Positions 1-64,000 of a stretch of DNA of 64,000 bases are shown here, piece after piece. The position numbers and the translations under genes are program-made. The notes under the pieces were generated by a model. The model did not search any database, had not been told where the DNA came from, and saw only the letters and a program-made list of their open reading frames with translations. Within the stretch, counting starts at the first letter, position 1. Each line of letters opens with the position of its first letter. Source of the DNA: Paraburkholderia edwinii (GTDB lineage Bacteria; Pseudomonadota; Gammaproteobacteria; Burkholderiales; Burkholderiaceae); assembly GCF_019428685.1 (NCBI RefSeq), contig NZ_CP080096.1, positions 2,914,001-2,978,000 on the forward strand. The letters are read 5' to 3'.

Positions 1-624
1 CATCACGCGGATCTGGCCCACGCTCTGATCGGCTACCACCATGTGACCGATACGGCCTTCGATAGGCACGTCAAGGTCCGATTCGGTCAGGCGAAATCGG
101 CCGCCATCGAGCAGCGTGAGCTTGAATCGCTCGCCCTGAAGATCGACAGGTACGTCGAATGTATCGACCTTGATCGACTCGACGCCCCAGCAGAATCCGC
201 CGAAACCCAACAGGCCCGGCGTCGACAGACCTTTCGAGTGCTGGGCGATCAGCCAGCCGAACACCGGGAAATAACGCGGTGCCGCCTCGATATACAGCCT
301 GAGATCCTGCACGGCCTGGTCGACGACCGCGCGCGACTGGAGAATTTCAATCTCGCCTTCCGCCTGCGTCTTCACGTCGAACAGTGACGACACATCGTTG
401 AGCAACGATCCCGCGCTCGTCGGGTTGTCCTCTTCCACCTGGACCATGATGTTGGCCTCGTAGCGCGGCCGCGCGAGAAACGCGTAGGCCATGCCGAGAA
501 TCAACACGACGGCGAGGATCGCGGCGACGGTCCACCGTCTGGCGATCAGGATATCCATGTACCGGATGACGTCGGTATCGCCTTCGCCAAGGTCGACCGT
601 CGTGTTGTCGATGATGTTGCTCAT
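1..624 (-). CDS. Wzc/BceF-type polysaccharide co-polymerase and tyrosine kinase, N-terminal part (cut by window edge)
   Basis: The first 208 codons are visible and the gene runs off the left edge. After about 27 cytoplasmic residues containing RYMDILIARRWT comes a hydrophobic segment (AAILAVVLILGMAYAF). The Wzz-type periplasmic domain follows, with the family phrase RPRYEA near the membrane and IEILQSRAVVDQ further on. Family members control polymer length and, with a C-terminal BY-kinase domain, phosphorylate their own tyrosine tail. The kinase domain is outside the window, so a kinase-less Wzz protein cannot be excluded. The start is ATG at 624, just after the phosphatase gene ends at 641. 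The order wza, phosphatase, wzc on one strand is the classic operon for group 1-like capsule and exopolysaccharide export. Confidence 0.85.
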   Translation of the reverse strand, partial: MSNIIDNTTVDLGEGDTDVIRYMDILIARRWTVAAILAVVLILGMAYAFLARPRYEANIMVQVEEDNPTSAGSLLNDVSSLFDVKTQAEGEIEILQSRAVVDQAVQDLRLYIEAAPRYFPVFGWLIAQHSKGLSTPGLLGFGGFCWGVESIKVDTFDVPVDLQGERFKLTLLDGGRFRLTESDLDVPIEGRIGHMVVADQSVGQIRVM

Positions 625-640
625 TGTTTTTGACATCCGT

Positions 641-1078
641 CTAAGCGAGCGCCTTGATACGCGAAGTCCATACGTCGACGCCGCGAACGATCAAACCGAA
701 CGAATCGTGAAACCGTTCAATCGGCTTCCGATAGGGATCGGGCACGTCGAAATCTTCTGCCTCGCCCAGACGAAACACTTTTCCATGAGAGGTTGGATAC
801 CGGCGCATGAGCTCGCGCATATGAGTCACTTCCATCGTCAGGATCAACTCGGCCTCGTTGACGAGCGCCTGGTTGACCCGGCGTGCACGATGCGGCGTGA
901 TATCGAGCCCGTGCTCCGCGGACACCCGGATCGCGTCGGGATCGGCCGCGTATCCCTCCAGCGCATCGAGACCGGCCGACGCAATCGCGATTCCGTCGAG
1001 CCTGCTGCGCAGTGCGTACTCGGCCATCGGGCTGCGGCAGATGTTGCCCACGCATACCACCAGAATCTTGTTCATCAT
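641..1078 (-). CDS. Low-molecular-weight protein tyrosine phosphatase (Wzb/BceD type)
   Basis: A 145-residue protein with the complete LMW-PTP signature. The P-loop C(X)5R appears near the N terminus as CVGNICRSP (Cys9 to Arg15), and the general-acid DPY motif appears near residue 115 (VPDPYRK). In exopolysaccharide operons this enzyme removes phosphates from the tyrosine-rich tail of the Wzc kinase, and cycling of phosphorylation is needed for polymer export. The start ATG lies in a 4-bp ATGA overlap with the stop of the upstream wza-like gene, so translation is probably coupled. The kinase gene follows 16 nt downstream. It is cytoplasmic, with no signal peptide. Confidence in family and context is high; the exact polymer is unknown. 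Confidence 0.93.
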
Positions 1079-2247
1079 TTCCCGACGATCACCCCGGTGA
1101 GTCCCGCATTGACCGCGGGCAATAGCAGGTTCAGCACGCGGCTGAAGCGGACCAGGCCGTTTCCGTCGACGTACACAATGTCGTGAGGCGCGAGCGAAAA
1201 CTGATCCGCCAGCACCATCGCGACCGGCGACTTCGCATCGAGGCGATAGACCTGCGGACGTGTCGTCGTTGAATCGCGGATCACATACACCTGGGCCGGA
1301 TCCGCCGATGCACTGTTGAAACTGCCGGCTTGCGATAGCGCATCGCTCAGCGTCAGCTTGCCGTCACGCATCGGCAACGCGGTGGACGGTTTCGTCACCT
1401 CGCCCATCACGTACACGCCGCTGTCGTCGCGCGCCTTCACACGCAAAAGATCGCCGTTACGCAAGACGATCTGCGCCGGGTCGAACCCGTTCTCGAACAT
1501 CGAGGTCATATCGATCCGATACGACTTACCGTTCCGCACGAGCAGCAGGCGGCTCTGATCGGCGGTCGCGGCAAATCCGCCGGCCCTGCCGATCGCGTCA
1601 TAGAGCGTCATCGGGACATCGTTCAACGGCTGTACGCCGGGCGTATGAACCTCGCCTTCGATAAAGACCTGCTTCGCACGAAACGACGCGATACGAACCG
1701 TGACTTGCGGCTTCTCGAACGGCTTGACGAGTGCTGCCTGAATCTTTTCCCTGATCTGTGCCGTCGTGAGTCCCGCTACGTGCAGCGTGCCAGCAAACGG
1801 AAACTGGAGATTGCCCTCCTGGTCCACGACAAAGCCAGGCACCGGGTCTGCAGCCCTCGTGGTGGTCTGGCCCGGCGCGCCTTGTGCGATCGCGAGTTCG
1901 GGATGGTCCCAAACGGTGATCTGCAACACGTCCCCAGGCCCGACCAGATAAGGCGCAGGCGCGGTAGAGAGATCGCGGGCAATCCGTTCGCCGTCCTCAA
2001 CCCTGAGCGCACGCTGTTGCGCGAGCAGCGTCGTGTCGATGTTCATGACCGGCACCGGAGCGGTTTGCGCCACGCCTTGTGCGTCGTGCGCAACGTCGAT
2101 CGTCGCGGGCTGGATCATCTTCTGACCGGGCGCCACCGCACACGATGCGAGCATGACGGAAACCGCCAATAGGGAAAGCGTGGACAGCGGCCCTCGCACG
2201 CCACCGCCGATAACATCCTTCGAAATCTGATCGCCCGTCTCTCGCAT
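1075..2247 (-). CDS. Wza-like polysaccharide export outer-membrane lipoprotein
   Basis: A 390-residue protein with a lipoprotein signal. A hydrophobic stretch ([11 protein letters not shown]) ends in the lipobox LASC, with Cys36 as the lipidated residue. A Poly_export domain follows ([34 protein letters not shown]). Two SLBB-like beta-grasp repeats come next ([15 protein letters not shown] and [15 protein letters not shown]). Wza forms the octameric outer-membrane channel for capsule or exopolysaccharide, partnered by the Wzc-type protein encoded two genes downstream. The C-terminal part ([16 protein letters not shown]) is hydrophobic, as expected for the membrane-spanning helix. It is the first gene of the minus-strand operon and follows a promoter-like region at 2304-2328. 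Confidence 0.92.
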
Positions 2248-2303
2248 TGCATTCCCTTTTACATCGCGCCGTTCACGGCTACTTGCGTCCCGGCTTTCCG
2301 AGG

Positions 2304-2328
2304 CGAATCATATTCGCGGCAATTGCCG
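2304..2328 (-). promoter_or_regulatory. Candidate promoter and palindrome ahead of the wza operon
   Basis: Read on the minus strand, the sequence TATGATTCG (2312-2304) resembles a -10 box. Just upstream lies a perfect 12-bp palindrome CGGCAATTGCCG (2317-2328), which would sit in the -35/-10 spacer. The same TATGATTCG nonamer occurs ahead of the glycosyl-1-phosphate transferase gene (11927-11919). No convincing -35 box is visible, so an activator-dependent promoter is an inference. Confidence 0.35.
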
Positions 2329-2437
2329 TCCGATTCGGTTCCGTCCGATGCGAACAAGGGGTTGGCGGAATCGGCAAAGGTGGGTCGTTTGCCGTCACGA
2401 ATTGCCGCTCTCCGTACGTCGCGCTACCGGCATCGAC

Positions 2438-2474
2438 AAAAAAAAGCCCTTCAAGGCAGAACGCCATGAAGGGC
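2438..2474 (-). terminator. Rho-independent terminator of the galU unit
   Basis: Inverted arms GCCCTTCAAGGC (2446-2457) and GCCATGAAGGGC (2463-2474) pair almost perfectly. On the minus strand they are followed by eight T residues (2445-2438). This ends transcription coming from galU and the small gene behind it, and it insulates the downstream wza operon, which must therefore have its own promoter. Confidence 0.85.
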
Positions 2475-2531
2475 AAAACGTTTGGCCAGCCGAGGACGGG
2501 GTAAGCATGGCGGCCAAAGTCAGGAAAGCAT

Positions 2532-3023
2532 TTATCCGCGCTTCAGCAGCTCCATCGCGTGCGGCGGTTGTGTCGCCTGTGCCGCTGCTTGTGCCGCCGC
2601 TTGTGCCGTTTTTGCCGCTTGTCCGGCGTACGAAACGACTGGAATGACGACGTTTTCCGCCACGGTATGCAGCGCAACTCTTTCGCTGCATCCGTCGAGA
2701 AGCATCCATAAACCGGATCGATGCGCCGGCAAACGACTCACGTCGCCGAAGAACAATGCGATGTGCGTTACCGGGCCGCCGATCGACCGTTGCATCGCAC
2801 GATCGGCGCCGACGCAGTTCCAGCAGAAGGGTCCGCACGACGCAGAGGTCGCCCTGACGAGATGGATCACCATGTCGAGCTCCGTGCTGTCACGATGCCG
2901 TGCGATTTCCCACGAAGCCTGTCCCCCGGAACCGGGCAGATCGTGAAGCCAGCCCTCGACCTCGAAGTCGTAGAAACCCCACAGACGAAGCCCTACGCGC
3001 ATGGCATTTCGGCTCGAGTTCAT
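2532..3023 (-). CDS. Hypothetical protein downstream of galU
   Basis: I do not recognise this 163-residue protein. The start chosen is ATG at 3023, preceded by GGAG at a good distance and 28 nt after the galU stop. An upstream in-frame start would overlap galU. The N-terminal half is mixed (LRLWGFYDFEVEGWLHDLPG) and the middle carries cysteines (SCGPFCWNC). The C terminus ends in an alanine-rich segment (AKTAQAAAQAAAQ). No signal peptide is evident. Support comes from its position between galU and a strong terminator on the same strand. Open frames also exist on the other strand here, so it may not be translated. Confidence 0.5.
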   Translation of the reverse strand: MNSSRNAMRVGLRLWGFYDFEVEGWLHDLPGSGGQASWEIARHRDSTELDMVIHLVRATSASCGPFCWNCVGADRAMQRSIGGPVTHIALFFGDVSRLPAHRSGLWMLLDGCSERVALHTVAENVVIPVVSYAGQAAKTAQAAAQAAAQATQPPHAMELLKRG

Positions 3024-3051
3024 CGTATCTCCGCTGCCACCGGCACCCGCA

Positions 3052-3939
3052 CTAATCGATCGTCGCGACAACGTTCTCGCGCTCGTCGAGATACGCGCGA
3101 AAGTCATTCGCGAGCTCCGGGTGACGCAGCGCGAACTCGACGGTCGCCTTCAGATAGCCGAGCTTGCTGCCGCAGTCGAAACGCGTGCCGTGATACTTGT
3201 ACGCCAGCACCTGTTCGTCGTTGAGCAGCGACTGGATCGCGTCGGTCAGCTGCAGTTCGCCGCCTGCGCCCGGCTTCAGCGAACGGATATGTTCGAAGAT
3301 GCGCGGCTTGAGCACATAGCGGCCGACCACACCGAGATTGGATGGCGCAACATCGGGCGCCGGCTTTTCGACGATGCCCGACATCTTGATGATCGCGTCT
3401 TCCCATTCCTTGCCGTCGACAATGCCGTACGACTTCGTTTCGTCGCGCGGAATCTCTTCGACGCCGATCACCGAGCTGTGATAGTGGTCGAACACCTCGA
3501 TCATCTGCTGCATGACGGGCGGCGTGCCGTACAGCAGGTCGTCCGCGAGAATCACGGCAAACGGGTTGTCGCCGACGAGCTTCTCGGCGCACAGCACCGC
3601 GTGGCCGAGACCGAGCGCTTCCGGCTGGCGCACGTAGAAGCAGTCGACATGGCTCGGCTTGATGCTGCGCACGAGCTCGAGCAGCTTTGCCTTGCCGCGC
3701 GCTTCGAGTTCCGCCTCGATCTCGTAGGACTTGTCGAAGTGATCTTCGATCGCGCGCTTGCTGCGGCCCGTGACGAAGATCATTTCCGTGATGCCCGCTG
3801 CCATCGCTTCTTCCACTGCGTACTGGATCAGCGGCTTGTCGACGATCGGCAGCATTTCCTTCGGGCTTGCCTTGGTTGCCGGGAGAAAGCGTGTGCCGAG
3901 GCCCGCGACGGGAAAGACCGCCTTTGTAACGTTGAGCAT
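3052..3939 (-). CDS. galU: UTP--glucose-1-phosphate uridylyltransferase
   Basis: A 295-residue GalU that makes UDP-glucose from UTP and glucose-1-phosphate, the activated precursor for exopolysaccharide, LPS and trehalose synthesis. The nucleotidyltransferase signature GLGTRFLPATK lies at residues 13-23, followed by PKEMLPIVDKPLIQY. Other GalU hallmarks are VLCAEKLVGDNPFAVILADD, GGELQLTDAI and GTRFDCGSKLGYL. Length matches the family (about 290-300). It lies between the acyltransferase gene (divergent) and the wza operon (same strand, separated by a terminator), consistent with precursor supply for the local polymer. Confidence 0.97.
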   Translation of the reverse strand: MLNVTKAVFPVAGLGTRFLPATKASPKEMLPIVDKPLIQYAVEEAMAAGITEMIFVTGRSKRAIEDHFDKSYEIEAELEARGKAKLLELVRSIKPSHVDCFYVRQPEALGLGHAVLCAEKLVGDNPFAVILADDLLYGTPPVMQQMIEVFDHYHSSVIGVEEIPRDETKSYGIVDGKEWEDAIIKMSGIVEKPAPDVAPSNLGVVGRYVLKPRIFEHIRSLKPGAGGELQLTDAIQSLLNDEQVLAYKYHGTRFDCGSKLGYLKATVEFALRHPELANDFRAYLDERENVVATID

Positions 3940-4313
3940 GAGTAATCCATTGCATCCAGTGAGTTCGTCCCGTGCCGTACGCGATGGCCGGGCTTATCGT
4001 CAATTTCCACACGACTGCCGCGCAGCGTAGTTGAAGCGCGGTGATCCGACCGCGGCCTGGCCGAACCGCACCACGTTTTGGCATTTTTAGTAACGCGGCC
4101 CGAAGCAGCCGATGCGAGATAGTCAGGAAAACGATTCAACTCTTCGACCCCGCTCGTGGCAGGTGCGCTGTGCACAGTTGGTTCAGAGCCGACAACGTCT
4201 GGTCGAAAAGCGCCGCGAAGCCGTGTTTCGGCTTCGGATGCGTAATATCGCGCTGCGCCGGACCTTCAGGTCATGTCGCCAATCGCTCACCAGGAACTTC
4301 TTCGGGCTCACAG
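3940..4313. other. Divergent intergenic region between galU and the acyltransferase gene
   Basis: About 370 bp. It must carry the galU promoter (minus) and the acyltransferase promoter (plus). Weak open frames read through it, but none has a coding signature. I find no clear -35/-10 pair, hairpin with T-tract, or repeat. Confidence 0.5.
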
Positions 4314-5345
4314 ATGCTGCTTTCTGTTCAGATATTGCGGGCGATCGCGGCCGTGCTGGTTGTGGTTTGCCACGCCGTACACAAACAGGGCCAACTTTCC
4401 GGCAGTGGCAGCGTATGGGAATTGGGCGGCTCAGGCGTGGACCTGTTCTTCATCATCTCCGGGTTCATCATGTGCCACGTCACCGCGGGCAGACGAACGA
4501 CGGCGGGCGAGTTCCTTTCAGCGAGAGTTCTGCGGATCGTTCCGCTTTACTGGGCTCTCACGCTTGTCGCCCTGGCGGCTTACGCCGTCAATCCGGCGCT
4601 CGTCAACAGCAGCGGCGGAGTGACCGACGTGTTCGGCTCATTCGTGCTCTTTCCAACCGGCGCCAAGTTTTTGATCCAGACCGGATGGACGCTCAGCTAC
4701 GAATTCTGGTTTTACATCGTGTTCGCCGCTTCACTGCGCTTTGCGCTTCGCGGCAGGCTGATCTTTATCAGTGCCGCCATGTTTGGGCTGGTTGTGTCGG
4801 GCATGGTCGCCAACCCCACCGATTTCACGGTCCGGTTTCTTACCGATCCATTGCTGCTCGAGTTCGTCATGGGCATCGGCGCCTATTTGTATCTGCGCAG
4901 CACGGCATGCCGCCCGCTCTGCAATCTGCTTCTGCTGACGGTAGGACTCGTTGCCCTCGTCGGTCTGACCGGGTTCGGTCTACGCGTGAACCGCGTGCTG
5001 GCCTACGGCATACCGTTCATGCAGATTTTCTGCGCCGTAGCCGGTAGCGAACACGCGATCCGCACGATTTCGCGCAGCGCCATCGTGCGAGCGTCCTGCG
5101 CGCTCGGCGATGCGTCGTATTCGCTGTATCTCTCGCACCCCTTCGCGCTCGCGGCCGCGGGATTCGTAATCCGGCATTTCGGCATCCAGCGCTATACCGT
5201 CATGTCGATCGCCCTGCTTTGCCTGATTGCATTGATCGTCGGGTACGCATGCTATTCACTTGTGGAAGTCAATCTCAATCGGTACGTTAAAGCTGCGCTG
5301 CAACGTCTCCGGCGCGTCGCCCAGCCTGCCGATCAACACTTCTAG
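4314..5345 (+). CDS. Acyltransferase 3 family membrane protein (polysaccharide O-acyltransferase)
   Basis: A 343-residue integral membrane protein starting MLLSVQILRAIAAVLVVVCH. This is the typical opening of the acyltransferase-3 (OafA/ExoZ-like) family, whose conserved His sits at the end of the first helix. Further family features are the SGVDLFFIISGFIMC segment, RVLRIVPLYW, TGWTLSYEFWFYI and the late LGDASYSLYLSHPF. These enzymes add acetyl or other acyl groups to surface polysaccharides from the cytoplasmic membrane. A longer open frame exists upstream, but the canonical N terminus supports ATG 4314. The polymerase gene follows after 20 nt on the same strand, so the two form a unit. Confidence 0.9.
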   Translation: MLLSVQILRAIAAVLVVVCHAVHKQGQLSGSGSVWELGGSGVDLFFIISGFIMCHVTAGRRTTAGEFLSARVLRIVPLYWALTLVALAAYAVNPALVNSSGGVTDVFGSFVLFPTGAKFLIQTGWTLSYEFWFYIVFAASLRFALRGRLIFISAAMFGLVVSGMVANPTDFTVRFLTDPLLLEFVMGIGAYLYLRSTACRPLCNLLLLTVGLVALVGLTGFGLRVNRVLAYGIPFMQIFCAVAGSEHAIRTISRSAIVRASCALGDASYSLYLSHPFALAAAGFVIRHFGIQRYTVMSIALLCLIALIVGYACYSLVEVNLNRYVKAALQRLRRVAQPADQHF

Positions 5346-5365
5346 CCGCATCCCGCAGCCCGCCT

Positions 5366-6823
5366 ATGACTCCTCTCCAACGCATCGTCGCGCGGCAGCG
5401 GCGAGCTCGCCCGCTGACAACGACGCTTGCCGGCGGCGTACTCTGTGCAATCGCGTTCTTCGTCCTCTATACGGAGCGCGCTCATGCTTTGACCATCGTG
5501 TTGAACGCCATGCTGATTGTCGCGATCCTCGCGATCAGGCCACGCAATCAAACGGTTCGATGGTTCCGGCTTTTTCTCTTTTTCTTTTTCGGCATCTTTC
5601 CGCTTTGGCAATTGCTGGCCGGCGACGAAATTTACCTGAAGCTATATCCGCAAGACAGCGCGCCGGTCGTCGTTTGGTACTTGCTGTGCATTTTCGGCAT
5701 TACGCTCACTAAAGTCATGCTCGACGCAAAGAGCCACGCACTCAGTGAACGGCCGGCAAAACCCGGCCGAACCGCGCAAGCCGGTCCGCTCGCTTATCTG
5801 TTTGCGGCACTATCGCTCTGTGCTCTGGCATTTATCTATATAAAGCTCGGCGGATATTCACATATCGCCCAGTTGTACGACACCCGTCTCGAAAGCAACG
5901 GTACCGAATATGACCCGTTCCGCGGACTCGGTGTCATTCAGGCATTTGCGAATACGTCGCCGCTGTGGGTTTTCGTCTGTCTGACCGTACGCCGGCGCCG
6001 GAACCGGCTTCTCACGTTGCTCGCCTTCGCGCAGCTCGGTATTCTCGGGTGGCTTTCCGCGGGCATAGCGGGCAGCCGCCAGGGCATCGTATTCGTGCTG
6101 GTCTTCGCGCTGTTCGTTTACCACGGCTTCGTTCAGCCGATCAGCGCCGCAAAGGCTCGCCTGTTCGGATTCGGTGTCCTGCTGGCTGGCATCCTGCTCA
6201 TCCCGTTGAAGCTCGGCCTCGGTTACTCCGAACTCGGGAAATTGCCCGAACGCTTCGCGGAGCAACGGGATCTGGACCTGAGCATGGGGCCTTTGAGCGC
6301 GTTTCTGTTCCGGGATCTGTCGCGCTTCGATGTGCAAACGGTCGCAATCAACGAGATCAGCAAGCCGGCCTACACGCTTGCGATGGGCCGAAGCTTCGTT
6401 GGCGCACTGGCGTCGATCATTCCCACCGCCGTGTGGCAAGACAAGCCGGACACGTTCGCCGAGGAAAAGACCGATATCGTGAAAGCGGTCGAGCGCGGCA
6501 CGCTCGAAAAGACGACGCTTCTGTTTGGAATGCCCGGCGAGTTTCTGGTGAATTTCGGCCTGCCGGGCTTTGTGCTGTCGTTCCTGATTCCCGCCTGGCT
6601 TCTGGTCGTGGTCAATGCGGTCGGCAACGCGGCGCGGCGCTGGACCGCGCTTGCCGCCGTGTTATGGCCACTGCCGTTCCTGTATTTTCTGTTCGACTCG
6701 AACGTGCTCGTCTACTATATGGTTCGCTGGGTGCTGCTCTTTGGCCTGCCAATCGGCTTTGCATTGAAGTGGGCGCGCACGGAACGCGTTCACGGAAGCA
6801 AGACATTGCGCGCTGCCTCATAA
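5366..6823 (+). CDS. Wzy-like polysaccharide polymerase (O-antigen polymerase/ligase type)
   Basis: A 485-residue polytopic membrane protein with about ten or more hydrophobic segments. A large loop around residues 275-370 contains Arg/Glu-rich sequence (LPERFAEQRDLDLSMGP, FRDLSRFDVQT). The phrase AGSRQGIVFVLVFALF resembles the GSR-type motif common in O-antigen polymerases. Such proteins have little sequence conservation, so the assignment rests on topology plus location between an O-acyltransferase and the rest of the export genes. The expected role is joining undecaprenyl-linked repeat units in the periplasm. It overlaps nothing and follows the acyltransferase by 20 nt. A ligase role is the main alternative. 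Confidence 0.7.
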   Translation: MTPLQRIVARQRRARPLTTTLAGGVLCAIAFFVLYTERAHALTIVLNAMLIVAILAIRPRNQTVRWFRLFLFFFFGIFPLWQLLAGDEIYLKLYPQDSAPVVVWYLLCIFGITLTKVMLDAKSHALSERPAKPGRTAQAGPLAYLFAALSLCALAFIYIKLGGYSHIAQLYDTRLESNGTEYDPFRGLGVIQAFANTSPLWVFVCLTVRRRRNRLLTLLAFAQLGILGWLSAGIAGSRQGIVFVLVFALFVYHGFVQPISAAKARLFGFGVLLAGILLIPLKLGLGYSELGKLPERFAEQRDLDLSMGPLSAFLFRDLSRFDVQTVAINEISKPAYTLAMGRSFVGALASIIPTAVWQDKPDTFAEEKTDIVKAVERGTLEKTTLLFGMPGEFLVNFGLPGFVLSFLIPAWLLVVVNAVGNAARRWTALAAVLWPLPFLYFLFDSNVLVYYMVRWVLLFGLPIGFALKWARTERVHGSKTLRAAS

Positions 6824-6878
6824 ACGCGTCCGCATCGCTACACATCTGGCGCGACGACTTAGTCGCACGAATGGGGCA

Positions 6879-7076
6879 TCACACATCGCTCGGATCGAGT
6901 TCCGACACGATCTGCGCCACCGTCATCTCAGGGAGCTGTTTCGCGAGCAATTCCCAAAAAATTACATCTCGCATATCGCTCGCATCTTCAGCCGTCCTCC
7001 ACTCGCGGGCGCCGACAATTGCATCGGCGGTTTCGTACGCGGCGTCGACGATATTCTGAATGTCTTGTTGGTGCAT
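6879..7076 (-). CDS. Small hypothetical protein
   Basis: A 65-residue acidic protein (starts MHQQDIQNIVDAAYE, ends IVSELDPSDV). It reads like a compact helical protein, with hydrophobic residues spaced as in helices (DVIFWELLAKQLPEM). I do not recognise it. It is convergent with the polymerase gene. The ATG at 7076 has no strong ribosome-binding site, so translation is uncertain. Confidence 0.45.
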   Translation of the reverse strand: MHQQDIQNIVDAAYETADAIVGAREWRTAEDASDMRDVIFWELLAKQLPEMTVAQIVSELDPSDV

Positions 7077-7746
7077 GAAAGCGTTATCGGCCCGACATCG
7101 ATCTTCTTTAGCGGTGCGTCAATGTTCGCCTTGCCGCCACTCCAGGCCAGATGAAAAAGGCCCGCCGGCGGGGGGCGCGGCGGGCAAGAAGCCCGAAGAG
7201 AACGCGCGTTTGCCCGTCTGCTTCGAGTGACCAGGCTGCGATTCTAGTGAACGCAGTATGGGGCGCATGATTCTGGCGGACAGCGGCAATATATTGGCCG
7301 AATCGGCACGATCGCGACGCGGGTCCCGGCATGGCTGCGCCAGGGCGACACCGGTGTTGCACGTGTTATCGCAATTGAAACGATATTAGTAAAAAAACAG
7401 GTCCAATCGGTAGCTATCTTTCTCGCGCAATCGTTTGCGCAGTTATGTTTTATTGAAACTGATATCGCCACGGTACAGTTTCGAAACGCACCTCGTTCCA
7501 TTGAACGACCTTCAATATCCAGCACTTTTAATCTGGCCAATCAAGCGGGGGCATTCATTTACATTGGATTCAGAATGCATGCAAGTTCGGTGTACACATT
7601 GAGTACCGTGTCTCGAACAGCCATTGTCTTTACCTAATCGGCCATGCAATAACGGCAGTAGATCCGTTTGTATAGGATGCGTCGACACAATAAACACAGA
7701 GCGCAGCAAAAAGCTCTGGGAGTCGTGATTACTCGGGGAAAAACAG
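7077..7746. other. Long non-coding, relatively AT-rich region
   Basis: About 670 bp without a credible gene. It contains a minus-strand terminator-like hairpin (7154-7185) and a perfect 16-bp inverted repeat GCGCAATCGTTTGCGC (7425-7440). Nearer the regulator start there is a small hairpin (AGAGC...GCTCT, roughly 7707-7726). Base composition from about 7370 to 7680 is clearly more AT-rich than the surrounding genes. This may be a regulatory region or a remnant. Confidence 0.45.
7154..7185 (-). terminator. Terminator-like hairpin without an obvious gene
   Basis: Arms GCCCGCCG (7160-7167) and CGGCGGGC (7178-7185) pair perfectly, and on the minus strand the stem is followed by CC and five T. There is no recognisable minus-strand gene immediately upstream (7200-7700). 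It may serve an unrecognised short transcript or be a relic. Confidence 0.6.
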
Positions 7747-8739
7747 ATGGAGTTGGATCGAACCGTGCCGCATGCGTTGCGGCAAAGCATATCGCAGCCC
7801 AACGTCGACAGGACCACCCGCATCGACATTGCCCTCTTTAACGGTTTCGCCTTGCCGAAGATCGCCGCAATCATCGAGGTTTTTCAGAAAGCTAACGCGC
7901 TCGCGGCGCCGAGACCGATCGGACGCTCGCGCTATGACGTTTCGCTGTGGTCAGCTGCCGGCGGGCGCGTTGCCAGTTCGTCGTCCGTATTTGTCTGGAC
8001 GGAAAGTGTTGATAGTTACCGCGAAACCGATGATGTCCACATGCTCTTCATCGCCGGTGGCGCGGGCGCGCAGCAAGCATGCCGCGACGAACGGCTAAGA
8101 GACTGGCTGCGCCGCAGGTATCCGTCAAGCGAGATCGTTCATTCCATTCATGAAGGCCAGCAGCTCCTCGAGGCAGCGGGCTTTACGGGTCGCGAAGGGC
8201 CGCACTTCGAAGCCAGCCACGAATGGCGTGACGTCTATTCGCGAAGACCGTTTGGCGACCCGCCCGGTGCAGTCGATACTGCGTTGAGAATCGTGAAGCA
8301 CGATCTCGGTGCAGAACTCGCGCAGCTGGTCACCGAGTCGGTCGTACCCGAGCACAAATCGCCGTTCGCCTCGCCGATCGCGGGTAGAGCGCCGTCACAG
8401 GTAAGCGAGAAGATCATGGCATCCGCGCGCTGGCTCGAGGAAAACGTCGACCAGCCCATCTCGATCGACGACGCCGCACAGGTTGCAGCGATGAGCGAGC
8501 GGAACTTCCTGCGGCGCTTCAAGAGCGAGATGGGCATCACGCCGTCCGACTATCTGTTGCGCGCGCGTTTGAACATGAGCTGCCGGTTGCTCGTGGAATC
8601 GCGCCTTCCGGTCGACAAGATCGCACGCCGCTGCGGCATCGGTAGCGGCGGCCAGTTGGCCAAGCTTTTCCGCAAGTATCTCTCGACCACACCGACCGAC
8701 TACCGGACGGGCCGTACGGCATCGAGGACCTGTACCTGA
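7747..8739 (+). CDS. GlxA-type AraC family transcriptional regulator (paralogue 1)
   Basis: A 330-residue regulator with two domains. The N-terminal DJ-1/PfpI-like (GATase1-like) domain spans about residues 20-190 (IDIALFNGFALPKI, LFIAGGAGAQQACRDERL). The C-terminal AraC double helix-turn-helix (about 220-320) contains AAMSERNFLRRFKSEMGITP and GQLAKLFRKYLSTTP. GlxA-type proteins sense unknown small ligands with the N-terminal fold, which is normally not catalytic. The start ATG has an upstream GGGGAAAA ribosome-binding site. Two paralogues (8784-9638 and 12018-13052) share the MS(E/K)R..LRRFK helix, and all flank the exopolysaccharide genes, so control of this cluster is a reasonable inference. 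Confidence 0.9.
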   Translation: MELDRTVPHALRQSISQPNVDRTTRIDIALFNGFALPKIAAIIEVFQKANALAAPRPIGRSRYDVSLWSAAGGRVASSSSVFVWTESVDSYRETDDVHMLFIAGGAGAQQACRDERLRDWLRRRYPSSEIVHSIHEGQQLLEAAGFTGREGPHFEASHEWRDVYSRRPFGDPPGAVDTALRIVKHDLGAELAQLVTESVVPEHKSPFASPIAGRAPSQVSEKIMASARWLEENVDQPISIDDAAQVAAMSERNFLRRFKSEMGITPSDYLLRARLNMSCRLLVESRLPVDKIARRCGIGSGGQLAKLFRKYLSTTPTDYRTGRTASRTCT

Positions 8740-8783
8740 ACGGCTGCCGCGCATCCGGCCCGGTGCGCGGCATGGCCTCTTTG

Positions 8784-9638
8784 CTATGCGCTGGGCCGCC
8801 GGTGATTCGCCCGGTAGGCGGTCGGCGTCTTGCCGAGGTGCTTGCGGAATAGCTTCGCAAGCCGCCCGCCGCTACCCATGCCACAACGCCGCGCGACGCT
8901 GCCCACCGGCAAGGTTGTTTCCGCAAGCATCCGGCACGACATGTCGAGCCGCACGTAAAGGAGGTAATCCGAGGGCGTCACGCCGAGTTCTGCCTTGAAA
9001 CGGCGCAGGAAATTGCGCTCGCTCATCTGCGCCACACGAGCCGCCTCGTTCAGCCCCACGTGCCGATGGCCGTTCGCTTCGATCCAGCGTGCCGAGGACC
9101 GGATCTTCTCGCTCACGTGGTTCGCCTCGTTGCGGCAGACGATGTCGGTGAACGGGTTGGGCACGAACTTCTTGAGCAGCGAGCTGATTCTGCGCGTCGC
9201 GCCCGCATCGCACCCGAACCCCGCCGCGTCGAGCAGCAGATGTCCTTCATCGACTGGAAACACATATCCGGTCAGCGGGCAGGTGCGACGCAACCATGCG
9301 AGCAAAACGTCGTCACGCAACGCATGACTGACGCCCGGTCCACCGGCGACGAAAAGCGCATGCAGACCGTCAGGCTTCCGATCGGTCTCGACGCTTTCGG
9401 TCAGGACAAGGACGGCGGACGAACTGGCGATGCGCCCTCCGAGGCTCGACAACAGGCGCACGTTGAAGCAGTCCGGGTTGTGCTGGCCGTACTCGCTTGA
9501 TTCGTTCGCACGCTGGAACGATTCCACGATGCGTGCAATTTCAGGCAATGCAAAGCCGTCGAATACTGTGATGCCTATTGTTTTCAATTTGTCGTGCCGG
9601 GTAGGCTGCATCCGCGCTGATTGCCGCGTCTCCTTCAT
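8784..9638 (-). CDS. GlxA-type AraC family transcriptional regulator (paralogue 2)
   Basis: A 284-residue protein from ATG 9638 (MKETRQSARMQP...), with a GGGG-type ribosome-binding site. A longer frame to 9725 exists but adds no conserved sequence. The N-terminal DJ-1/PfpI-like domain includes IGITVFDGFALPEI and ALFVAGGPGVSHALRDD. The C-terminal AraC domain includes AQMSERNFLRRFKAELGVTP and GRLAKLFRKHLGKTPTAYR. It is strikingly similar to the gene at 7747 and convergent with it (44 bp between stops), which indicates local duplication and inversion. The target is unknown. Confidence 0.9.
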   Translation of the reverse strand: MKETRQSARMQPTRHDKLKTIGITVFDGFALPEIARIVESFQRANESSEYGQHNPDCFNVRLLSSLGGRIASSSAVLVLTESVETDRKPDGLHALFVAGGPGVSHALRDDVLLAWLRRTCPLTGYVFPVDEGHLLLDAAGFGCDAGATRRISSLLKKFVPNPFTDIVCRNEANHVSEKIRSSARWIEANGHRHVGLNEAARVAQMSERNFLRRFKAELGVTPSDYLLYVRLDMSCRMLAETTLPVGSVARRCGMGSGGRLAKLFRKHLGKTPTAYRANHRRPSA

Positions 9639-9937
9639 ACACCCCGTTTGCGCCGCGCCGCGCGATAAAGCGCATCGCAACAAGACGTCATGCCCGTCTT
9701 GCAACACCCATGTTACGAAAGGCAAAGCGGAGCATCGACACGATGGCGGAATGACGCCAGGTCTTGACGGATTGGGGGCACATCAGGTTATGCGCTTCCA
9801 CATTGACCGAATCCGCCATAGTTTTGGCGCGCGCATACGTTCCGGATCACTAAACTATTAACCGCGCCTATATCGGTACGACAGTGCTAGCAGGCGTTAC
9901 CGATGCTGCGAACGCCACACTTCCACACCCCACGCCC

Positions 9938-10183
9938 ATGCCGAACGACGAAGACCTGCTGGATATGATCAGTGACTGGAATCGCACCTATCTTCGCCTC
10001 GCGAATCGGCTGATTCTCGAAGACCAGCGGAATGGCGCGCGCATATTCGGCTTCTCGGACGAGATGACCACGTTAATCGGCAACCTGACACCCTCGCAGA
10101 TCGATGAGCTCGCGTCATCGTTAGAACTGGTTTGCCAGCTTCATACAGGGCCTGCTTCGATCTTCGCAGACATCCTGCATTGA
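9938..10183 (+). CDS. Orphan FlhD-like protein
   Basis: An 81-residue protein from ATG 9938; a GTG at 9884 would add 18 poorly conserved residues. The sequence follows FlhD closely in pattern: LLDMISDWNRTYLRLANRLI matches the FlhD helix that reads ...INLSYLLLAQRLIVQD in E. coli. EMTTLIGNLTPSQIDELASS and LVCQLHTG match EMATTLAALTLPQMVKLA and LVCHFRF. FlhD normally pairs with FlhC as FlhD4C2, the master activator of flagella. No flhC is present here and the protein is shorter than standard FlhD (about 105-120 residues). It may be a diverged regulator linked to the motility/exopolysaccharide switch. Recognition is by eye, without an alignment score. Confidence 0.75.
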   Translation: MPNDEDLLDMISDWNRTYLRLANRLILEDQRNGARIFGFSDEMTTLIGNLTPSQIDELASSLELVCQLHTGPASIFADILH

Positions 10184-10299
10184 TCCTTGCGCCGTGCGCG
10201 TTCGTAGGCCGCTTCGGATGCCTCATCATGACAGCGCCGCGTGGCTCGTCTTTTGAGCCCGCGGCGCCGCAGTGCCCGCGCAGTGCGCGGTGTCATCCG

Positions 10300-11718
10300 T
10301 CAATACGCGTTACGGTGAATAAAGCCCTTGATTACCGTAGCGGCGACTATTCTCATATCGAGCACCAGCGACCAGTTACATAGATAGTAGAGGTCGTGTT
10401 CGACGCGCCGTTGCATCTTTTCGATCCGATCGGTTTCGCCGCGATAACCGTTCACCTGAGCCCAGCCTGTGATGCCGGGTTTGATCCGGTAGCGATGGAT
10501 ATAGCGGTCGATCAGCTTGCCGTACAGTTCATCGTGTTCGATCGCGTGCGGCCGTGGACCGACGACGGACATCTCGCCGCGCAGCACATTGATAAACTGC
10601 GGTAGCTCGTCGAGACTGGTGCGGCGCAGGAAAGCGCCGACTTGTGTAATGCGCGCGTCGTGACGCGTCGCCTGCTGCACCACGCCATGCGTCTGCTGGT
10701 GAACCCGCATCGAGCGGAACTTGTAGATGCGGAATACGCGGCCATTCGCCCCCTTGCGGCTCTGCCGGAAGAACACGGGGCCCGGCGACGAAAACTTGAC
10801 CGCCAACGCGATCAGGGCAAAGAGTGGCGCCAGCGCAAGCAGCGCACAAGCCGCGAACACGCGATCGAACAGTGCTTTCTGGGCAAGTGCGGCCGGCGAG
10901 AGCGGCGAAGCGGCGAGGTTGATGGCCGGCGAACCGGCCAGTTCGACGACTCCGCTCTCGAACAATGCAAGGCCGCGTACATCCGGCATGAGGCGGATAT
11001 TGATCAGCTCGTCGCGGAAAGTATCGAGAAAACGCAGAATCGTCGGCTGCTCGGAGAGCGGGAGTGCGAGCCACAATTCCTGGATGCCGGCCTCACGCAC
11101 ATAGTCGACGAACGGGCCGAACTCGCTGAACACGCGCAAGCCTGGCGCCGCGCCAGACGCGTTGCCGTGCGGATCGTACACCGCCGCAGGTCGGAAGCCA
11201 CTGCCCGGCACGGCGTCGATTTTGCGCAGCACGCTGCGGCAATGCACGCTTTCGCCGACCAGAGCGACGAGGCGCTGATTGAGACCCGCATGGCGCAGCC
11301 GGCTCAGAATCGCGTATGCGACCATGCGGGTGCCGATCAGCGCGGCGCCGCCGGCGGCGGTCCAGTATTCGAACCACTGGCGCGACACATCGTTTGCATA
11401 GTGCAGCGAGAAGATCAGAAGTCCGCAGCAAACCTGCACACACAGCCATGCGAACAGCACACGCTGCGCAAGCTGCAACGTCGAGCGTCCGCGCCACGAT
11501 TGATACACGCCAAATGCGGGCATCAACGCAAGCGCGCATGCAATCGAAAAAGCGACAAAGAGCGCGTCGAGTGTCCCGTGCGTGAGAAGGCTGCCGAAGC
11601 GCGATTGCGCTGTCAGCTCGGCCATCCCGGCGATGGTCGCGACATCGGCCAGTCTTGCGACGACGCCGTTAAAGTCGTTCCGTACACCCACGCCGTATTG
11701 GCGAATATCGGCTTGCAT
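10300..11718 (-). CDS. Undecaprenyl-phosphate glycosyl-1-phosphate transferase (WcaJ/BceB-like)
   Basis: A 472-residue membrane enzyme that starts polymer synthesis by moving a sugar phosphate (usually glucose-1-P from UDP-glucose) onto undecaprenyl phosphate. The N-terminal half has several membrane segments, then a CoA-binding-like/CapM-type domain (LVALVGESVHCRSVLRKI). A further hydrophobic segment (FAACALLALAPLFALIALAV) leads into the C-terminal bacterial sugar transferase domain. That domain carries the conserved KFRSMR, DELPQF and VVGPRP motifs and ends with GITGWAQVNGYRG. Length fits the WcaJ class. The start has a GGAG ribosome-binding site. The promoter area shares the TATGATTCG box with the wza operon. 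UDP-glucose from GalU is its likely substrate. Confidence 0.92.
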   Translation of the reverse strand: MQADIRQYGVGVRNDFNGVVARLADVATIAGMAELTAQSRFGSLLTHGTLDALFVAFSIACALALMPAFGVYQSWRGRSTLQLAQRVLFAWLCVQVCCGLLIFSLHYANDVSRQWFEYWTAAGGAALIGTRMVAYAILSRLRHAGLNQRLVALVGESVHCRSVLRKIDAVPGSGFRPAAVYDPHGNASGAAPGLRVFSEFGPFVDYVREAGIQELWLALPLSEQPTILRFLDTFRDELINIRLMPDVRGLALFESGVVELAGSPAINLAASPLSPAALAQKALFDRVFAACALLALAPLFALIALAVKFSSPGPVFFRQSRKGANGRVFRIYKFRSMRVHQQTHGVVQQATRHDARITQVGAFLRRTSLDELPQFINVLRGEMSVVGPRPHAIEHDELYGKLIDRYIHRYRIKPGITGWAQVNGYRGETDRIEKMQRRVEHDLYYLCNWSLVLDMRIVAATVIKGFIHRNAY

Positions 11719-12017
11719 GACGCGCTCCTAAGTCCGGCTATGTGCGCTATTCAAGCGCCGCGCAATGCGCGCGTCGATGTCCTTGCGAGCAAAGACGCGC
11801 GCGCGTCCGCTCCGCGTGGGATGGATTGCAACGCCGCGGGCCGCGACGGCGGGATCTGCACTGAGCCGACTCACTTCGATACTCCCCGTAACTGGTGCGT
11901 CATGTGAATTTCGCAGGTCGAATCATACTGAGCGGCCGTCTTGCCAAAATCGACGTGACCGAAAAAGGCCATATGTTGGCGGTGCGATCACCGCCTCGAA
12001 TGGTTTTCGCGGGTGTA
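11719..12017. other. Upstream region of the glycosyl-1-phosphate transferase gene
   Basis: About 300 bp between the transferase start and the stop of the third GlxA-type regulator. It contains TATGATTCG on the minus strand (11927-11919), identical to the box ahead of wza. Nothing else is clearly structured. Confidence 0.4.
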
Positions 12018-13052
12018 TTACGAGGTTTCGTGGTCAGCGCTGCCTTGCTGCGAGCGAGCCGTCGCACGATATTCACTGGCAGACACGGACAGGCGCCGTC
12101 GAAACAGTTTCGCGAGCGCCATGCCGCTGCTAAAGCCGCAGCGCCTCGCCACCTTGTCGATCGGCAGCGCGGTCGAAATCAGTAACCGGCAGGCAAGCTC
12201 GAAACGGGCCTTCAGCAGATACTCGGATGGAGTCGTACCGATCACCTGCCTGAAATGCCGCAGCAGTGTCCGCTTGCTCATGAGCGCGAATTGGGAAATG
12301 TCCGCGACCGTAATCGGTCTGTTGCAGTTCTGTTCAATCCAGTCGGCCGCTTCGCGGATCCGGTCGCGCCGCATGTCTTCGCTCGGCTCACCGGGAAAAG
12401 AGGACAGCCGACGACTCGAATCGGGTATGACCCGTTCGCTCACCTCCTGGGCTCTCGGCGTCCCAAGGTCACGGCTAAGGATGGATAGCGCGCTGGAGAA
12501 CGCCCCGCCCGGGTCGTAGATGTCATGCGGACGCGCAGTAACATCTGTATGTCCGGTTGCGTGCGTGCCCCGCCGGAATAGCGACGTTAGCTCGCCTGTC
12601 ACGTCAGCAGGCGGTACGCCTGCTGTCTCGATCAACGTGCGGCCTTCGGCAACGCCGATCACGAGCGATTTCCTGCGGTACGTCTCCCGGATCCAGCCGA
12701 GCAGGCGCGCATCGCGCGATGCAGCGCTTACGCCGTCTCCCCCGACTACGAACACAATGTCCAGCGACGGCGACTCGACCACCTCGCTCCACACTTTCAT
12801 CCTCGCCGTTCCCCTGATGAGGCCGCCGCTCGAGGACAGCAGTCGGACCAGATAACGGCGGTCGTTCATGCCGTTGAGTCTGTTCGCGTAATGAAATACC
12901 TGGTCGATGATGGCGACGTCCAGCGACGAGAATCTCGGGAACACCAGAACCGCGATATGCAGCTCTTCGTCGATGCTCTTTCGTCGTCCAAACGCGTGTT
13001 TCTGATGCGGACCGCGATGTCCGGCCGATCGCTCGGAAGTCGTGTCGTTCAT
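12018..13052 (-). CDS. GlxA-type AraC family transcriptional regulator (paralogue 3)
   Basis: A 344-residue regulator from ATG 13052; the frame extends to 13211 but the extra residues look non-coding. The N-terminal DJ-1/PfpI-like domain includes HIAVLVFPRFSSLDVAIIDQ and IVFVVGGDGVSAASRDARL. The C-terminal AraC domain includes ALMSKRTLLRHFRQVIGTTP and MALAKLFRRRLSVSASEYR. It is more distant from the other two than they are from each other. No strong ribosome-binding site is visible, so the start is provisional. Its position upstream of the glycosyl-1-phosphate transferase on the same strand suggests a role in this cluster, but that is inference. Confidence 0.85.
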   Translation of the reverse strand: MNDTTSERSAGHRGPHQKHAFGRRKSIDEELHIAVLVFPRFSSLDVAIIDQVFHYANRLNGMNDRRYLVRLLSSSGGLIRGTARMKVWSEVVESPSLDIVFVVGGDGVSAASRDARLLGWIRETYRRKSLVIGVAEGRTLIETAGVPPADVTGELTSLFRRGTHATGHTDVTARPHDIYDPGGAFSSALSILSRDLGTPRAQEVSERVIPDSSRRLSSFPGEPSEDMRRDRIREAADWIEQNCNRPITVADISQFALMSKRTLLRHFRQVIGTTPSEYLLKARFELACRLLISTALPIDKVARRCGFSSGMALAKLFRRRLSVSASEYRATARSQQGSADHETS

Positions 13053-13232
13053 TTGTAGACTGGCTCGTGCCCATGCTCCGATACGAGTCACGAAGTCTAG
13101 CGAGGGGCATTCGCGAACCGCGAGGTCGTGGCCGAACTGCACCATGTTTTGGCCATTGCAGGAACGACAGATGGCTGGCGCAAGCAGATTGCAGAAGAAC
13201 GCGTTGTGCACCGATATCCGCCAAAATCAGAT

Positions 13233-13279
13233 TTGACAAAGTATCTTTAGATATATATCTTGAGATATATCTTTAGATA
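13233..13279 (+). promoter_or_regulatory. Promoter with three PadR-type palindromic operators
   Basis: Three near-identical 12-bp palindromes, TATCTTTAGATA (13242-13253), TATCTTGAGATA (13256-13267) and TATCTTTAGATA (13268-13279), are arranged head to tail. A consensus -35 TTGACA (13233-13238) is followed after 17 nt by TATCTT (13256-13261) as a -10. The operators therefore cover the spacer, the -10 and the start site, which is ideal for repression by the PadR/YqjI-like protein encoded just downstream. Confidence 0.8.
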
Positions 13280-13307
13280 CACCGTCATCCACCACGAGGA
13301 GCTCGAC

Positions 13308-14060
13308 ATGCGCGATCACCGCCATTTCCATTTCTCATCCGACACTGTTTATCCGGGCCGCCCCGGCTTCGCGGACGCCTTTTCGCTTCACCGCCTGTGG
13401 CACGCGTGGCACGCCATCGGCCGTCATCACCACGGTCGCGGCAGCCGCTTTTCGGGCGGTGGGCCCGGCTTCGGCGGCTTCGGCGATGAAACCGACGGCT
13501 TCCCGCGCGGCCGGAAGTTCACCTCCGACGATTTGCAACTGCTGCTGCTCGCGCTGATCGGCGAGCGCCCCAGCCACGGCTATGAGCTGATCAAGGCGCT
13601 CGACGCACGCTCGAACGGCTTCTACTCGCCAAGCCCCGGCATGGTGTACCCCGCGCTCACTTACCTCGAAGAGCTCGGCTATGTCACTGTGCAAATGGAG
13701 GGCAACCGCAAGCGCTACGAACTGGCCGACGCGGGTCGCGTCTACCTCGCGGCGAACCGCGAACGCGCCGACCTGATGCTCGCGAAGCTCAGCCATATCG
13801 CGCGCAAGATGGACATGGTTCGGCGCGCATTCTCAAACGACGCGGGTGATAACCCAGGCGCCGACGCCGGTGGCGACGAATTCGGCGGCGTTCGCGGCAC
13901 GGCCTGGCTGCCCGAATTTATCGAGGCACGACGTGCGCTCAAGCATGCGCTGCTGCTGCGCGACAACGCCTCGCCTGATGAGCAGCGCCGTATCGCGGCA
14001 ATACTCGCGCGCGCGACGGCCGAGATCGAAGGCAAAACCAGCGGTGGCGGCAAGTCCTGA
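13308..14060 (+). CDS. yqjI: PadR family repressor with His-rich N terminus (YqjI-like, metal-responsive)
   Basis: A 250-residue PadR protein from ATG 13308. The first 42 residues contain nine histidines (for example HRHFHF and RHHHGRG), a glycine-rich linker follows, and the PadR winged helix begins near residue 73 (LLLLALIGERPSHGYELIKAL). The wing and recognition area include YSPSPGMVYPALTYLEELGY. E. coli YqjI has the same architecture: a His-rich, nickel-binding extension on a PadR domain, repressing yqjH and itself. Here the flavoreductase gene follows in tandem after 74 nt instead of being divergent. The three palindromes in front of the gene are the likely autoregulatory operators. Metal specificity (Ni versus Fe) is inferred from the family. 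Confidence 0.88.
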   Translation: MRDHRHFHFSSDTVYPGRPGFADAFSLHRLWHAWHAIGRHHHGRGSRFSGGGPGFGGFGDETDGFPRGRKFTSDDLQLLLLALIGERPSHGYELIKALDARSNGFYSPSPGMVYPALTYLEELGYVTVQMEGNRKRYELADAGRVYLAANRERADLMLAKLSHIARKMDMVRRAFSNDAGDNPGADAGGDEFGGVRGTAWLPEFIEARRALKHALLLRDNASPDEQRRIAAILARATAEIEGKTSGGGKS

Positions 14061-14134
14061 GGCAAGGCCCGAACGAGGCTGACAAGGCTGACCTACGGGC
14101 CAGCCACCGCCCGCAACCTGAAAGGAATTCCCTT

Positions 14135-14950
14135 ATGCACGATCGCTCCGATCTTGCGGTGACGCGTGTGCGTCACCCGCTGAAGTTCCGTCTGCTGCAA
14201 GTCAAGCACGTGCGGCAGCTCACGCCGCATCTGACCCGCGTCACGCTGACCGGCGACGACCTGCACGACTTCGAATCGGCCTCGTTCGACGACCATGTCA
14301 AAGTCTTCTTCCCCGCCCGCGGCGCGGAAAAGCCATCGCTGCCGCAAGCGGGCCCGGACGGTCCGGTGTTCGCCGCCGACGAGCCGCGCCCCGTTGCGCG
14401 CGACTTCACGCCGCGCCGCTATGACCGCGCCGCGCGCGAACTCGACCTCGAGTTCGCCTTGCACGAAGCGGGGCCCGCTGCCGAATGGGCGGCGCAGGCG
14501 CAAGCGGGCCAGTTTCTCGGCGTCGGCGGTCCGCGCGGCTCGCTGGTCATTCCAACCGCCTTCGACTGGCATTTGCTGATCGGCGACGACACCGCGCTAC
14601 CCGCCATCGCACGTCGTCTCGAAGAGTTGCCCGCAGGCACGCGCGTCGCGTCGCTTATCGAAGTCAGCGATCCGTCCGCTCGCATCGAATTCGCGACCGC
14701 TACGAATCTGTATAGCGTGTGGTGCTATCGCAGCGAATCGAAGTCTCGCGGAGAAGCGCTGCTGCACGCGGTACGCGAAACGTGGATGCCCGACGGTGAA
14801 GGCTACGTCTGGGCGGCCGGCGAAGCAGCGACGATGCGTGCGGTGCGCTATCACCTCGTCAACGAACGCGGCATCGACAAATCGCGCATTCGCGCGGCGA
14901 GCTACTGGAAACAGGGCGCCATTGCGGTACACGAAGCGCTCGACGATTGA
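14135..14950 (+). CDS. yqjH: Siderophore-interacting protein / NADPH-dependent ferric-chelate reductase (YqjH-like)
   Basis: A 271-residue protein of the SIP (ViuB/YqjH) family. The N-terminal FAD-binding barrel has LTPHLTRVTLTGDDL and the flavin-contacting TPRRYD segment preceding ELDLEFALHEAGPAAEWA. The C-terminal NAD(P)-binding part has LLIGDDTALPAIARRLEELP and YVWAAGEAATMRAVRYHL. Members reduce ferric siderophore complexes to release iron in the cytoplasm. A clear AAAGGA ribosome-binding site precedes ATG 14135. Co-transcription with the PadR repressor suggests induction under nickel excess or iron stress, as known for E. coli yqjH. No siderophore synthesis or uptake gene is nearby. Confidence 0.92.
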   Translation: MHDRSDLAVTRVRHPLKFRLLQVKHVRQLTPHLTRVTLTGDDLHDFESASFDDHVKVFFPARGAEKPSLPQAGPDGPVFAADEPRPVARDFTPRRYDRAARELDLEFALHEAGPAAEWAAQAQAGQFLGVGGPRGSLVIPTAFDWHLLIGDDTALPAIARRLEELPAGTRVASLIEVSDPSARIEFATATNLYSVWCYRSESKSRGEALLHAVRETWMPDGEGYVWAAGEAATMRAVRYHLVNERGIDKSRIRAASYWKQGAIAVHEALDD

Positions 14951-15185
14951 CGCGTACGCGTCGTCGCGCATCGTTAGCAAAACGTAGTTCCCGTTGCAGT
15001 CGCAATCTCAACCGCGAACCGGCGACGCGAACCAGACAACGCGTACCTGGCAGCACATATCGAAAAATTCCGGTATGTTTCGAGCCCACGTCAAACGCGG
15101 CATCGCGGCGCGCAAGCTTTCAGATTGAAGGCTCGCGTACCGCGCGATACGCCGCATCTGAAACTGTGAGGACAAGAGAAACATA

Positions 15186-16565
15186 ATGGACGCGAGACAC
15201 CCTGCTTCTGCCAACGCATCGCAACCGGAACGGCGCAACGTCGTGAGCGCGCTCGTCTATCTGTTCGAGCGCGTGATGCCGGACCCGTTCGTGCTGTCCA
15301 TCGGGCTCACGCTCGTCGTGATCGTGTTGTCGATGCTGTTCGCACCGAAGGCCGACATTCCGCACGTGCTCAGCTCGTGGTACGGCGGCGCGTTCGGCAT
15401 TCTCGGCTTCGCGCTGCAAATGATCCTGATTCTCGCGACCGGCTTTGCGATCGCCGATGCGCCGGTCGTGCAGCGCGGGCTGCGCGCGCTCGCCTCGCGT
15501 GTGCAGACGCCGACGAAAGCGGCGCTCGTCGTGTTTCCGATCGTCGCGGTGGCGGCATGGCTGAACTGGGGGCTCGGACTTGTGGTCGGCGCGCTGCTCG
15601 CGCGTGAAATAGCCAAGCGGGTCAATGTCGATTTTGCGTGGCTCGTCGCGGGCAGCTACTCCGCGTGGTCCATCTGTAATAGCGGCCTGTCGAGTTCGAT
15701 CGCGTTGTCGCAAGCGTCGCACGGCAATGCGCTGAATCTCGTCGAGAAAGCCACGGGCCAGGTCTTGCCGCTCATGCAAACAGTGTTCGCGCCGTTCGTG
15801 TTTGTGCCGACGATCGCGATTGTCGTCGTGATGACGTTTATCTTTATCAAGATGCATCCGCGCGATGCGCAAATGACGACGTTGCAAGAACAGGCCGCCG
15901 CGCCCGCCGACGATCCGCACGCACGCAACGCCGATGACGGCTCGCTCGCCGCGCGGCTCGAACAATCGATGCTCGGCACGCTGCTGTTGCTCGCGATGGG
16001 CATCGGCTATATCGCGATGCAGTGGCACGAAAAAGGCTTCGAGCTCGACATCAACACGACCATTCTGATCTTTCTGCTCGCCGGTCTTGCGTTGCAGCGC
16101 ACGCCGATCGCTTATGCGGACGCGATTCGCCGCGCGGCACGGCAGACCGGTTCGATGCTGCTGCAATATCCAATGTACGGCGGCATCATGGGCATCATGA
16201 GCGGCACGGGCCTCGCGTCGGTTATCGCGAAGACATTCGTCGCGATTTCAACGCCGGCCACGCTCGCGCTATGGAGCTATCTGAGTTCGCTCATCATCAC
16301 GTTGCTGATTCCGAGCGCGGGCGGTCATTGGGCCGTGCAGGGGCCGTTCGTGCTGCCGGCCGCGCTGAGCCTGCACGCGCCGGTCGCGCGCACCGCGATG
16401 GGCGTTGCGATGGCGGAGAACGTGTCGAACATGCTGCAGCCGTTCTGGGCCGTGCCGGTTGTCGCCATTGCCGGCATCCGGATCCAGCGTGTGATGGGCT
16501 ATACCGCGATAACGTTTCTTGTGTCGCTCGTCATCTACGCGGTGTCGCTGTGGCTCGTGCCGTGA
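15186..16565 (+). CDS. atoE: Short-chain fatty acid transporter, AtoE/TIGR00366 family
   Basis: A 459-residue polytopic membrane protein with about a dozen hydrophobic segments. Family features are the N-terminal LFERVMPDPFVLSIGLTL, NWGLGLVVGALLAREIAKRV, SYSAWSICNSGLSSSIALS and the late PSAGGHWAVQGPFV. AtoE-type proteins import short-chain acids such as acetoacetate or butyrate. A GAGG-type ribosome-binding site precedes ATG 15186. The neighbours (mmsB and an acyl-CoA synthetase, convergent) also handle short or branched acids, which fits, but the exact substrate cannot be read from sequence. The 235 bp in front hold the promoter; I see no operator-like repeat there. Confidence 0.88.
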   Translation: MDARHPASANASQPERRNVVSALVYLFERVMPDPFVLSIGLTLVVIVLSMLFAPKADIPHVLSSWYGGAFGILGFALQMILILATGFAIADAPVVQRGLRALASRVQTPTKAALVVFPIVAVAAWLNWGLGLVVGALLAREIAKRVNVDFAWLVAGSYSAWSICNSGLSSSIALSQASHGNALNLVEKATGQVLPLMQTVFAPFVFVPTIAIVVVMTFIFIKMHPRDAQMTTLQEQAAAPADDPHARNADDGSLAARLEQSMLGTLLLLAMGIGYIAMQWHEKGFELDINTTILIFLLAGLALQRTPIAYADAIRRAARQTGSMLLQYPMYGGIMGIMSGTGLASVIAKTFVAISTPATLALWSYLSSLIITLLIPSAGGHWAVQGPFVLPAALSLHAPVARTAMGVAMAENVSNMLQPFWAVPVVAIAGIRIQRVMGYTAITFLVSLVIYAVSLWLVP

Positions 16566-16592
16566 CGCGACCATCGTGCATCGTGCGTCCGC

Positions 16593-17489
16593 TCACGTCG
16601 CGGCGTCGTCGCGCCGATACAGCCTGATGACCGACGAGAAGTCGAGTTTGCCCGCGCCGTTCGTGCTCATCGCCTGATACAGCTGCTGCGCGAGCGCGCC
16701 CAGAAAGACCGGCTGCCGCACGAGCTTCGCGGCGTCGGTCGCGAGACCGAGATCTTTTAGCATCAGGTCGGTGCCGAAGCCGCCCGTGTAACCGCGCGAC
16801 GACGGCGCCGCATCGATCACGCCCGGAAACGGGTTGTACGTATCGGAACTCCAGCAGCGCCCCGTCGACGTATTCATGATGCCCGCCAGCACTTTCGGGT
16901 CGATGCCGAGCGCTTCTCCTAACGCCATGCCTTCCGCCACGCCCGCCATCGTGATGCCGAGCACGAGGTTGTTGCAGATCTTCGCGACCTGCCCCGTGCC
17001 GGTGTCTCCGCAATGCACGATATTGCCGCCCATCGCGGACAACACAGGCTTCACGCGTTCATAAGCTTCCACGCTGCCGCCGACCATGAAGGTCAGCGTG
17101 CCCGCCGCGGCGCCGCCCGTGCCGCCCGACACCGGCGCGTCGAGGAACGCATTGCCCTGCTGCTGCGCGAGCGCAGCAAAGGCCTTTACGCTTGCCGGAT
17201 CGATCGTGCTCGAATCGACGATCGCTACGCCTCGCGCAATGCCGGCGAGAATGCCGTCGTCGCCGGTCAGCACGCTCTTCACGTGCGCGGCGGCCGGCAG
17301 CATCGTGATCACGCATTCCGCTTCAGCCGACGCCGCTTTCGGCGACACGGCCGCTTGCGCGCCTGCTTCCACGAGGGCCTGCACGGCCGATGCGCTGACG
17401 TCGAACACGTGCAGCACATGACCCGCATTCAGCAGGTTGCGCGCCATGGGCGCCCCCATATTGCCGAGCCCTACGAAACCGATCTTCAT
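16593..17489 (-). CDS. mmsB: 3-hydroxyisobutyrate dehydrogenase
   Basis: A 298-residue beta-hydroxyacid dehydrogenase. The N-terminal Rossmann motif is IGFVGLGNMGAPMARNL. The substrate-binding signature DAPVSGGTGGAAAGTL lies near residue 120, the catalytic lysine segment is GQVAKICNNL, and the C terminus has KDLGLA and DFSSVIRLYR. The region GYTGGFGTDLMLKDLG and the NTSTGR/YNPFPGV segment are typical of MmsB rather than tartronate semialdehyde reductase. It oxidises 3-hydroxyisobutyrate to methylmalonate semialdehyde in valine degradation. It lies 91 nt behind the acyl-CoA synthetase gene on the same strand, so an operon for branched-chain acid degradation is likely. GarR-type activity is the alternative. 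Confidence 0.85.
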   Translation of the reverse strand: MKIGFVGLGNMGAPMARNLLNAGHVLHVFDVSASAVQALVEAGAQAAVSPKAASAEAECVITMLPAAAHVKSVLTGDDGILAGIARGVAIVDSSTIDPASVKAFAALAQQQGNAFLDAPVSGGTGGAAAGTLTFMVGGSVEAYERVKPVLSAMGGNIVHCGDTGTGQVAKICNNLVLGITMAGVAEGMALGEALGIDPKVLAGIMNTSTGRCWSSDTYNPFPGVIDAAPSSRGYTGGFGTDLMLKDLGLATDAAKLVRQPVFLGALAQQLYQAMSTNGAGKLDFSSVIRLYRRDDAAT

Positions 17490-17530
17490 CGTGACGTCTC
17501 CGATAGTGTTCTGCAGGCAATGCGCGTCGG

Positions 17531-17590
17531 TCAGTTCAAGTCAGTTCAAGTCGACTCAAGCCAACCCAAGTCAACTTAAATCAGCGCAAA
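17531..17590. repeat. Degenerate 10-bp tandem repeat between mmsB and the acyl-CoA synthetase gene
   Basis: Six consecutive 10-bp units fall in phase: TCAGTTCAAG twice exactly, then TCGACTCAAG, CCAACCCAAG, TCAACTTAAA and TCAGCGCAAA. The last unit covers the stop codon of the synthetase gene (17583-17581). It looks like slippage-type expansion. Confidence 0.75.
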
Positions 17591-19272
17591 TCGGGAAAGT
17601 CCTCTTCCCAATACTCGCCGGGCATGCGCGCCGGCTCCGCGGTGCGATCGAGTTCGCGGCGGCGCAGCTCGACGCGGCGGATCTTGCCGGAGATCGTCTT
17701 CGGCAATTCGCTGAACTGCAGACGGCGAATCCGCTTGTACGGCGCAAGCTTTTCGCGTGCAAAGCGGAACACGTCGCGAGCGACTTCGGGGCTCGCCTCG
17801 AAGCCCTGGCGCACGGTGACGAACGCCTTCGGCACCGACGCGCGCAGCGCATCGGGACTCGGCACCACCGCTGCTTCGGCAATGGCCTCGTGCTCGATCA
17901 GCACGCTCTCGATCTCGAACGGACTCAACCGGTAATCGGACGACTTGAACACATCGTCCGAGCGACCGACGTAGACGAGGTAGCCATCGTCGCGCCTCAG
18001 CGCAACATCGGACGTGCGGTAGTAGCCGTTGCGCATGGCGTTCGCGTTGGCTGCTTCATTGTTCGCGTAACCGGTCATCAGGCCGAGCGGACGTTGCGCG
18101 AGCGGCAGTGCGATTTCGCCTTCGCTGACCGGCTGGTCGTCTGCATCGACGAGTTCGACGCGGTAGCCAGGCAGCGGCCGCCCCATCGAACCGGGCACGA
18201 CCGGCTGTCCCGGCGTGTTGCCGACCTGGCAGGTCGTCTCGGTCTGGCCGTAGCCGTCGCGTATCGTGATGTTCCACGCGTGGCGCACGCGCTCGATCAC
18301 TTCCGGGTTCAGCGGCTCGCCCGCGCCGACAATCTCGCGCAGCTTTACCGGATACGACGCGAGCGGTTCCTGCACGAGCATCCGCCACACGGTGGGCGGC
18401 GCGCATAGCGTCGTTACGTTGCAGCGCACCAGCACGTCTAACGTATCTTTCGGCACAAAGCGCGCGAAGTTGTAGACGAACACGCAGGCCTGCGCATTCC
18501 ACGGCGCGAAGAAACAGCTCCACGCGTGCTTCGCCCAGCCGGGCGAACTGATGTTCCAGTGGATGTCGCCGGGCAGAAGACCGATCCAGTACATCGTCGA
18601 CAGATGGCCGACCGGGTAGCTCGCATGCGTATGCTCGACGAGCTTCGGCTTCGATGTCGTACCGGATGTGAAATACAGCAGCATCGGATCGCTTGCGCGC
18701 GTGCGGCCGTCGGGTATGAACGATGACGACGCCTGATAAGCGGCCGCGAAATCGGCCCAGCCATCGCGCGGTGTGCCCACCGAGATACGCGTGAGCGGCG
18801 CCTCGAGTGCATCGAATTTCGCGAGCTCCGCGCTATCGACGATCGCGACGTTCGCGCCACCCAGTTGCACGCGATCGCGTACATCGCCGGCCGATAGCTG
18901 CGTGGTGGCCGGCAGCACGATCGCGCCGAGCTTCATCGCGGCCAGCATCGTGTCCCAGAGTTCGACACGGTTCGGCAGCATCAGCAGCAGCCGGTCGCCG
19001 CGGCCGACGCCGAGGCCGCGCAGGAAATTCGCCACGCGATCCGAGCGTTCGGCCATCTGCGCATACGAAAGCGTGAGGCCGCGGCCCTCGATGTCGTCGA
19101 CAATCCGCAGCGCCGGGCTGTCGTTGCCGCGCGCGATGACGTCGAAGTAATCGAGCGCCCAGTTGAAGTCGTCGAGAACCGGCCATTGGAACTCGCGATA
19201 GGCGCGCTCGTAGTCGGTGCGATGGCGCAACAACAGATCGCGCGCTTCAAGAAAGCTATCGGCTGCTGTCAT
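17581..19272 (-). CDS. AMP-forming acyl-CoA synthetase (medium-chain/AcsM-like)
   Basis: A 563-residue adenylate-forming enzyme from ATG 19272, which has GGAGA six nucleotides upstream; the frame extends further but without conserved sequence. Motifs in order are the P-loop LLYFTSGTTSKPKLVEHTH, GQTETTCQVGNTPGQ, the hinge region YVGRSDDVFKSSDYRLSPFE, and the C-terminal catalytic lysine in LPKTISGKIRR. It activates carboxylic acids to CoA esters with ATP. The family contains medium-chain acyl-, propionyl- and isobutyryl-CoA ligases. The mmsB gene downstream argues for a short or branched acid. It is cytoplasmic. Confidence 0.9.
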   Translation of the reverse strand: MTAADSFLEARDLLLRHRTDYERAYREFQWPVLDDFNWALDYFDVIARGNDSPALRIVDDIEGRGLTLSYAQMAERSDRVANFLRGLGVGRGDRLLLMLPNRVELWDTMLAAMKLGAIVLPATTQLSAGDVRDRVQLGGANVAIVDSAELAKFDALEAPLTRISVGTPRDGWADFAAAYQASSSFIPDGRTRASDPMLLYFTSGTTSKPKLVEHTHASYPVGHLSTMYWIGLLPGDIHWNISSPGWAKHAWSCFFAPWNAQACVFVYNFARFVPKDTLDVLVRCNVTTLCAPPTVWRMLVQEPLASYPVKLREIVGAGEPLNPEVIERVRHAWNITIRDGYGQTETTCQVGNTPGQPVVPGSMGRPLPGYRVELVDADDQPVSEGEIALPLAQRPLGLMTGYANNEAANANAMRNGYYRTSDVALRRDDGYLVYVGRSDDVFKSSDYRLSPFEIESVLIEHEAIAEAAVVPSPDALRASVPKAFVTVRQGFEASPEVARDVFRFAREKLAPYKRIRRLQFSELPKTISGKIRRVELRRRELDRTAEPARMPGEYWEEDFPDLR

Positions 19273-19704
19273 TGTTGTCTCCAGTCCCATGTCGCATTGC
19301 TCCAGCCAGCGTTTCAAAGCGTAGCTGGCGAATCGCGGCGAGTCGGCGCGAATGCGCTCTAGTGGCGCACATTCTGCACGCAAAACTGTGGTGCGATAAC
19401 TGCGGGTAACATCAATGTGGAAGTCGATCAAACCGGCGGCGGACCTGTCTCGCAGTCGTCCCGCCGCATCGATCCCGCCGCATCTATCCCGCCGCATCTA
19501 TCCTGCATTTCCCGCGCATCAACCGATTTCCGACTAAGCTTGATAACAGGCCTCCTTTTGGGGCTGGTCGCCGCCGGCGCCGTGATCCGCCCAGCGGCGC
19601 ACCGGCCGTCGGCGATGAGAATCTACCCGTTTCTCCGGTACCGGCAACCCGGCCCGCCGTCCGAGCGCCGTATCGCATCCGGCGCGGCGCGGGTAGCGGG
19701 TGCC
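19273..19704. other. Divergent region between acyl-CoA synthetase and nfeD genes
   Basis: About 430 bp. The frame of nfeD stays open upstream to 19417, but the residues there (Pro/Arg/Ser-rich) lack family similarity. A near-duplicate GATCCCGCCGCATC / TATCCCGCCGCATC occurs at about 19470-19500. No clear promoter boxes were found. Confidence 0.4.
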
Positions 19705-21312
19705 ATGATGCAGCGCACGCCATGCGGCTTATCCTTGCGTGCGGTCGCGGTGCAATTGCTCCTGGTGGCAGCCGCTTTCATGGTCTGCGCCACTTTCGCG
19801 AGCGGAGGATCGTCCGGTTTCGGCATCTCCGCGGCATACGCGATTGAAACCGGCGCCAAGCCCGCCGCCGCTGCATCGCCCAACGTGATTGTGATCCCGG
19901 TCAATGGCGCAATCGGCCCGGCAAGCGCCGACTTCATCGTGCGCGGACTCGCCCGTGCCGATCACGAACACGCGGCATTAGCGGTGCTCCAGCTCGACAC
20001 GCCCGGCGGGCTCGACACGTCGATGCGGCAGATCATCAAGGCGATGCTGAGCTCTCCGGTGCCGGTTGCCGCCTACATCGCACCGGGCGGCGCGCGTGCC
20101 GCGAGCGCCGGCACCTATATCGTCTATGCAAGCCAGATCGCCGCGATGGCGCCGGGCACGAATCTCGGCGCGGCCACGCCGGTGCAGATCGGCATGGGCG
20201 GTTCTGACGCGCCGAAACCCGGCGCGGGCCCCGCACTGCCTCGCCTCGCGCCGGACGGCAAGGCCGGTGGCGCGGCTTCGGCCGCTTCATCGGCTGGTTC
20301 GTCGACCTCTGCACCTGCCGACACATCGCCCGCGCTCGATACGCAATCGACCGAAACCCGCAAGCAGGTGCAAGACGCGTCCGCCTATATCCGCGGCCTC
20401 GCCCAGATGCGCGGCCGCAACGCTGACTGGGCGGAACGCGCGGTGCGTGAAGCCGTGAGCCTGTCGGCACGCGAGGCGCTCGAACAGAAGGTCGTCGACC
20501 TCGTTGCGCGCGATATTCCCGACCTGCTGCGGCAAGTGGACGGCCGCACCGTCACCACCGCCGACGGCGAGCATCGCCTGAGTGTCGCGCACGCGACCGT
20601 GGTCACGCTGGAGGCGGACTGGCGCAGCCGCTTCCTCGCGGTGATCACGGATCCGAACGTGGCGCTGATATTGCTGATGATCGGCATGTACGGACTCTTC
20701 TTCGAGTTCGCGAATCCGGGCTTCGTGCTGCCGGGCGTCGTCGGCACGATCAGCCTGCTCGTCGGACTCTTCGCGCTGCAATTGCTGCCGATCAACTATG
20801 TGGGACTCGGTCTGATTTTCCTCGGCCTCGCTTTCCTTATCGCCGAGGCCTTTTTGCCGACGTTCGGCTCGCTCGGCTTCGGCGGTGTCGTCGCGTTCGC
20901 GATCGGCGCATTGATGCTGATGGATACCGACGTGCCCGGCTTCGGCATTCCGCTGCCCATGATCGCGGGCGTCACGCTGTTCGGCGCGCTGTTCGTGTTC
21001 ACCGTGTCGAGCGTCGCGCTGCGTGCGCGGCGCCGCCCGGTCGTGACGGGCTCCGAAGCGCTGATCGGCAGCATCGGCGTGGTGCTCGACGACGGTCTTA
21101 CGCCCGATAGCAGCGGCGACGGCAGCGGCGGCAGCAGTAGCGGCAGCGCCAACAACGGCACCGGCTGGGCACGCGTGCATGGCGAGCGCTGGCGCGTCGA
21201 GAGCAGCGAGCCGCTGCCCGCGGGCCACACCGTGCGCGTGACCGCGCGCCACGGACTCACGCTGACGGTTGTGCCGGCCGGTGCGGCATCACAACAAGGA
21301 GAACGCAGATGA
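19705..21312 (+). CDS. nfeD: NfeD-family membrane-bound serine protease (ClpP-class)
   Basis: A 535-residue protein from ATG 19705. A signal or anchor helix ([21 protein letters not shown]) is followed by a ClpP-like protease domain ([34 protein letters not shown]). The catalytic serine is in [12 protein letters not shown]. Four to five membrane helices follow ([20 protein letters not shown]...), with a C-terminal OB-fold domain ([27 protein letters not shown]). Two low-complexity insertions stand out: an Ala/Ser/Pro-rich stretch within the protease domain (about residues 172-220) and a Gly/Ser linker in the OB domain. The slipin gene overlaps its end by ATGA. NfeD proteases cleave stomatin-like partners and affect membrane organisation. 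The exact start is uncertain. Confidence 0.88.
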
Positions 21313-22082
21313 TCGGTTTCACATTCGGTTTCGGCAGCATTCTGATTGTGGTCGTGGCCTTGCTGATCGCATCGTCGATCCGCATTTTTCGCGAGTACGA
21401 ACGCGGCGTCGTGTTTATGCTCGGGCGCTTCTGGAAGGTCAAGGGGCCGGGCCTCGTGCTGATCATCCCGGTCGTGCAGCAGGCCGTGCGGATGGATCTG
21501 CGCACCGTCGTCTTCGACGTGCCGCCGCAGGATGTCATCACGCGCGACAACGTGTCGGTGAAGGTGAATGCGGTGGTCTACTTTCGCGTCGTCGATCCGG
21601 AGCGCGCGGTGATTCAGGTTGCGCGCTACCTCGACGCCACGAGCCAGCTCGCGCAGACCACGCTGCGCGCCGTGCTCGGCAAGCACGATCTCGACGAGTT
21701 GCTGTCGGAGCGGGAGCAGCTGAACGCCGACATCCAGAAGGTGCTCGATTCGCAGACCGACGCGTGGGGCATCAAGGTCTCGACAGTCGAAATCAAGCAC
21801 GTGGACATCAACGAAACGATGATCCGCGCCATTGCACGGCAAGCGGAAGCGGAACGCGAACGGCGCGCCAAGGTGATTCACGCGGAAGGCGAACTGCAAG
21901 CTTCGGAGAAGCTGCTGCACGCGGCCCAGATGCTTGCGCAGCAACCGCAGGCGATGCAACTGCGCTATCTGCAGACGCTCACCACGATCGCCGCGGACAA
22001 GAATTCGACGATCGTGTTTCCGCTGCCGATCGACATCATTAACGCGGTGCTGGACCGGATGGGCAAGCCCACGCAAACGTGA
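21309..22082 (+). CDS. Slipin (SPFH/stomatin family membrane scaffold)
   Basis: A 257-residue SPFH protein with an N-terminal membrane helix ([18 protein letters not shown]). The core follows: [39 protein letters not shown] and [20 protein letters not shown] helical C terminus ([20 protein letters not shown]) drives oligomerisation. Slipins form membrane microdomain scaffolds and are usually encoded with an NfeD protease. Here the 4-bp ATGA overlap with nfeD indicates translational coupling, and a physical pair is expected from known slipin/NfeD operons. Confidence 0.95.
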
Positions 22083-22181
22083 GCGTGCCTATTGAGAACA
22101 ACAGTTCGCCTGTGCCTCACGCGGTTTTGCGACTCGCTCTAGAATGGGAATGCACTGCTTCAACTTGTTGAGGACGCAACC

Positions 22182-22439
22182 ATGAAACGCATTCCTCGTA
22201 TGGTTCTTTGCATGATCGCCGGCGCCTTATGCGCGACCTATGCCTTTGCGGAAACGCCCGCGGGCAGCTACGACCCGTCGGCGCCGAAAACACGCGCGCA
22301 AGTGATCGCGGATTTTGCCGACTGGCGCGCGGCGGGCTACGACCCGAACGACTGGATCGATTATCCCGAGAACGCCATTGCGGCGGGCAGGATCGTGGCC
22401 GCGCGACGCGCAGCGCAGGCCGCAAATCACCCGCAGTAA
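22182..22439 (+). CDS. DUF4148 family exported protein
   Basis: An 85-residue protein with a Sec signal peptide (RMVLCMIAGALCATYAFA, cleavage probably before ETPAG). A short DUF4148 domain follows (KTRAQVIADFADWRAAGYDP ... AARRAAQAA). These small periplasmic proteins are abundant in Burkholderiaceae and have no assigned function. The start ATG 22182 follows GAGGACGCAACC. A strong terminator follows the stop by about 17 nt, so it is a monocistronic gene. Confidence 0.92.
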   Translation: MKRIPRMVLCMIAGALCATYAFAETPAGSYDPSAPKTRAQVIADFADWRAAGYDPNDWIDYPENAIAAGRIVAARRAAQAANHPQ

Positions 22440-22455
22440 ACAGCACAGGCGCGAG

Positions 22456-22487
22456 GCCTGCGGAATGCACAATGCCGCAGGCTTTTT
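22456..22487 (+). terminator. Rho-independent terminator after the DUF4148 gene
   Basis: Perfect 8-bp arms GCCTGCGG (22456-22463) and CCGCAGGC (22475-22482) with an 11-nt loop, followed by TTTTT (22483-22487). Confidence 0.9.
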
Positions 22488-22804
22488 CTCTGATCGTCGT
22501 TAGGCCTCTTTCACATTAGCGGCATTCTGCCAATCCCGATCGCCGTTATTCAAACTTTCTTATCGGACCGCAACGGTTCGGTGATTTCCTGATCGCAGTT
22601 GGGCTAGTGCGCGAATCACGGAATTCACAAAGATGCCTCTGCCGAATTTGTTCATATAAACTCCGCACAACTATCGAGGTTGTCCCTGCTGCCCCCGCGG
22701 CCGATTCATGTTTACAATCCGCCCCGTGGCTGTTCCGGACCGCAGCCGCTCTGCTGGCAGTCTTCTTCGATAACAACGACTCAACCCGACGAGAGAATCG
22801 GCAC
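22488..22804. other. Upstream region of the purine permease gene
   Basis: About 315 bp. I searched for a purine or guanidine riboswitch by eye and found no matching conserved core. No clear promoter boxes were found. Confidence 0.4.
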
Positions 22805-24106
22805 ATGGACTCCCTAAAACGGTATTTCGGCTTCGACGAAGCAGGCACGAACCTGCGCACGGAAGTGCTGGCAGGCGTCACCACGTTCCTGACCATGGCG
22901 TACATCATCTTCGTCAACCCGGCCATCCTCGGCGACGCCGGCATGCCGAAAGATTCCGTATTCGTGGCGACCTGTATCGTTGCCGCGCTCGCGTCCGTCA
23001 TCATGGGTCTCTATGCGAACTACCCAATTGCGCTCGCGCCGGGCATGGGGCTCAACGCGTACTTCGCGTACACGGTCGTCAAAGGCATGCATTTCCCGTG
23101 GCAAGCGGCGCTTGGGGCCGTATTCATTTCCGGCTGCCTGTTCATGATCGTCACGCTGTTTCGCGTGCGCGAAGTGATCGTCAACGGCATTCCGCACTCG
23201 ATCCGCATTGCGATTACCGGCGGCATCGGGCTCTTTCTCGCCATCATCTCGCTCAAGTCCGCCGGCATCGTGACCGGCAATCCAGCCACGCTCGTCACGC
23301 TCGGCAATCTGCATGACGCGCATGCCGTGCTGGCCATCATCGGCTTTTTCGCGATCGTCACGCTCGATTATCTGCGTGTGCGCGGGGCGATTCTGATCGG
23401 CATCGTCGGCGTGACCGTGCTGAGCTTTTTCTTCGGCGGCAACGAGTTCCACGGCGTCGTCTCCATGCCGCCGTCGATCGAGCCGACGCTCTTCAAGCTC
23501 GACATCCATGGCGCGTTGTCGACGGGCGTCCTGAATGTCGTGCTCGTCTTCTTTCTCGTCGAACTGTTCGATGCGACCGGCACGCTGATGGGCGTCGCAA
23601 ACCGCGCGGGGCTGCTCGTGCACGGCAAGATGCACCGGCTCAACCGGGCGCTGCTCGCGGACAGCACCGCGATTCTCGCGGGCTCGGTGCTCGGCACGTC
23701 GTCGACGACGGCGTATATCGAGAGCGCGTCGGGCGTGCAGGCGGGCGGCCGCACCGGTGTAACCGCCCTGACCGTCGCCGCGCTGTTTTTGCTGAGCCTC
23801 TTCTTCGCGCCGCTGGCCGGTGTCGTGCCGGCTTATGCAACTGCTCCCGCGCTGCTCTATGTGTCCTGTTTGATGCTGCGCGAGATGGCCGACCTGCCGT
23901 GGGACGATGCGACCGAAGTCGTGCCGGCCGCTCTCACCGCCTTGCTGATGCCGTTTACCTACTCGATCGCGAATGGGGTCGCGTTCGGCTTTATCTCCTA
24001 CGCGGGGCTCAAGCTGCTGACGGGACAGGCGCGGCAAGTGAAGCTCGTCGTCTGGATCATCGCGGTGGTCTTCCTGCTGCGTTTCTTCTATCTCGGCGCG
24101 GAATAA
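22805..24106 (+). CDS. AzgA-like adenine/guanine/hypoxanthine permease (NCS2 superfamily)
   Basis: A 433-residue membrane protein from ATG 22805; the frame is open further upstream without similarity. The AzgA/GhxP/AdeP hallmarks are N-terminal YFGFDEAGTNLRTEVLAGVT followed by TFLTMAYIIFVNPAIL. Further on are GMGLNAYFAYTVV, LVELFDATGTLMGVANRAGL and LGTSSTTAYIESASGV. Members are proton symporters for purine bases. About 12-14 hydrophobic segments are present and the length is normal. The purine preferred cannot be read from sequence. A cytochrome b561 gene follows after 48 nt with its own ribosome-binding site; a functional link is not apparent. Confidence 0.92.
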   Translation: MDSLKRYFGFDEAGTNLRTEVLAGVTTFLTMAYIIFVNPAILGDAGMPKDSVFVATCIVAALASVIMGLYANYPIALAPGMGLNAYFAYTVVKGMHFPWQAALGAVFISGCLFMIVTLFRVREVIVNGIPHSIRIAITGGIGLFLAIISLKSAGIVTGNPATLVTLGNLHDAHAVLAIIGFFAIVTLDYLRVRGAILIGIVGVTVLSFFFGGNEFHGVVSMPPSIEPTLFKLDIHGALSTGVLNVVLVFFLVELFDATGTLMGVANRAGLLVHGKMHRLNRALLADSTAILAGSVLGTSSTTAYIESASGVQAGGRTGVTALTVAALFLLSLFFAPLAGVVPAYATAPALLYVSCLMLREMADLPWDDATEVVPAALTALLMPFTYSIANGVAFGFISYAGLKLLTGQARQVKLVVWIIAVVFLLRFFYLGAE

Positions 24107-24154
24107 CCGCGGCCACCTCAAGCACAAGAACAAAATCGGTCAAGGAGCAAATGC

Positions 24155-24685
24155 ATGTCCGCTTACGCGACGCAGGAACGCTACTCGAAGCCTGCGATCT
24201 TTTTTCATTGGGCCATTTTTCTGCTGGTCGCGACTGCGTTTTTCGCGATTGAAATTCGCGGACCGAAAGGCAGCGACAGCCGCGCGCTGTGGACCGCCGT
24301 GCATATGTGGGCCGGCGCGCTCGTGCTGTCGCTCGCGGTGCTGCGGCTCTTGTGGCGTCTGTGGCGCGGTGCACCTGCCGAAGTGGAAGTGAATGCGCTT
24401 CTGACCTTTCTCGCGCGGCTCGTTCATCTCGCGCTATACGTGTTTATCTTCGCGCAGCCGCTGCTCGGGATTCTGATGGTCAACGCAGGCGGTCATCCGG
24501 TCACGCTTGCCGGGACTGATTTTCAGATCGTGCTGGTAGGCGCCGACCCGGGCGCGCGGCACGCGCTGCACGCGGCACACGTGTGGCTCGGCAACGCGTT
24601 CTATTGGGTCATTGGCCTGCATGCGCTGGCGGCGATCGCGCATCAACTGCTATTCAGGGATCGCACGCTGCAGCGAATGATGTAA
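24155..24685 (+). CDS. Cytochrome b561 family protein
   Basis: A 176-residue, four-helix membrane cytochrome. Heme-ligand histidines are in FHWAIF (helix 1), AVHMWAG (helix 2), VHLALYVF (helix 3) and HAAHVWLGNAFYWVIGLHAL (helix 4). E. coli CybB-type proteins transfer electrons from quinol, probably to superoxide or periplasmic acceptors. ATG 24155 is preceded by CAAGGAG. No partner protein such as a YceI-like protein is adjacent. Its place behind the purine permease is probably incidental. Confidence 0.92.
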   Translation: MSAYATQERYSKPAIFFHWAIFLLVATAFFAIEIRGPKGSDSRALWTAVHMWAGALVLSLAVLRLLWRLWRGAPAEVEVNALLTFLARLVHLALYVFIFAQPLLGILMVNAGGHPVTLAGTDFQIVLVGADPGARHALHAAHVWLGNAFYWVIGLHALAAIAHQLLFRDRTLQRMM

Positions 24686-24700
24686 CCCACCACTTCTGGA

Positions 24701-24991
24701 TTACGAGCGCACGTTCGCCTCGTAAAACCGGACATACCCGCTGCGCAACACCGCGCATTGCGCGCGTGTCTCGGACAGCAGCCGGCGCGTCGCGGCTTCG
24801 ATACGCGAGCGGTGCGTATCGAACGCGCCGAGCATGTCTTCGAAGCGCGGCGACGCCGCGCCGAAGTGGTCTTCCAGTGCTTCAGCCGTAATCGTGCATT
24901 CCACCCTTTCACCATCGACCATTGCCGTAAAAGCCACGGTCAGCTCTCGCCCTGAATATTCAGGGGGCTCGTTCGGAAAAATGATCTGCAT
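24701..24991 (-). CDS. DUF1488 family protein
   Basis: A 96-residue cytoplasmic protein with the DUF1488 look: MQIIFPNEPPEYSGRELTVA at the N terminus, VECTITAEALEDHFG in the middle and a basic helical C terminus. The function is unknown. It is convergent with the cytochrome b561 gene (15 bp between the stops). Confidence 0.85.
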   Translation of the reverse strand: MQIIFPNEPPEYSGRELTVAFTAMVDGERVECTITAEALEDHFGAASPRFEDMLGAFDTHRSRIEAATRRLLSETRAQCAVLRSGYVRFYEANVRS

Positions 24992-25398
24992 GGGAATTGC
25001 CTGCCGGGTAGAACACCGTTACCAAGGCCGCGCCTGCCCTTCGGGTACCTCCGTCGTGGCACGCAGGCGCGGATCGAACCGCCGCGAACTGTGCGCGAGC
25101 GCACCGCCGAAACGATTTCATTTACTTTAGACGACTTCCGCCGCGCCGCAAGTTTTCCGTTGACGCACCCCATCGCGGTGCCTGAAGGCGGCGAAACAAG
25201 CCCTACTGCGGTGCAAAATCACCCAGCGCATGACGCCGCGCTTGCGCTCGCGGCGGCGCTACGTGAGTTGTGCAATCGAACGAATAACACTTCTAATCAT
25301 TGCCTGCGCCGAAAGAACCGCAAGCGGCGCCTGGCCGGCCGTGTCCGACGGACGCGGCGTCCTGTAAGATGACCGGTGACCGGCAATCGTATGCTGCA

Positions 25399-25416
25399 GT
25401 GCCAAATAAATGGCAC
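25399..25416 (+). promoter_or_regulatory. Inverted repeat, candidate operator
   Basis: GTGCCA-AATAAA-TGGCAC, perfect 6-bp arms around an A/T centre. It lies 65 nt before the start of the AcoR-like gene and could be a binding site for an autoregulator. Confidence 0.45.
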
Positions 25417-25428
25417 GAAGACACGACG

Positions 25429-25457
25429 AAGCCGGCCGCCTCCAGGCGGCCCGGCTT
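25429..25457 (+). terminator. Hairpin before the AcoR-like gene (attenuator or upstream terminator)
   Basis: Arms AAGCCGGCCGCC and GGCGGCCCGGCTT pair with one bulge around a TCCA loop. Only three T residues lie at the 3' side, so intrinsic termination would be weak. It ends 24 nt before the GTG start. Confidence 0.45.
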
Positions 25458-25480
25458 TGCATTCCACCGGAGACAAGCCT

Positions 25481-27558
25481 GTGAATCGTCGTCCTGCTGT
25501 TGGACAACCCGTTGGGCAAGCCATCGGACAGCCCCTCGGACAGCCAGTTGGACATCCCGCGGCTCAACTCGACGTGATCGCCCAGGCGCACGCGCGCTCG
25601 CGCAATTTCGGTCTGCATGCGCACGAGGCGCCGGATTTCCATCCGCTGCGGCATACCCAGTTGCAGGACGTCGTCGAGCGCAACCAATCGCTCTACTCGC
25701 ACGCGCTGCCCGTCATGGAAACGCTGCACGCGCAGATCGTCGACACGCAAAGCATGGTGCTGCTGACGGACAACCACGGCGTGATCCTGCACAGCCTCGG
25801 CGATAGCGACTTCGTCGAGAAAGCGCGGCGCGTGGCGCTGTGCCCCGGCGTATCGTGGGCCGAGGCCGACCGCGGCACCAACGCAATCGGCACCGCGCTC
25901 GCGGACGGGCGGCCGACCGTCGTGCACGGCGGCGAGCACGTTCTGCATGCGAACCGCATCCTCTCCTGCTCGTGCGCACCGATTGTCGACCCGTACGGCC
26001 AAACCATCGGCGCACTCGACGTAAGCGGCGATACGCGCGGCTTTCACAAGCACACGCTTGCGCTGGTGAGGATGTCCGCGCAGATCATCGAGAATCACCT
26101 GTTTGCGAACCGGTTTGCCGATGCCGTGCGCGTGCGCTTCCATGCGCGCGCGGAATTTATCGGCACGCTGTTCGAAGGGCTCGCCGCATTCTCGCCTGCC
26201 GGCCGCTTTCTCTCCGCGAATCGCAGTGCGCTATTCCAGTTCGGCCGGCCGCTTGCCGCACTCGACCGGCAACCGTTCGATGCGCTGTTCGGCGCGCCGT
26301 TCGCGGCGCTCGTCAACGAGGCGGAGCGCGCGCCGGGCGAATGCATGACGCTGACCTTGCCGAGCGGCGTGCGGGTGATCGCGCGAGCCGAGCACCGTGC
26401 GCGGCCAGCGTTCGTCGCGGGCGGCCTCAGTGGCCACGACCGTGACCACGCCCGTGACCACCACCGCGACCATCGTTACGACCGGGACGACAGCGCATCG
26501 GCGAACCCATCGACCGGCGCCGGACACGCCTATCCGGACCCGCGCGCCGTGACTTTCGCGACGCTCGATACCGGCGACGCGAGAATGGCGGACGTTCTGC
26601 GCCGCGTCGAAAAGATAGGCGGCCGCGACATTCCGTTGCTCGTGCTCGGCAAGACGGGCACCGGCAAGGAATGGCTCGCGCGCGCGTTTCATTGCGAATC
26701 GCCGCGCCGCGCGGCGCCGTTCGTCGCTGTCAATTGCGCCTCGCTGCCTGATACGCTGATTGAAGCCGAACTGTTCGGCTATGAGGATGGCGCCTTCACC
26801 GGCGCGCGCAAGCGCGGCAATGCCGGCAAGATCGTGCAGGCCGACGGCGGCACGCTCTTTCTCGATGAAATCGGCGATATGCCGCTGGCACAGCAGGTAC
26901 GGCTGATGCGCGTGCTGTCGTGCCGCTCGGCGGCACGCGCGCGGTTCCGGTCGATGTCAGGATTATCTGCGCAACGCACCGCAACCTGCGCGAGATGATC
27001 GACGCGGGCGCGTTTCGCGAAGACCTGTATTACCGGATCAACGGCCTGGCCGTCACCTTGCCCGCGTTGTGCGAACGCACGGACCTCGCGGCGCTGGTCG
27101 ACAGGATGCTGGCGGAGCAGCGCCGCGACGAGCCGCGCACGCCAGCGCGGGTAACCCGTAAAGTGCTCGAACTGTTCGGGCGCTGCCTGTGGCCCGGCAA
27201 TCTGCGGCAACTGTCGAACGTGCTGCGCACCGCCGGCATCATGGCGGAAGGCGCGGACGCAATCGATCTCGAGCATCTGCCCGAGGATTTTCTCGAAGAC
27301 CATGCGGCCGCGCAAAAACAGGAACTCGACGGCCAGGAAGCGTCGTTCGTCATCGACGGGAATGCGGCGTTGCGCGCGCAGTCGACGTGCTCTTCCGATT
27401 CCGTCACGCACCCGCCCGCGCGCATGACCGAATGGCAGGCCGCGCTGATCGAGCAGACGCTGGCGCGGCACGGCGGTAATATCTCAGCAGCGTCGCGTGA
27501 ACTCGGGCTCGCGCGCAACACGGTGTACCGCTATCTGCGCATGCGCGGCGCGCACTGA
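25481..27558 (+). pseudogene. AcoR-like sigma-54-dependent activator, frameshifted in the AAA+ domain
   Basis: The probable start is GTG 25481, with ACCGGAGAC in front. The first frame gives a Gly/Gln/Pro repeat N terminus (VGQPVGQAIGQPLGQPVG), then a GAF sensor (QSMVLLTDNHGVIL, SWAEADRGTNAIGTALADG). The start of the AAA+ domain follows: Walker A-like GKTGTGKEWLARAFH, the sigma-54-contacting GAFTGARKRG, and Walker B GGTLFLDEIGD. At about 26920 the frame runs into foreign sequence (RVLSCRSAARAR) and stops at 26998. The missing remainder (PLGGTRAVPVDVRIICATHR to the Fis-type helix SAASRELGLARNTVYRYL) continues in another frame to 27558. Compared with the family sequence (RVLQERSV.PLGG) about 13 nt are missing. 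Both halves cannot form one protein, so it is probably inactive. Confidence 0.88.
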
Positions 27559-27596
27559 GCGCGTTGCGCCGTCCATCGACCGCAAACCGATCGGCA

Positions 27597-28763
27597 ATGG
27601 CCACGCGTCACGAACTCAAACGATTCCGCACGAACCTCGCCGACGAACTCGACAGCGCCGCGCTCTACGACACGCTCGCCCGCGTCGAAACAGACGCGGC
27701 GCGCCGCGCGGTATTCGCACAACTGGCCGGCGCGGAACGCGAGCACGCGAATATCTGGCTCGATAAACTGCGCGCGAGCGGCGTGCGCGTGCGGACCCAC
27801 CATCTGAGCGTGAAGACCTGGCTGATGCGCGCGCTGATTCATACGCTCGGCCCGTCATCCGTGCTGCCGGCGCTCGCCGCCGCGGAGACTGCCGATCGCG
27901 ACAAGTATGCGCATCAACCCGACGCCGCGCAGCTTTCGGCAGACGAGCAGCGTCATGCGGCCGTCATGGAGGCCGTCGTCGCACAAGACATCCAGCGCGC
28001 TAGAAGGCTGCTGGGCACTCGCGCGCGGCGGCACCGCACCCCTTCCGTCGCGCGCGCGGTCCAGGCGGAGGCATGGCACAAGGGCGTCGCGTCGGGCAAC
28101 GATCTGCGCGCCGCGGTGCTCGGCGCAAACGACGGCCTCGTGTCGAACTTCTGCCTGATCATGGGTGTCTCCGGCGCGGGTACGGGCAACAAGGTCATCA
28201 TGCTGACAGGCCTCGCCGGCCTGATTGCGGGTGCATGCTCGATGGCGCTCGGCGAATGGCTGTCGGTCACGAATGCACGCGAACTCGCGCGCACGCAGAT
28301 CGCGAAGGAAGCGGACGAACTCGAGCACGCACCGGAAGCGGAACGCCGCGAACTCGTGATGATTTACGAGGCGAAAGGCATCGACCACGCCGAAGCAAAA
28401 CGCGTCGCCGCGCAAATCATGCGCGATAAACAGAAGGCGCTCGATACACTGACGCGCGAAGAGCTAGGCATCGACCCCGCGGAACTTGGCGGCAACCCAT
28501 GGTCGGCCGCCGGTGTGTCGTTTTGCCTGTTTTCGCTCGGCGCGCTGTTTCCGGTGCTGCCGTTTCTCTGGGCGCAGGGGAGCACGGCGATTCTCCATTG
28601 CGTGGCGCTCAGCGCGTTCGGGCTTGCGGCGGTCGGCGTGTTTACATCGCTATTCAATGGGCGCGGCGCCGCGTTTTCGGCGATGCGGCAGATCGTGATC
28701 GGATTGATTGCGGCTGCGTTTACGTTCGGAGTGGGCCATCTGCTCGGGGTGTCGATTTCGTAA
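27597..28763 (+). CDS. VIT1/CCC1 family metal transporter with N-terminal ferritin-like domain
   Basis: A 388-residue protein from ATG 27597. The first about 150 residues form a rubrerythrin/ferritin-like bundle with Glu/His ligands (DELDSAALYDTLARVE, AEREHANIW, DEQRHAAVM). The membrane domain of the vacuolar iron transporter family follows (LRAAVLGANDGLVSNFCLIM, GLAGLIAGACSMALGEWLSV, and C-terminal helices). This matches the membrane-bound ferritin/VIT type that exports or stores Fe(II)/Mn(II). It starts 38 nt after the broken AcoR-type gene, so it may once have been co-expressed with it. Five membrane segments are visible. The metal is inferred from the family. Confidence 0.9.
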   Translation: MATRHELKRFRTNLADELDSAALYDTLARVETDAARRAVFAQLAGAEREHANIWLDKLRASGVRVRTHHLSVKTWLMRALIHTLGPSSVLPALAAAETADRDKYAHQPDAAQLSADEQRHAAVMEAVVAQDIQRARRLLGTRARRHRTPSVARAVQAEAWHKGVASGNDLRAAVLGANDGLVSNFCLIMGVSGAGTGNKVIMLTGLAGLIAGACSMALGEWLSVTNARELARTQIAKEADELEHAPEAERRELVMIYEAKGIDHAEAKRVAAQIMRDKQKALDTLTREELGIDPAELGGNPWSAAGVSFCLFSLGALFPVLPFLWAQGSTAILHCVALSAFGLAAVGVFTSLFNGRGAAFSAMRQIVIGLIAAAFTFGVGHLLGVSIS

Positions 28764-28786
28764 TCGGGCGTTCTTGCGATCTATTG

Positions 28787-28810
28787 ATCGCGTCATCGCG
28801 TCATCGCGTG
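28787..28810. repeat. Three 8-bp tandem units
   Basis: ATCGCGTC, ATCGCGTC, ATCGCGTG in direct succession, just behind the VIT-type gene. It is short and of unknown meaning. Confidence 0.7.
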
Positions 28811-28942
28811 ACCGGGGTCGCATCCTGCGTGTATGAGCCGCCTCGCCACGTGGCCACGTGTTAGCCGCAGTTCCGCTAAACTCCGCTACGCCTTCCCATA
28901 TCGACCGGCCCAGGCGCTTCTTCGCCACCCCGATCAATTGCA

Positions 28943-29242
28943 ATGCTCGAACCTGACGCGATTTACACCGTCCTTATCGAACCGCTCGGACGCACGTTCG
29001 AAGCGCCCGAGTCGCTGACCCTGCTCGAAGCGGCCGCCTTCGCCGGTCTACGTCTGCCGCGCTCGTGCCGCAACGGCACATGCCGCACGTGCCTGTGCAA
29101 AATGACCGCGGGCAGCGTGCGCTATCAGATCGAGTGGCCCGGCGTGAGCGCCGAGGAAAAGGCCGAAGGCTATATCCTGCCGTGCGTCGCGATCGCCGAA
29201 AGCGACCTTGTGATCGAGGTGACGGGCGTGCAGGAGATGTGA
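28943..29242 (+). CDS. Plant-type [2Fe-2S] ferredoxin
   Basis: A 99-residue ferredoxin. Cluster ligands appear as SCRNGTCRTCLCK (Cys-X4-Cys-X2-Cys) and a fourth Cys in GYILPCVAIA. It belongs to the adrenodoxin/plant-type beta-grasp class that passes electrons to oxygenases or reductases. No oxygenase is adjacent. The start is ATG 28943. It is followed by a symmetric stem-loop (29252-29275). Confidence 0.92.
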   Translation: MLEPDAIYTVLIEPLGRTFEAPESLTLLEAAAFAGLRLPRSCRNGTCRTCLCKMTAGSVRYQIEWPGVSAEEKAEGYILPCVAIAESDLVIEVTGVQEM

Positions 29243-29251
29243 GTATCTGTC

Positions 29252-29275
29252 AGCTCGCGGCATGGGCCGCGAGCT
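29252..29275 (+). terminator. Stem-loop between ferredoxin and antitoxin genes
   Basis: Perfect 10-bp arms AGCTCGCGGC and GCCGCGAGCT with a 4-nt loop lie between two convergent genes. There is no T-tract on either strand, so its strength as an intrinsic terminator is doubtful. Confidence 0.5.
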
Positions 29276-29307
29276 AAAAGACGTGAAGGAAAAACGGGAA
29301 GGAACGA

Positions 29308-29634
29308 TCAGAGGTCGAGTTGATCCGAGGTGATGTCAAGCGCGGCGGCGATCTTGTCACGCGTGGACCGGCGCAGACGATCGCTGCTTTCCTGCTGCGC
29401 ATAGGCCGATTGGCTAATACCCAGGCGTTGCGCGACTTCGGCTTGCGTCAGGCCCAAATGCTCGCGCCATGCGCGCACAGGCGTCGCGCCGTCGACCGTG
29501 CGACTCACCACATCGTGAGGGATCAGGCCGCGTTCGCCGCTGCGTTCGGCCAGATACTGCATGTAGGGAATGACCACGAAAGCCGGCGCACCATCGGCGC
29601 CCGTTATAAGTTGAATATTAGTAGGTGCGTTCAT
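29308..29634 (-). CDS. XRE-type antitoxin (HigA-like)
   Basis: A 108-residue protein. The N-terminal 50 residues (LITGADGAPAFVVIPYMQY) resemble a Phd-type antitoxin fold. The C-terminal helix-turn-helix (WREHLGLTQAEVAQRLGISQ) is of the Cro/CI type. Its start overlaps the end of the toxin gene by 17 bp. Toxin-first order with an XRE antitoxin is the HigBA arrangement. The antitoxin is expected to bind the toxin and repress the operon. Confidence 0.85.
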   Translation of the reverse strand: MNAPTNIQLITGADGAPAFVVIPYMQYLAERSGERGLIPHDVVSRTVDGATPVRAWREHLGLTQAEVAQRLGISQSAYAQQESSDRLRRSTRDKIAAALDITSDQLDL

Positions 29635-29881
29635 CGCGTTTCCTCACTTCCTCGATCTCGACAACCTTGATCTCGCCGTCCCAGTTGAACAGCACCCGAA
29701 AGTCACCAATGCGGAGCCGGTAACCGTGCAAATGATTCGTCAAATGCACCACATTCTGGCAAAACGGCATTGACACCAGTGTACTTACGCCATCACGGAT
29801 CGTGACCTGATGCTGACGGTCCAGCTTGCGTAGTTGCCGGACCGCCTTCGTGGTCCAGTTTATCGAATTCAATGGATTCAT
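29618..29881 (-). CDS. RelE/ParE-superfamily toxin
   Basis: An 87-residue protein from ATG 29881 (a TTG three codons earlier is possible). The beta/alpha pattern and key residues fit RelE/HigB-like mRNA endonucleases: TTKAVRQLRKLDRQHQVTI, a central LHGYRLRIGDFRVLFNW and a C-terminal VVEIEEVRKRDERTY with Arg and Tyr in the usual catalytic region. It is co-transcribed with the downstream XRE antitoxin. The region upstream is markedly A/T-rich, as expected of a strong autoregulated promoter. Confidence 0.87.
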   Translation of the reverse strand: MNPLNSINWTTKAVRQLRKLDRQHQVTIRDGVSTLVSMPFCQNVVHLTNHLHGYRLRIGDFRVLFNWDGEIKVVEIEEVRKRDERTY

Positions 29882-29890
29882 TATAAGCAA

Positions 29891-30229
29891 AAAATAAGTT
29901 TAAGGTAAACATAAATTCGCTCTTTTCCGGTTGGTTTTTTTGCACGGTCCACAACGGCATGTCTGCCGCCGTCAGCCTTCTGACCGATCTGCTTGTTAGT
30001 GATGCTGACGGTACGAAACATCGGCGCCTGGTGCGCTAACAGGTCCCGCATACTCGCACAACACGCTTGTTTGCGGACCATACGAAAACTCTGAAAAGCG
30101 GTCCCGCCTGGAAGCCTTCGCGCCGTGCATCTTTCGATATCGACGGGCACCCTATAATCGCCAGGTCAGCGATCGATATCGCGACGCGACAGCCCGCACC
30201 TCGCCCTAATCAACGAACAGACACCCGGC
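29891..30229. other. Divergent region between the toxin gene and the DadA-like gene
   Basis: About 340 bp. The first 60 bp are A/T-rich with a TTTTTT run (29935-29940). A weak minus-strand frame passes through but has no coding character. The rest presumably holds the DadA-like promoter. Confidence 0.4.
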
Positions 30230-31474
30230 ATGGACTTCGACGTCATCGTTCTCGGCGCCGGCATCATCGGCGTCTCATCGGCTGTGCATCTGCAGGACCG
30301 CGGGCTGCGCGTCGCGCTCGTCGACCGCCGCGATCCCGGCGAAGAAACGAGCTTCGGCAACGCGGGGCTGATCGAGCGTTCGTCGATCGTGCCGTACGGC
30401 TTTCCACGCCAGTTGCGCACCTTGCTGCGCTACGCGCGCAATCGCTCCACCGATCTCTACTGGGATTACAAAGCGCTGCCCTCCTACGCCGGATGGCTGA
30501 TGCGCTATTGGTGGGAATCGCAGCCGCAACGCCACGCGGCCGCCGCGCGCGACATGCTGCCGCTTATCAGCGCGTGCATCGACGAGCACGACGCATTGAT
30601 CGCGCGCGCGGGCGCCGGTCAACTCGTGCACGACGGCGGATGGATCGAGGCGTACCGCACTGCCGCCGCGCTCGATAAGGAACGCGTCAACGCCGAAGTC
30701 GACGCACGCGAACACGGCCTGCGCGTCGAACCGCTCGATGCAGCCGCACTACGCGCGCGCGAGCCGAGCATCGGCGAAGACATCTGCGGCGGTTTGCATT
30801 GGCGCGATCCGAAGAGCGTGCGCAGTCCGGGCGCGCTCGTGAAAAGCTACGCTCGGCTTTTCGAAAGCATCGGCGGTGTGTTCATCCATGGCGACGCGAC
30901 GACGCTGCGCGCCGAAAGTGGCGCATGGACCGTCGAGACGGCATCCGGGCTCCTGAGCGCGCCGAACGTCGTGGTTGCTCTCGGCCCGTGGTCCGATCTG
31001 GTGTTCGAGCCGCTCGGGTATCGCATTCCGCTGCGCGCGAAGCGCGGCTATCACATGCACTATCGGCCGACGCGCAACCCGTTGTCGGTCCCTGTCGTCG
31101 ATATCGAACGCGGTTATGTCGTGGCTCCGATGGAAGACAACCGGCTGCGCGTCACGACCGGTGCGGAGCTTGCGGCGCGCGGCACGCCGCCCACCGGCAT
31201 TCAGCTTGCGCGCGTCGAGCCGCTCGCGCGCGCGGCGTTCGGCATCGGTGAACGGCTCGATGCGGCGCCGTGGCTTGGCATGCGCCCGTGCACACCGGAT
31301 ATGCGGCCGGTGATCGGGCCCGCGCCGCGGCATCGTGGCTTGTGGTTCGCGTTCGGCCACAACCATCATGGGCTCACGCTCGGACCGGTCACCGGCCGGC
31401 TGCTTGCCGAGATGATGACCGGCGCCGCGCCGTTTACCGATCCGCGGCCGTATCGCGTCGAACGCTTCGGTTAG
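30230..31474 (+). CDS. FAD-dependent D-amino-acid dehydrogenase-like oxidoreductase (DadA family)
   Basis: A 414-residue DAO-fold flavoprotein. The dinucleotide motif VIVLGAGIIGVSSAVHL opens the protein, and the FAD-contacting GEETSFGNAGLIERSS follows near residue 45. Later features are VVVALGPWSDLVFEPLGY, PLRAKRGYHMHY and the C-terminal WFAFGHNHHGLTLGPVTGRLLAEM. Length fits DadA. Members oxidise D-amino acids (or imino acids such as sarcosine or hydroxyproline) and pass electrons to the respiratory chain. The HNHHGLTL segment is the usual G(H)xHGxTL flavin motif. No alanine racemase is nearby, so the physiological substrate is open. Confidence 0.88.
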   Translation: MDFDVIVLGAGIIGVSSAVHLQDRGLRVALVDRRDPGEETSFGNAGLIERSSIVPYGFPRQLRTLLRYARNRSTDLYWDYKALPSYAGWLMRYWWESQPQRHAAAARDMLPLISACIDEHDALIARAGAGQLVHDGGWIEAYRTAAALDKERVNAEVDAREHGLRVEPLDAAALRAREPSIGEDICGGLHWRDPKSVRSPGALVKSYARLFESIGGVFIHGDATTLRAESGAWTVETASGLLSAPNVVVALGPWSDLVFEPLGYRIPLRAKRGYHMHYRPTRNPLSVPVVDIERGYVVAPMEDNRLRVTTGAELAARGTPPTGIQLARVEPLARAAFGIGERLDAAPWLGMRPCTPDMRPVIGPAPRHRGLWFAFGHNHHGLTLGPVTGRLLAEMMTGAAPFTDPRPYRVERFG

Positions 31475-31531
31475 GGCCGGAGGCGGTCTTCGTGCTGTCG
31501 CAAGGGGAACTACCGCGGCTCGAGAGATTCG

Positions 31532-32476
31532 TCAGAAGCCATGCCGCTGCATGATCAGCAATAGCAACGACAGCGTCACGATTGAAGCAACCGTCGAAAA
31601 CAGAATGGTCTGCGACGTTACGTGCGCCTCGCGTTGATAGAACTCGGCGAGCATGTACGGCCCCGTACCGGTCGGCAGCGCGGCAAGCAATACCGCGACA
31701 CCGACCGTATCGGCCGGCAGCGCGAACACCCGCGACGCCATCCACCAGGCGAACGCCGGCTGCACGATCAGCTTGAGCGCGGTGAACACGAACGACGTAT
31801 TGCGTCCGTTGCCCGCTTGCCGCTTCTCCGCCAGAAAGAGCCCGAGGCTCACGAGTGCGCACGGGCTCGCCGCGCCGGCCAATAATTTGAGGAAGGTCTC
31901 GGCACTATGCGGCAGCGTCCAATGCGCGCTCGCCACGAGCGCACCCGCGATCGGCGAAACGATCAGCGGATTTTTGGCGAGCGAGCGCAGCACCTTGAAG
32001 CCGAGCTTGTGCGGCGCACGCTCGGTCTGCAATCCGACTTCAATCAGCACGATCGCGAAGGCGAACAGCACGCACGCGACGATGATCGTCGCGATTGTGG
32101 TCGGCGTCAGGCTTGCATTGCCGAATACGATCAGCGCGAGCGGAAAGCCGATGTACCCGGTATTCGGATACGACGCCGCGATCGCATCGACGCTCGCATC
32201 GGCAAGGTGCCGTCCTTGTACAAGCCGCACGATCAGCACGCCGACAAACAGCACCGCGCACGCGACCGAGAACGTCGCGACGAAACCCGGCTGATCGAGC
32301 TGATGCCAGGTGGAATGCGCCATCGTGTCGAATAGCAGCGCGGGCAGCGCAAGCCACACGACAAAGCGGTTCAGTTCGGAAGCGGCGCTGGGCCCGAGCA
32401 GATTGCGGCGCCGGCAACCGAAACCGGCGAGGATCAAAGCAAAAACGGGAATCAGGATTTCGAGCGTGGACAACAT
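31532..32476 (-). CDS. AEC family transporter (auxin efflux carrier type)
   Basis: A 314-residue polytopic protein from ATG 32476. Two five-helix halves are typical: LEILIPVFALILAGFGCRRR with LNRFVVWLALPALLFDTMA, then NPLIVSPIAGALVASAHW and late ALPTGTGPYMLAEFYQ. AEC members in proteobacteria move malonate, malate or related organic acids. It is divergent from a LysR regulator gene 100 bp away, which probably controls it. Confidence 0.9.
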   Translation of the reverse strand: MLSTLEILIPVFALILAGFGCRRRNLLGPSAASELNRFVVWLALPALLFDTMAHSTWHQLDQPGFVATFSVACAVLFVGVLIVRLVQGRHLADASVDAIAASYPNTGYIGFPLALIVFGNASLTPTTIATIIVACVLFAFAIVLIEVGLQTERAPHKLGFKVLRSLAKNPLIVSPIAGALVASAHWTLPHSAETFLKLLAGAASPCALVSLGLFLAEKRQAGNGRNTSFVFTALKLIVQPAFAWWMASRVFALPADTVGVAVLLAALPTGTGPYMLAEFYQREAHVTSQTILFSTVASIVTLSLLLLIMQRHGF

Positions 32477-32576
32477 CGGGTCATGCACTTCGACAGTCGG
32501 AAGGCCGTTAGCGTAAACCCGATCAACGATACAATCCAATGCCGATTGAATTGCTCAACAATACCTTTTTTGCATC

Positions 32577-33518
32577 ATGGTCGATGTCAAGCCACTCCGC
32601 TATTTCGTCACCCTCGCCGAGACGCGTCACTTTGGCCGCGCCGCCGCGCGGCTCAATCTGTCGCAACCCCCGCTGAGCCGTCAGCTTGCCGCGCTCGAAG
32701 CCTCGCTCGGCGTGACGTTGATCGAGCGCAATTCGCGCAGCGTCACCCTGACCGCGGCGGGCGCGCGCTTCTACGCCGATGCGAAGGCGATTCTCGCGGC
32801 CATCGATCAGGCCGGCCGCAATGCCCGCGCCGCCGTGCTCGGCGAGCGAGGCGAACTGACGATCGGTTTTACGATGTGCGCCGCTTACAGCGTGCTGCCC
32901 ACCTACGCACGCCGCTACGGTGCCGCCTTTCCGGACGTCACGCTGAACCTGCGGGAAATCGTCTCGAACGATCTCGCGCCGCAGGTGCTCGACGGGCAGC
33001 TCGATGCGGCGATCATGCTGTCGGGCGCCCCACCCCATGGCCTGGCCGCCCGCACCGTGCTTACCGAGCCGCTGTGCGTCGCGCTGCCGCGCCGGCATCC
33101 GCTCGCCCGCGCGAGGCGGCTCGCCATTGCGCAGCTTGCGCATGAGCCGTTCGTCATCGCGGCGAGAGAGGTTGGCGAGGGACTGCATACGACGATCGTC
33201 GAACACTGCCGCACGGGTGGGTTCGAGCCCGATGTGCGCTTCGAAGTGCGTCTGCAGCAAACCGTCCTGAGTCTCGTCGACGAAGGCGCGGGGGTCGCGC
33301 TCGTGCCGACGTCGATGCAGCGTGCTCAACTGGCGGGCGTGGTGTTCAAGTCGCTTGCGCAGGCGCCGTCGATTTCCCAGGTGCTCGTCTGGCTAGCGAC
33401 GAACCGGAACCCGTGTCTCGCACGGTTTCTCGAGCTGGTCGAACAGGCTACCAATGAAAACGGCCTGCACGGGGTTGCCGTGCAGGCCGCGGAAGGCGGA
33501 CACCAGCGCGCGCTTTAA
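32577..33518 (+). CDS. LysR family transcriptional regulator
   Basis: A 313-residue LysR protein. The N-terminal winged helix reads LRYFVTLAETRHFGRAAARL and LSQPPLSRQLAALEASLGVT. The effector domain includes LTIGFTMCAAYSVLPTYARR and a pattern typical of aromatic or organic acid regulators. It is divergent from the AEC transporter gene, the classic layout for a regulator and its target. Its last codons overlap the cbtA stop on the other strand and contain the cbtA terminator hairpin (33462-33488). Confidence 0.92.
   Translation: MVDVKPLRYFVTLAETRHFGRAAARLNLSQPPLSRQLAALEASLGVTLIERNSRSVTLTAAGARFYADAKAILAAIDQAGRNARAAVLGERGELTIGFTMCAAYSVLPTYARRYGAAFPDVTLNLREIVSNDLAPQVLDGQLDAAIMLSGAPPHGLAARTVLTEPLCVALPRRHPLARARRLAIAQLAHEPFVIAAREVGEGLHTTIVEHCRTGGFEPDVRFEVRLQQTVLSLVDEGAGVALVPTSMQRAQLAGVVFKSLAQAPSISQVLVWLATNRNPCLARFLELVEQATNENGLHGVAVQAAEGGHQRAL
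33457..33488 (-). terminator. Terminator of cbtBA located inside the 3' end of the LysR gene
   Basis: A perfect 11-bp stem GGCCTGCACGG (33462-33472) / CCGTGCAGGCC (33478-33488) with a 5-nt loop. On the minus strand a GTTTTC tract follows. It lies just past the cbtA stop and within the coding end of the convergent LysR gene. Confidence 0.75.
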
Positions 33519-34258
33519 CCGGCCAGTCGCTGCTCCGGACGCGCCGCGCGCGACAAGCGCTGCAAGCGTTCGGCGAGCGCGCCGAACAGCAAACCGATCG
33601 CCGCCCACAACACCGCCTGCATGCCGAGCGCGGCAACACGGAACTTCCACAGTACGACTGCCGGAAACGCATCCGGCACTTCGTTGATGACCGGCAAGCC
33701 AGTCTGCACCGCCGCGATGATCACGATAAAGACGAGTCCCGCGACGATCGATCCGTTCCATGCGCCGAAGCGCACAGCCGCGCGACGCCGCACTTTCATT
33801 GAAAACACGAGGGCGGTCAGCGAAATGACGATCATCAGGAAATACAGCCCGGTGCGATAGCCGATCGTCTCCGGGTCGCCGACCGACGGCGGATTCGGCG
33901 GATACTTGAGCGCCGGTACGATTGCGATTGCAAGGAACGCGCCGAGCGCGAGCCACGCGGACAGTGCACGCACGCTCAACTTCCCGGCGCGGCCATACAG
34001 ATATGCGAAGGTCAACGAGAAGAGCCCGCCTACAGCAGCGCCATACACGACGACACCGGTAAAGAGGCCGATACCCGCCTGCGTGCCGCGACTCACGAGT
34101 TCGGGCTCGGGTGCTTCGCCCTTCGCCGCGTCGGTTTTTTCTTCGAATGAAATAGCCTGGTCGACCTGCGGCTCGCCGACCACGCGCGCCAAACCGAATG
34201 TGAGCAGCCCCGCGGCGATGCCTGCGAGCATGCCGCGCACCAGCAATTTACCTACCAT
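33515..34258 (-). CDS. cbtA: CbtA, predicted cobalt transporter membrane subunit
   Basis: A 247-residue membrane protein from ATG 34258. The CbtA opening LLVRGMLAGIAAGLLTFGLA followed by ARVVGEPQVDQAISFEE is diagnostic. Further features are RGTQAGIGLFTGVVVYGAAV and ALKYPPNPPSVGDPETI. CbtAB are predicted B12-regulated cobalt uptake proteins. The gene follows cbtB by 14 nt and both lie behind a cobalamin riboswitch. Five to six membrane helices are visible. Confidence 0.93.
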   Translation of the reverse strand: MVGKLLVRGMLAGIAAGLLTFGLARVVGEPQVDQAISFEEKTDAAKGEAPEPELVSRGTQAGIGLFTGVVVYGAAVGGLFSLTFAYLYGRAGKLSVRALSAWLALGAFLAIAIVPALKYPPNPPSVGDPETIGYRTGLYFLMIVISLTALVFSMKVRRRAAVRFGAWNGSIVAGLVFIVIIAAVQTGLPVINEVPDAFPAVVLWKFRVAALGMQAVLWAAIGLLFGALAERLQRLSRAARPEQRLAG

Positions 34259-34272
34259 GGTTCGCTCCTGCG

Positions 34273-34500
34273 TCAGTGGCAGGGGAAGCCGAGCAGATGG
34301 CGGCCGTCGTGGACGAATTCGTGCACGTACATGCCGGGAATCAGCGAAGTCGCGCCCTGTTCGGCGCCGATGAAATAGAGCGCGAGCAACAACAGCAGGC
34401 CGCCGAAGACAACCCACGGCAACAGCTCGCGCAGCGGAATGGGCGTGGGCTGGGCGGCGGGTTCGAGTGCGTCGATCGGCTTGAAAACAGCGTCGGACAT
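34273..34500 (-). CDS. cbtB: CbtB, small cobalt transporter subunit
   Basis: A 75-residue protein from ATG 34500 with AGGGAGA in front. A single membrane helix (LLPWVVFGGLLLLLALYFI) is followed by the metal-binding-looking C terminus VHEFVHDGRHLLGFPCH. The CbtB family is defined by this one-helix plus C-terminal histidine layout, with the VHE..HD.RH motif. It is the first gene of the cbtBA operon under the cobalamin riboswitch. Confidence 0.92.
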   Translation of the reverse strand: MSDAVFKPIDALEPAAQPTPIPLRELLPWVVFGGLLLLLALYFIGAEQGATSLIPGMYVHEFVHDGRHLLGFPCH

Positions 34501-34549
34501 GACGGATATCTCCCTGGGGTTACGCGCCCCGATAGTTCGATTGAAGGAA

Positions 34550-34665
34550 ATGGCACGAAGCTGGGTCTGACTCCCGGACCATCGATATGGCCGATTACAG
34601 TGGCGCGACCGCGCCGGGCTTGCACCGGCTTCCGCGCTTCGAGTAGCGCTTATTCTACGCGTTAA
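34550..34665 (-). ncRNA. Cobalamin (AdoCbl) riboswitch
   Basis: In the leader of cbtB on the minus strand are the conserved riboswitch pieces in the right order: a GGAAGCCGGTGCAA core segment (about 34633-34620), then CGCGCCACTGTAA (34607-34595) and a B12-box-like GGAGTCAGACCCAGC (about 34575-34561). The next coding start is 50-60 nt downstream, so vitamin B12 would shut off cbtBA. The borders are approximate. Confidence 0.82.
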
Positions 34666-34745
34666 ACTGTGCGGCCTAATGAAAGCTTTTCGCGAGCCGT
34701 GCGAATGTGCGCAGGCGTGCGGCCCGTGCACTCGAACGACATGAC

Positions 34746-35351
34746 ATGCAGACACGTCTCTGGTTGATCAGCCACGCATCGACTGCGGCGCAACGCAGCG
34801 CGACGTTCGCGGACGCGAACGAGCCGCTCGACGCGCGCGGCCTCGCCGAAGCGAACGCGTATGCGCAGCGCGCCCGCTTCGCATTCGACGGTGCACGCGA
34901 AGTACGTGCATTGACGAGTCCCGCAGCGTGCGCGCGCGACACGGCACAGGCGCTTGGCTTGAACGCGACAGTCGCCGCCGGGCTTGCCGATACGGATTAC
35001 GGCGATTGGCGACGCGCGCGCGTCGCCGATATCGTCGTGCAGGCGCCGCAGGCACTGGATGCATGGCTGCGCGATCCAGCTGCGGCACCACCGCGCGGCG
35101 AATCGTTCGAAGCGGTTGTCGCACGCGTCGGCGCGTGGCTCGACGCGCTAGCGAATGACGATCTGGCTGATCTCACGGTCATCGCAATTACACATGCGGC
35201 CGTGTTGCGCGCGGCGCTCATCCATGTACTGCACGCGCCTGCCGCGGCATTCACGCAAATCGAAATCGCGCCGCTCGCAACAATCGAATTACGGTATTCG
35301 AAGCGCGGCTGGGCGTGGTGGCCTGACGCGCGAGCGAACTTGCAGCCATAG
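34746..35351 (+). CDS. Histidine phosphatase family protein (CobC/alpha-ribazole phosphatase-like)
   Basis: A 201-residue protein from ATG 34746. It has the phosphoglycerate-mutase-like fold signature, with the catalytic His in LISHAS and a second His in VIAITHAAVLRAAL. The RGESFEAVVARVGAWLDAL segment corresponds to the GES motif of CobC-type enzymes. The canonical RHG triplet is SHA here, so the usual phosphate-binding Arg is absent at that position. Location beside the B12-controlled cobalt transporter suggests a cobalamin-related role such as alpha-ribazole-phosphate dephosphorylation. The changed motif means activity must be regarded as unproven. Confidence 0.8.
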   Translation: MQTRLWLISHASTAAQRSATFADANEPLDARGLAEANAYAQRARFAFDGAREVRALTSPAACARDTAQALGLNATVAAGLADTDYGDWRRARVADIVVQAPQALDAWLRDPAAAPPRGESFEAVVARVGAWLDALANDDLADLTVIAITHAAVLRAALIHVLHAPAAAFTQIEIAPLATIELRYSKRGWAWWPDARANLQP

Positions 35352-35507
35352 CGCGAAGCACCGCCTGGCAAGCGCACATTGCCTTAATCGAAGCCGTAGA
35401 TAGGCCATTCGGCAGATTTCGCAGCGAACGGCGCACCGGTATCATCGCCCGTCACCCCATAGCCGGTCATAGGCGAGCGGCACAACGATACCGGACGATA
35501 CCGAGCG

Positions 35508-36032
35508 ATGCCGCTTTACCCGAACATTGATAACGAGATTCGCGCGCACATGAGTCGCATAGCCGAAGGCGAGCGCGTCAAGCCAATTGCCGTCGGCCGG
35601 CTGACCGACGATCAGCATCAGGCGATCTCAAGGCTACGGCTTTCCGTCGGACTGCCGGGGCTCGACGATCCTGAAATCTTGCTGCTCGGGCGTCACATCC
35701 ACCAAAGCCGCGTGGTCAAGGATCAATACCAGCTCGACGACGTTCTATGCCAGATCCGTAGTTCGCTCGCGGAAACATCGGTCGTCCACGGTTCGTCGAA
35801 AATGACCGTCGTAAAGAGCACCGTTCCTCGGGCGGACGGTTACGGTTCAATGGTCAGGGATGAGGCTGTGCTTGAACTGCTGGCTCGCAAGCCGAAGGCG
35901 GAGTTGTTTTCCGTTATTCCGAAGGGAGACATTCCGCCAGCGAAACGTACGCAAAATCGTACGCAAACCCGCCCGCAAATAACGGGAGACCAGAAAAAGG
36001 AAAGGCCGCTCGAGAGCGGCCTGGAAGCTTGA
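35508..36032 (+). CDS. Hypothetical protein
   Basis: A 174-residue, hydrophilic protein (starts MPLYPNIDNEIRAHMSRIAE) that I do not recognise. The first 140 residues look like a folded domain (AISRLRLSVGLPGLDDPEIL, YQLDDVLCQIRSSL). The last 35 are a charged, Thr/Gln-rich tail with a short repeat (KRTQNRTQTRPQ). Its ATG is the first in frame. A terminator-like hairpin overlaps its end but points in the other direction. An accessory or mobile origin is possible but unproven. Confidence 0.6.
   Translation: MPLYPNIDNEIRAHMSRIAEGERVKPIAVGRLTDDQHQAISRLRLSVGLPGLDDPEILLLGRHIHQSRVVKDQYQLDDVLCQIRSSLAETSVVHGSSKMTVVKSTVPRADGYGSMVRDEAVLELLARKPKAELFSVIPKGDIPPAKRTQNRTQTRPQITGDQKKERPLESGLEA
35993..36022 (-). 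terminator. Terminator for the minus-strand DLH-like gene
   Basis: Arms AGGCCGCT (36003-36010) and AGCGGCCT (36015-36022) with a 4-nt loop. On the minus strand TTTCCTTTTT follows. It is about 170 nt beyond the stop of the gene at 36192. Confidence 0.7.
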
Positions 36033-36191
36033 TGAATTTGCTCGCCCGGGTAACGAAAAGCTGGTCCGACGCCCCAGCAAATTCAACGGACAAATCGTAC
36101 CTGTTATCGACGGTTCCCGCAAGCCATCCCGCGATTTGATCGCGGCTAGTCCGCCCAACCGTGCGCGTCCCGCCATCACATAAAACGCGCC

Positions 36192-37424
36192 TCAACCCGG
36201 CTTGTCGTCTCCCCCGCTCATCCCGGGCATCAACGTATCGCTGGGCCGCGCAATATCGAGCACCTTGCGCGCAGACTGAATACCAACCACCGGCAACCCC
36301 GCGGTATCGAGCATGCCGATCTGCGCGAGCACGGTCGCCTGATCCCAGTACACATGCAGGTTGTCGATCTTGTCGCCGCGAAAGCAGATCACCGCAACCA
36401 TTGCGACTTCGAAGTATTTGCCCGTCGGTTCGACGCCCGGCAGCATCCAGTGCATCTCGCATGTGTGCGTACAACGAAACACAAATTCGTCGACGATCCG
36501 GTCGACGCCGACCGTGAACGACACCGGCACATGCTGCGCATCGGGCGGAAACGAATGCATGAACTCTTCGACGTAGAAGCGTCTGAGCGATTCGCGGCCG
36601 ATGCCGCCTGTCATCGTCGGCACGTCGTTGAAGTAGGGATCGTCGACCATCGTCGACATCACAGCGTCGGCGTCGCGCGTGACGTACTTGTGGTACGAGT
36701 GCCGCTTCCAGACGCGTTCGATTGCGTAGATCGGCCCCATCGTTTTCTTGAGCAGCGACAACGAACGCGAATACGACAGCGCCGCCGACGGCCGGTCGAA
36801 TTCGGGGCCGGGCACCGTAAACGCCTCGCCGCACTCGTATTCATAGATCGTCACGCCCGGCTTGTACTCGAACGCCGCGCGGATCTTGCCGCGCATGAGC
36901 ACGTCGTGCGCGGACGAAATACGCCCGGACAGATGCAGCACCACCGGGCAGCGCAAGCGCCGCGCATCGCTGAGGTGCGCCTCGAGCGAGGCGCCGCAGT
37001 AGCCGACCGCACAGTCCACGTCCGTATAGGCCGCCGCGAGCACGGCTAGCTTGCCGCCAGGCCCGAAGCCGAGCACGCCGATCTTGCCGTCGTGCGCCGG
37101 ATGGTCGCGCAATGCTTCGAAGGTCGAATTGATGTCGTCGACGGCATGGTCGACGTCGAGAAGCCGGTTGAATTCGTGTGCGAGCGTCACGTCGTCGCCG
37201 TGACGCTTGAACAACTTGCGCGGCGAGAGCCGCCAGTAAAGATCGGGCACGACCACCACGTAACCCTCTTCGGCATAACGCCGCGCCATCGCCTTGATGG
37301 GCTCGTCGATGCCATAAATGTCGTGCAGCAGCACGAGCCCCGGCGCCGGTCTGTGCGCGGGTAATGCAATATGGCCTGCGAAACTCCGGCCATGGCTCGC
37401 AGCAATTTCAATCGAATCGTCCAT
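36192..37424 (-). CDS. Dienelactone hydrolase-like / SnoaL-like fusion protein with degraded active site
   Basis: A 410-residue protein. Residues about 5-230 follow the dienelactone hydrolase fold (APGLVLLHDIYGIDEPIKAM, YVVVVPDLYWRLSP, GKIGVLGFGPGGKLAVLAAA). The nucleophile elbow reads GFGPGG where active family members have G-x-C-x-G-G. The position of the catalytic His (normally GHGF) reads CGEAF. Residues about 245-385 form a SnoaL/NTF2-like domain (VWKRHSYHKYVTRDADAVMS, VSFTVGVDRIVDEFVF). It therefore looks like a two-domain binding protein or an enzyme with a relocated active site. It is divergent from nirB across a 470-bp regulatory region. Confidence 0.82.
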   Translation of the reverse strand: MDDSIEIAASHGRSFAGHIALPAHRPAPGLVLLHDIYGIDEPIKAMARRYAEEGYVVVVPDLYWRLSPRKLFKRHGDDVTLAHEFNRLLDVDHAVDDINSTFEALRDHPAHDGKIGVLGFGPGGKLAVLAAAYTDVDCAVGYCGASLEAHLSDARRLRCPVVLHLSGRISSAHDVLMRGKIRAAFEYKPGVTIYEYECGEAFTVPGPEFDRPSAALSYSRSLSLLKKTMGPIYAIERVWKRHSYHKYVTRDADAVMSTMVDDPYFNDVPTMTGGIGRESLRRFYVEEFMHSFPPDAQHVPVSFTVGVDRIVDEFVFRCTHTCEMHWMLPGVEPTGKYFEVAMVAVICFRGDKIDNLHVYWDQATVLAQIGMLDTAGLPVVGIQSARKVLDIARPSDTLMPGMSGGDDKPG

Positions 37425-37581
37425 CGTCCATCTTGTTGTTACACCGGTCGGTGATGCGTGAGAGCCAGTCGTTTTCCAGAACGCCTGAGCACATCACTTA
37501 TTCCAGCCGTAATAAATGAGAAAGCCTTCGGGCATCGCATCGGCGCGCGTTCGCGCTAAATCAGTGCATCGCCCGCCGCGC

Positions 37582-37596
37582 GCACTGCTGCGGTGC
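37582..37596 (+). promoter_or_regulatory. NtrC-like enhancer site
   Basis: GCAC-TGCTGC-GGTGC matches the outer arms and 6-nt spacing of the NtrC consensus (GCACC-N5-GGTGC type). It lies about 70 nt upstream of the sigma-54 box, a typical enhancer distance. Confidence 0.55.
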
Positions 37597-37663
37597 AATA
37601 CAAACGCCGCAACGAATCCGCTAAACGCGTTGCCCCATAAGGATCTGCGGCTTTGCTGCTGAA

Positions 37664-37679
37664 TGGCATGAGCGTTGCT
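37664..37679 (+). promoter_or_regulatory. Sigma-54 (-24/-12) promoter of nirB-nirD-nasA
   Basis: TGGCATGAGCGTTGCT matches the consensus TGGCACGNNNNTTGCW at every defined position except C to T at position 6. The GG/GC spacing is correct. Transcription should start near 37690. Confidence 0.8.
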
Positions 37680-37690
37680 TAAAGCGGTTC

Positions 37691-37714
37691 GTGGCCCGCA
37701 AAGACGCGGGTGAC
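37691..37714 (+). ncRNA. Candidate NasT (ANTAR) target hairpin at the 5' end of the nir-nas mRNA
   Basis: Stem CCCGC/GCGGG (37695-37699 / 37706-37710) with hexaloop AAAGAC, i.e. A at loop position 1 and G at position 4, the rule for ANTAR target RNAs. A flanking GTG/CAC pair may extend the stem. The expected second hairpin could not be identified with confidence. nasT in the same cluster encodes the ANTAR protein. Confidence 0.5.
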
Positions 37715-37895
37715 ACCAGCGAAACCGCCCTACGCCATCGGCGAAAGCGCTTCGCGGAAATACACGGCCGCGGGTCCCGCAACATAGCAACGCATGAACC
37801 GGGATTTCGGCAGACAACAGTCGGGCAATGGCGTTCGACGTGCGTCGCATCGGGTTTCCTCACCCGCTGCGCGATACCTCGGCTGAACGGACATC

Positions 37896-40328
37896 ATGAG
37901 CAAACCCCGACTCGTCGTCATCGGCAACGGCATGGCCGGCATCCGCACGCTCGAAGAACTGTTGACGATCGCCCCCGATCAATACGACATCACGGTCTTC
38001 GGCGCCGAACCGCACCCGAACTACAACCGCATCCTGCTGTCGCCCGTGCTCGCCGGCGAGCAGACCTTCAGCGACATCGTGCTCAATCCCATCGAGTGGT
38101 ACGAGCAGAATGGCATTCGGCTGCATCTGGGAAAGACCGTCGAAAAGATCGACCGCGTGCGCCGCAAGGTGATCGCCACCGACGGCACCGAAGCGCCGTA
38201 CGAGCGCCTGCTGATCGCGACCGGCTCGACGCCGTTCATCCTGCCTGTGCCGGGCAATACGTTGAAGGGCGTGATCAGCTATCGGGACATCTACGATACG
38301 CAAACAATGATCGACACGGCTGCGGTGAAACGTCACGCCGTTGTAATCGGCGGCGGCCTGCTCGGCCTTGAAGCCGCGAACGGTCTGAAGCTGCGCGGCA
38401 TGGACGTGACCGTCGTGCACCTCGCCGATACGCTGCTCGAGCGGCAACTCGATGCGACTGCGGGACGCCTCCTGCAGCGCTCGCTCGAAACACGCGGACT
38501 CAAATTCCTGCTCAGCAAGGCAACCGCGGAAATTACCGGCAACGATGCGGGCGACGTGACCGGCGTCGTGTTCAAGGACGGCGACGCGATTCCCTCGGAC
38601 CTCGTCGTGATGGCCGCGGGCATCCGCCCGAACACGGCGCTTGCCGAAGCAGCCGGGCTGCACTGCAATCGCGGCATCGTCGTCAGCGATGCGTTGCAGA
38701 CCTACGATCCGCGCATCTATGCGGTTGGCGAATGCGTGAGCCATCGCGGCATCGCGTATGGTCTCGTCGCGCCGCTCTTCGAGCAGGCGAAAGTGGCCGC
38801 GAACCATCTCGCGCTGATGGGCATCGGCAGCTACAAAGGCTCGGTGCTGTCGACGAAACTGAAGGTAACCGGTATCGACCTGTTTTCCGCAGGCGACTTC
38901 ATGGGCAGCGACGGCACCGAGGAAATCGTACTGTCCGATCCCGCGGGCGGTGTCTACAAGAAGCTCGTGATCAAGGACGATCAACTGGTCGGCGCCTGCC
39001 TCTATGGCGACACCGCCGATGGCGCGTGGTACTTCAAGCTGCTGCGCGAAGGCCGCAAGCTCGGCGAGCTGCGCGATCACATCATGTTCGGCGAGTCGAG
39101 CGTCGGCGACGCGGGCGTGCAAGGGCAAAGCCGCGCGGCCGCGATGGCCGACAGCGACGAAGTGTGCGGCTGCAACGGCGTATGCAAAGGCACGATCGTC
39201 AAGGCGATCACCGAAAAGGGCCTGTTTACGCTCGACGACGTGAAGAAGCACACCAAGGCATCGAGCTCGTGCGGCTCGTGCACGGGGCTCGTCGAACAGA
39301 TCCTGATGAGCACGGTCGGCGCGAACTTCCAGGAACCGCCGAAGACGAAGGCCGTATGCGGCTGCACGGACCGCAATCACGGCGAAGTGCGCAAGGCGAT
39401 TCGCGACCATCATCTGCTCACGCACCGCGAGGTCTACGACTTCCTCGAATGGCGCACGCCGAACGGCTGCGCGACCTGCCGCCCGGCGATCAACTATTAC
39501 CTGCTGTCGACATGGCCGCGCGAAGCCGTCGACGATCCGCAGAGCCGTTTCGTCAACGAACGCGTGCACGCGAACATCCAGAAGGACAACACGTTCTCGG
39601 TGATCCCGCAAATGAAGGGCGGTGTGACGAACTCGGCCGAACTGCGCCGCATCGCGGACGTGGCCGACAAGTACAACGTGCCGATGGTCAAGGTGACGGG
39701 CGGCCAGCGCATCGACCTGTTCGGCATCAGGAAGGAAGACCTGCCACACGTGTGGAAAGACCTCGGCATGAAGTCGGGCCACGGATATGGCAAATCGATC
39801 CGCACCGTAAAAACCTGCGTGGGCAGCGAGTTTTGCCGCTTCGGCACGCAAAACAGCACGCAGATGGGCATCGATCTCGAAACGATGCTCGCGAATATGT
39901 GGTCGCCCCACAAGACGAAGCTGGCGGTGTCGGGCTGCCCGCGCAATTGCGCCGAGGCCGGCATCAAGGACGTCGGCGTGATTGCGGTCGACAGCGGCTG
40001 GGAGCTCTATGTGGGCGGCAATGGCGGCATCAAGACCGAAGTCGCGCAGTTCCTCGTGAAGGTGAAGACGCCCGACGAAGTGAAGGAATACACGGGTGCG
40101 TTCCTGCAGCTCTATCGCGAGGAAGCGTATTACCTCGATCGCACCGTGCACTACATCGCGCGCGTCGGCCTCGACTACGTGAAGCAGAAAGTGGTCGAAG
40201 ACGCGGCAAGCCGCAAGGCACTGTACGAACGGCTGCTCTATTCGCTCGAAGGCCTGCCCGATCCGTGGGAAGCGCGCATCGAAGGCATGCAGAAAAACGA
40301 GTACATCCCGCTCAAGGTAGTGGCCTGA
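37896..40328 (+). CDS. nirB: Assimilatory nitrite reductase [NAD(P)H], large subunit
   Basis: An 810-residue multidomain enzyme reducing nitrite to ammonium. In order: a pyridine-nucleotide oxidoreductase domain (VVIGNGMAGIRTLEELL; second motif VVIGGGLLGLEAANGL); two BFD-like [2Fe-2S] segments (CGCNGVCKGTIVKAI with SCGSCTGLVEQIL, then CGCTDRNHGEVRKAI with CATCRPAINYYL); and the ferredoxin-like half plus siroheme/[4Fe-4S] domain with ligands in TCVGSEFCRF and SGCPRNCAEAG. Length matches NirB. It starts the nirB-nirD-nasA transcription unit behind the sigma-54 promoter. It is cytoplasmic. Confidence 0.97.
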   Translation: MSKPRLVVIGNGMAGIRTLEELLTIAPDQYDITVFGAEPHPNYNRILLSPVLAGEQTFSDIVLNPIEWYEQNGIRLHLGKTVEKIDRVRRKVIATDGTEAPYERLLIATGSTPFILPVPGNTLKGVISYRDIYDTQTMIDTAAVKRHAVVIGGGLLGLEAANGLKLRGMDVTVVHLADTLLERQLDATAGRLLQRSLETRGLKFLLSKATAEITGNDAGDVTGVVFKDGDAIPSDLVVMAAGIRPNTALAEAAGLHCNRGIVVSDALQTYDPRIYAVGECVSHRGIAYGLVAPLFEQAKVAANHLALMGIGSYKGSVLSTKLKVTGIDLFSAGDFMGSDGTEEIVLSDPAGGVYKKLVIKDDQLVGACLYGDTADGAWYFKLLREGRKLGELRDHIMFGESSVGDAGVQGQSRAAAMADSDEVCGCNGVCKGTIVKAITEKGLFTLDDVKKHTKASSSCGSCTGLVEQILMSTVGANFQEPPKTKAVCGCTDRNHGEVRKAIRDHHLLTHREVYDFLEWRTPNGCATCRPAINYYLLSTWPREAVDDPQSRFVNERVHANIQKDNTFSVIPQMKGGVTNSAELRRIADVADKYNVPMVKVTGGQRIDLFGIRKEDLPHVWKDLGMKSGHGYGKSIRTVKTCVGSEFCRFGTQNSTQMGIDLETMLANMWSPHKTKLAVSGCPRNCAEAGIKDVGVIAVDSGWELYVGGNGGIKTEVAQFLVKVKTPDEVKEYTGAFLQLYREEAYYLDRTVHYIARVGLDYVKQKVVEDAASRKALYERLLYSLEGLPDPWEARIEGMQKNEYIPLKVVA

Positions 40329-40334
40329 AGGAAC

Positions 40335-40670
40335 ATGACCATGGATATGCAAGTGACCCGCGCATGGACGCGCATCTGCACCGTCGCCGACATTCCGCCG
40401 CTCGGCAGCCGCGTGCTCGAACGCGAGAACGGCAATATCGCGATCTTTCGCACGGCGCAGGACAACGTGTATGCGCTGCTCGACCGTTGTCCGCACAAGG
40501 GCGGCGCGCTGTCGCTCGGCATCGTGCACGGCGAGAGCGTGACCTGCCCGCTGCACGCGTGGAATATCGATCTCGCGAGCGGTGTCGCGAAGGCGCCCGA
40601 TGAAGGTTGCGCGCGCCACTTTCCGGTGCGCGTCGATGAAGATGGCGCGGTTTATCTGTGCCTCGAATAG
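40335..40670 (+). CDS. nirD: Nitrite reductase small subunit (Rieske-type)
   Basis: A 111-residue NirD. The Rieske [2Fe-2S] ligands are CPHKGGAL and CPLHAWNID. The start codon lies 6 nt behind nirB with AAGGA in the gap. NirD supports NirB activity. The stop lies 40 nt before nasA. Confidence 0.96.
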   Translation: MTMDMQVTRAWTRICTVADIPPLGSRVLERENGNIAIFRTAQDNVYALLDRCPHKGGALSLGIVHGESVTCPLHAWNIDLASGVAKAPDEGCARHFPVRVDEDGAVYLCLE

Positions 40671-40710
40671 CGACGCACTCACAGACGCAATGAGGCGCAA
40701 TGGAGGTTCG

Positions 40711-43401
40711 ATGAAAACCGTCACCCGTTCCACCTGCTGTTATTGCGGCGTCGGCTGCGGCGTGCTGATCGAGGCGGAGGACGGGCGCATCACCGGCGTG
40801 AAGGGCGACCCCGAACATCCGGCCAACTTCGGCAAGCTCTGCAGCAAAGGGCTCGCGCTCGCCGACAGCGCGCGCAGCGACAGCGGCCGCGTGCTGCAAC
40901 CCGAGTTGCGCACGCGGCGCGACGCGCCGCGCCACGCGGTGCCGTGGGACGAGGCACTCGATACAGTCGCACAACGCTTTGCCGATGTGATCGCCGAACA
41001 CGGCCCCGATGCCGTCGCGTTCTATCTGTCCGGCCAGTTGCTGACCGAAGACTATTACGTCTTCAACAAGCTCGCCAAGGGGCTCGTCGGCACCAACAAC
41101 ATCGATACGAATTCGCGCCTGTGCATGTCGAGCGCGGTGACCGCGTACAAGATGGCATTGGGCGCCGACGGCCCGCCGACCTGCTATGAGGACCTCGAAC
41201 TCGCGCAGACCGTGCTGTTCGCAGGCAGCAATATGGCGTGGGCACATCCGGTTCTGTTTCGCCGGCTCGAAGCGGCCAGGGCCGCAAACCCGGCTATCCG
41301 CTGGATCGTCGTCGACCCGCGCCGCACCGATACGGCCGCGATGGCCGATCTGCATCTCGCGATCCAGCCGGGCACCGATGTCGCACTCTTCAACGGCATG
41401 CTGCATCACCTGATCTGGGAAGGCCTTGTCGATCGCGACTATATCGATGCGCACACAACCGGTTTCGACGAGCTGAAGAAGCTGGTGCGCGAGTTCACGC
41501 CGCGTGTCGCGGCCGAATTGTGCGGCATCGCGGAGCAGGACCTGCTGCAGGCGGCCGAATGGTTCGGCGCAAGCCCTGCTGCGTTGTCGCTGTACTGCAT
41601 GGGCCTGAACCAGTCGAGCCACGGCACCGACAAGAATCTTGCACTGATCAACCTGCATCTGGCGACGCGCCAGATCGGCCGTCCCGGCGCGGGTCCTTTT
41701 TCGCTGACCGGCCAGCCGAACGCGATGGGTGGCCGCGAAGTCGGCGGCATGGCGACGATGCTCGCCGCGCACCGCGATATCGGTAACGCCGCGCATCGCG
41801 AAGAAGTGGCGCGACTCTGGGGTCTGTCCGATGCGGCGCGCCTGTCGGGCTCGCCCGGCCTGCCCGCGGTCGATATGTTCGAAGCGCTGCGCAGCGGCAA
41901 GGTGAAAGCGGTCTGGATTGCGTGCACGAACCCCGTGCATTCGATGCCCGACATCGCGAAGGTGCGCGAGGCACTCGATCAGGCGGAATTCGTCGTCGTG
42001 CAGGACGCGTTCATGCAAACCGACACCGTGCCGTACGCGGACGTCTTGCTGCCTGCGGCGACGTGGGGCGAAAAGGCGGGCACCGTTACGAACTCGGAGC
42101 GGCGCATCACGCGCGTGCGTGCCGCGGTTGCGCCCGCTGGCGAGGCGAAGCCGGACTGGTGGATCGCCAACGAAGTCGCGCGCCGCATCGCGCAAAAGCT
42201 CGTACGCGAGCCGCAGATGTTCGGCTTCGAGCATACCGAAGCCGTGTTCGACGAACATCGCGCGCTGACCGAGGGCCGCGATCTCGACATCGGCGGCATC
42301 AGCTATGCGCTGCTCGACGCGCAAGGTCCGCAGCAATGGCCATTTCCGCCGGGCCGTGAAGAAGGCGATGCACGCCGCTATACCGACGGCCGCTTCGCGA
42401 CCGCGGACGGCCGCGCGCGCTTTCATGCAACGCAATATCTGCCGGTGGCCGACGAGGTCAACGCGCGCTTCCCGTTCCGTCTGACGACAGGCCGCCTGCG
42501 CGATCAGTGGCATGGCATGAGCCGCACGGGCCGCGTGGCGAAGCTGTTTTCGCATGCGCCGGAGCCGGCGCTGACGATGCACCCCGGCGACGCCGCACGG
42601 CGCGGTCTCGCCGAAGGCGATCTCGTGCACGTAAAGAGCCGCCGCGGCGCGCTAGTGCTGCCGCTGCAAATTTCCGACGACATGCAGTCCGGCGCGGTAT
42701 TCGCGGCGATGCACTGGAGCGGCCAGTTCGTCGCGAGCGGCGGCATCAACGAAACGACGCATGGCGCGGTCGATCCGCATTCGAAGCAGCCCGAACTGAA
42801 GCACGCGGCCGTGCGCATCGAGCGCGCCGACCTGCCATGGCGGATGATCGCGGCGCGCCGCGGCGATACGCTGGCATTGCAGGCCGCGCTGCAGCCGCTG
42901 CTCAAGGAATGCGCGTACGCATCGGTCACCTTCGACGCCGACGATCTGCTGATTCTGCGCGCCGCGCATACCGCCGCGCCGCAAGGCTGGCTCGAGCGCG
43001 TCTATGCGGCGCTCGAGCTGCCGTCGGGCGACGATACGCTCGAATACCGAGACGCACGGCGCGGGCTTGACAAGCGCGCGATCTGGCGCGAAAACGTGAT
43101 CGACGGCTTCGTGCTGGCCGGCGACACCGCAAACGGCGCCGCATTGCTGGCAAAATTGCGCGATGCGAGGCCGTGGAGCGGTCCGCGTTTCGCCGCATTC
43201 GCGGGCCTGCGCGCCGAACCGGCGGTACGCGATCGGGTCGTATGCGGCTGCATGCAGGTGAAGGCATCGAGCATCAACGAGGCGATTGCCCATGGCGCGA
43301 CCGTGCCGGAACTGAAGGCAAAGCTCGGCTGTGGCACAGTCTGCGGTTCGTGCCTGCCGGAACTGAAACGGCTCGTCGACACTGCCGCTGTTGCGGGCTG
43401 A
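40711..43401 (+). CDS. nasA: Assimilatory nitrate reductase catalytic subunit
   Basis: An 896-residue molybdopterin enzyme from ATG 40711 (TGGAGG in front). The N-terminal [4Fe-4S] motif is CCYCGVGCGV ... GKLCSKG. Mo-bis-MGD contacts follow (NNIDTNSRLCMSSAV, FAGSNMAWAHPVLF, MGLNQSSHGTDKN, GRPGAGPFSLTGQPNAMGGR), and FRLTTGRLRDQWHGMSR opens the C-terminal MGD-binding domain. The last about 50 residues form a BFD-like [2Fe-2S] domain (CGCMQVKASSINEAI, CGTVCGSCLPELKRL), as in Klebsiella NasA, so it can take electrons without a separate domain protein. It reduces nitrate to nitrite for NirBD. No nitrate transporter is encoded in the window. Confidence 0.96.
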   Translation: MKTVTRSTCCYCGVGCGVLIEAEDGRITGVKGDPEHPANFGKLCSKGLALADSARSDSGRVLQPELRTRRDAPRHAVPWDEALDTVAQRFADVIAEHGPDAVAFYLSGQLLTEDYYVFNKLAKGLVGTNNIDTNSRLCMSSAVTAYKMALGADGPPTCYEDLELAQTVLFAGSNMAWAHPVLFRRLEAARAANPAIRWIVVDPRRTDTAAMADLHLAIQPGTDVALFNGMLHHLIWEGLVDRDYIDAHTTGFDELKKLVREFTPRVAAELCGIAEQDLLQAAEWFGASPAALSLYCMGLNQSSHGTDKNLALINLHLATRQIGRPGAGPFSLTGQPNAMGGREVGGMATMLAAHRDIGNAAHREEVARLWGLSDAARLSGSPGLPAVDMFEALRSGKVKAVWIACTNPVHSMPDIAKVREALDQAEFVVVQDAFMQTDTVPYADVLLPAATWGEKAGTVTNSERRITRVRAAVAPAGEAKPDWWIANEVARRIAQKLVREPQMFGFEHTEAVFDEHRALTEGRDLDIGGISYALLDAQGPQQWPFPPGREEGDARRYTDGRFATADGRARFHATQYLPVADEVNARFPFRLTTGRLRDQWHGMSRTGRVAKLFSHAPEPALTMHPGDAARRGLAEGDLVHVKSRRGALVLPLQISDDMQSGAVFAAMHWSGQFVASGGINETTHGAVDPHSKQPELKHAAVRIERADLPWRMIAARRGDTLALQAALQPLLKECAYASVTFDADDLLILRAAHTAAPQGWLERVYAALELPSGDDTLEYRDARRGLDKRAIWRENVIDGFVLAGDTANGAALLAKLRDARPWSGPRFAAFAGLRAEPAVRDRVVCGCMQVKASSINEAIAHGATVPELKAKLGCGTVCGSCLPELKRLVDTAAVAG

Positions 43402-43504
43402 CGTCGCAGTTGCGAAGGCCGGCGCGAAAACCTGCGCAAAAAAGAACGCGAAGTCCGGCAACGCGGCGCCGCCCCGCGCTACTGAAGAATCGAACTGGAA
43501 GACC

Positions 43505-44080
43505 ATGCTGCGTGTACTGCTCGTAACCGATACCGACAAGCCGATAGGCGAATTGCGCGAAACGCTCGCGCAGCTCGGCTACGACATGCTGGCCGGCACG
43601 GCGACACCGCAGGCGCTGCACCGAACCGTCGAAAGCGAACGGCCCGACGTGATCATCATCGATACCGAATCGCCGTCGCGCGATACGCTCGAACAGCTTG
43701 CGGTGATGAATGCGACCGCGCCGCGCCCCGTACTGATGTTCAGCAACGACGCAAATCAGCAGCTGATTCGCGATGCGGTCGGCGCGGGCGTGACCGCGTA
43801 TCTCGTCGAAGGTCTCGCGACCGAACGCCTCGCACCGATTCTCGAAGTGGCGCTCGCGCGCTTCGCGCAGGAATCGCAACTGCGCGAGCGTCTCGCGCAG
43901 GCCGAAAACGAACTCGCCGAGCGCAAGCTGATCGACCGCGCAAAACGCGTGCTGATGGAGCGTCAGAAGATGACCGAGCACGCAGCGTACGCGACGCTGC
44001 GCAAACGCGCGATGGACCAGAGCGTCAAACTCGTCGACGTCGCGCGCCAGATCGTCGCGTCGGCGGGCTTGCCGGAATGA
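43505..44080 (+). CDS. nasT: NasT-like ANTAR antiterminator
   Basis: A 191-residue protein from ATG 43505 (the frame is open from 43391 but that part is not conserved). The receiver domain (RVLLVTDTDKPIGELRETL, PDVIIIDTESPSRDTL with Asp near 50) is followed by a coiled linker and the C-terminal ANTAR RNA-binding domain (LIDRAKRVLMERQKMTEHAA, AYATLRKRAMDQS). NasT binds leader hairpins and prevents termination, and NasS sequesters it in the absence of nitrate. nasS is the next gene (10-nt gap), in the order nasT-nasS. Confidence 0.92.
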   Translation: MLRVLLVTDTDKPIGELRETLAQLGYDMLAGTATPQALHRTVESERPDVIIIDTESPSRDTLEQLAVMNATAPRPVLMFSNDANQQLIRDAVGAGVTAYLVEGLATERLAPILEVALARFAQESQLRERLAQAENELAERKLIDRAKRVLMERQKMTEHAAYATLRKRAMDQSVKLVDVARQIVASAGLPE

Positions 44081-44090
44081 TGGGCCGCTT

Positions 44091-45260
44091 ATGACTGAAT
44101 CTACACACACGGTTGGACTGGACGCATCGCACACGGCGCACGCTTCGTCCGGCCGGCTCGAAAAAACGCATCTGCGGCTAGGCTTCGTCGCGCTCAGCGA
44201 CGCTGCGCCGCTCGTTGCCGCGAAGCTCTACGAATTCGGCCACGCGCATGGGCTCACGCTCGAACTCGTCCGTCAGCCGTCGTGGGCTGCGGTGCGAGAC
44301 AAGCTCATCTCCGGCGATCTCGATGCCGCGCATGCGCTGTACGGCCTCGTCTACGGCGTGCAGCTCGGCCTCGGCGGACCGCAAACCGATATGGCCGTGC
44401 TGATGGTGCTGAACCGCAACGGCCAGGCGATCACGCTGTCGCGGCGCCTCACTGAAGCACTCGCGTCGCATCGTACGCTGCCGGAAGCGCTTGCGACGCT
44501 CGGCCGCAAGCCCGTGTTCGCTCAAACGTTCCCCACTGGAACGCATGCAATGTGGCTGTATTACTGGCTCGCCGCACAACACGTGCACCCATTGCGCGAT
44601 ATCGAAAGCGTCGTGATTCCGCCGCCGCAGATGGTCGATGCCCTCGCACAGGACCGGCTCGATGGCCTATGCGTCGGCGAACCGTGGAATGCGGTGGCAG
44701 AGGCTCGCGGCGTTGGCGGGACCATTACCTATAGCAGCGAGATCTGGCCGGATCACCCGGAGAAGGTGCTCGCCTGCCGGCGCGATTTTGTGAGCCGCTT
44801 TCCGAATACATCGCGTGCGCTCGTGCAGACGATGCTCGAAGCCTGCCGCTGGCTTGACGACGACCGCCATTGTTCGGAAATTGCGCGACGGCTCGCACAG
44901 CCGGAATTTATCGGCGTGCCGGTGGAGGCGATCGCACCGCGTTTGCAGCGCGAAACCGGAACCGGCACGCGTTTGCCGGTCCGCTTCTTCGCGGGCAGCG
45001 GCAACGTGAACTATCCGCGGCCCGATGATGGGGTCTGGTTTTTAACGCAATATCAGCGTTGGGGAATGATTGACGCGCGTGACGACTATGCGCAGATCGC
45101 CGCCCAGATCAACCAGACTCAGCTCTATCGCGAAGCGGCGCAAAACGTCGGCGTGACCGTGCCGGTCACTCAGGCGCCGCAGGTATTGATCGACGGGTGT
45201 GTCTGGGATGGCTCGAACCCGGTGCAATACGCGAACACGTTCGCGATTCGAGGCCTGTGA
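44091..45260 (+). CDS. nasS: NasS-like cytoplasmic nitrate sensor
   Basis: A 389-residue protein of the NrtA/CmpA substrate-binding fold. It has LRLGFVALSDAAPLVAAKLY, QPSWAAVRDKLISGDLDAAH and FPTGTHAMWLYYWLA. There is no signal peptide, which separates NasS sensors from NrtA transport proteins. It is expected to bind NasT without nitrate and release it when nitrate or nitrite is bound. Convergent with the DapA-family gene; short 12-bp repeats lie in the gap. Confidence 0.9.
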   Translation: MTESTHTVGLDASHTAHASSGRLEKTHLRLGFVALSDAAPLVAAKLYEFGHAHGLTLELVRQPSWAAVRDKLISGDLDAAHALYGLVYGVQLGLGGPQTDMAVLMVLNRNGQAITLSRRLTEALASHRTLPEALATLGRKPVFAQTFPTGTHAMWLYYWLAAQHVHPLRDIESVVIPPPQMVDALAQDRLDGLCVGEPWNAVAEARGVGGTITYSSEIWPDHPEKVLACRRDFVSRFPNTSRALVQTMLEACRWLDDDRHCSEIARRLAQPEFIGVPVEAIAPRLQRETGTGTRLPVRFFAGSGNVNYPRPDDGVWFLTQYQRWGMIDARDDYAQIAAQINQTQLYREAAQNVGVTVPVTQAPQVLIDGCVWDGSNPVQYANTFAIRGL

Positions 45261-45282
45261 CTCGCCTGCGATAGACCGCTCC

Positions 45283-45313
45283 GCTGTTTGCTTTGCTGCT
45301 TGCTTTGCTGTTC
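45283..45313. repeat. 12-bp direct repeat, about 2.6 copies
   Basis: GCTGTTTGCTTT, GCTGCTTGCTTT, then GCTGTTC, in the 60-bp gap between two convergent stops. Confidence 0.65.
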
Positions 45314-45320
45314 GCGCCGC

Positions 45321-46247
45321 TTATCGACGCTTATCGCTGAACTCACCAAGACTTGCCACAAAACGCTGCGCACACTCGAGGCCAAACGCGGTCGGCGCAA
45401 CGCCACGATCGTGCGCCACGTCAAACCCCAATCGCCACGCGGCAATGCGTTTGCCGTAACACGTGAGCGTATCGAGCGATTGCATCACGAACACAATCGC
45501 GGGCAATAGTTGCGCGTACAAGCTTTCCGCCCGTGCGATATCGCCCTCAGCAAACGCCTGATAGATTGCGGCCTGCCAGTCGAACGTATCGGGCGCTACG
45601 ATCAGCCCCGCGCACCCGGCGCGCAGATTATCGACGAGTTCCTGCCCGCCCCTGCCGTTGAATACCGGTAAAGCCTGACCGAGCGCGCGCAGGCGCTCGA
45701 TCGTCGCGCGTATCGTCACCGCCGGCCCTTCACCCTTTAGCCAGCGAAACTGCGGACATTGCGCCGCAAGCGTAACGATCGATTGCGCGGACAAGCCGAC
45801 GCCCAGATACTCGGGCGCATTCTGAATGCCGGCCGGCAGATGTGTGCGACGCATCACCGCCGCGAAGAAGTCGAAATAGAACGACTCGGGCCGGCCGCGC
45901 GTCGCAGGAGGCTGCAAGATCAGGCCCGTGGCGCCGCGCTCCTCCGCATGGTCGGCCAACGCAACCTGCGCATCGACCGTATCGCCGGTAATCGTCACGG
46001 CCAACGGCACGCGCGATGCGATATCGGCCGCCGCCCAATCGATCAGCGAACGTTTTTCATCGAGCGTCAATCGATTGACCTCGGTCGCAAGACCGAGAAT
46101 CACGATGCCGCTCGCGCCCGCTGCAATCGTCGCATCGACCTGGCGGCGCATCGCATCGCGATCGAGACTGTCCTGCGCATCGAAGTACGCATACAGCACA
46201 GGCCACATGCCGGCAGGCGGCGCAGGCAAGTCCGCGATGGCGCTCAT
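45321..46247 (-). CDS. DapA-family 2-keto-3-deoxy sugar-acid dehydratase/aldolase
   Basis: A 308-residue (beta/alpha)8-barrel protein. Family signs are GMWPVLYAYFDAQDSLDRDA, ASGIVILGLATEVNRLTLDE (the GTTGE-like loop), NAPEYLG (Tyr) and the Schiff-base lysine in FRWLKGEGPAV. It sits 12 nt behind an IlvD/Edd sugar-acid dehydratase. The pair is the usual signature of non-phosphorylating sugar pathways, such as L-arabonate to 2-keto-3-deoxy-arabonate to alpha-ketoglutarate semialdehyde. Dehydratase versus aldolase action and the exact sugar cannot be fixed from sequence. Confidence 0.82.
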   Translation of the reverse strand: MSAIADLPAPPAGMWPVLYAYFDAQDSLDRDAMRRQVDATIAAGASGIVILGLATEVNRLTLDEKRSLIDWAAADIASRVPLAVTITGDTVDAQVALADHAEERGATGLILQPPATRGRPESFYFDFFAAVMRRTHLPAGIQNAPEYLGVGLSAQSIVTLAAQCPQFRWLKGEGPAVTIRATIERLRALGQALPVFNGRGGQELVDNLRAGCAGLIVAPDTFDWQAAIYQAFAEGDIARAESLYAQLLPAIVFVMQSLDTLTCYGKRIAAWRLGFDVAHDRGVAPTAFGLECAQRFVASLGEFSDKRR

Positions 46248-46259
46248 GATTTGCGTCGC

Positions 46260-47972
46260 TCAATGCGAATCGCGCGGCACCGGCGCACCGCTCGCGCCGA
46301 CCAGAAAGTCGAGATCGGCGCCCTGATCCGCCTGCAAGACATGCTCGACATAAAGCCGGTAATAGCCGCGCTTCGGCAATTCGGGCGCTTGCCAGGCCGC
46401 ACGCCGGCGTTCGAGTTCCTCGTCGGAGACTTCGAGATGCAGTCTGCGCGCTTTCAGATCGAGCTCGATCATGTCGCCCGTGCGCACGAGCGCGAGCGGC
46501 CCGCCCGCCGCGGCCTCCGGCGACACATGCAGCACCACGGCGCCATACGCGGTGCCGCTCATCCGTCCGTCGGAGATCCGCACCATATCGGTAATGCCTT
46601 TTTGCAGCACCTTTTTCGGTAGCGGCATATTGCCGACTTCCGCGAAGCCCGGATAACCCTTCGGCCCCGCGCCCTTCAGCACCATGACGCAGTTTTCGTC
46701 GATATCGAGCGACTCGTCGTCGACCTTCGCATGCAATTCCTCGACGTTCTCGAATACGACCGCGCGGCCGCGATGCTTGAGCAGCGATTCGGTTGCCGCC
46801 GACGGCTTGATCACCGCGCCGTTCGGTGCGAGATTGCCCTTGAGCACCGCGATGCCCGCATGCGGCTTGAACGGCTTCGCAAACGACGTAATGACCTGCT
46901 CGTTGTAATTCGGCGCCTCGCTGACGTTGTCCCAGATCGTTTTGCCGTTCACAGTCAGCGCATCGCGATGCAACAGTCCCTGTTCGCCGAGTTGCCGCAA
47001 CACGGCAGGCAAGCCGCCCGCGTAATAGAAGTCTTCCATCAGGAATTCGCCGGACGGCTGCAGGTTCACGAGGCACGGCACTTCGGAACCGAGCTCCCAG
47101 TCTTCGAGCGTCAGTTCGACGCCGATGCGTTTTGCGATCGCAAGCAGGTGCACGACCGCATTCGTCGAACCGCCGATCGCCGCATTGGTGCGGATCGCGT
47201 TTTCAAATGCCTGACGTGTCAGAATCTTGTCCATCGTCAGATCGTCGCGGACCATATCGACGATGCGGCGCCCTGCCATATGCGCGAGCACCTGGCGGCG
47301 CGCGTCGACCGCGGGAATTGCCGCATTGTGCGGCAGGCCCATGCCGAGCGATTCGACCATCGAGGCCATCGTCGACGCCGTGCCCATCGTCATGCAGTGG
47401 CCGCGCGAGCGGTTCATGCACGATTCCGCTTCGACGAATTCCTGCTGCGTCATCGTGCCCGCGCGCACTTCCTCGGACATTTGCCAGACGCCGGTGCCCG
47501 AGCCGAGCGTGCCGCCGCGAAACCGGCCGTTGAGCATCGGCCCGCCCGATACGGCCAGCGAGGGCAGATTGCATGACGCGGCGCCCATCAGCAACGCCGG
47601 CGTGGTCTTGTCGCAGCCCACCAGCAGAATCACGCCGTCGATCGGATTGCCGCGAATCGATTCTTCGACGTCCATCGACGCGAGATTACGAAACAGCATC
47701 GCCGTAGGCCGCAAATTCGATTCGCCGAGCGACATCACCGGAAATTCGAGCGGCAGACCGCCCGCTTCACGCACGCCACGCTTGACGTAGTCGGCCAGCT
47801 CGCGGAAATGCGCGTTGCATGGCGTAAGTTCGGACCATGTATTGCAGATGCCGATCACGGGCCGGCCATCGAATTCGTCGTGCGGAATGCCCTGATTCTT
47901 CATCCACGAGCGGTGGATAAAGCCATCTTTGTCGTCCCTGCCGAACCAGCTCTGCGAGCGGAGCTTGCGCAT
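46260..47972 (-). CDS. IlvD/Edd family sugar-acid dehydratase (L-arabonate dehydratase-like)
   Basis: A 570-residue enzyme from ATG 47972 with AGGAGG in front. Cluster cysteines are in ICNTWSELTPCN and LVGCDKTTPALLM. Family motifs MNRSRGHCMTMGTASTMASM and RISDGRMSGTAYGAVVLHV are intact. The length and the ICNTW opening fit the sugar-acid dehydratase subgroup rather than DHAD (IlvD). It dehydrates an aldonic acid to a 2-keto-3-deoxy acid. The DapA-family gene behind it completes the next step. The neighbouring ABC and rhamnose genes are a different unit. Confidence 0.88.
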   Translation of the reverse strand: MRKLRSQSWFGRDDKDGFIHRSWMKNQGIPHDEFDGRPVIGICNTWSELTPCNAHFRELADYVKRGVREAGGLPLEFPVMSLGESNLRPTAMLFRNLASMDVEESIRGNPIDGVILLVGCDKTTPALLMGAASCNLPSLAVSGGPMLNGRFRGGTLGSGTGVWQMSEEVRAGTMTQQEFVEAESCMNRSRGHCMTMGTASTMASMVESLGMGLPHNAAIPAVDARRQVLAHMAGRRIVDMVRDDLTMDKILTRQAFENAIRTNAAIGGSTNAVVHLLAIAKRIGVELTLEDWELGSEVPCLVNLQPSGEFLMEDFYYAGGLPAVLRQLGEQGLLHRDALTVNGKTIWDNVSEAPNYNEQVITSFAKPFKPHAGIAVLKGNLAPNGAVIKPSAATESLLKHRGRAVVFENVEELHAKVDDESLDIDENCVMVLKGAGPKGYPGFAEVGNMPLPKKVLQKGITDMVRISDGRMSGTAYGAVVLHVSPEAAAGGPLALVRTGDMIELDLKARRLHLEVSDEELERRRAAWQAPELPKRGYYRLYVEHVLQADQGADLDFLVGASGAPVPRDSH

Positions 47973-48078
47973 GTCGCCTCCTATGTCTTTTTTGCGTTTG
48001 CCGTCTGTTGCGGCAAGTCCTGAGCTTACCGCATTGGGGTCGCGCCGGCAGCGGCTAGCCTCGCGGCAGGCATTCGCG

Positions 48079-49440
48079 TTATCCCCTACCCGCCGGTGCC
48101 GGTGCCGGTACTTTACCGTCGTCGCGTTGCCCCATGAGTAACGTGCCGATCGCCGCAATATCGTCGACATCGAGCGTCGCGGCCTCGGCTTTCAATTGCA
48201 GCAATGCGACGATCGTGTCGTAACGCGCGGCGCGCAAATCTCGGCGCGCCACGTAAAGCGCATTCAACGTGCGCAGCACGTCGGTGCTGGTCCGGCTGCC
48301 GACCTTGTAGCCCGCTTGCGTGGCGTCCAGCGTATCGCGGGACGCTTCGACAAAATCGATCAGCATGCGGGTCCGCTCGCGCCCCCCTTCGTAGCGCGCG
48401 AAACTGTCGCGCGCGGCCGCTTCGGCATTGCGCTGCGCGGACAGCAGGCCGTTGTGCGCCTTGTCTTCGAGCGCCAGCGACGCCTTGACCTTCGACTGCG
48501 CTTCGCCGCCCGAAAAAATCGGAATGGTCACCGTCAGCATGGCCGTGGTCGTAGTGGTCGGCCTCGCGTAGCCGGCAGCCGCGCCGGCCGGCGTGTAGCT
48601 CGCGGTCACGCCCGCCACCGGATAGTGCGCGGCGCGCGCCTTGGTCACATCGTATTGCGCGATCTGCCAGTCGAGCTGCCGCATCTGCACATCGAAACCA
48701 TGCTCGCGTGCCTGCGTCGCCCAGTCTTCCGGGTCGGCAGGCGCCGCCGCCGGCAGCGGCATTGCGCCACGCAAACGCGCAAGCGGTTCGAAAGGCGCGC
48801 CCGTCAATTGTTCGAGCGCACGGCGCCGCGCTTGCAGACTCACCTGCGCGACGCGCTGCTGCAGGACAATTTCGTCGCGCAGCGTTTGCGCGTCGCGCAA
48901 ATCGATTACGGTTGCCTCGCCGGCGTCGCGCCGGCGCTGCAGTTGGCCGTATTCGACATCGATCGCGGCAAGGTAGTCGTCGATGCGACGCACCTCGTCT
49001 TCAGCCGCGAGTTCGTCGAAATACGCCTTCGCCGCGCGAAGAATCGACGCCTGTTGCGCACCGCCGAATTCGACCGCGCCGCGTGCCTCGACCAGATCCG
49101 CCTGCTGATAGTTGGTCCAGCGGGTCCAGTCGAACAGCGGTTGTGTCAGGCTGACGCTCCAGCCGCTTTGCCAGTAATCGCTGCGTGGAAAGCCTTCCGT
49201 ATCGATGCGGTTATAGCCGCGCCCCCAGCCGCCTGAAAGCTGCGGCAGCAGCGCAGCGCGTGCAATCGGCACCGCCTGCCGCGCAGCGTCATACGAAGCG
49301 CGCGCCTGCGCGACGCTTGCGTCGTGATCGACCGCCTGTTCGACGACCGACAACAAATCCGCCGCATACGTATAGCCGCTGCCGCACAGCATCACCACAA
49401 GCGCACCTGCCGCGCTGATTGCCCGACGTCGATTAACCAT
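48079..49440 (-). CDS. TolC-like outer-membrane channel of the peptide export system
   Basis: A 453-residue protein from ATG 49440. A Sec signal (AISAAGALVVMLCGSGYTYA) precedes a TolC/OEP fold with two similar halves: DLLSVVEQAVDHDASVAQAR ... ALLPQLSGGWGRGYN and HGFDVQMRQLDW ... PVAGVTASYTPAG. Long helices follow (EAAARDSFARYEGGRERTRM), with AGYKVGSRTSTDVL near the end. The start overlaps the ABC transporter stop by 8 bp, so the channel is co-translated with its own exporter. The C terminus has an Ala/Pro repeat (KVPAPAPAGRG). It is the last gene of the peptide-export operon. Confidence 0.93.
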   Translation of the reverse strand: MVNRRRAISAAGALVVMLCGSGYTYAADLLSVVEQAVDHDASVAQARASYDAARQAVPIARAALLPQLSGGWGRGYNRIDTEGFPRSDYWQSGWSVSLTQPLFDWTRWTNYQQADLVEARGAVEFGGAQQASILRAAKAYFDELAAEDEVRRIDDYLAAIDVEYGQLQRRRDAGEATVIDLRDAQTLRDEIVLQQRVAQVSLQARRRALEQLTGAPFEPLARLRGAMPLPAAAPADPEDWATQAREHGFDVQMRQLDWQIAQYDVTKARAAHYPVAGVTASYTPAGAAAGYARPTTTTTAMLTVTIPIFSGGEAQSKVKASLALEDKAHNGLLSAQRNAEAAARDSFARYEGGRERTRMLIDFVEASRDTLDATQAGYKVGSRTSTDVLRTLNALYVARRDLRAARYDTIVALLQLKAEAATLDVDDIAAIGTLLMGQRDDGKVPAPAPAGRG

Positions 49441-51553
49441 GCGTGGGCTCCATTTCAAGGCTCGCACTACTAGACGTGTCGCGCAGCAATGCGCCGTCGT
49501 GCAGCCGATAGCGAATGTCGAATGCCGCGGCGAGTGTCGGATCGTGCGTGATCACGACCACCGTGCAATCGAGTTGCCGCAGCAAGGCGGCGATGTGCCG
49601 GACCGACACCGGGTCGAGATTCGAAGTCGGCTCGTCGAGCAGCAGCAGGCTGCGCCGCTGATAGAGCGCACGCGCGAGCAGCAGCCGCTGCCGTTGGCCA
49701 GCCGAAATATTGGCGATCGTGTCGCTGATCACGGTGCGCGTGCGCATCGGCAGACGCATCACGTCGTCGAGCAAGCCGACCGCGGCAAGCGTCGCATGCA
49801 CCCGCTCTTCATCGATGCTCGCTGCGAACAGCGATACGTTATCGGCAATCGAGCCATGCAGAATCAGATCGCCCTGCCGCATATGCGCGGCGTGGCGACG
49901 AATTTCGTCGACGCTCAGATTGCGCCAGTCGATACCGTTTAGCGCAATATGTCCTTCCTGCAGCGGTTCGGCCGCGGACAGCAGCTTGAATAGCGTCGAT
50001 TTACCGCTTCCCGACGGACCGGCAATCGCAATCTTGTCGCCGCTGCGAATATCGATGCTCGCGTTTTTCAGCACGGGCTGATCGGATACGCCGTAGCGAA
50101 ACGTGACGTCGCGCACTTCGATCTGCCGGAATTCGCGAACCTCCGCTGCTTTCAGACTGTCCGCGAGCGGCGTATAGCGTTCCTCCTCGCAGTCGGCGAT
50201 ATCGGCCACGCGCGCCACAGGCACGCTCAGCATCAGATACGCGAAGCCCGAGTTGATCGCATGTGCGAAACGCTCCGACAACAGCGACTTGTAGATCAGG
50301 AACGAATAGAAAACGCCGGCGGAAACTGCGCCGCTCAGCATCAGGCGCGCGGCGAACCACGTAATTGCAATCGTGTCCGCGTAATTGACAAGCTTCAGGA
50401 TCGCATCGCGCGTGTTCGTCAGGCGTGCGCTCGACAGCGTCGCCACGATGTACTCCTTGTATTTCGTCATAAATAGCGCGGTGCGGCGCGTCTCGCCCTG
50501 CGCAAGCTTAATAAGCGATGCGGCGCGAATCGTCTCGATCAGCGCGTCGTCGCAACGCGCCGAACGTTCGACTACAAGCGCGTGCGTATCCCGCATCCGC
50601 GCGAACATCGCCACCGCAATCGCGACATAAATGGCAAACATCGCCAGCGCAACCAGCGTGAGCCGCCGGCTTTGCATCAGCATCAGGCCGAGCGCCAGCA
50701 CCCCGACGGTCACGTCAATGCACAGCGATACGAAGGTGCGCGTCGCGTACACGCTGATTTCGTCCTGCGCTTTGACGCGCGCGAATACGTCCCCCACGTG
50801 GCGCTTCTCAAACCACGACATCGGATTGCGCAGCAAGTGGCCGAGCAGTCCTTCCGTCGTGTTGATGCGCACGCGTCCGTGCAACAATTCGACGAGCGTC
50901 GTTTCGACATACTGACTCAACGCACCGGCCACGAAAATACTGGCGAACGTAAGCACCAGCACATTCAACAGATTCAGATTGTCCGCGGCGACGACATAGT
51001 CGAGCACGAGGTTGCCGAGATACGGCATGGCCAGAATGGCGAACTGACTGCCGAGCGCGACGAATAGTATCTTTGCCAGGTGTTGCCGCAGCAACGGGTT
51101 CAGTGCCCGCACGCGCGCGAGCGCCGCCGGAATGCGCGACTTCACGCGAATCCGCGGCAGCGCCGGCGTCGGCGCACATTCGAGCAGATAGCCCGAAACG
51201 CTCGCAACGAACGTATCGATCGAGATGCGACGCTTGCCGCTCGCCGGATCGATCACCTGCACATAGCCGCGGCCGCACTTGTCGAACACCACAAAATGCG
51301 CACCGCCGAAATGCAGAATGGAGCCGCGCGCGATCGAATGCAGATCGGCGCCCGCATCGAAACGGTAGGCCTGCACCGCAAGACCGAACTCGACGGCCAC
51401 GTCGTACAGGTCCATCAGCGAAAGGCCATTCGATGAAATCGGCCGGAACACCGACAGCTCGCGCACTTCAGTTGCACGGCCCAGATGCGACAGCACCATG
51501 GCAAGACACGCGTAACCGCATTCGGCCACTTCGTTCTGGTAGATGATGCGCAC
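49433..51553 (-). CDS. ABC exporter with N-terminal C39 peptidase (leader-peptide processing, PCAT type)
   Basis: A 706-residue protein from GTG 51553, two nucleotides behind the adaptor gene stop, with GAGAGG in front. The C39 peptidase domain (1-140) is intact: Gln and Cys in YQNEVAECGYACLAMVLSHL, His in FGGAHFVVFDK, Asp in VQVIDPASGKR. A six-helix ABC transmembrane domain follows. The ATPase has Walker A GPSGSGKST, signature ISAGQRQRLLLAR and Walker B LLLLDEPTSNLDP. Such proteins cut leaders after Gly-Gly and export the core peptide across both membranes with HlyD- and TolC-type partners. Three Gly-Gly leader peptides are encoded upstream in the same unit. Confidence 0.95.
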   Translation of the reverse strand: MRIIYQNEVAECGYACLAMVLSHLGRATEVRELSVFRPISSNGLSLMDLYDVAVEFGLAVQAYRFDAGADLHSIARGSILHFGGAHFVVFDKCGRGYVQVIDPASGKRRISIDTFVASVSGYLLECAPTPALPRIRVKSRIPAALARVRALNPLLRQHLAKILFVALGSQFAILAMPYLGNLVLDYVVAADNLNLLNVLVLTFASIFVAGALSQYVETTLVELLHGRVRINTTEGLLGHLLRNPMSWFEKRHVGDVFARVKAQDEISVYATRTFVSLCIDVTVGVLALGLMLMQSRRLTLVALAMFAIYVAIAVAMFARMRDTHALVVERSARCDDALIETIRAASLIKLAQGETRRTALFMTKYKEYIVATLSSARLTNTRDAILKLVNYADTIAITWFAARLMLSGAVSAGVFYSFLIYKSLLSERFAHAINSGFAYLMLSVPVARVADIADCEEERYTPLADSLKAAEVREFRQIEVRDVTFRYGVSDQPVLKNASIDIRSGDKIAIAGPSGSGKSTLFKLLSAAEPLQEGHIALNGIDWRNLSVDEIRRHAAHMRQGDLILHGSIADNVSLFAASIDEERVHATLAAVGLLDDVMRLPMRTRTVISDTIANISAGQRQRLLLARALYQRRSLLLLDEPTSNLDPVSVRHIAALLRQLDCTVVVITHDPTLAAAFDIRYRLHDGALLRDTSSSASLEMEPTHG

Positions 51554-51555
51554 GT

Positions 51556-52755
51556 TCAACCTCTCAAGACGCGGAAAAGCGGCGCTAGCACCCACTCGGC
51601 AATCGTCCTGCGTTCGACCACGATGCTCGCCATCGCCCGCATGCCCGGCAGAATTTCGAAGTGCTGTCCCTCGAAATCGAAGGTGCGGCCGCGCAGTGTC
51701 GCCCATGCCATATAGTTGTCGCCGGCCGGCTTGCTGGCGTTTCTCGGGTTACCGCCCGGCGTCGCGGGCGCCTCCACCGTCGTATCGGACAACGCATCGA
51801 TTCGCGCTTCGTAGGTGCCGAATTTCGTGTAGGGAAACGCGTCGAACTTGAGCCGCACGGTCTGGCCGATGCGAACGAAGCCGCGGCGGCGCGATGGAAT
51901 CAGCAGCGCGGCGCGCAAACCGCGATCGTCGCCGGTTGCGATGACGAGCGCGACGTCTTCGGGGGCTAGCATGCGGCCCGGCACGAGGCTCGAGAACGTG
52001 ACGATGCCCGCTTTCGGCGCGGAGATCGTCGTATCCTGGCGCGACTGCTCGAAACGCAACTGGATATCCTGTACATCGCGCGCATGGCGCGCGTCGAGTT
52101 CCTTCAGTTGCGCTTCGAGATCGGCACGTGTGTTGCGCGATGCGCCGATCTCGCCGACCAGTTGCGCGCGCCGCGCCACGCTTTGCGCGACACTCGACCT
52201 CGCCTGGTGCACGTCCGCCCTCGCATCTTCGACCCGATTGGCCGTAACAAGCCCGGCAGCCGACTCGAGCCGCTCGAGCTTGCGCGCCGAACCGGCAGCA
52301 AGCGCCTCGGTCTGCGCGATCTGTTCGTCGAGCGCGGGCAGTTCGGCGCGACGGCTCGCCTCCGTTGCTTGCGCGCCGTCCAGTTGCGCGCGCAACTGGA
52401 TCTTGCGCTGCGCCCACTGCGCGTCGGCGGCCGCAAGCTGTTCGTCGCGCATGCGCGCATCGAAATCGAAACGCTGGCTGCCGTCGCTCGCCAAAGAAAG
52501 ATCGCGCTGCAAGCGAAAAAGCGGCGCGCCCTGCGCGATGTGCGCAGCCGGTTGTGCGTAAATCGATGTGACAAGCCCGCTGATGCCGCGAATTTTCACT
52601 TCCGATGAAGACACGATTTCACACGGCACATCCTGCTTGATTTCGATCTGGTGGTTAAACGCAAAGACAATCGCGGCAACGGTCAGCGCCGATGTCGCAT
52701 ACGCGATCCATCGCCATGGGACGTCGCGAAACTGGGGCAGACTCGTTGGATCCAT
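51556..52755 (-). CDS. HlyD/CvaA-type membrane fusion protein
   Basis: A 399-residue adaptor from ATG 52755 (TGAGAAG in front; an ATG at 52791 is also possible). It has an N-terminal cytoplasmic piece and one membrane helix (IAYATSALTVAAIVFAF). The lipoyl/barrel half-motifs follow (EIVSSSEVKIRGISGLVTSI and ISAPKAGIVTFSSLVPGRML), with a long coiled coil between them (about 110-250; ARHARDVQDIQLRFEQS). It links the C39 ABC exporter to the TolC-like channel. A Pro/Asn-rich insert (EAPATPGGNPRNASKPAG) lies near the C terminus. Confidence 0.92.
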   Translation of the reverse strand: MDPTSLPQFRDVPWRWIAYATSALTVAAIVFAFNHQIEIKQDVPCEIVSSSEVKIRGISGLVTSIYAQPAAHIAQGAPLFRLQRDLSLASDGSQRFDFDARMRDEQLAAADAQWAQRKIQLRAQLDGAQATEASRRAELPALDEQIAQTEALAAGSARKLERLESAAGLVTANRVEDARADVHQARSSVAQSVARRAQLVGEIGASRNTRADLEAQLKELDARHARDVQDIQLRFEQSRQDTTISAPKAGIVTFSSLVPGRMLAPEDVALVIATGDDRGLRAALLIPSRRRGFVRIGQTVRLKFDAFPYTKFGTYEARIDALSDTTVEAPATPGGNPRNASKPAGDNYMAWATLRGRTFDFEGQHFEILPGMRAMASIVVERRTIAEWVLAPLFRVLRG

Positions 52756-52848
52756 TCTTCTCAGGCAAAAGCCGGCCACAACAGGCGGCATGTACAGGTA
52801 AAGGGTGAAGCCTCGCGCGCGTTGAGCCGTTGAATCGCTGAGCGTCGG

Positions 52849-53802
52849 TCAGCGCGACGCGGCGAACGCATAGACCGACGGATGACCGGTCACGAGCGAA
52901 CGCGCGAAGTTATCGGTCAACGCGCGCTCGATGCAGTCGGCGACGCGCTGCGGCGCGTCCGAGGCAGCGAGAGCGATCGGATCGCACACCCGGGCGTCGA
53001 ACCGGCCTCGCTCGAAGCGCAGATAGAACGGCAGCAGCCAGGCATCGAGCGGCGCGCCAAGGCGAAACACGCCGCGATGAATGCGCGCGGCACGGCCGAA
53101 CATTTCGACGCCCACTGTCTCCATCGGGTAACGCGCGAACGTATAGGGCGGCACATCCGCAAACAGCACGACCACGCCATGGCGGCGCAGCGACCGGATA
53201 ACGCGCAACCCGAGCGCATTGCGGTTCTCGCCGCTGTACGTGTGCATCACTTCGATACCCGGAATCAGCGCATCGTCGTCGCCGTACTGGTTGCGCGGCA
53301 CGCCGGACACGACGCCGATCGACTCGAGCCCGAGCAGCCTGCGCAATTCGTCGACCACATAGATGTTCGCGTATTGCGACACGTAGTGAAACGGCGCGAC
53401 GATTACCGGCCGGTCAGGGGCCTGCGCCTTCAGTTCGGAAATTCTTCGTGCAATGGCCGCGGCGACCGCGTTCAATTCGGGCCATGCCTCGGCGCGCTTT
53501 AATTGCCGGCCAAAATGCAACCGCTGGTCGATCAGCCTTTCGAGACGCGCACCCGCCAGCACATCGCGCCGCTTCAATGAAGACAGCCGCCAAACGTCAT
53601 GTCCGGCCTCCCAGCGCTCGAGTCCGTTCCAGCGCGCACGCGCATCGACGAGGCCGCTCAGCGTCGAACCGGCGATCGCAAGACGCTCGATCGCAAGCAT
53701 CGATAGACGACACAGGAGGCGCGCACGGATCCGGTAATACGCCGCCGCGATCGGTCGCATCGCTAGCGACAGCAGACGCCGCGGGGAAAGTCGAATGTTC
53801 AT
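52849..53802 (-). CDS. Divergent LPLAT/LpxL-like protein in the peptide-export operon
   Basis: A 317-residue protein from ATG 53802. The C-terminal half resembles lipid A acyltransferases of the LpxL/HtrB family (GVVVLFADVPPYTFARYP, RIHRGVFRLGAPLDAWLLPF and YLRFERGRFDARVCDPI). The N-terminal catalytic histidine region reads PFHYVSQYANIYVVDEL. The family needs His-X4-Asp/Glu, but here the sixth residue is Tyr, so the acidic partner is missing. It might acylate something other than lipid A (for example the exported peptide), bind lipid, or be inactive. It lies 90 nt behind the third peptide gene and about 60 nt before the adaptor gene. Confidence 0.7.
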   Translation of the reverse strand: MNIRLSPRRLLSLAMRPIAAAYYRIRARLLCRLSMLAIERLAIAGSTLSGLVDARARWNGLERWEAGHDVWRLSSLKRRDVLAGARLERLIDQRLHFGRQLKRAEAWPELNAVAAAIARRISELKAQAPDRPVIVAPFHYVSQYANIYVVDELRRLLGLESIGVVSGVPRNQYGDDDALIPGIEVMHTYSGENRNALGLRVIRSLRRHGVVVLFADVPPYTFARYPMETVGVEMFGRAARIHRGVFRLGAPLDAWLLPFYLRFERGRFDARVCDPIALAASDAPQRVADCIERALTDNFARSLVTGHPSVYAFAASR

Positions 53803-53820
53803 CGCTACGATGCGCGGCAA

Positions 53821-53872
53821 GACGGTGTTGCCGCAGCGGACTCACAGAGACCGCCGCGGCAATGCCACCGTC
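53821..53872 (-). terminator. Long imperfect stem-loop between peptide genes and export machinery
   Basis: Arms 53821-53839 and 53851-53872 pair as 7 + 7 + 4 bp with one 3-nt bulge and one mismatch around an 11-nt loop. No T-tract follows on the minus strand. It probably acts as a partial terminator or as a 3'-end protector of the peptide mRNA, giving more peptide than transporter. Confidence 0.75.
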
Positions 53873-53891
53873 GAGAACGGCGCTTACCGGC

Positions 53892-54041
53892 TCAATGCTT
53901 CGATGGTTGGGACGGCGATGACGACGATGCCGCCACCTGCACCATCACCACCGATGTCGATGAGGCGTAACTGGAAGAGCCTTTATTTGCGCCGCCAGCA
54001 ATGCCGGCCTGAGCCAGCGTGTTGCGATCGATCTTCTGCAT
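53892..54041 (-). CDS. Gly-Gly leader peptide precursor 3 (49 residues)
   Basis: Starts two nucleotides behind the stop of precursor 2. The leader MQKIDRNTLAQAGIAGG is 17 residues, almost the same as the other two. The core begins ANKGSSSYASS (Cys replaced by Ala, Arg by Gly), continues SVVMVQVA and ends in a Ser/Pro-rich tail (SSSSPSQPSKH), so it is 11-12 residues longer than the others. Expected processing is cleavage after Gly17 by the C39 exporter. The function is unknown. It lacks the cysteine of its sisters and may play a different role such as antagonist or carrier. Confidence 0.82.
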   Translation of the reverse strand: MQKIDRNTLAQAGIAGGANKGSSSYASSTSVVMVQVAASSSSPSQPSKH

Positions 54042-54043
54042 AG

Positions 54044-54160
54044 TCAGCCGCCCATCTTCACTACGACCACGGTCGTCACTTTGGCAGCAGAGGAGCTACG
54101 CTTGTTGCAGCCGCCTGAGAGGCGCACCTGAGCCAATGAATTGCGATCGATTTTCTGCAT
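54044..54160 (-). CDS. Gly-Gly leader peptide precursor 2 (38 residues)
   Basis: The start lies two nucleotides behind the stop of precursor 1, so translation is coupled. The leader MQKIDRNSLAQVRLSGG is followed by a core beginning CNKRSSSAAK and ending in valine-rich VVVVKMGG. The last two residues are again Gly-Gly. The predicted mature peptide is 21 residues with an N-terminal Cys and net positive charge (two Lys, one Arg). It is not recognised as a known bacteriocin or signal family. Confidence 0.85.
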   Translation of the reverse strand: MQKIDRNSLAQVRLSGGCNKRSSSAAKVTTVVVVKMGG

Positions 54161-54162
54161 GC

Positions 54163-54276
54163 TTAGCGCACCTGCACGATGACCACCGAAGCCGCGCTAG
54201 CGGAAGACGAGCTACGCTTGTTGCAGCCCCCGGCAACATTCGCTTGAGTCAGTGCATTGCGTTCGATTTTTTGCAT
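54163..54276 (-). CDS. Gly-Gly leader peptide precursor 1 (37 residues)
   Basis: First gene of the operon. ATG 54276 has a good ribosome-binding site (GAGG, eight nucleotides upstream). The leader MQKIERNALTQANVAGG is 17 residues. The core begins CNKRSSSSAS and ends SVVIVQVR (20 residues). The leader has hydrophobic residues at -4, -9 and -14, whereas classical double-glycine leaders have them at -4, -7 and -12; only the -4 and Gly-Gly positions agree. Two near-copies follow directly. Conservation between the three (MQKI, RN, L, Q, GG, NK, SSS, VV) shows they are real, selected genes. Confidence 0.88.
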   Translation of the reverse strand: MQKIERNALTQANVAGGCNKRSSSSASAASVVIVQVR

Positions 54277-54489
54277 TTATTAACCTCAGAATGGATAAGT
54301 ACGACCATCCGGAACCCGTTATTCAAAAGGCGTTCCGGACCGGCTGAAGTATCTGCAATGCGCCGCCGCCAATCTATAGGATTTCTTCGATTCCGCGCTT
54401 CCGATGCGTAAAATATCGTCACTTCGCTGCGCAAGCAGCGATCGAACGCTAGAATCGCCGCGTTATGAAAGCCGCGGTCATGCACCGCT
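54277..54489. promoter_or_regulatory. Divergent control region of the peptide operon and the RcsB-like regulator
   Basis: About 210 bp. An inverted repeat TCCGGAAC (54308-54315) / GTTCCGGA (54332-54339) lies 31-63 nt upstream of the first peptide gene. It may be an operator or an mRNA leader hairpin. TAAAAT (54409-54414) may be a -10 for the regulator gene. No clear -35 box is seen. Confidence 0.5.
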
Positions 54490-55176
54490 ATGAGCATGTG
54501 CGTCCATTCCAATAGTCCACTGATTCGCGAAACCCGGATCGCCATCGCCGACGATCATCCGGTCATTCGTCATGCGGTCGCATCCGCGATCAGCCGCATC
54601 GCAGGCATGCGTATCGCCGCGAGCGTCGCTTCGGGTACCGAACTACTCGATGCGCTGCAAACCGGAGAATGGCATCTGATCGTCACCGATCTCCTGATGT
54701 ATGGCGAGCAGGCCGATCGCGATGGATTGCATCTGGTGACACGCCTCAAGCGGCTCTATCCGGCCATACCGCTTATGGTGTTCACCATGGTTCAGAATCG
54801 CGACATCCTGCATGAACTCGACCAGATGCAGGTTGCCGGCATTGTGTCGAAGTCCGAAAGCATTGGCGTATTCATGGAAGCGGTGCTCGACGTCGCGGTG
54901 CATCGACAGCCGTTCCGGTCGGCCAGCGTGCAGGACATCCTTCGTGGTCCGGATATCGCGACGCTCGATCCTGTCGTACGTTCTTCACTGACGGCGAGGG
55001 AGCTCGAAGTGATCCGCCTTTATGGCGCGGGACTGTCGCTCACGGAAATCGCAGCGCGCCTGAACCGTTCGATCTCCACCGTCGCCACGCAGAAGAGCAA
55101 GGCAATGCGCAAACTCGGCATCGAAACGAACGCGGACATGATCCGCTATGCGCAGGCCAATCGGCTTATTCAATAG
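54490..55176 (+). CDS. RcsB-like response regulator (LuxR-type DNA-binding domain)
   Basis: A 228-residue protein. The receiver domain has the acidic pair in IAIADDHPVIRHAV and the phosphoacceptor Asp in LIVTDLLMYGE. The output helix-turn-helix reads LSLTEIAARLNRSISTVATQ with KSKAMRKLGIETNADM, which follows the RcsB pattern (KLNRSIKTISSQKKSAMMKLG) more than NarL. No sensor kinase or phosphotransfer protein is adjacent. It is divergent from the peptide operon and the likely regulator of it, by position. RcsB-type proteins can work as homodimers or with auxiliary partners. Confidence 0.9.
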   Translation: MSMCVHSNSPLIRETRIAIADDHPVIRHAVASAISRIAGMRIAASVASGTELLDALQTGEWHLIVTDLLMYGEQADRDGLHLVTRLKRLYPAIPLMVFTMVQNRDILHELDQMQVAGIVSKSESIGVFMEAVLDVAVHRQPFRSASVQDILRGPDIATLDPVVRSSLTARELEVIRLYGAGLSLTEIAARLNRSISTVATQKSKAMRKLGIETNADMIRYAQANRLIQ

Positions 55177-55204
55177 AAAAGCCGCGCAGGGGGCCTGCGC
55201 GGCT
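55176..55204 (-). terminator. Terminator of the rhamnose transport operon
   Basis: A perfect 11-bp stem AGCCGCGCAGG (55180-55190) / CCTGCGCGGCT (55194-55204) with a 3-nt loop. On the minus strand TTTTC follows. It lies about 50 nt beyond the rhaS stop and immediately behind the RcsB-like gene on the other strand, so it probably serves both. Confidence 0.82.
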
Positions 55205-55255
55205 CGTGATTTACATCGACGTTCAACCGTTTCCGCGCTTTGGCGGCAGCCGTCG

Positions 55256-56287
55256 TCAGAAGTTGAAGTTGTCGATGTTGCTCGCGTCGAACGTGGTCGG
55301 CGGCCCAAGAATGATCTCGCCGTTCGCGCCGATCGTGCGCTTGCCGAGTTTGCCCGCTTCGAACGACTCGCCTTCCTTGCCGCTGATCGTGCCCGATGCG
55401 AGGTTCGCCGCCGCATAGGCCGCGAGATAGCCGAGTTGACCCGGGTCCCACAACTGGAACGCCTTAACCGTGCCGTTCTTCACGAACGCGCGCATCTGGT
55501 TCGGCGTGCCGAGGCCCGTGACCGCGACCTTGCCCTTGCTCGACGACGTCGAGATATAACGCGCGGCCGCCGCGATGCCGACCGAGGTCGGCGCAACGAT
55601 CGCCTTCAGGTTCGGATACGCCTGCAGCAAGCCTTGCGTCTCGACGAACGACTTCTGGTCGTCGTCGTTGCCGTAGGCGATCTTCACGAGCTTCATCTTC
55701 GAATACTCGGGCTTTTTCAGCTCTTCCTGCATCCACTTGATCCACGTGTTCTGATTCGTTGCGTTCGGCGTTGCCGACAGAATCGCGAACTCGCCCTCGC
55801 CGCCCATCAGCTTGGACACGAGCTGGATCTGACCGCGGCCGATACTCTCGGCGTTCGCCTGGTTCACGAATAACTGGCGTCCGTCAGGCGCCGTATCCGA
55901 GTCGAACGTGACGACCTTGATGCCTTGCGACATCGCCTTCTTCAGATACGGCACGAGCGCGTTCGCATCGTTCGCGGCGATCACGATGGCGTTTTGCCGT
56001 TGCGTAATCAACGTGTTGATATACGACACTTGCGACGAAGCGCCCGCGTCCGACGGACCGACCACCTTGCCGTCGCCCTTGAATTCCTTGATCGCGGCCA
56101 TGCCGCCGTCGTCCGCGATCACTTCGTATGGGTTGTTGATCTGCTTCGGGACGAAGGCGATCTTCAAGCCGTTTTTCAGATCGGCCGCGTGTGCGGCGCT
56201 CGCGACGCCGAGCATCGCCGCGCATAGCAGCGCCGCGGATAGTGCGGTTTTCGCCGTGCTTTTCGCATACCGCAGAGGTTTATCCAT
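55256..56287 (-). CDS. rhaS: Rhamnose ABC transporter, periplasmic binding protein
   Basis: A 343-residue protein with a Sec signal (ALSAALLCAAMLGVASAAHA cut before ADLKNG). The type 1 sugar-binding fold follows: IAFVPKQINNPYEVIADDGG, VVGPSDAGASSQVSYINTLI, IAANDANALVPYLKKA and VVTFDSDTAPDGRQLFVNQA. It matches RhaS of the rhamnose importer. It is the last gene of the rhaT-P-Q-S order on the minus strand and ends at a strong terminator. Confidence 0.92.
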   Translation of the reverse strand: MDKPLRYAKSTAKTALSAALLCAAMLGVASAAHAADLKNGLKIAFVPKQINNPYEVIADDGGMAAIKEFKGDGKVVGPSDAGASSQVSYINTLITQRQNAIVIAANDANALVPYLKKAMSQGIKVVTFDSDTAPDGRQLFVNQANAESIGRGQIQLVSKLMGGEGEFAILSATPNATNQNTWIKWMQEELKKPEYSKMKLVKIAYGNDDDQKSFVETQGLLQAYPNLKAIVAPTSVGIAAAARYISTSSSKGKVAVTGLGTPNQMRAFVKNGTVKAFQLWDPGQLGYLAAYAAANLASGTISGKEGESFEAGKLGKRTIGANGEIILGPPTTFDASNIDNFNF

Positions 56288-56372
56288 TTGTCTGTCTCCT
56301 CGCTGGAATTAGCGGACCGTTCCGGTCCGGGTTGTTGATATCGGTCACTACCCTGTCCCTGTCACTGCGTTT

Positions 56373-57398
56373 TTAGTTTGCAGCTTGCGAAGACGCCGAC
56401 TTCGCCAGAAAACGCCGATCGCGCATCGCGCGCCAGCGCGCCACGAGATTCGGAATCAGCACGGAAGCAAGCAGCAATGCACCAGTGACGATGGTCAGCG
56501 TTTCGCTCGATACGTCGTCGAGCGTCAGCGCATTCTTCAATACGCCGATAATCAGCAGCGACAGCAGCACGCCAATCATCGAGCCGCGTCCGCCGAAAAT
56601 GCTGACGCCGCCGAACAGCACCGCCGCGATCACGGAGAGCTCGAACCCTTCTCCGTTGTCGCCACGCGCACTCGTGAAACGCAGCGTATAGACGATGCCG
56701 GCCAGCGCGCTCATCACGCCCGACAGCACGAAGGTGGTAAGCCGAATCTTCGCGACTTCGATGCCCGAGAATGCGGCGGCCGTCGGATTCGCGCCGATCG
56801 CATAGAGGCTGCGGCCAAACGCGGTGGCCTGCAGCAGCACGGTAAACACCACGGCGCACACGATGACGATCACGAACGGCAGCGGAATAAACGTGGCGCC
56901 AAGCGTATCCATGCCGAACGCGGTATAGCCCGGCGGAAAATCCGCCACCGCCTGATCGCCGAGCAGCACATACGCAAGACCGCGAAACAGCGCGAGCGTG
57001 CCGATGGTGACCGCCAGCGAAGGCAGATTCAGCTTCACGATCACGAGCCCGTTCAACAAGCCCGCCAGCATGCCGAACAGCAGCACGAGCACGATAACCA
57101 CGGGCATCGGCAAGCCCATATGCCATAGCACGCCCATCAACGCGCTCGACGCGCCGAGCACGGACGCCACGGAAAGGTCGATTTCGGCGGCCACGATAAT
57201 CAGCGTCATCGGCAGCGCCATCAATGCAATCTCGGTCAGATCGGCGAGCACGTTCGACAGGTTCGCACCGGTCAGAAACACCGGCGACAGCACGCGGCCG
57301 AGCACCAGCGACAGCGCGAGCACGATCACGAGCAGCGTCTCCCAGCGCAGCGGCGTTTGCCGCTTGCGCGTAAGCAGCGCGGAATCGGGTTTAGCCAT
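56373..57398 (-). CDS. rhaQ: Rhamnose ABC transporter permease
   Basis: A 341-residue BPD_transp_2 permease. It has about ten membrane helices and the cytoplasmic EAA-like loop ATAFGRSLYAIGANPTAAAF. VAAEIDLSVASVLGASSALM is typical for sugar permeases. Its start overlaps the rhaP stop by 8 bp. It pairs with RhaP as the membrane part of the importer. Confidence 0.9.
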   Translation of the reverse strand: MAKPDSALLTRKRQTPLRWETLLVIVLALSLVLGRVLSPVFLTGANLSNVLADLTEIALMALPMTLIIVAAEIDLSVASVLGASSALMGVLWHMGLPMPVVIVLVLLFGMLAGLLNGLVIVKLNLPSLAVTIGTLALFRGLAYVLLGDQAVADFPPGYTAFGMDTLGATFIPLPFVIVIVCAVVFTVLLQATAFGRSLYAIGANPTAAAFSGIEVAKIRLTTFVLSGVMSALAGIVYTLRFTSARGDNGEGFELSVIAAVLFGGVSIFGGRGSMIGVLLSLLIIGVLKNALTLDDVSSETLTIVTGALLLASVLIPNLVARWRAMRDRRFLAKSASSQAAN

Positions 57399-58461
57399 GA
57401 TCGCGTTTCCTCATCATGCGTTTGGCGACGGAGCGAGCCAGCAAGGTATCGACGGTGATCGCAGCGACGATCAGCGCGCCTTCGATGGCTTGCTCCCAGA
57501 ACGGCGAAACGTGCAGCACGACCAGCGCGATGCTGATCACGCCAAGCACAAGCGCACCGAGCGTCGCGCCGAGTATCGTGCCGACGCCGCCCGTAATCGC
57601 GACACTGCCGACCACCGCGGCCGCGACGACCTGCAATTCGATGCCTTTCGCCGTGCTGGCGTCGACGGTACCGAAACGCGCAAGCCACAACGCACCGGCA
57701 AAGCCTGCAATCGCGCCCGACAGCAGAAAACCCGACATCACGCGCCGCTCGACGTTGACGCCCGCCAGCCGCGCCGCTTCCGGATTTGAGCCGATTGCGT
57801 AATGCTCGCGGCCGCCGCGGAAATGCTTCAGATAAACGCCGAGCGCGATCAATACCGCGGCCGCAATCAGCGCAAGCGTCGGAATACCGAACGCCGTGCC
57901 GGTCGCGAGCCGCGAGAACGCGTCGGGCAGACTCGTTGCGTTGATTTGTCCGCCGTGCACCCATGCGTAGTCGGCGCCGCGGAAAATATAGAGCGTCGAT
58001 AGCGTCGCCACGAGCGAAGGTACGCGTCCGACCGCGACGAGCAGCGCGTTGATGCCGCCCGCAACAAGTCCGATCACAAGGCCCGCTGCGAGCGCGACGA
58101 GCACCGGCATCTGCGGGAACGCAACATACAAACTACCGACCGCATACGCGCTGATGCCGACCGTCGATCCGACCGACAGATCGATATGGCGCATCAGAAT
58201 CACAACGGTCATCCCCGCGGTCAGCAAGCTGATGATCGAAACATTCAGCAGGACGTCCCGCAGGTTTTGCAGATTCAGGAATTGCGGCCGCGCGAGCGCG
58301 GTGCCGACGATCAGCAACAGCAGTACGACAAAGAGCGTCGTTTCGCGGCTCTTCGCCAGCGTGCCGATCACGCTGCCCGCGCGCGGTGCGGCGCGCTTTT
58401 CGCCTGACGGTTGCACTGGCGCGGCGTGAGTCGATCCATGAGTCGATGAATGGCGCATCAT
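57391..58461 (-). CDS. rhaP: Rhamnose ABC transporter permease
   Basis: A 356-residue permease. The start ATG 58461 forms an ATGA overlap with the rhaT stop. It has [40 protein letters not shown] and the loop [21 protein letters not shown] Pro/Arg-rich N-terminal 30 residues precede the first helix. Confidence 0.9.
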
Positions 58462-59987
58462 GCGGCATGCCCCCATTGAGCGGCGCCCTGTCCGAGCGCC
58501 GCGCTCATGATCCGTTCCTCGCTCGCGTCGGCACGCGTGATTTCGGCGCTGATACGTCCTTCGTGCATCACGAGCACGCGGTCGGCCATGCCGAGCACTT
58601 CGGGCAGCTCGCTCGAAATCATCAGCACGGCCATGCCGTTCTGCACGAGTTCCGATAGCGCGCTATACACTTCGGCCTTCGCGCCGACGTCGATGCCGCG
58701 CGTCGGTTCGTCGATGATCAGCACGTTCGGGTTCGTCGCGAGCCATTTGCCGAGCACGACTTTCTGCTGGTTACCGCCGGAAAGCGTACCTGCCGCTGCG
58801 CTCGGGTCGTCGGCTTTCAGGCGCAGCCGCTTGCCCCAATGCGCCGCGAGTTGTGTCTCGCTGCGCGTGGAGATGAGGCCGTGCCGAACGAGGCGGCCCA
58901 GCACCGTCAGCGACGCATTGCGCGCGATGCTCAATTCGAGCGCAAGCCCTTGCTGACGCCGATCCTCCGGCACGAGCGCGAGCCCTGCGCGCACGGCGGC
59001 GGCCGGACGTCCTGACGCAAGCCGTTTGCCGCCGAGCAGCACCTCGCCTGAGTCGTATGCGTCGATACCGAAAATCGCGCGCGCGACTTCGCTGCGTCCC
59101 GCGCCGACAAGACCCGCCAGCGCGACGATTTCGCCCGCGCGCACTTCGAAGGAAATGTCCTTGAATACGCCGATGCGCGTCAGGTTGCGCACGGCAAGCC
59201 GCACTTCACCAGGCGTCACTTCGGCTTTCGGGTAGAACGTTTCGAGGTCGCGGCCAACCATCTTCGCGACGATCTGGTCGGTGGTCAGCGCCGAGGTCGG
59301 TGCGTCGAATACTTTTGCGCCGTCGCGCATGATCGTGACGTGCTGAGTGAGCGCGAACACTTCGTCGAGCCGGTGCGTGATGAACAGGATCGCGACATCG
59401 CGTTCGCGCAGCTTGCGCACGATCGCAAAGAGCCGCTCGACTTCGGGCAACGACAAGGCGGCGGTCGGCTCGTCCATGATCAGCACGCTCGCGTTAAGCG
59501 AGAGCGCCTTCGCGATTTCGATAACCTGCTGGTCGGCAATCGAAAGCCCGCGCACGAGCTGGTCGGCGCGCAGATCGACGCCGAGCGACGCCAGCAGGCC
59601 GTTCACTTCGTCGCGCATCGCGTCGTATTGAATGCGGCCGATGCGGTCCACGGGCTGCCGGCCCATATAGATGTTCTCCGCAATCGATAGATCGAAGAAC
59701 AGCGTCGGTTCCTGATAGATGACGGCCAGGCCCGCGTCGCGCGCTTCCGCCGGCGTCGCGAAGTGACGCGGCGTGCCGTCGATATAAAGCTCGCCCGTGT
59801 CGGGCTGATGCACGCCCGCGAGAATCTTGACGAGCGTCGACTTGCCGGCGCCGTTCTCGCCGAGCAACGCATGCACTTCTCCAGGCCATAAGACGAGTCC
59901 GCCGTTGGCGAGCGCGCGAACGCGCCCGAACGATTTGCTCGCGTGTTTCAGTTCCAGCCTCGGCGCCGCGTCGGTGTCATGCTGCAC
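58458..59987 (-). CDS. rhaT: Rhamnose ABC transporter ATPase (two nucleotide-binding domains)
   Basis: A 509-residue sugar-importer ATPase. The N-terminal domain is canonical ([47 protein letters not shown]). The C-terminal domain has a degenerate P-loop ([14 protein letters not shown]) but a normal signature [16 protein letters not shown] and [16 protein letters not shown], as usual for this family. It is the first of four transporter genes with overlapping starts. The name collides with the E. coli proton symporter RhaT; here the ABC ATPase is meant. Confidence 0.92.
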
Positions 59988-60092
59988 TGCGTGTCTCCTC
60001 CAGCAAGCGGCATCGTGGGTGTGCCGCGTTATTACGGTTGCCTCAGGGTACTTTTCAGGGCTCCGTCAAAGCGTCGCGTCGAAGCGTTTGTG

Positions 60093-60986
60093 TCAAATGC
60101 GGTAAACGCGCCCCGCATTGCGCACGAACAGCGCCGCTTTCTCGGCATCGCTCGCGCCGCCGACAATCGCCGCATAGGCGTTCCACAAATCCGCATACGA
60201 GCCGAACTGCCGGTCGACCGGGAAATTCGACGCGAACATCGCACGCTCGACGCCGAACGTATCGATCGTTTCCAGCACATAAGGCCGCAAGCTCTCGACC
60301 GTCCAACGGTGATCGAACATTGCGAGCCCGCTGATCTTCACCGCGACGTTCGCGCAGCCCGCAAGCTTGCGCATCCCTTCACGCCAGGCGCGATAGCCCG
60401 CGACGCTATCGCGGTCGACAAACATACCCGTGTGATTGACGATGAACTGCGTATCCGCATGTTCGCGCGCAAGCGCGGCCGCCTCTTCCATTTGCGACGG
60501 ATACAGCTGCATATCGAACGACATCCCATGCTGACGCAGCCGCGCGAAATTCGCGCGCCACGTCGCATCGCGCAACAGATGACGGCCGATATAGTCGTAC
60601 AGCCTGTTCTCGTGCACGTTCAGGATCTGCCGTACGCCGCGCGTGTTCGCGAATGCGGCGTGTCCTTCGAGTACCTGCGCCGCATTGGGTGCGGAAAGAT
60701 CGACGCCCGCGACAATGCCGTTCGGCATGCGGCGCGATGAAGGTTCGTCGGCCACCTGCTGCAACCAACGCGTTTCTTCGACGGGGTCCGACGGATCGTG
60801 ATTCGCCTCGACATGCACCACTTTCAGGACTTCGACGGGCTGCGCATCCTTAAGCAGGTCGCTGAGCAGATAGTCATGCTGCAAATCGCGCGCGTCGCCG
60901 ACAAACGATATGCCCGGGTTCGCCAGCCACGGATAGTGATGCGTCTTCAGGTCCCACAGATGAATGTGCGGGTCGACCACTTGCAT
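60093..60986 (-). CDS. Amidohydrolase family lactonase (probable L-rhamnono-lactonase)
   Basis: A 297-residue amidohydrolase_2 barrel protein. Metal-site features are VDPHIHLWDL at the N terminus, QFIVNHTGMFVDRD and KISGLAMF, with the late FASNFPVDRQFGSYADLWNA. Close relatives hydrolyse L-fucono- or L-rhamnono-lactones. Neighbours (mutarotase upstream, importer downstream, SDR and rhamnonate dehydratase further up) place it at the lactone hydrolysis step. It lies 105 nt before rhaT. Confidence 0.85.
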   Translation of the reverse strand: MQVVDPHIHLWDLKTHHYPWLANPGISFVGDARDLQHDYLLSDLLKDAQPVEVLKVVHVEANHDPSDPVEETRWLQQVADEPSSRRMPNGIVAGVDLSAPNAAQVLEGHAAFANTRGVRQILNVHENRLYDYIGRHLLRDATWRANFARLRQHGMSFDMQLYPSQMEEAAALAREHADTQFIVNHTGMFVDRDSVAGYRAWREGMRKLAGCANVAVKISGLAMFDHRWTVESLRPYVLETIDTFGVERAMFASNFPVDRQFGSYADLWNAYAAIVGGASDAEKAALFVRNAGRVYRI

Positions 60987-61020
60987 GGAAGTCCTTTATC
61001 TGTTGAGCGTCGTCAGTCCA

Positions 61021-61356
61021 TCAGGTTTGTAGCGCATCAACACCCGGCAATCGGAATACGCGCGAAAGCGGCTGCTGAAGCGGTGTGTGATCCGTGGCGG
61101 TCTGCATGAGGTCCGCCATGTAATCCCACCATTTGCGCATCACAGCGAGATGCGGCAGTTCGTCCATCGTGTGATCGGCGGTGCGCGTGAGCACCGCGAA
61201 CAGATGATGCGTTGCGTCATCGTAGTAGATCGAATAATCGCGCACGCCGGCTTGATGCAATGCATCAACCAGCTCCGGCCAGATCTCGTTGTGGCGCCGT
61301 TCGTATTCGTCGCGCATGCCGGGGTTCAGCACCATCCGGAAAGCGATTGTCTCCAT
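61021..61356 (-). CDS. rhaM: L-rhamnose mutarotase
   Basis: A 111-residue protein from ATG 61356, which has GGAG six nucleotides upstream (ATG 61368 is a less well spaced alternative). It has the RhaM/RhaU fold sequence IAFRMVLNPGMRDEYERRHN, YSIYYDDATHHLFAVL and MRKWWDYMADLM. It interconverts alpha- and beta-L-rhamnose. It leads the lactonase-transporter operon, 35 nt before the lactonase gene. Confidence 0.93.
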   Translation of the reverse strand: METIAFRMVLNPGMRDEYERRHNEIWPELVDALHQAGVRDYSIYYDDATHHLFAVLTRTADHTMDELPHLAVMRKWWDYMADLMQTATDHTPLQQPLSRVFRLPGVDALQT

Positions 61357-61555
61357 GCCGCGCTCCATGTCCTCGCTTGATGTCCCGCTAACTCCCGCCG
61401 TGCTTTTCGTGCCGGGCTAAGGCTTTCGGGTGCCGTTCGCCGCGGTTGACGGGCGCTTTCGCGGTCGCGCGTATGCAACGACTATAATTCGGGCGTCGAT
61501 AGCCTCTCAATCCGTTGTTCGGATAGGGCGATACCGAAACCGAATCGCACACCTC

Positions 61556-62566
61556 ATGAGCCAGAACGCCGCCACCGTCGCCCTTATCAACCGGCTCAAG
61601 TTCAAACATCTTGCGCTGCTCGTCGCACTCGACGACACCCGCAACGTCCATCAGGCGGCCGACGCCATCAACGTCGCGCAGCCGAGCGCGAGCCGCATGC
61701 TCGGCGATATCGAGGAAGCGCTCGGCTTTCTGCTGTTCGAGCGCAACGCGCGCGGCATGCAGCCGACGCCGCTCGGCGTCGTTACGCTCGCCTATGCGCG
61801 CCGCGCGCTCGCCGAACTGACGCGCTTTGCCGACGACCTCGAAGTGAAGCGCAAAGGCGGCCACGGCCAGCTCACCGTGGGCGCCATCATGGGCGCTGCG
61901 CCCGACCTGCTCGCGATGGCCGTCGCGACACTGAAGACCGAGCGGCCGCTGCTCAACGTCTGCATCCTCGGCGAAACGAGCGACCAGGTCGTGCAGTTGC
62001 TGCATCGCCGCGAAGTCGACCTCGCGCTCGGGCGCCTCACCCATCCGCTGCAGCACAACGATTTCAGCTTCGAGCCGCTCGCGCGCGAAACGCTGCTGCT
62101 GGTCGTGCGCGCCGTGCATCCGCTTGCAAGCCGTACGACGCTCTCGCTGCCCGAAGTGATCGGCTGGCCGTGGGTTGCGCAGCCGATTTCGAGCCCCGCG
62201 CGCGTGCTGTTCGAAGAAGAACTCGCACGCGCGGGGCTGACCACGCCCGCCAATCTCACCGAATGCGCATCGATTTTCGCGACGCTGCAGCTGCTCGAAA
62301 ACTACGATGCCGTTGCGATGCTGCCCGAATCGGTCGTGCGCGACCATGTGCGCGGCAAGCTGCTGGTCGCGCTGCCGGTTGAAATCGGCAAGAGCCTCGC
62401 GGGCTTCGGCATTCTGACGCGCAAGGAAGAACCGCTCGCCGAGCCGGCCGAACGCTTTGTCGAATTGCTGCGTCAGCATTCGCTTACGCTAAAGCGCGAT
62501 GCGCCCGCGGCCGGCGATGTCGCGTCTGCCAGTCGTGCCGCGCCCAAGACTGCGTCCGCGCATTGA
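61556..62566 (+). CDS. LysR family regulator of the rhamnose genes
   Basis: A 336-residue LysR protein from ATG 61556. The winged helix reads HLALLVALDDTRNVHQAADA and VAQPSASRMLGDIEEALGFL, with the effector domain from LTVGAIMGAAPDLLAMAV. It is divergent from rhaM (200-bp gap) and convergent with the SDR gene, in the middle of the rhamnose genes, so it probably controls both arms. A TATAAT hexamer (61483-61488) lies in the gap. The C terminus is a short Ala/Ser-rich tail. Most rhamnose pathways use AraC (RhaS/RhaR) or DeoR regulators. Confidence 0.9.
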   Translation: MSQNAATVALINRLKFKHLALLVALDDTRNVHQAADAINVAQPSASRMLGDIEEALGFLLFERNARGMQPTPLGVVTLAYARRALAELTRFADDLEVKRKGGHGQLTVGAIMGAAPDLLAMAVATLKTERPLLNVCILGETSDQVVQLLHRREVDLALGRLTHPLQHNDFSFEPLARETLLLVVRAVHPLASRTTLSLPEVIGWPWVAQPISSPARVLFEEELARAGLTTPANLTECASIFATLQLLENYDAVAMLPESVVRDHVRGKLLVALPVEIGKSLAGFGILTRKEEPLAEPAERFVELLRQHSLTLKRDAPAAGDVASASRAAPKTASAH

Positions 62567-62597
62567 ACATCACAATGAGCATCGCAATGAGCACGCC

Positions 62598-63380
62598 TCA
62601 TTGCAGATTCACGAACAGGCCGCCGTCGACGAGTAACGCGGCACCCGTCACATAGCGCGCCCGGTCCGACGCAAGAAACACGACGCAATCAGCAACGTCG
62701 TCGGGACGGCCTAGGCGCCCGAGCGGAATGCGCTTTTCGAAGTACGCCTTCTTGGCTTCGTCGGCGAGGTCTTCCGCGTTGAGGTCCGTTGCGATTGTGC
62801 CGGGCATGACCGAATTGCAGCGAATGCCATACGGCCCGAGCGCGATCGCGCACGACTGCATCAGCGAATGCACGCCGGCCTTGGTCGGCGTGTAATGCGT
62901 CTGCATGCCGCCGCCGACCAGCGCGCTGATCGAACTCGTCGCGACGATCGCGCCACCCGTGCCCTGCGCTTTCATCTGCTGCGCGGCGGCCTGCGTCACG
63001 AAGAATGCGCCGTTCAGGTTCACCGCCACCGTCGTTTCGAGCACGTCGGCCGGCATATCGAGAAACGCGTGAAACGGGCAGATGCCCGCATTACTCGCGA
63101 GCACGTCGACCTTGCCGAACGCCTCGACCGTGCGGCGCACGAGTTCCGGTCCGGTCGCGCGATCGGCGACGTTGCCTTCGACCGCGATCACGCGGCGGCC
63201 CAGCGCTTCGATTTCCTCGACGACTTCCGCGACCGCGGAGCGGCGGTTATACGACGCGTCGTTGTCGCCCCAGTAATTGATCGCGACATCCGCGCCGTCT
63301 TTTGCGCACGCCACCGCAATCGCGCGGCCGATACCGCGCGAGCCGCCCGTCACGATCACCGCCTTGTCTTTCAGCAACAC
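62598..63380 (-). CDS. Short-chain dehydrogenase, probable L-rhamnose 1-dehydrogenase
   Basis: A 260-residue SDR. The cofactor motif VIVTGGSRGIGRAIAVACAK and NAGICPF are present. The catalytic set is Ser in VATSSISALVGG and YxxxK in HYTPTKAGV. It ends AALLVDGGLFVNLQ, as in classical SDRs. In the non-phosphorylating pathway L-rhamnose is oxidised to the 1,4-lactone by such an enzyme; the adjacent mutarotase, lactonase and rhamnonate dehydratase support this. A general sugar dehydrogenase is the alternative. Confidence 0.85.
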   Translation of the reverse strand: MLLKDKAVIVTGGSRGIGRAIAVACAKDGADVAINYWGDNDASYNRRSAVAEVVEEIEALGRRVIAVEGNVADRATGPELVRRTVEAFGKVDVLASNAGICPFHAFLDMPADVLETTVAVNLNGAFFVTQAAAQQMKAQGTGGAIVATSSISALVGGGMQTHYTPTKAGVHSLMQSCAIALGPYGIRCNSVMPGTIATDLNAEDLADEAKKAYFEKRIPLGRLGRPDDVADCVVFLASDRARYVTGAALLVDGGLFVNLQ

Positions 63381-63418
63381 AACTGTCTCCTTCGTTGACT
63401 GACCTGGTGCCTTGATGC

Positions 63419-63476
63419 TTTTAATGCGTGCCTTTTATGCGTGCTTTTTATGCGTGCTTTTTATGCGGCGCTTTTA
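63419..63476. repeat. 13-bp tandem repeat between SDR and rhmD
   Basis: About four copies of TTTTATGCGTGC(T) run up to the rhmD stop codon (63476-63474). Copy 1 has an extra A (TTTTAATGCGTGCC) and the last copy changes to TTTTATGCGGCGC. It looks like recent slippage. Confidence 0.8.
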
Positions 63477-64000
63477 GTGCGGGTACGGCCGCGCAAGCGC
63501 GCATTCCGGATTCAACCGCACGCCGAAGCCCGGCGTGTCCGGCACCTTCAACCTGCCGCTCACCGGTACCGGCTCGTCGAGCAGAAGCGGCGTGAACATC
63601 GGCACGACTTCATCGGCCTTCGGCGCCATCATCAGGAACTCGGAGAACGGCGAGTTATGTCGCGTCACCACGAAGTGATAGCTGTACACCGACGATCCAT
63701 GCGGCACGACCAGCACGTTATGCGCATCGGCAAGCGCCGAAATCTTGATCAGCTCGGTAATGCCGCCGCACCAGCCGACGTCCGGCTGGATCAGATCGCA
63801 GCATTCCATTTCGAGCAGCATCCGGAAGCCCCAGCGCGTCGCTTCGTGTTCGCCGGTGGACACCATCATGCCTCGCGGAACGTTGCGGCGCAGTTCGGCG
63901 TAACCCCAGTAGTCATCGGGCGGCAACGCTTCCTCGATCCATTTGAGACCGTACTCGTGCGCCGCCTTCGCGAACTTCGTCGCATAGTTGACGTCGAGGC
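63474..64000 (-). CDS. rhmD: L-rhamnonate dehydratase, C-terminal part (cut by window edge)
   Basis: About 174 codons are visible up to the stop at 63474. The enolase-superfamily barrel follows RhmD closely: [87 protein letters not shown] and the end [13 protein letters not shown]. It converts L-rhamnonate to 2-keto-3-deoxy-L-rhamnonate. It precedes the SDR gene by about 90 nt on the same strand. Confidence 0.93.

Follow-up and report, generated by a model that had tools for sequence, protein, structure and literature searches.

Three tandem micropeptide genes of Paraburkholderia edwinii head an operon that, by sequence comparison, is a conserved cassette of Paraburkholderia and Caballeronia: one to four Gly-Gly micropeptides followed by an acyltransferase-fold protein (AT), an HlyD-type membrane fusion protein, a C39 peptidase-containing ABC exporter and a TolC-type channel. 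The operon lies on contig NZ_CP080096.1, in a stretch of 64,000 nt that was analysed as a whole (the window) and within which positions are counted. We lean slightly toward the view that the cassette makes secreted ribosomal lipopeptides, with AT acylating the xxK or CCK head of the peptide core before C39 cleavage and export. The full proposal, which in our judgement falls a little short of an even chance, is that these products form a new ribosomal lipopeptide class, widespread among plant- and soil-associated Burkholderiaceae, in which an acyltransferase of PatA/LpxM fold (of lipid-synthesis origin, not GNAT) would acylate the CCK/xxK head of a Gly-Gly precursor shorter than 80 residues, and in which one cassette would serve several peptides, including a distant one left where the ancestral cassette was lost.

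Peptide 1 (54163..54276, minus strand, 37 codons) has the leader MQKIERNALTQANVAGG and the core CNKRSSSSASAASVVIVQVR, with a GAGG lying 8-11 nt 5' of its ATG. Its stop is 2 nt from the start of peptide 2 (54044..54160, minus strand, 38 codons, core CNKRSSSAAKVTTVVVVKMGG), a spacing that suggests translational coupling of the two, and another 2 nt separate the stop of peptide 2 from the start of peptide 3 (53892..54041, minus strand, 49 codons, core ANKGSSSYASSTSVVMVQVAASSSSPSQPSKH). All three share the leader MQKI-[DE]-RN-x-L-x-Q-(4)-GG, whose double glycine forms residues 16-17, and their cores begin CNKRSSS, CNKRSSS and ANKGSSS, respectively. A first-pass annotation made from this DNA had described three minus-strand frames of 37, 38 and 49 codons, 2 nt apart, with a 17-residue Gly-Gly leader and these core starts; coordinates, spacing and frame translations all agree with that description. 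It had also placed the frames directly upstream of the exporter, which is wrong, as the AT gene (52849-53802) intervenes.

The operon runs from the three peptides through AT, HlyD and the C39 ABC exporter to TolC, all on the minus strand, with 89 nt after the peptides, then 57 nt, then overlapping frames. The HlyD-type protein (51556..52791, minus strand) matches Pfam HlyD_3 (E 1e-10) and NCBIfam TIGR01843 (E 3.1e-25, below the curated cut-off). The exporter (49433..51559, minus strand; start uncertain, frame open to 51706) carries ABC_membrane and ABC_tran domains and a C39 domain at about 51164-51553, which had been called intact and indeed matches Pfam Peptidase_C39 (PF03412, E 1.6e-22) with the Q/C/H/D motifs present. 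The TolC-type outer-membrane channel (48079..49467, minus strand) exceeds the cut-off of TIGR01844 with 252.6 bits. Upstream and divergent lies an RcsB-like LuxR-type response regulator (54490..55176, plus strand; best match the RcsB model, E 7.1e-33, below cut-off) that likely controls the cassette. The intergenic region between it and peptide 1 (54277..54489) holds blocks conserved in five species, such as AAAGTGACGATATTTTACG.

To ask how far the peptides extend beyond the window, we searched related genomes with a profile of the three window peptides. The same leader was recovered (best E 7.3e-22), and thus it is not a chance feature. At E <= 0.1 the profile matched 47 of 118 relatives, with matches at E <= 1e-3 found only in the window's genus. 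Among the 40 regions around these peptide matches (L034-L073), 36 contain AT and exporter genes and the other four are lone peptides. Within the genus, AT was found in 67 of 144 genomes (E <= 1e-20) and a 22-peptide profile in 67 of 144 (E <= 1e-3); the two lists, compared by reading, name the identical 67. C39 proteins were present in all eight AT-negative genus genomes checked, so the leader family tracks the cassette and not C39 transporters generally. The earlier proposal that a dedicated C39 exporter serves Gly-Gly leader peptides is therefore supported, and strengthened by this conservation within the genus.

Outside Paraburkholderia and Caballeronia the cassette is rare, with copies in Cupriavidus, Rhodanobacter and Herbaspirillum. 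A family-wide draw of 398 genomes from 25 genera had AT in 47 genomes and 4 genera; in a class-wide draw of 369, the window's own genome alone had it. The named cassette loci belong to Paraburkholderia, Caballeronia, leaf-nodule and other symbionts, one Rhodanobacter and one Herbaspirillum; these and the loci from the genome draws are largely the same genomes over again. P. xenovorans LB400 is among the carriers. Protein database searches with AT, one of which listed 120 of its 249 matches, contributed single records labelled Trinickia, Variovorax, Cupriavidus, Lysobacter and Pseudomonas among the matches listed. A 222-aa AT relative labelled Pseudomonas aeruginosa (P0146) sits on a 536-kb contig. 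In a plasmid collection, one Caballeronia record matched, with no annotated features in the matched stretch. The C39 motifs of linked exporters were present in 80 of 88 by pattern and in three more by reading, the remaining five being broken or truncated frames. The largest peptide sets seen are in the Caballeronia-type loci L106/L177 and L182, where four different peptides precede one AT and exporter.

Starting from 87 whole-genome cassette loci (36 reached through the profile of the window's own peptides, 50 through AT, and the window), we compiled 116 peptides, which come from 86 of the loci. The table pattern demanded Arg or Pro, then Leu or Ile, then GG, and did not demand Lys +3. All tabulated leaders therefore end in GG, and the occurrence of Arg -12 and Leu -9 in 114 of 114 peptides is in part a product of this selection; the Gly-Gly leader itself is found in the 67 of 144 genomes by profile search, independently of the pattern. 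The pattern removed look-alike frames at the cost of one true peptide (the fourth of L177, with a GNK head); the peptide of L040 was added by hand, and the Rhodanobacter and Herbaspirillum loci were left out. Leaders are 17 residues long in 114 of 116 peptides, and precursors across the family span 33-74 aa. Lys occupies position +3 after the Gly-Gly in 107 of 116 peptides, with Cys at +1 in 86 and at +2 in 67, and the rest of the core is variable. The lysine is found at the same position in 67 of the 71 peptides of the 50 loci fetched through AT, for which no peptide profile was used to choose loci. After the head, many peptides of multi-peptide loci are Ser/Thr-rich and then Val/Ile/Thr-rich.

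The first-pass annotation gave no account of this near-invariant lysine, of the AT gene, of a further peptide on a second contig (L034), or of existing database entries for hypothetical proteins. It had proposed that the frames escape standard gene calling, which does not hold for all of the family because some relatives already sit in public protein sets, where, if named, they are called hypothetical or uncharacterised. Its view that this is not a described family held for Pfam, NCBIfam and the literature searched. None of the Pfam and NCBIfam families reaches E <= 0.1 with two or more of the 22 peptide members compared; NifU, SCIFF (E 6e-4, to one Cys-rich member of the 22), listeriolysin S and other single-peptide matches were rejected as chance.

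We next asked whether the window's frames are under selection. Between the window copies, pN/pS is 0.21-0.35 for the leader and 0.50-0.59 for the core, with few sites each; a dN/dS near 1 had been named earlier as grounds for doubt. Pooled over five species, the values are 0.17 (leader) and 0.38 (core) for CNK-type peptides and 0.20 and 0.35 for ANKG-type peptides; all are rough because sites are few and synonymous changes near saturation. From these comparisons, the window's three frames are under purifying selection.

AT (52849..53802, minus strand, 317 aa; ATG at 53802, in a frame that opens with TTG at 53820) is identified by a weak NCBIfam match, a structure model and fold matches. Its best NCBIfam match is NF005919 (phosphatidylinositol mannoside acyltransferase; E 1.1e-6, 27.9 bits, with the cut-off far above at 209), and the predicted structure matches the LPLAT-fold acyltransferases PatA and LpxM. 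AT would thus be a PatA/LpxM-type acyltransferase by predicted fold, and fold alone shows no function. Its invariant residues include H138 and D215 (counted without the initial Met), predicted to be the catalytic His and Asp; D215 was equated by eye with the acid of PatA/LpxL. All 47 aligned sequences carry HX4Y, with Tyr where HX4D/E has Asp or Glu. Pfam gave nothing better than E 0.2 for AT, and Lip_A_acyltrans (PF03279) matched neither the window AT nor the Rhodanobacter AT. The genome's own LpxL does match PF03279; AT as the sole lipid A acyltransferase of the genome was rejected on that account. Profile comparison found no similarity between AT and this LpxL, and the AT profile found no PDB sequence up to E 10. 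These missing matches to LpxL, Pfam and PDB sequences, together with HX4Y, count against acylation.

So do several features of the peptides. Lys +3 is absent from nine of 116: in three the Lys sits at +2, two read CCGxDK, and four are Ser-rich with no nearby Lys, each of these four lying beside a CCK peptide. In Herbaspirillum, two peptides outside the 116 have no Lys before +5 and +6, and Rhodanobacter yielded no recognisable Gly-Gly peptide. The Cys-first heads could instead serve in disulfides, metal binding or plain N-terminal Cys chemistry.

If the lipopeptide reading is right, the pathway would run as follows. Micro-genes that are apparently translationally coupled give precursors of 33-74 residues with a Gly-Gly leader of about 17, as the sequence shows. 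AT, presumably at the inner face of the membrane, would use acyl-ACP or acyl-CoA to place a fatty acyl chain on the core head, most likely on the side-chain amine of the conserved Lys +3 or, alternatively, on Cys +1/+2; we predict this acylation from the fold, the linkage and the conserved Lys/Cys head. The C39 domain would then cut after the Gly-Gly and the ABC-HlyD-TolC conduit export the peptide, steps that are very likely because the C39 motifs are intact and the biology of such transporters is established. For the three window peptides, calculation gives unmodified monoisotopic masses of 2048.08, 2121.14 and 3152.50 once the leader is removed at GG, to which a single C14:0 or C16:0 acyl group would add 210.198 or 238.230. 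Outside, the lipid-headed peptide, with its Ser/Thr/Val- or Pro/Ala-rich tail, may act on membranes or on the cell's own surface. Fimbrial genes co-located in many relatives and the RcsB-like regulator here hint at a role in surface growth or competition.

Other readings of the cassette have to be weighed against this one. The peptides might be unmodified and bacteriocin-like, with AT altering the producer's own envelope lipids as self-protection. The gene spacing leaves no room for a classical immunity gene inside the window operon, a result for that operon only (some relatives have longer gaps, and unlinked genes lie outside its scope), so protection could rest on AT, whose fold is that of lipid acyltransferases. 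Such peptides would leave unexplained a near-invariant Lys +3 beside a variable core, and we regard this reading as unlikely. The missing immunity gene bears on the lipopeptide reading as well, as self-protection is unexplained if the product kills neighbours. Joint action of a Cys-headed and a non-Cys peptide as a multi-peptide bacteriocin, with or without acylation, would fit the 22 loci with at least two peptides, since 21 of them hold both types and such loci fall in three separate groups on the AT tree. However, 64 of the 86 loci have one peptide only (60 of the 64 with a CCK head), and we judge joint action quite improbable.

If the products were secreted signals, with the adjacent RcsB-like regulator or an unlinked kinase as sensor, this would account for a divergent regulator kept beside the cassette in the window's clade and for the conserved intergenic blocks. 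Within the fetched stretches, just 10 of 89 loci gave a regulator relative with >40% identity, no kinase gene adjoining the regulator was seen by eye in the window, and a pheromone would hardly be expected to come as up to four peptides with different cores at one locus; signalling is accordingly very unlikely. That the frames are chance or decayed and untranslated, as their small size and the broken AT and exporter copies of some symbiont genomes might suggest, is rejected as wholly improbable: pN/pS is well below 1, the leader profile finds matches in 67 of 144 genomes of the genus, always together with AT, and a ribosome-binding-like sequence precedes many of the peptide starts, judged by eye.

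How does the proposed lipopeptide cassette relate to known systems? Lipidated RiPPs are made from ribosomal precursors with a fatty acyl group on a core Lys or Orn side chain, and nostolysamides carry theirs on Lys1, according to the available text of the sources (PMC13060382, PMC9505594). The window system would likewise acylate near the core start. In what these sources describe, the selidamide and nostolysamide acyltransferase is a GNAT and works with lanthionine synthetases and NHLP or Nif11 leaders, whereas the window operon has a PatA/LpxM fold in that role, no lanthionine synthetase and a 17-residue leader; no GNAT was found among eight window proteins scanned with Pfam and NCBIfam. Class II microcins, as far as the available text goes, share the Gly-Gly precursor, C39 ABC transporter, membrane fusion protein and TolC (PMC9746304). 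Verified microcin precursors are 75-120 aa long and come with an immunity protein in that text (PMC9746304), in contrast to the 37, 38 and 49 aa here and 33-74 aa in the family, and to a window operon with an acyltransferase gene and no immunity gene.

AT resembles PatA and LpxL/LpxM in predicted fold and in a conserved His and acidic residue. PatA differs in that its acceptor is a glycolipid, and its catalytic acid lies outside the HX4D/E motif; the acceptors of LpxL/LpxM are also glycolipids. Unlike these enzymes, AT has neither the HX4D/E acid nor a Pfam match, and its gene belongs to a peptide-export operon. HlyC-type toxins are acylated on Lys in the cytoplasm and then exported through ABC-HlyD-TolC, an order of events that the window system would share. 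The toxins are large RTX proteins that carry their signal at the C-terminus and undergo no leader cleavage, and their acyltransferase is unrelated to AT. No description of the cassette or the peptide family was found among the papers listed in literature searches (titles and abstract starts, mostly non-subscription). Lipidated RiPPs are thus already known, and on that search we take the combination of peptide, PatA/LpxM-fold AT and C39 exporter to be new, and it stands a fair chance of proving to be a separate class. Its parts have so far been labelled 'hypothetical protein' and, for some AT relatives among the matches listed, 'lauroyltransferase'. If the lipopeptide reading is right, nearly half of the 144 genus genomes would hold a compact lipopeptide route of one short gene, one acyltransferase and one exporter, AT would offer a simple enzyme for fatty-acid tagging of peptides, and the recurrence of the cassette beside fimbrial genes could be explained.

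To trace the history of the cassette, we assigned genomic-context labels to 89 loci, whose fetched flanks differ in length and for which the chromosome-1 label outranked the fimbrial one. Thirty lie at a 'chromosome-1 site', marked by a small secreted-repeat gene pair and/or a Gph-like gene and located on contig C1 in the window's genome. Chaperone-usher fimbrial genes lie upstream on the same strand in 28 (only the usher being detected in six), and a divergent fimbrial gene in one further locus, from Herbaspirillum. Nine have the RcsB-like regulator only, which is the window's type, and 21 show none of these contexts in the fetched stretch. On an AT tree of 85 rows (rows <250 aa dropped), the chromosome-1 loci cluster together (99/92), and two clusters of regulator-only loci lie among the fimbria-linked ones. 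Tentatively, we take the window's type to descend from a fimbria-linked cassette.

The window's clade comprises five genomes, and four of them carry a lone family peptide (L034, L058, L060 and L073) at the chromosome-1 site, between the secreted-repeat genes and the Gph-like gene, where other species hold a whole cassette. That of the window's genome (L034:9001-9126; leader MQKIDRNQL..) is on C1, the other large contig. Most simply, the lone peptides are relics that outlasted the loss of a cassette at this site; their leader is conserved (pN/pS 0.12) and their core drifting (0.77). The case for dependence of the lone peptides on this exporter is weakened by six other C39-domain matches in the window's genome, three of them in transporter-size frames and one stronger than the window's.

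Several further observations concern the surroundings of the cassette. In many relatives, a same-strand chaperone-usher operon with an MrkD-like tip precedes it, as at L110:833-6024 and, similarly, at L109, L107, L121, L084, L085, L092 and L191. A Pfam check of one full pilus operon and two tip proteins found ordinary Fimbrial/PapC-usher genes with MrkD-like tips, and an SCPU-type assignment was rejected. Some symbiont genomes hold broken copies of the AT and exporter genes (L049/L131, L129/L193 and L134/L194); the peptide frame is still readable in L049/L131 and L134/L194. In the window, a sugar/sugar-acid catabolic cluster appears to flank the cassette and regulator (45321-48170 and 55256-61368), with frames named by eye as a dehydratase, an aldolase-like protein, a sugar ABC transporter, an amidohydrolase and a mutarotase-like protein. 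Farther away lies a cobalamin riboswitch (34542-34686, minus strand; 34.4 bits, cut-off 31.5).
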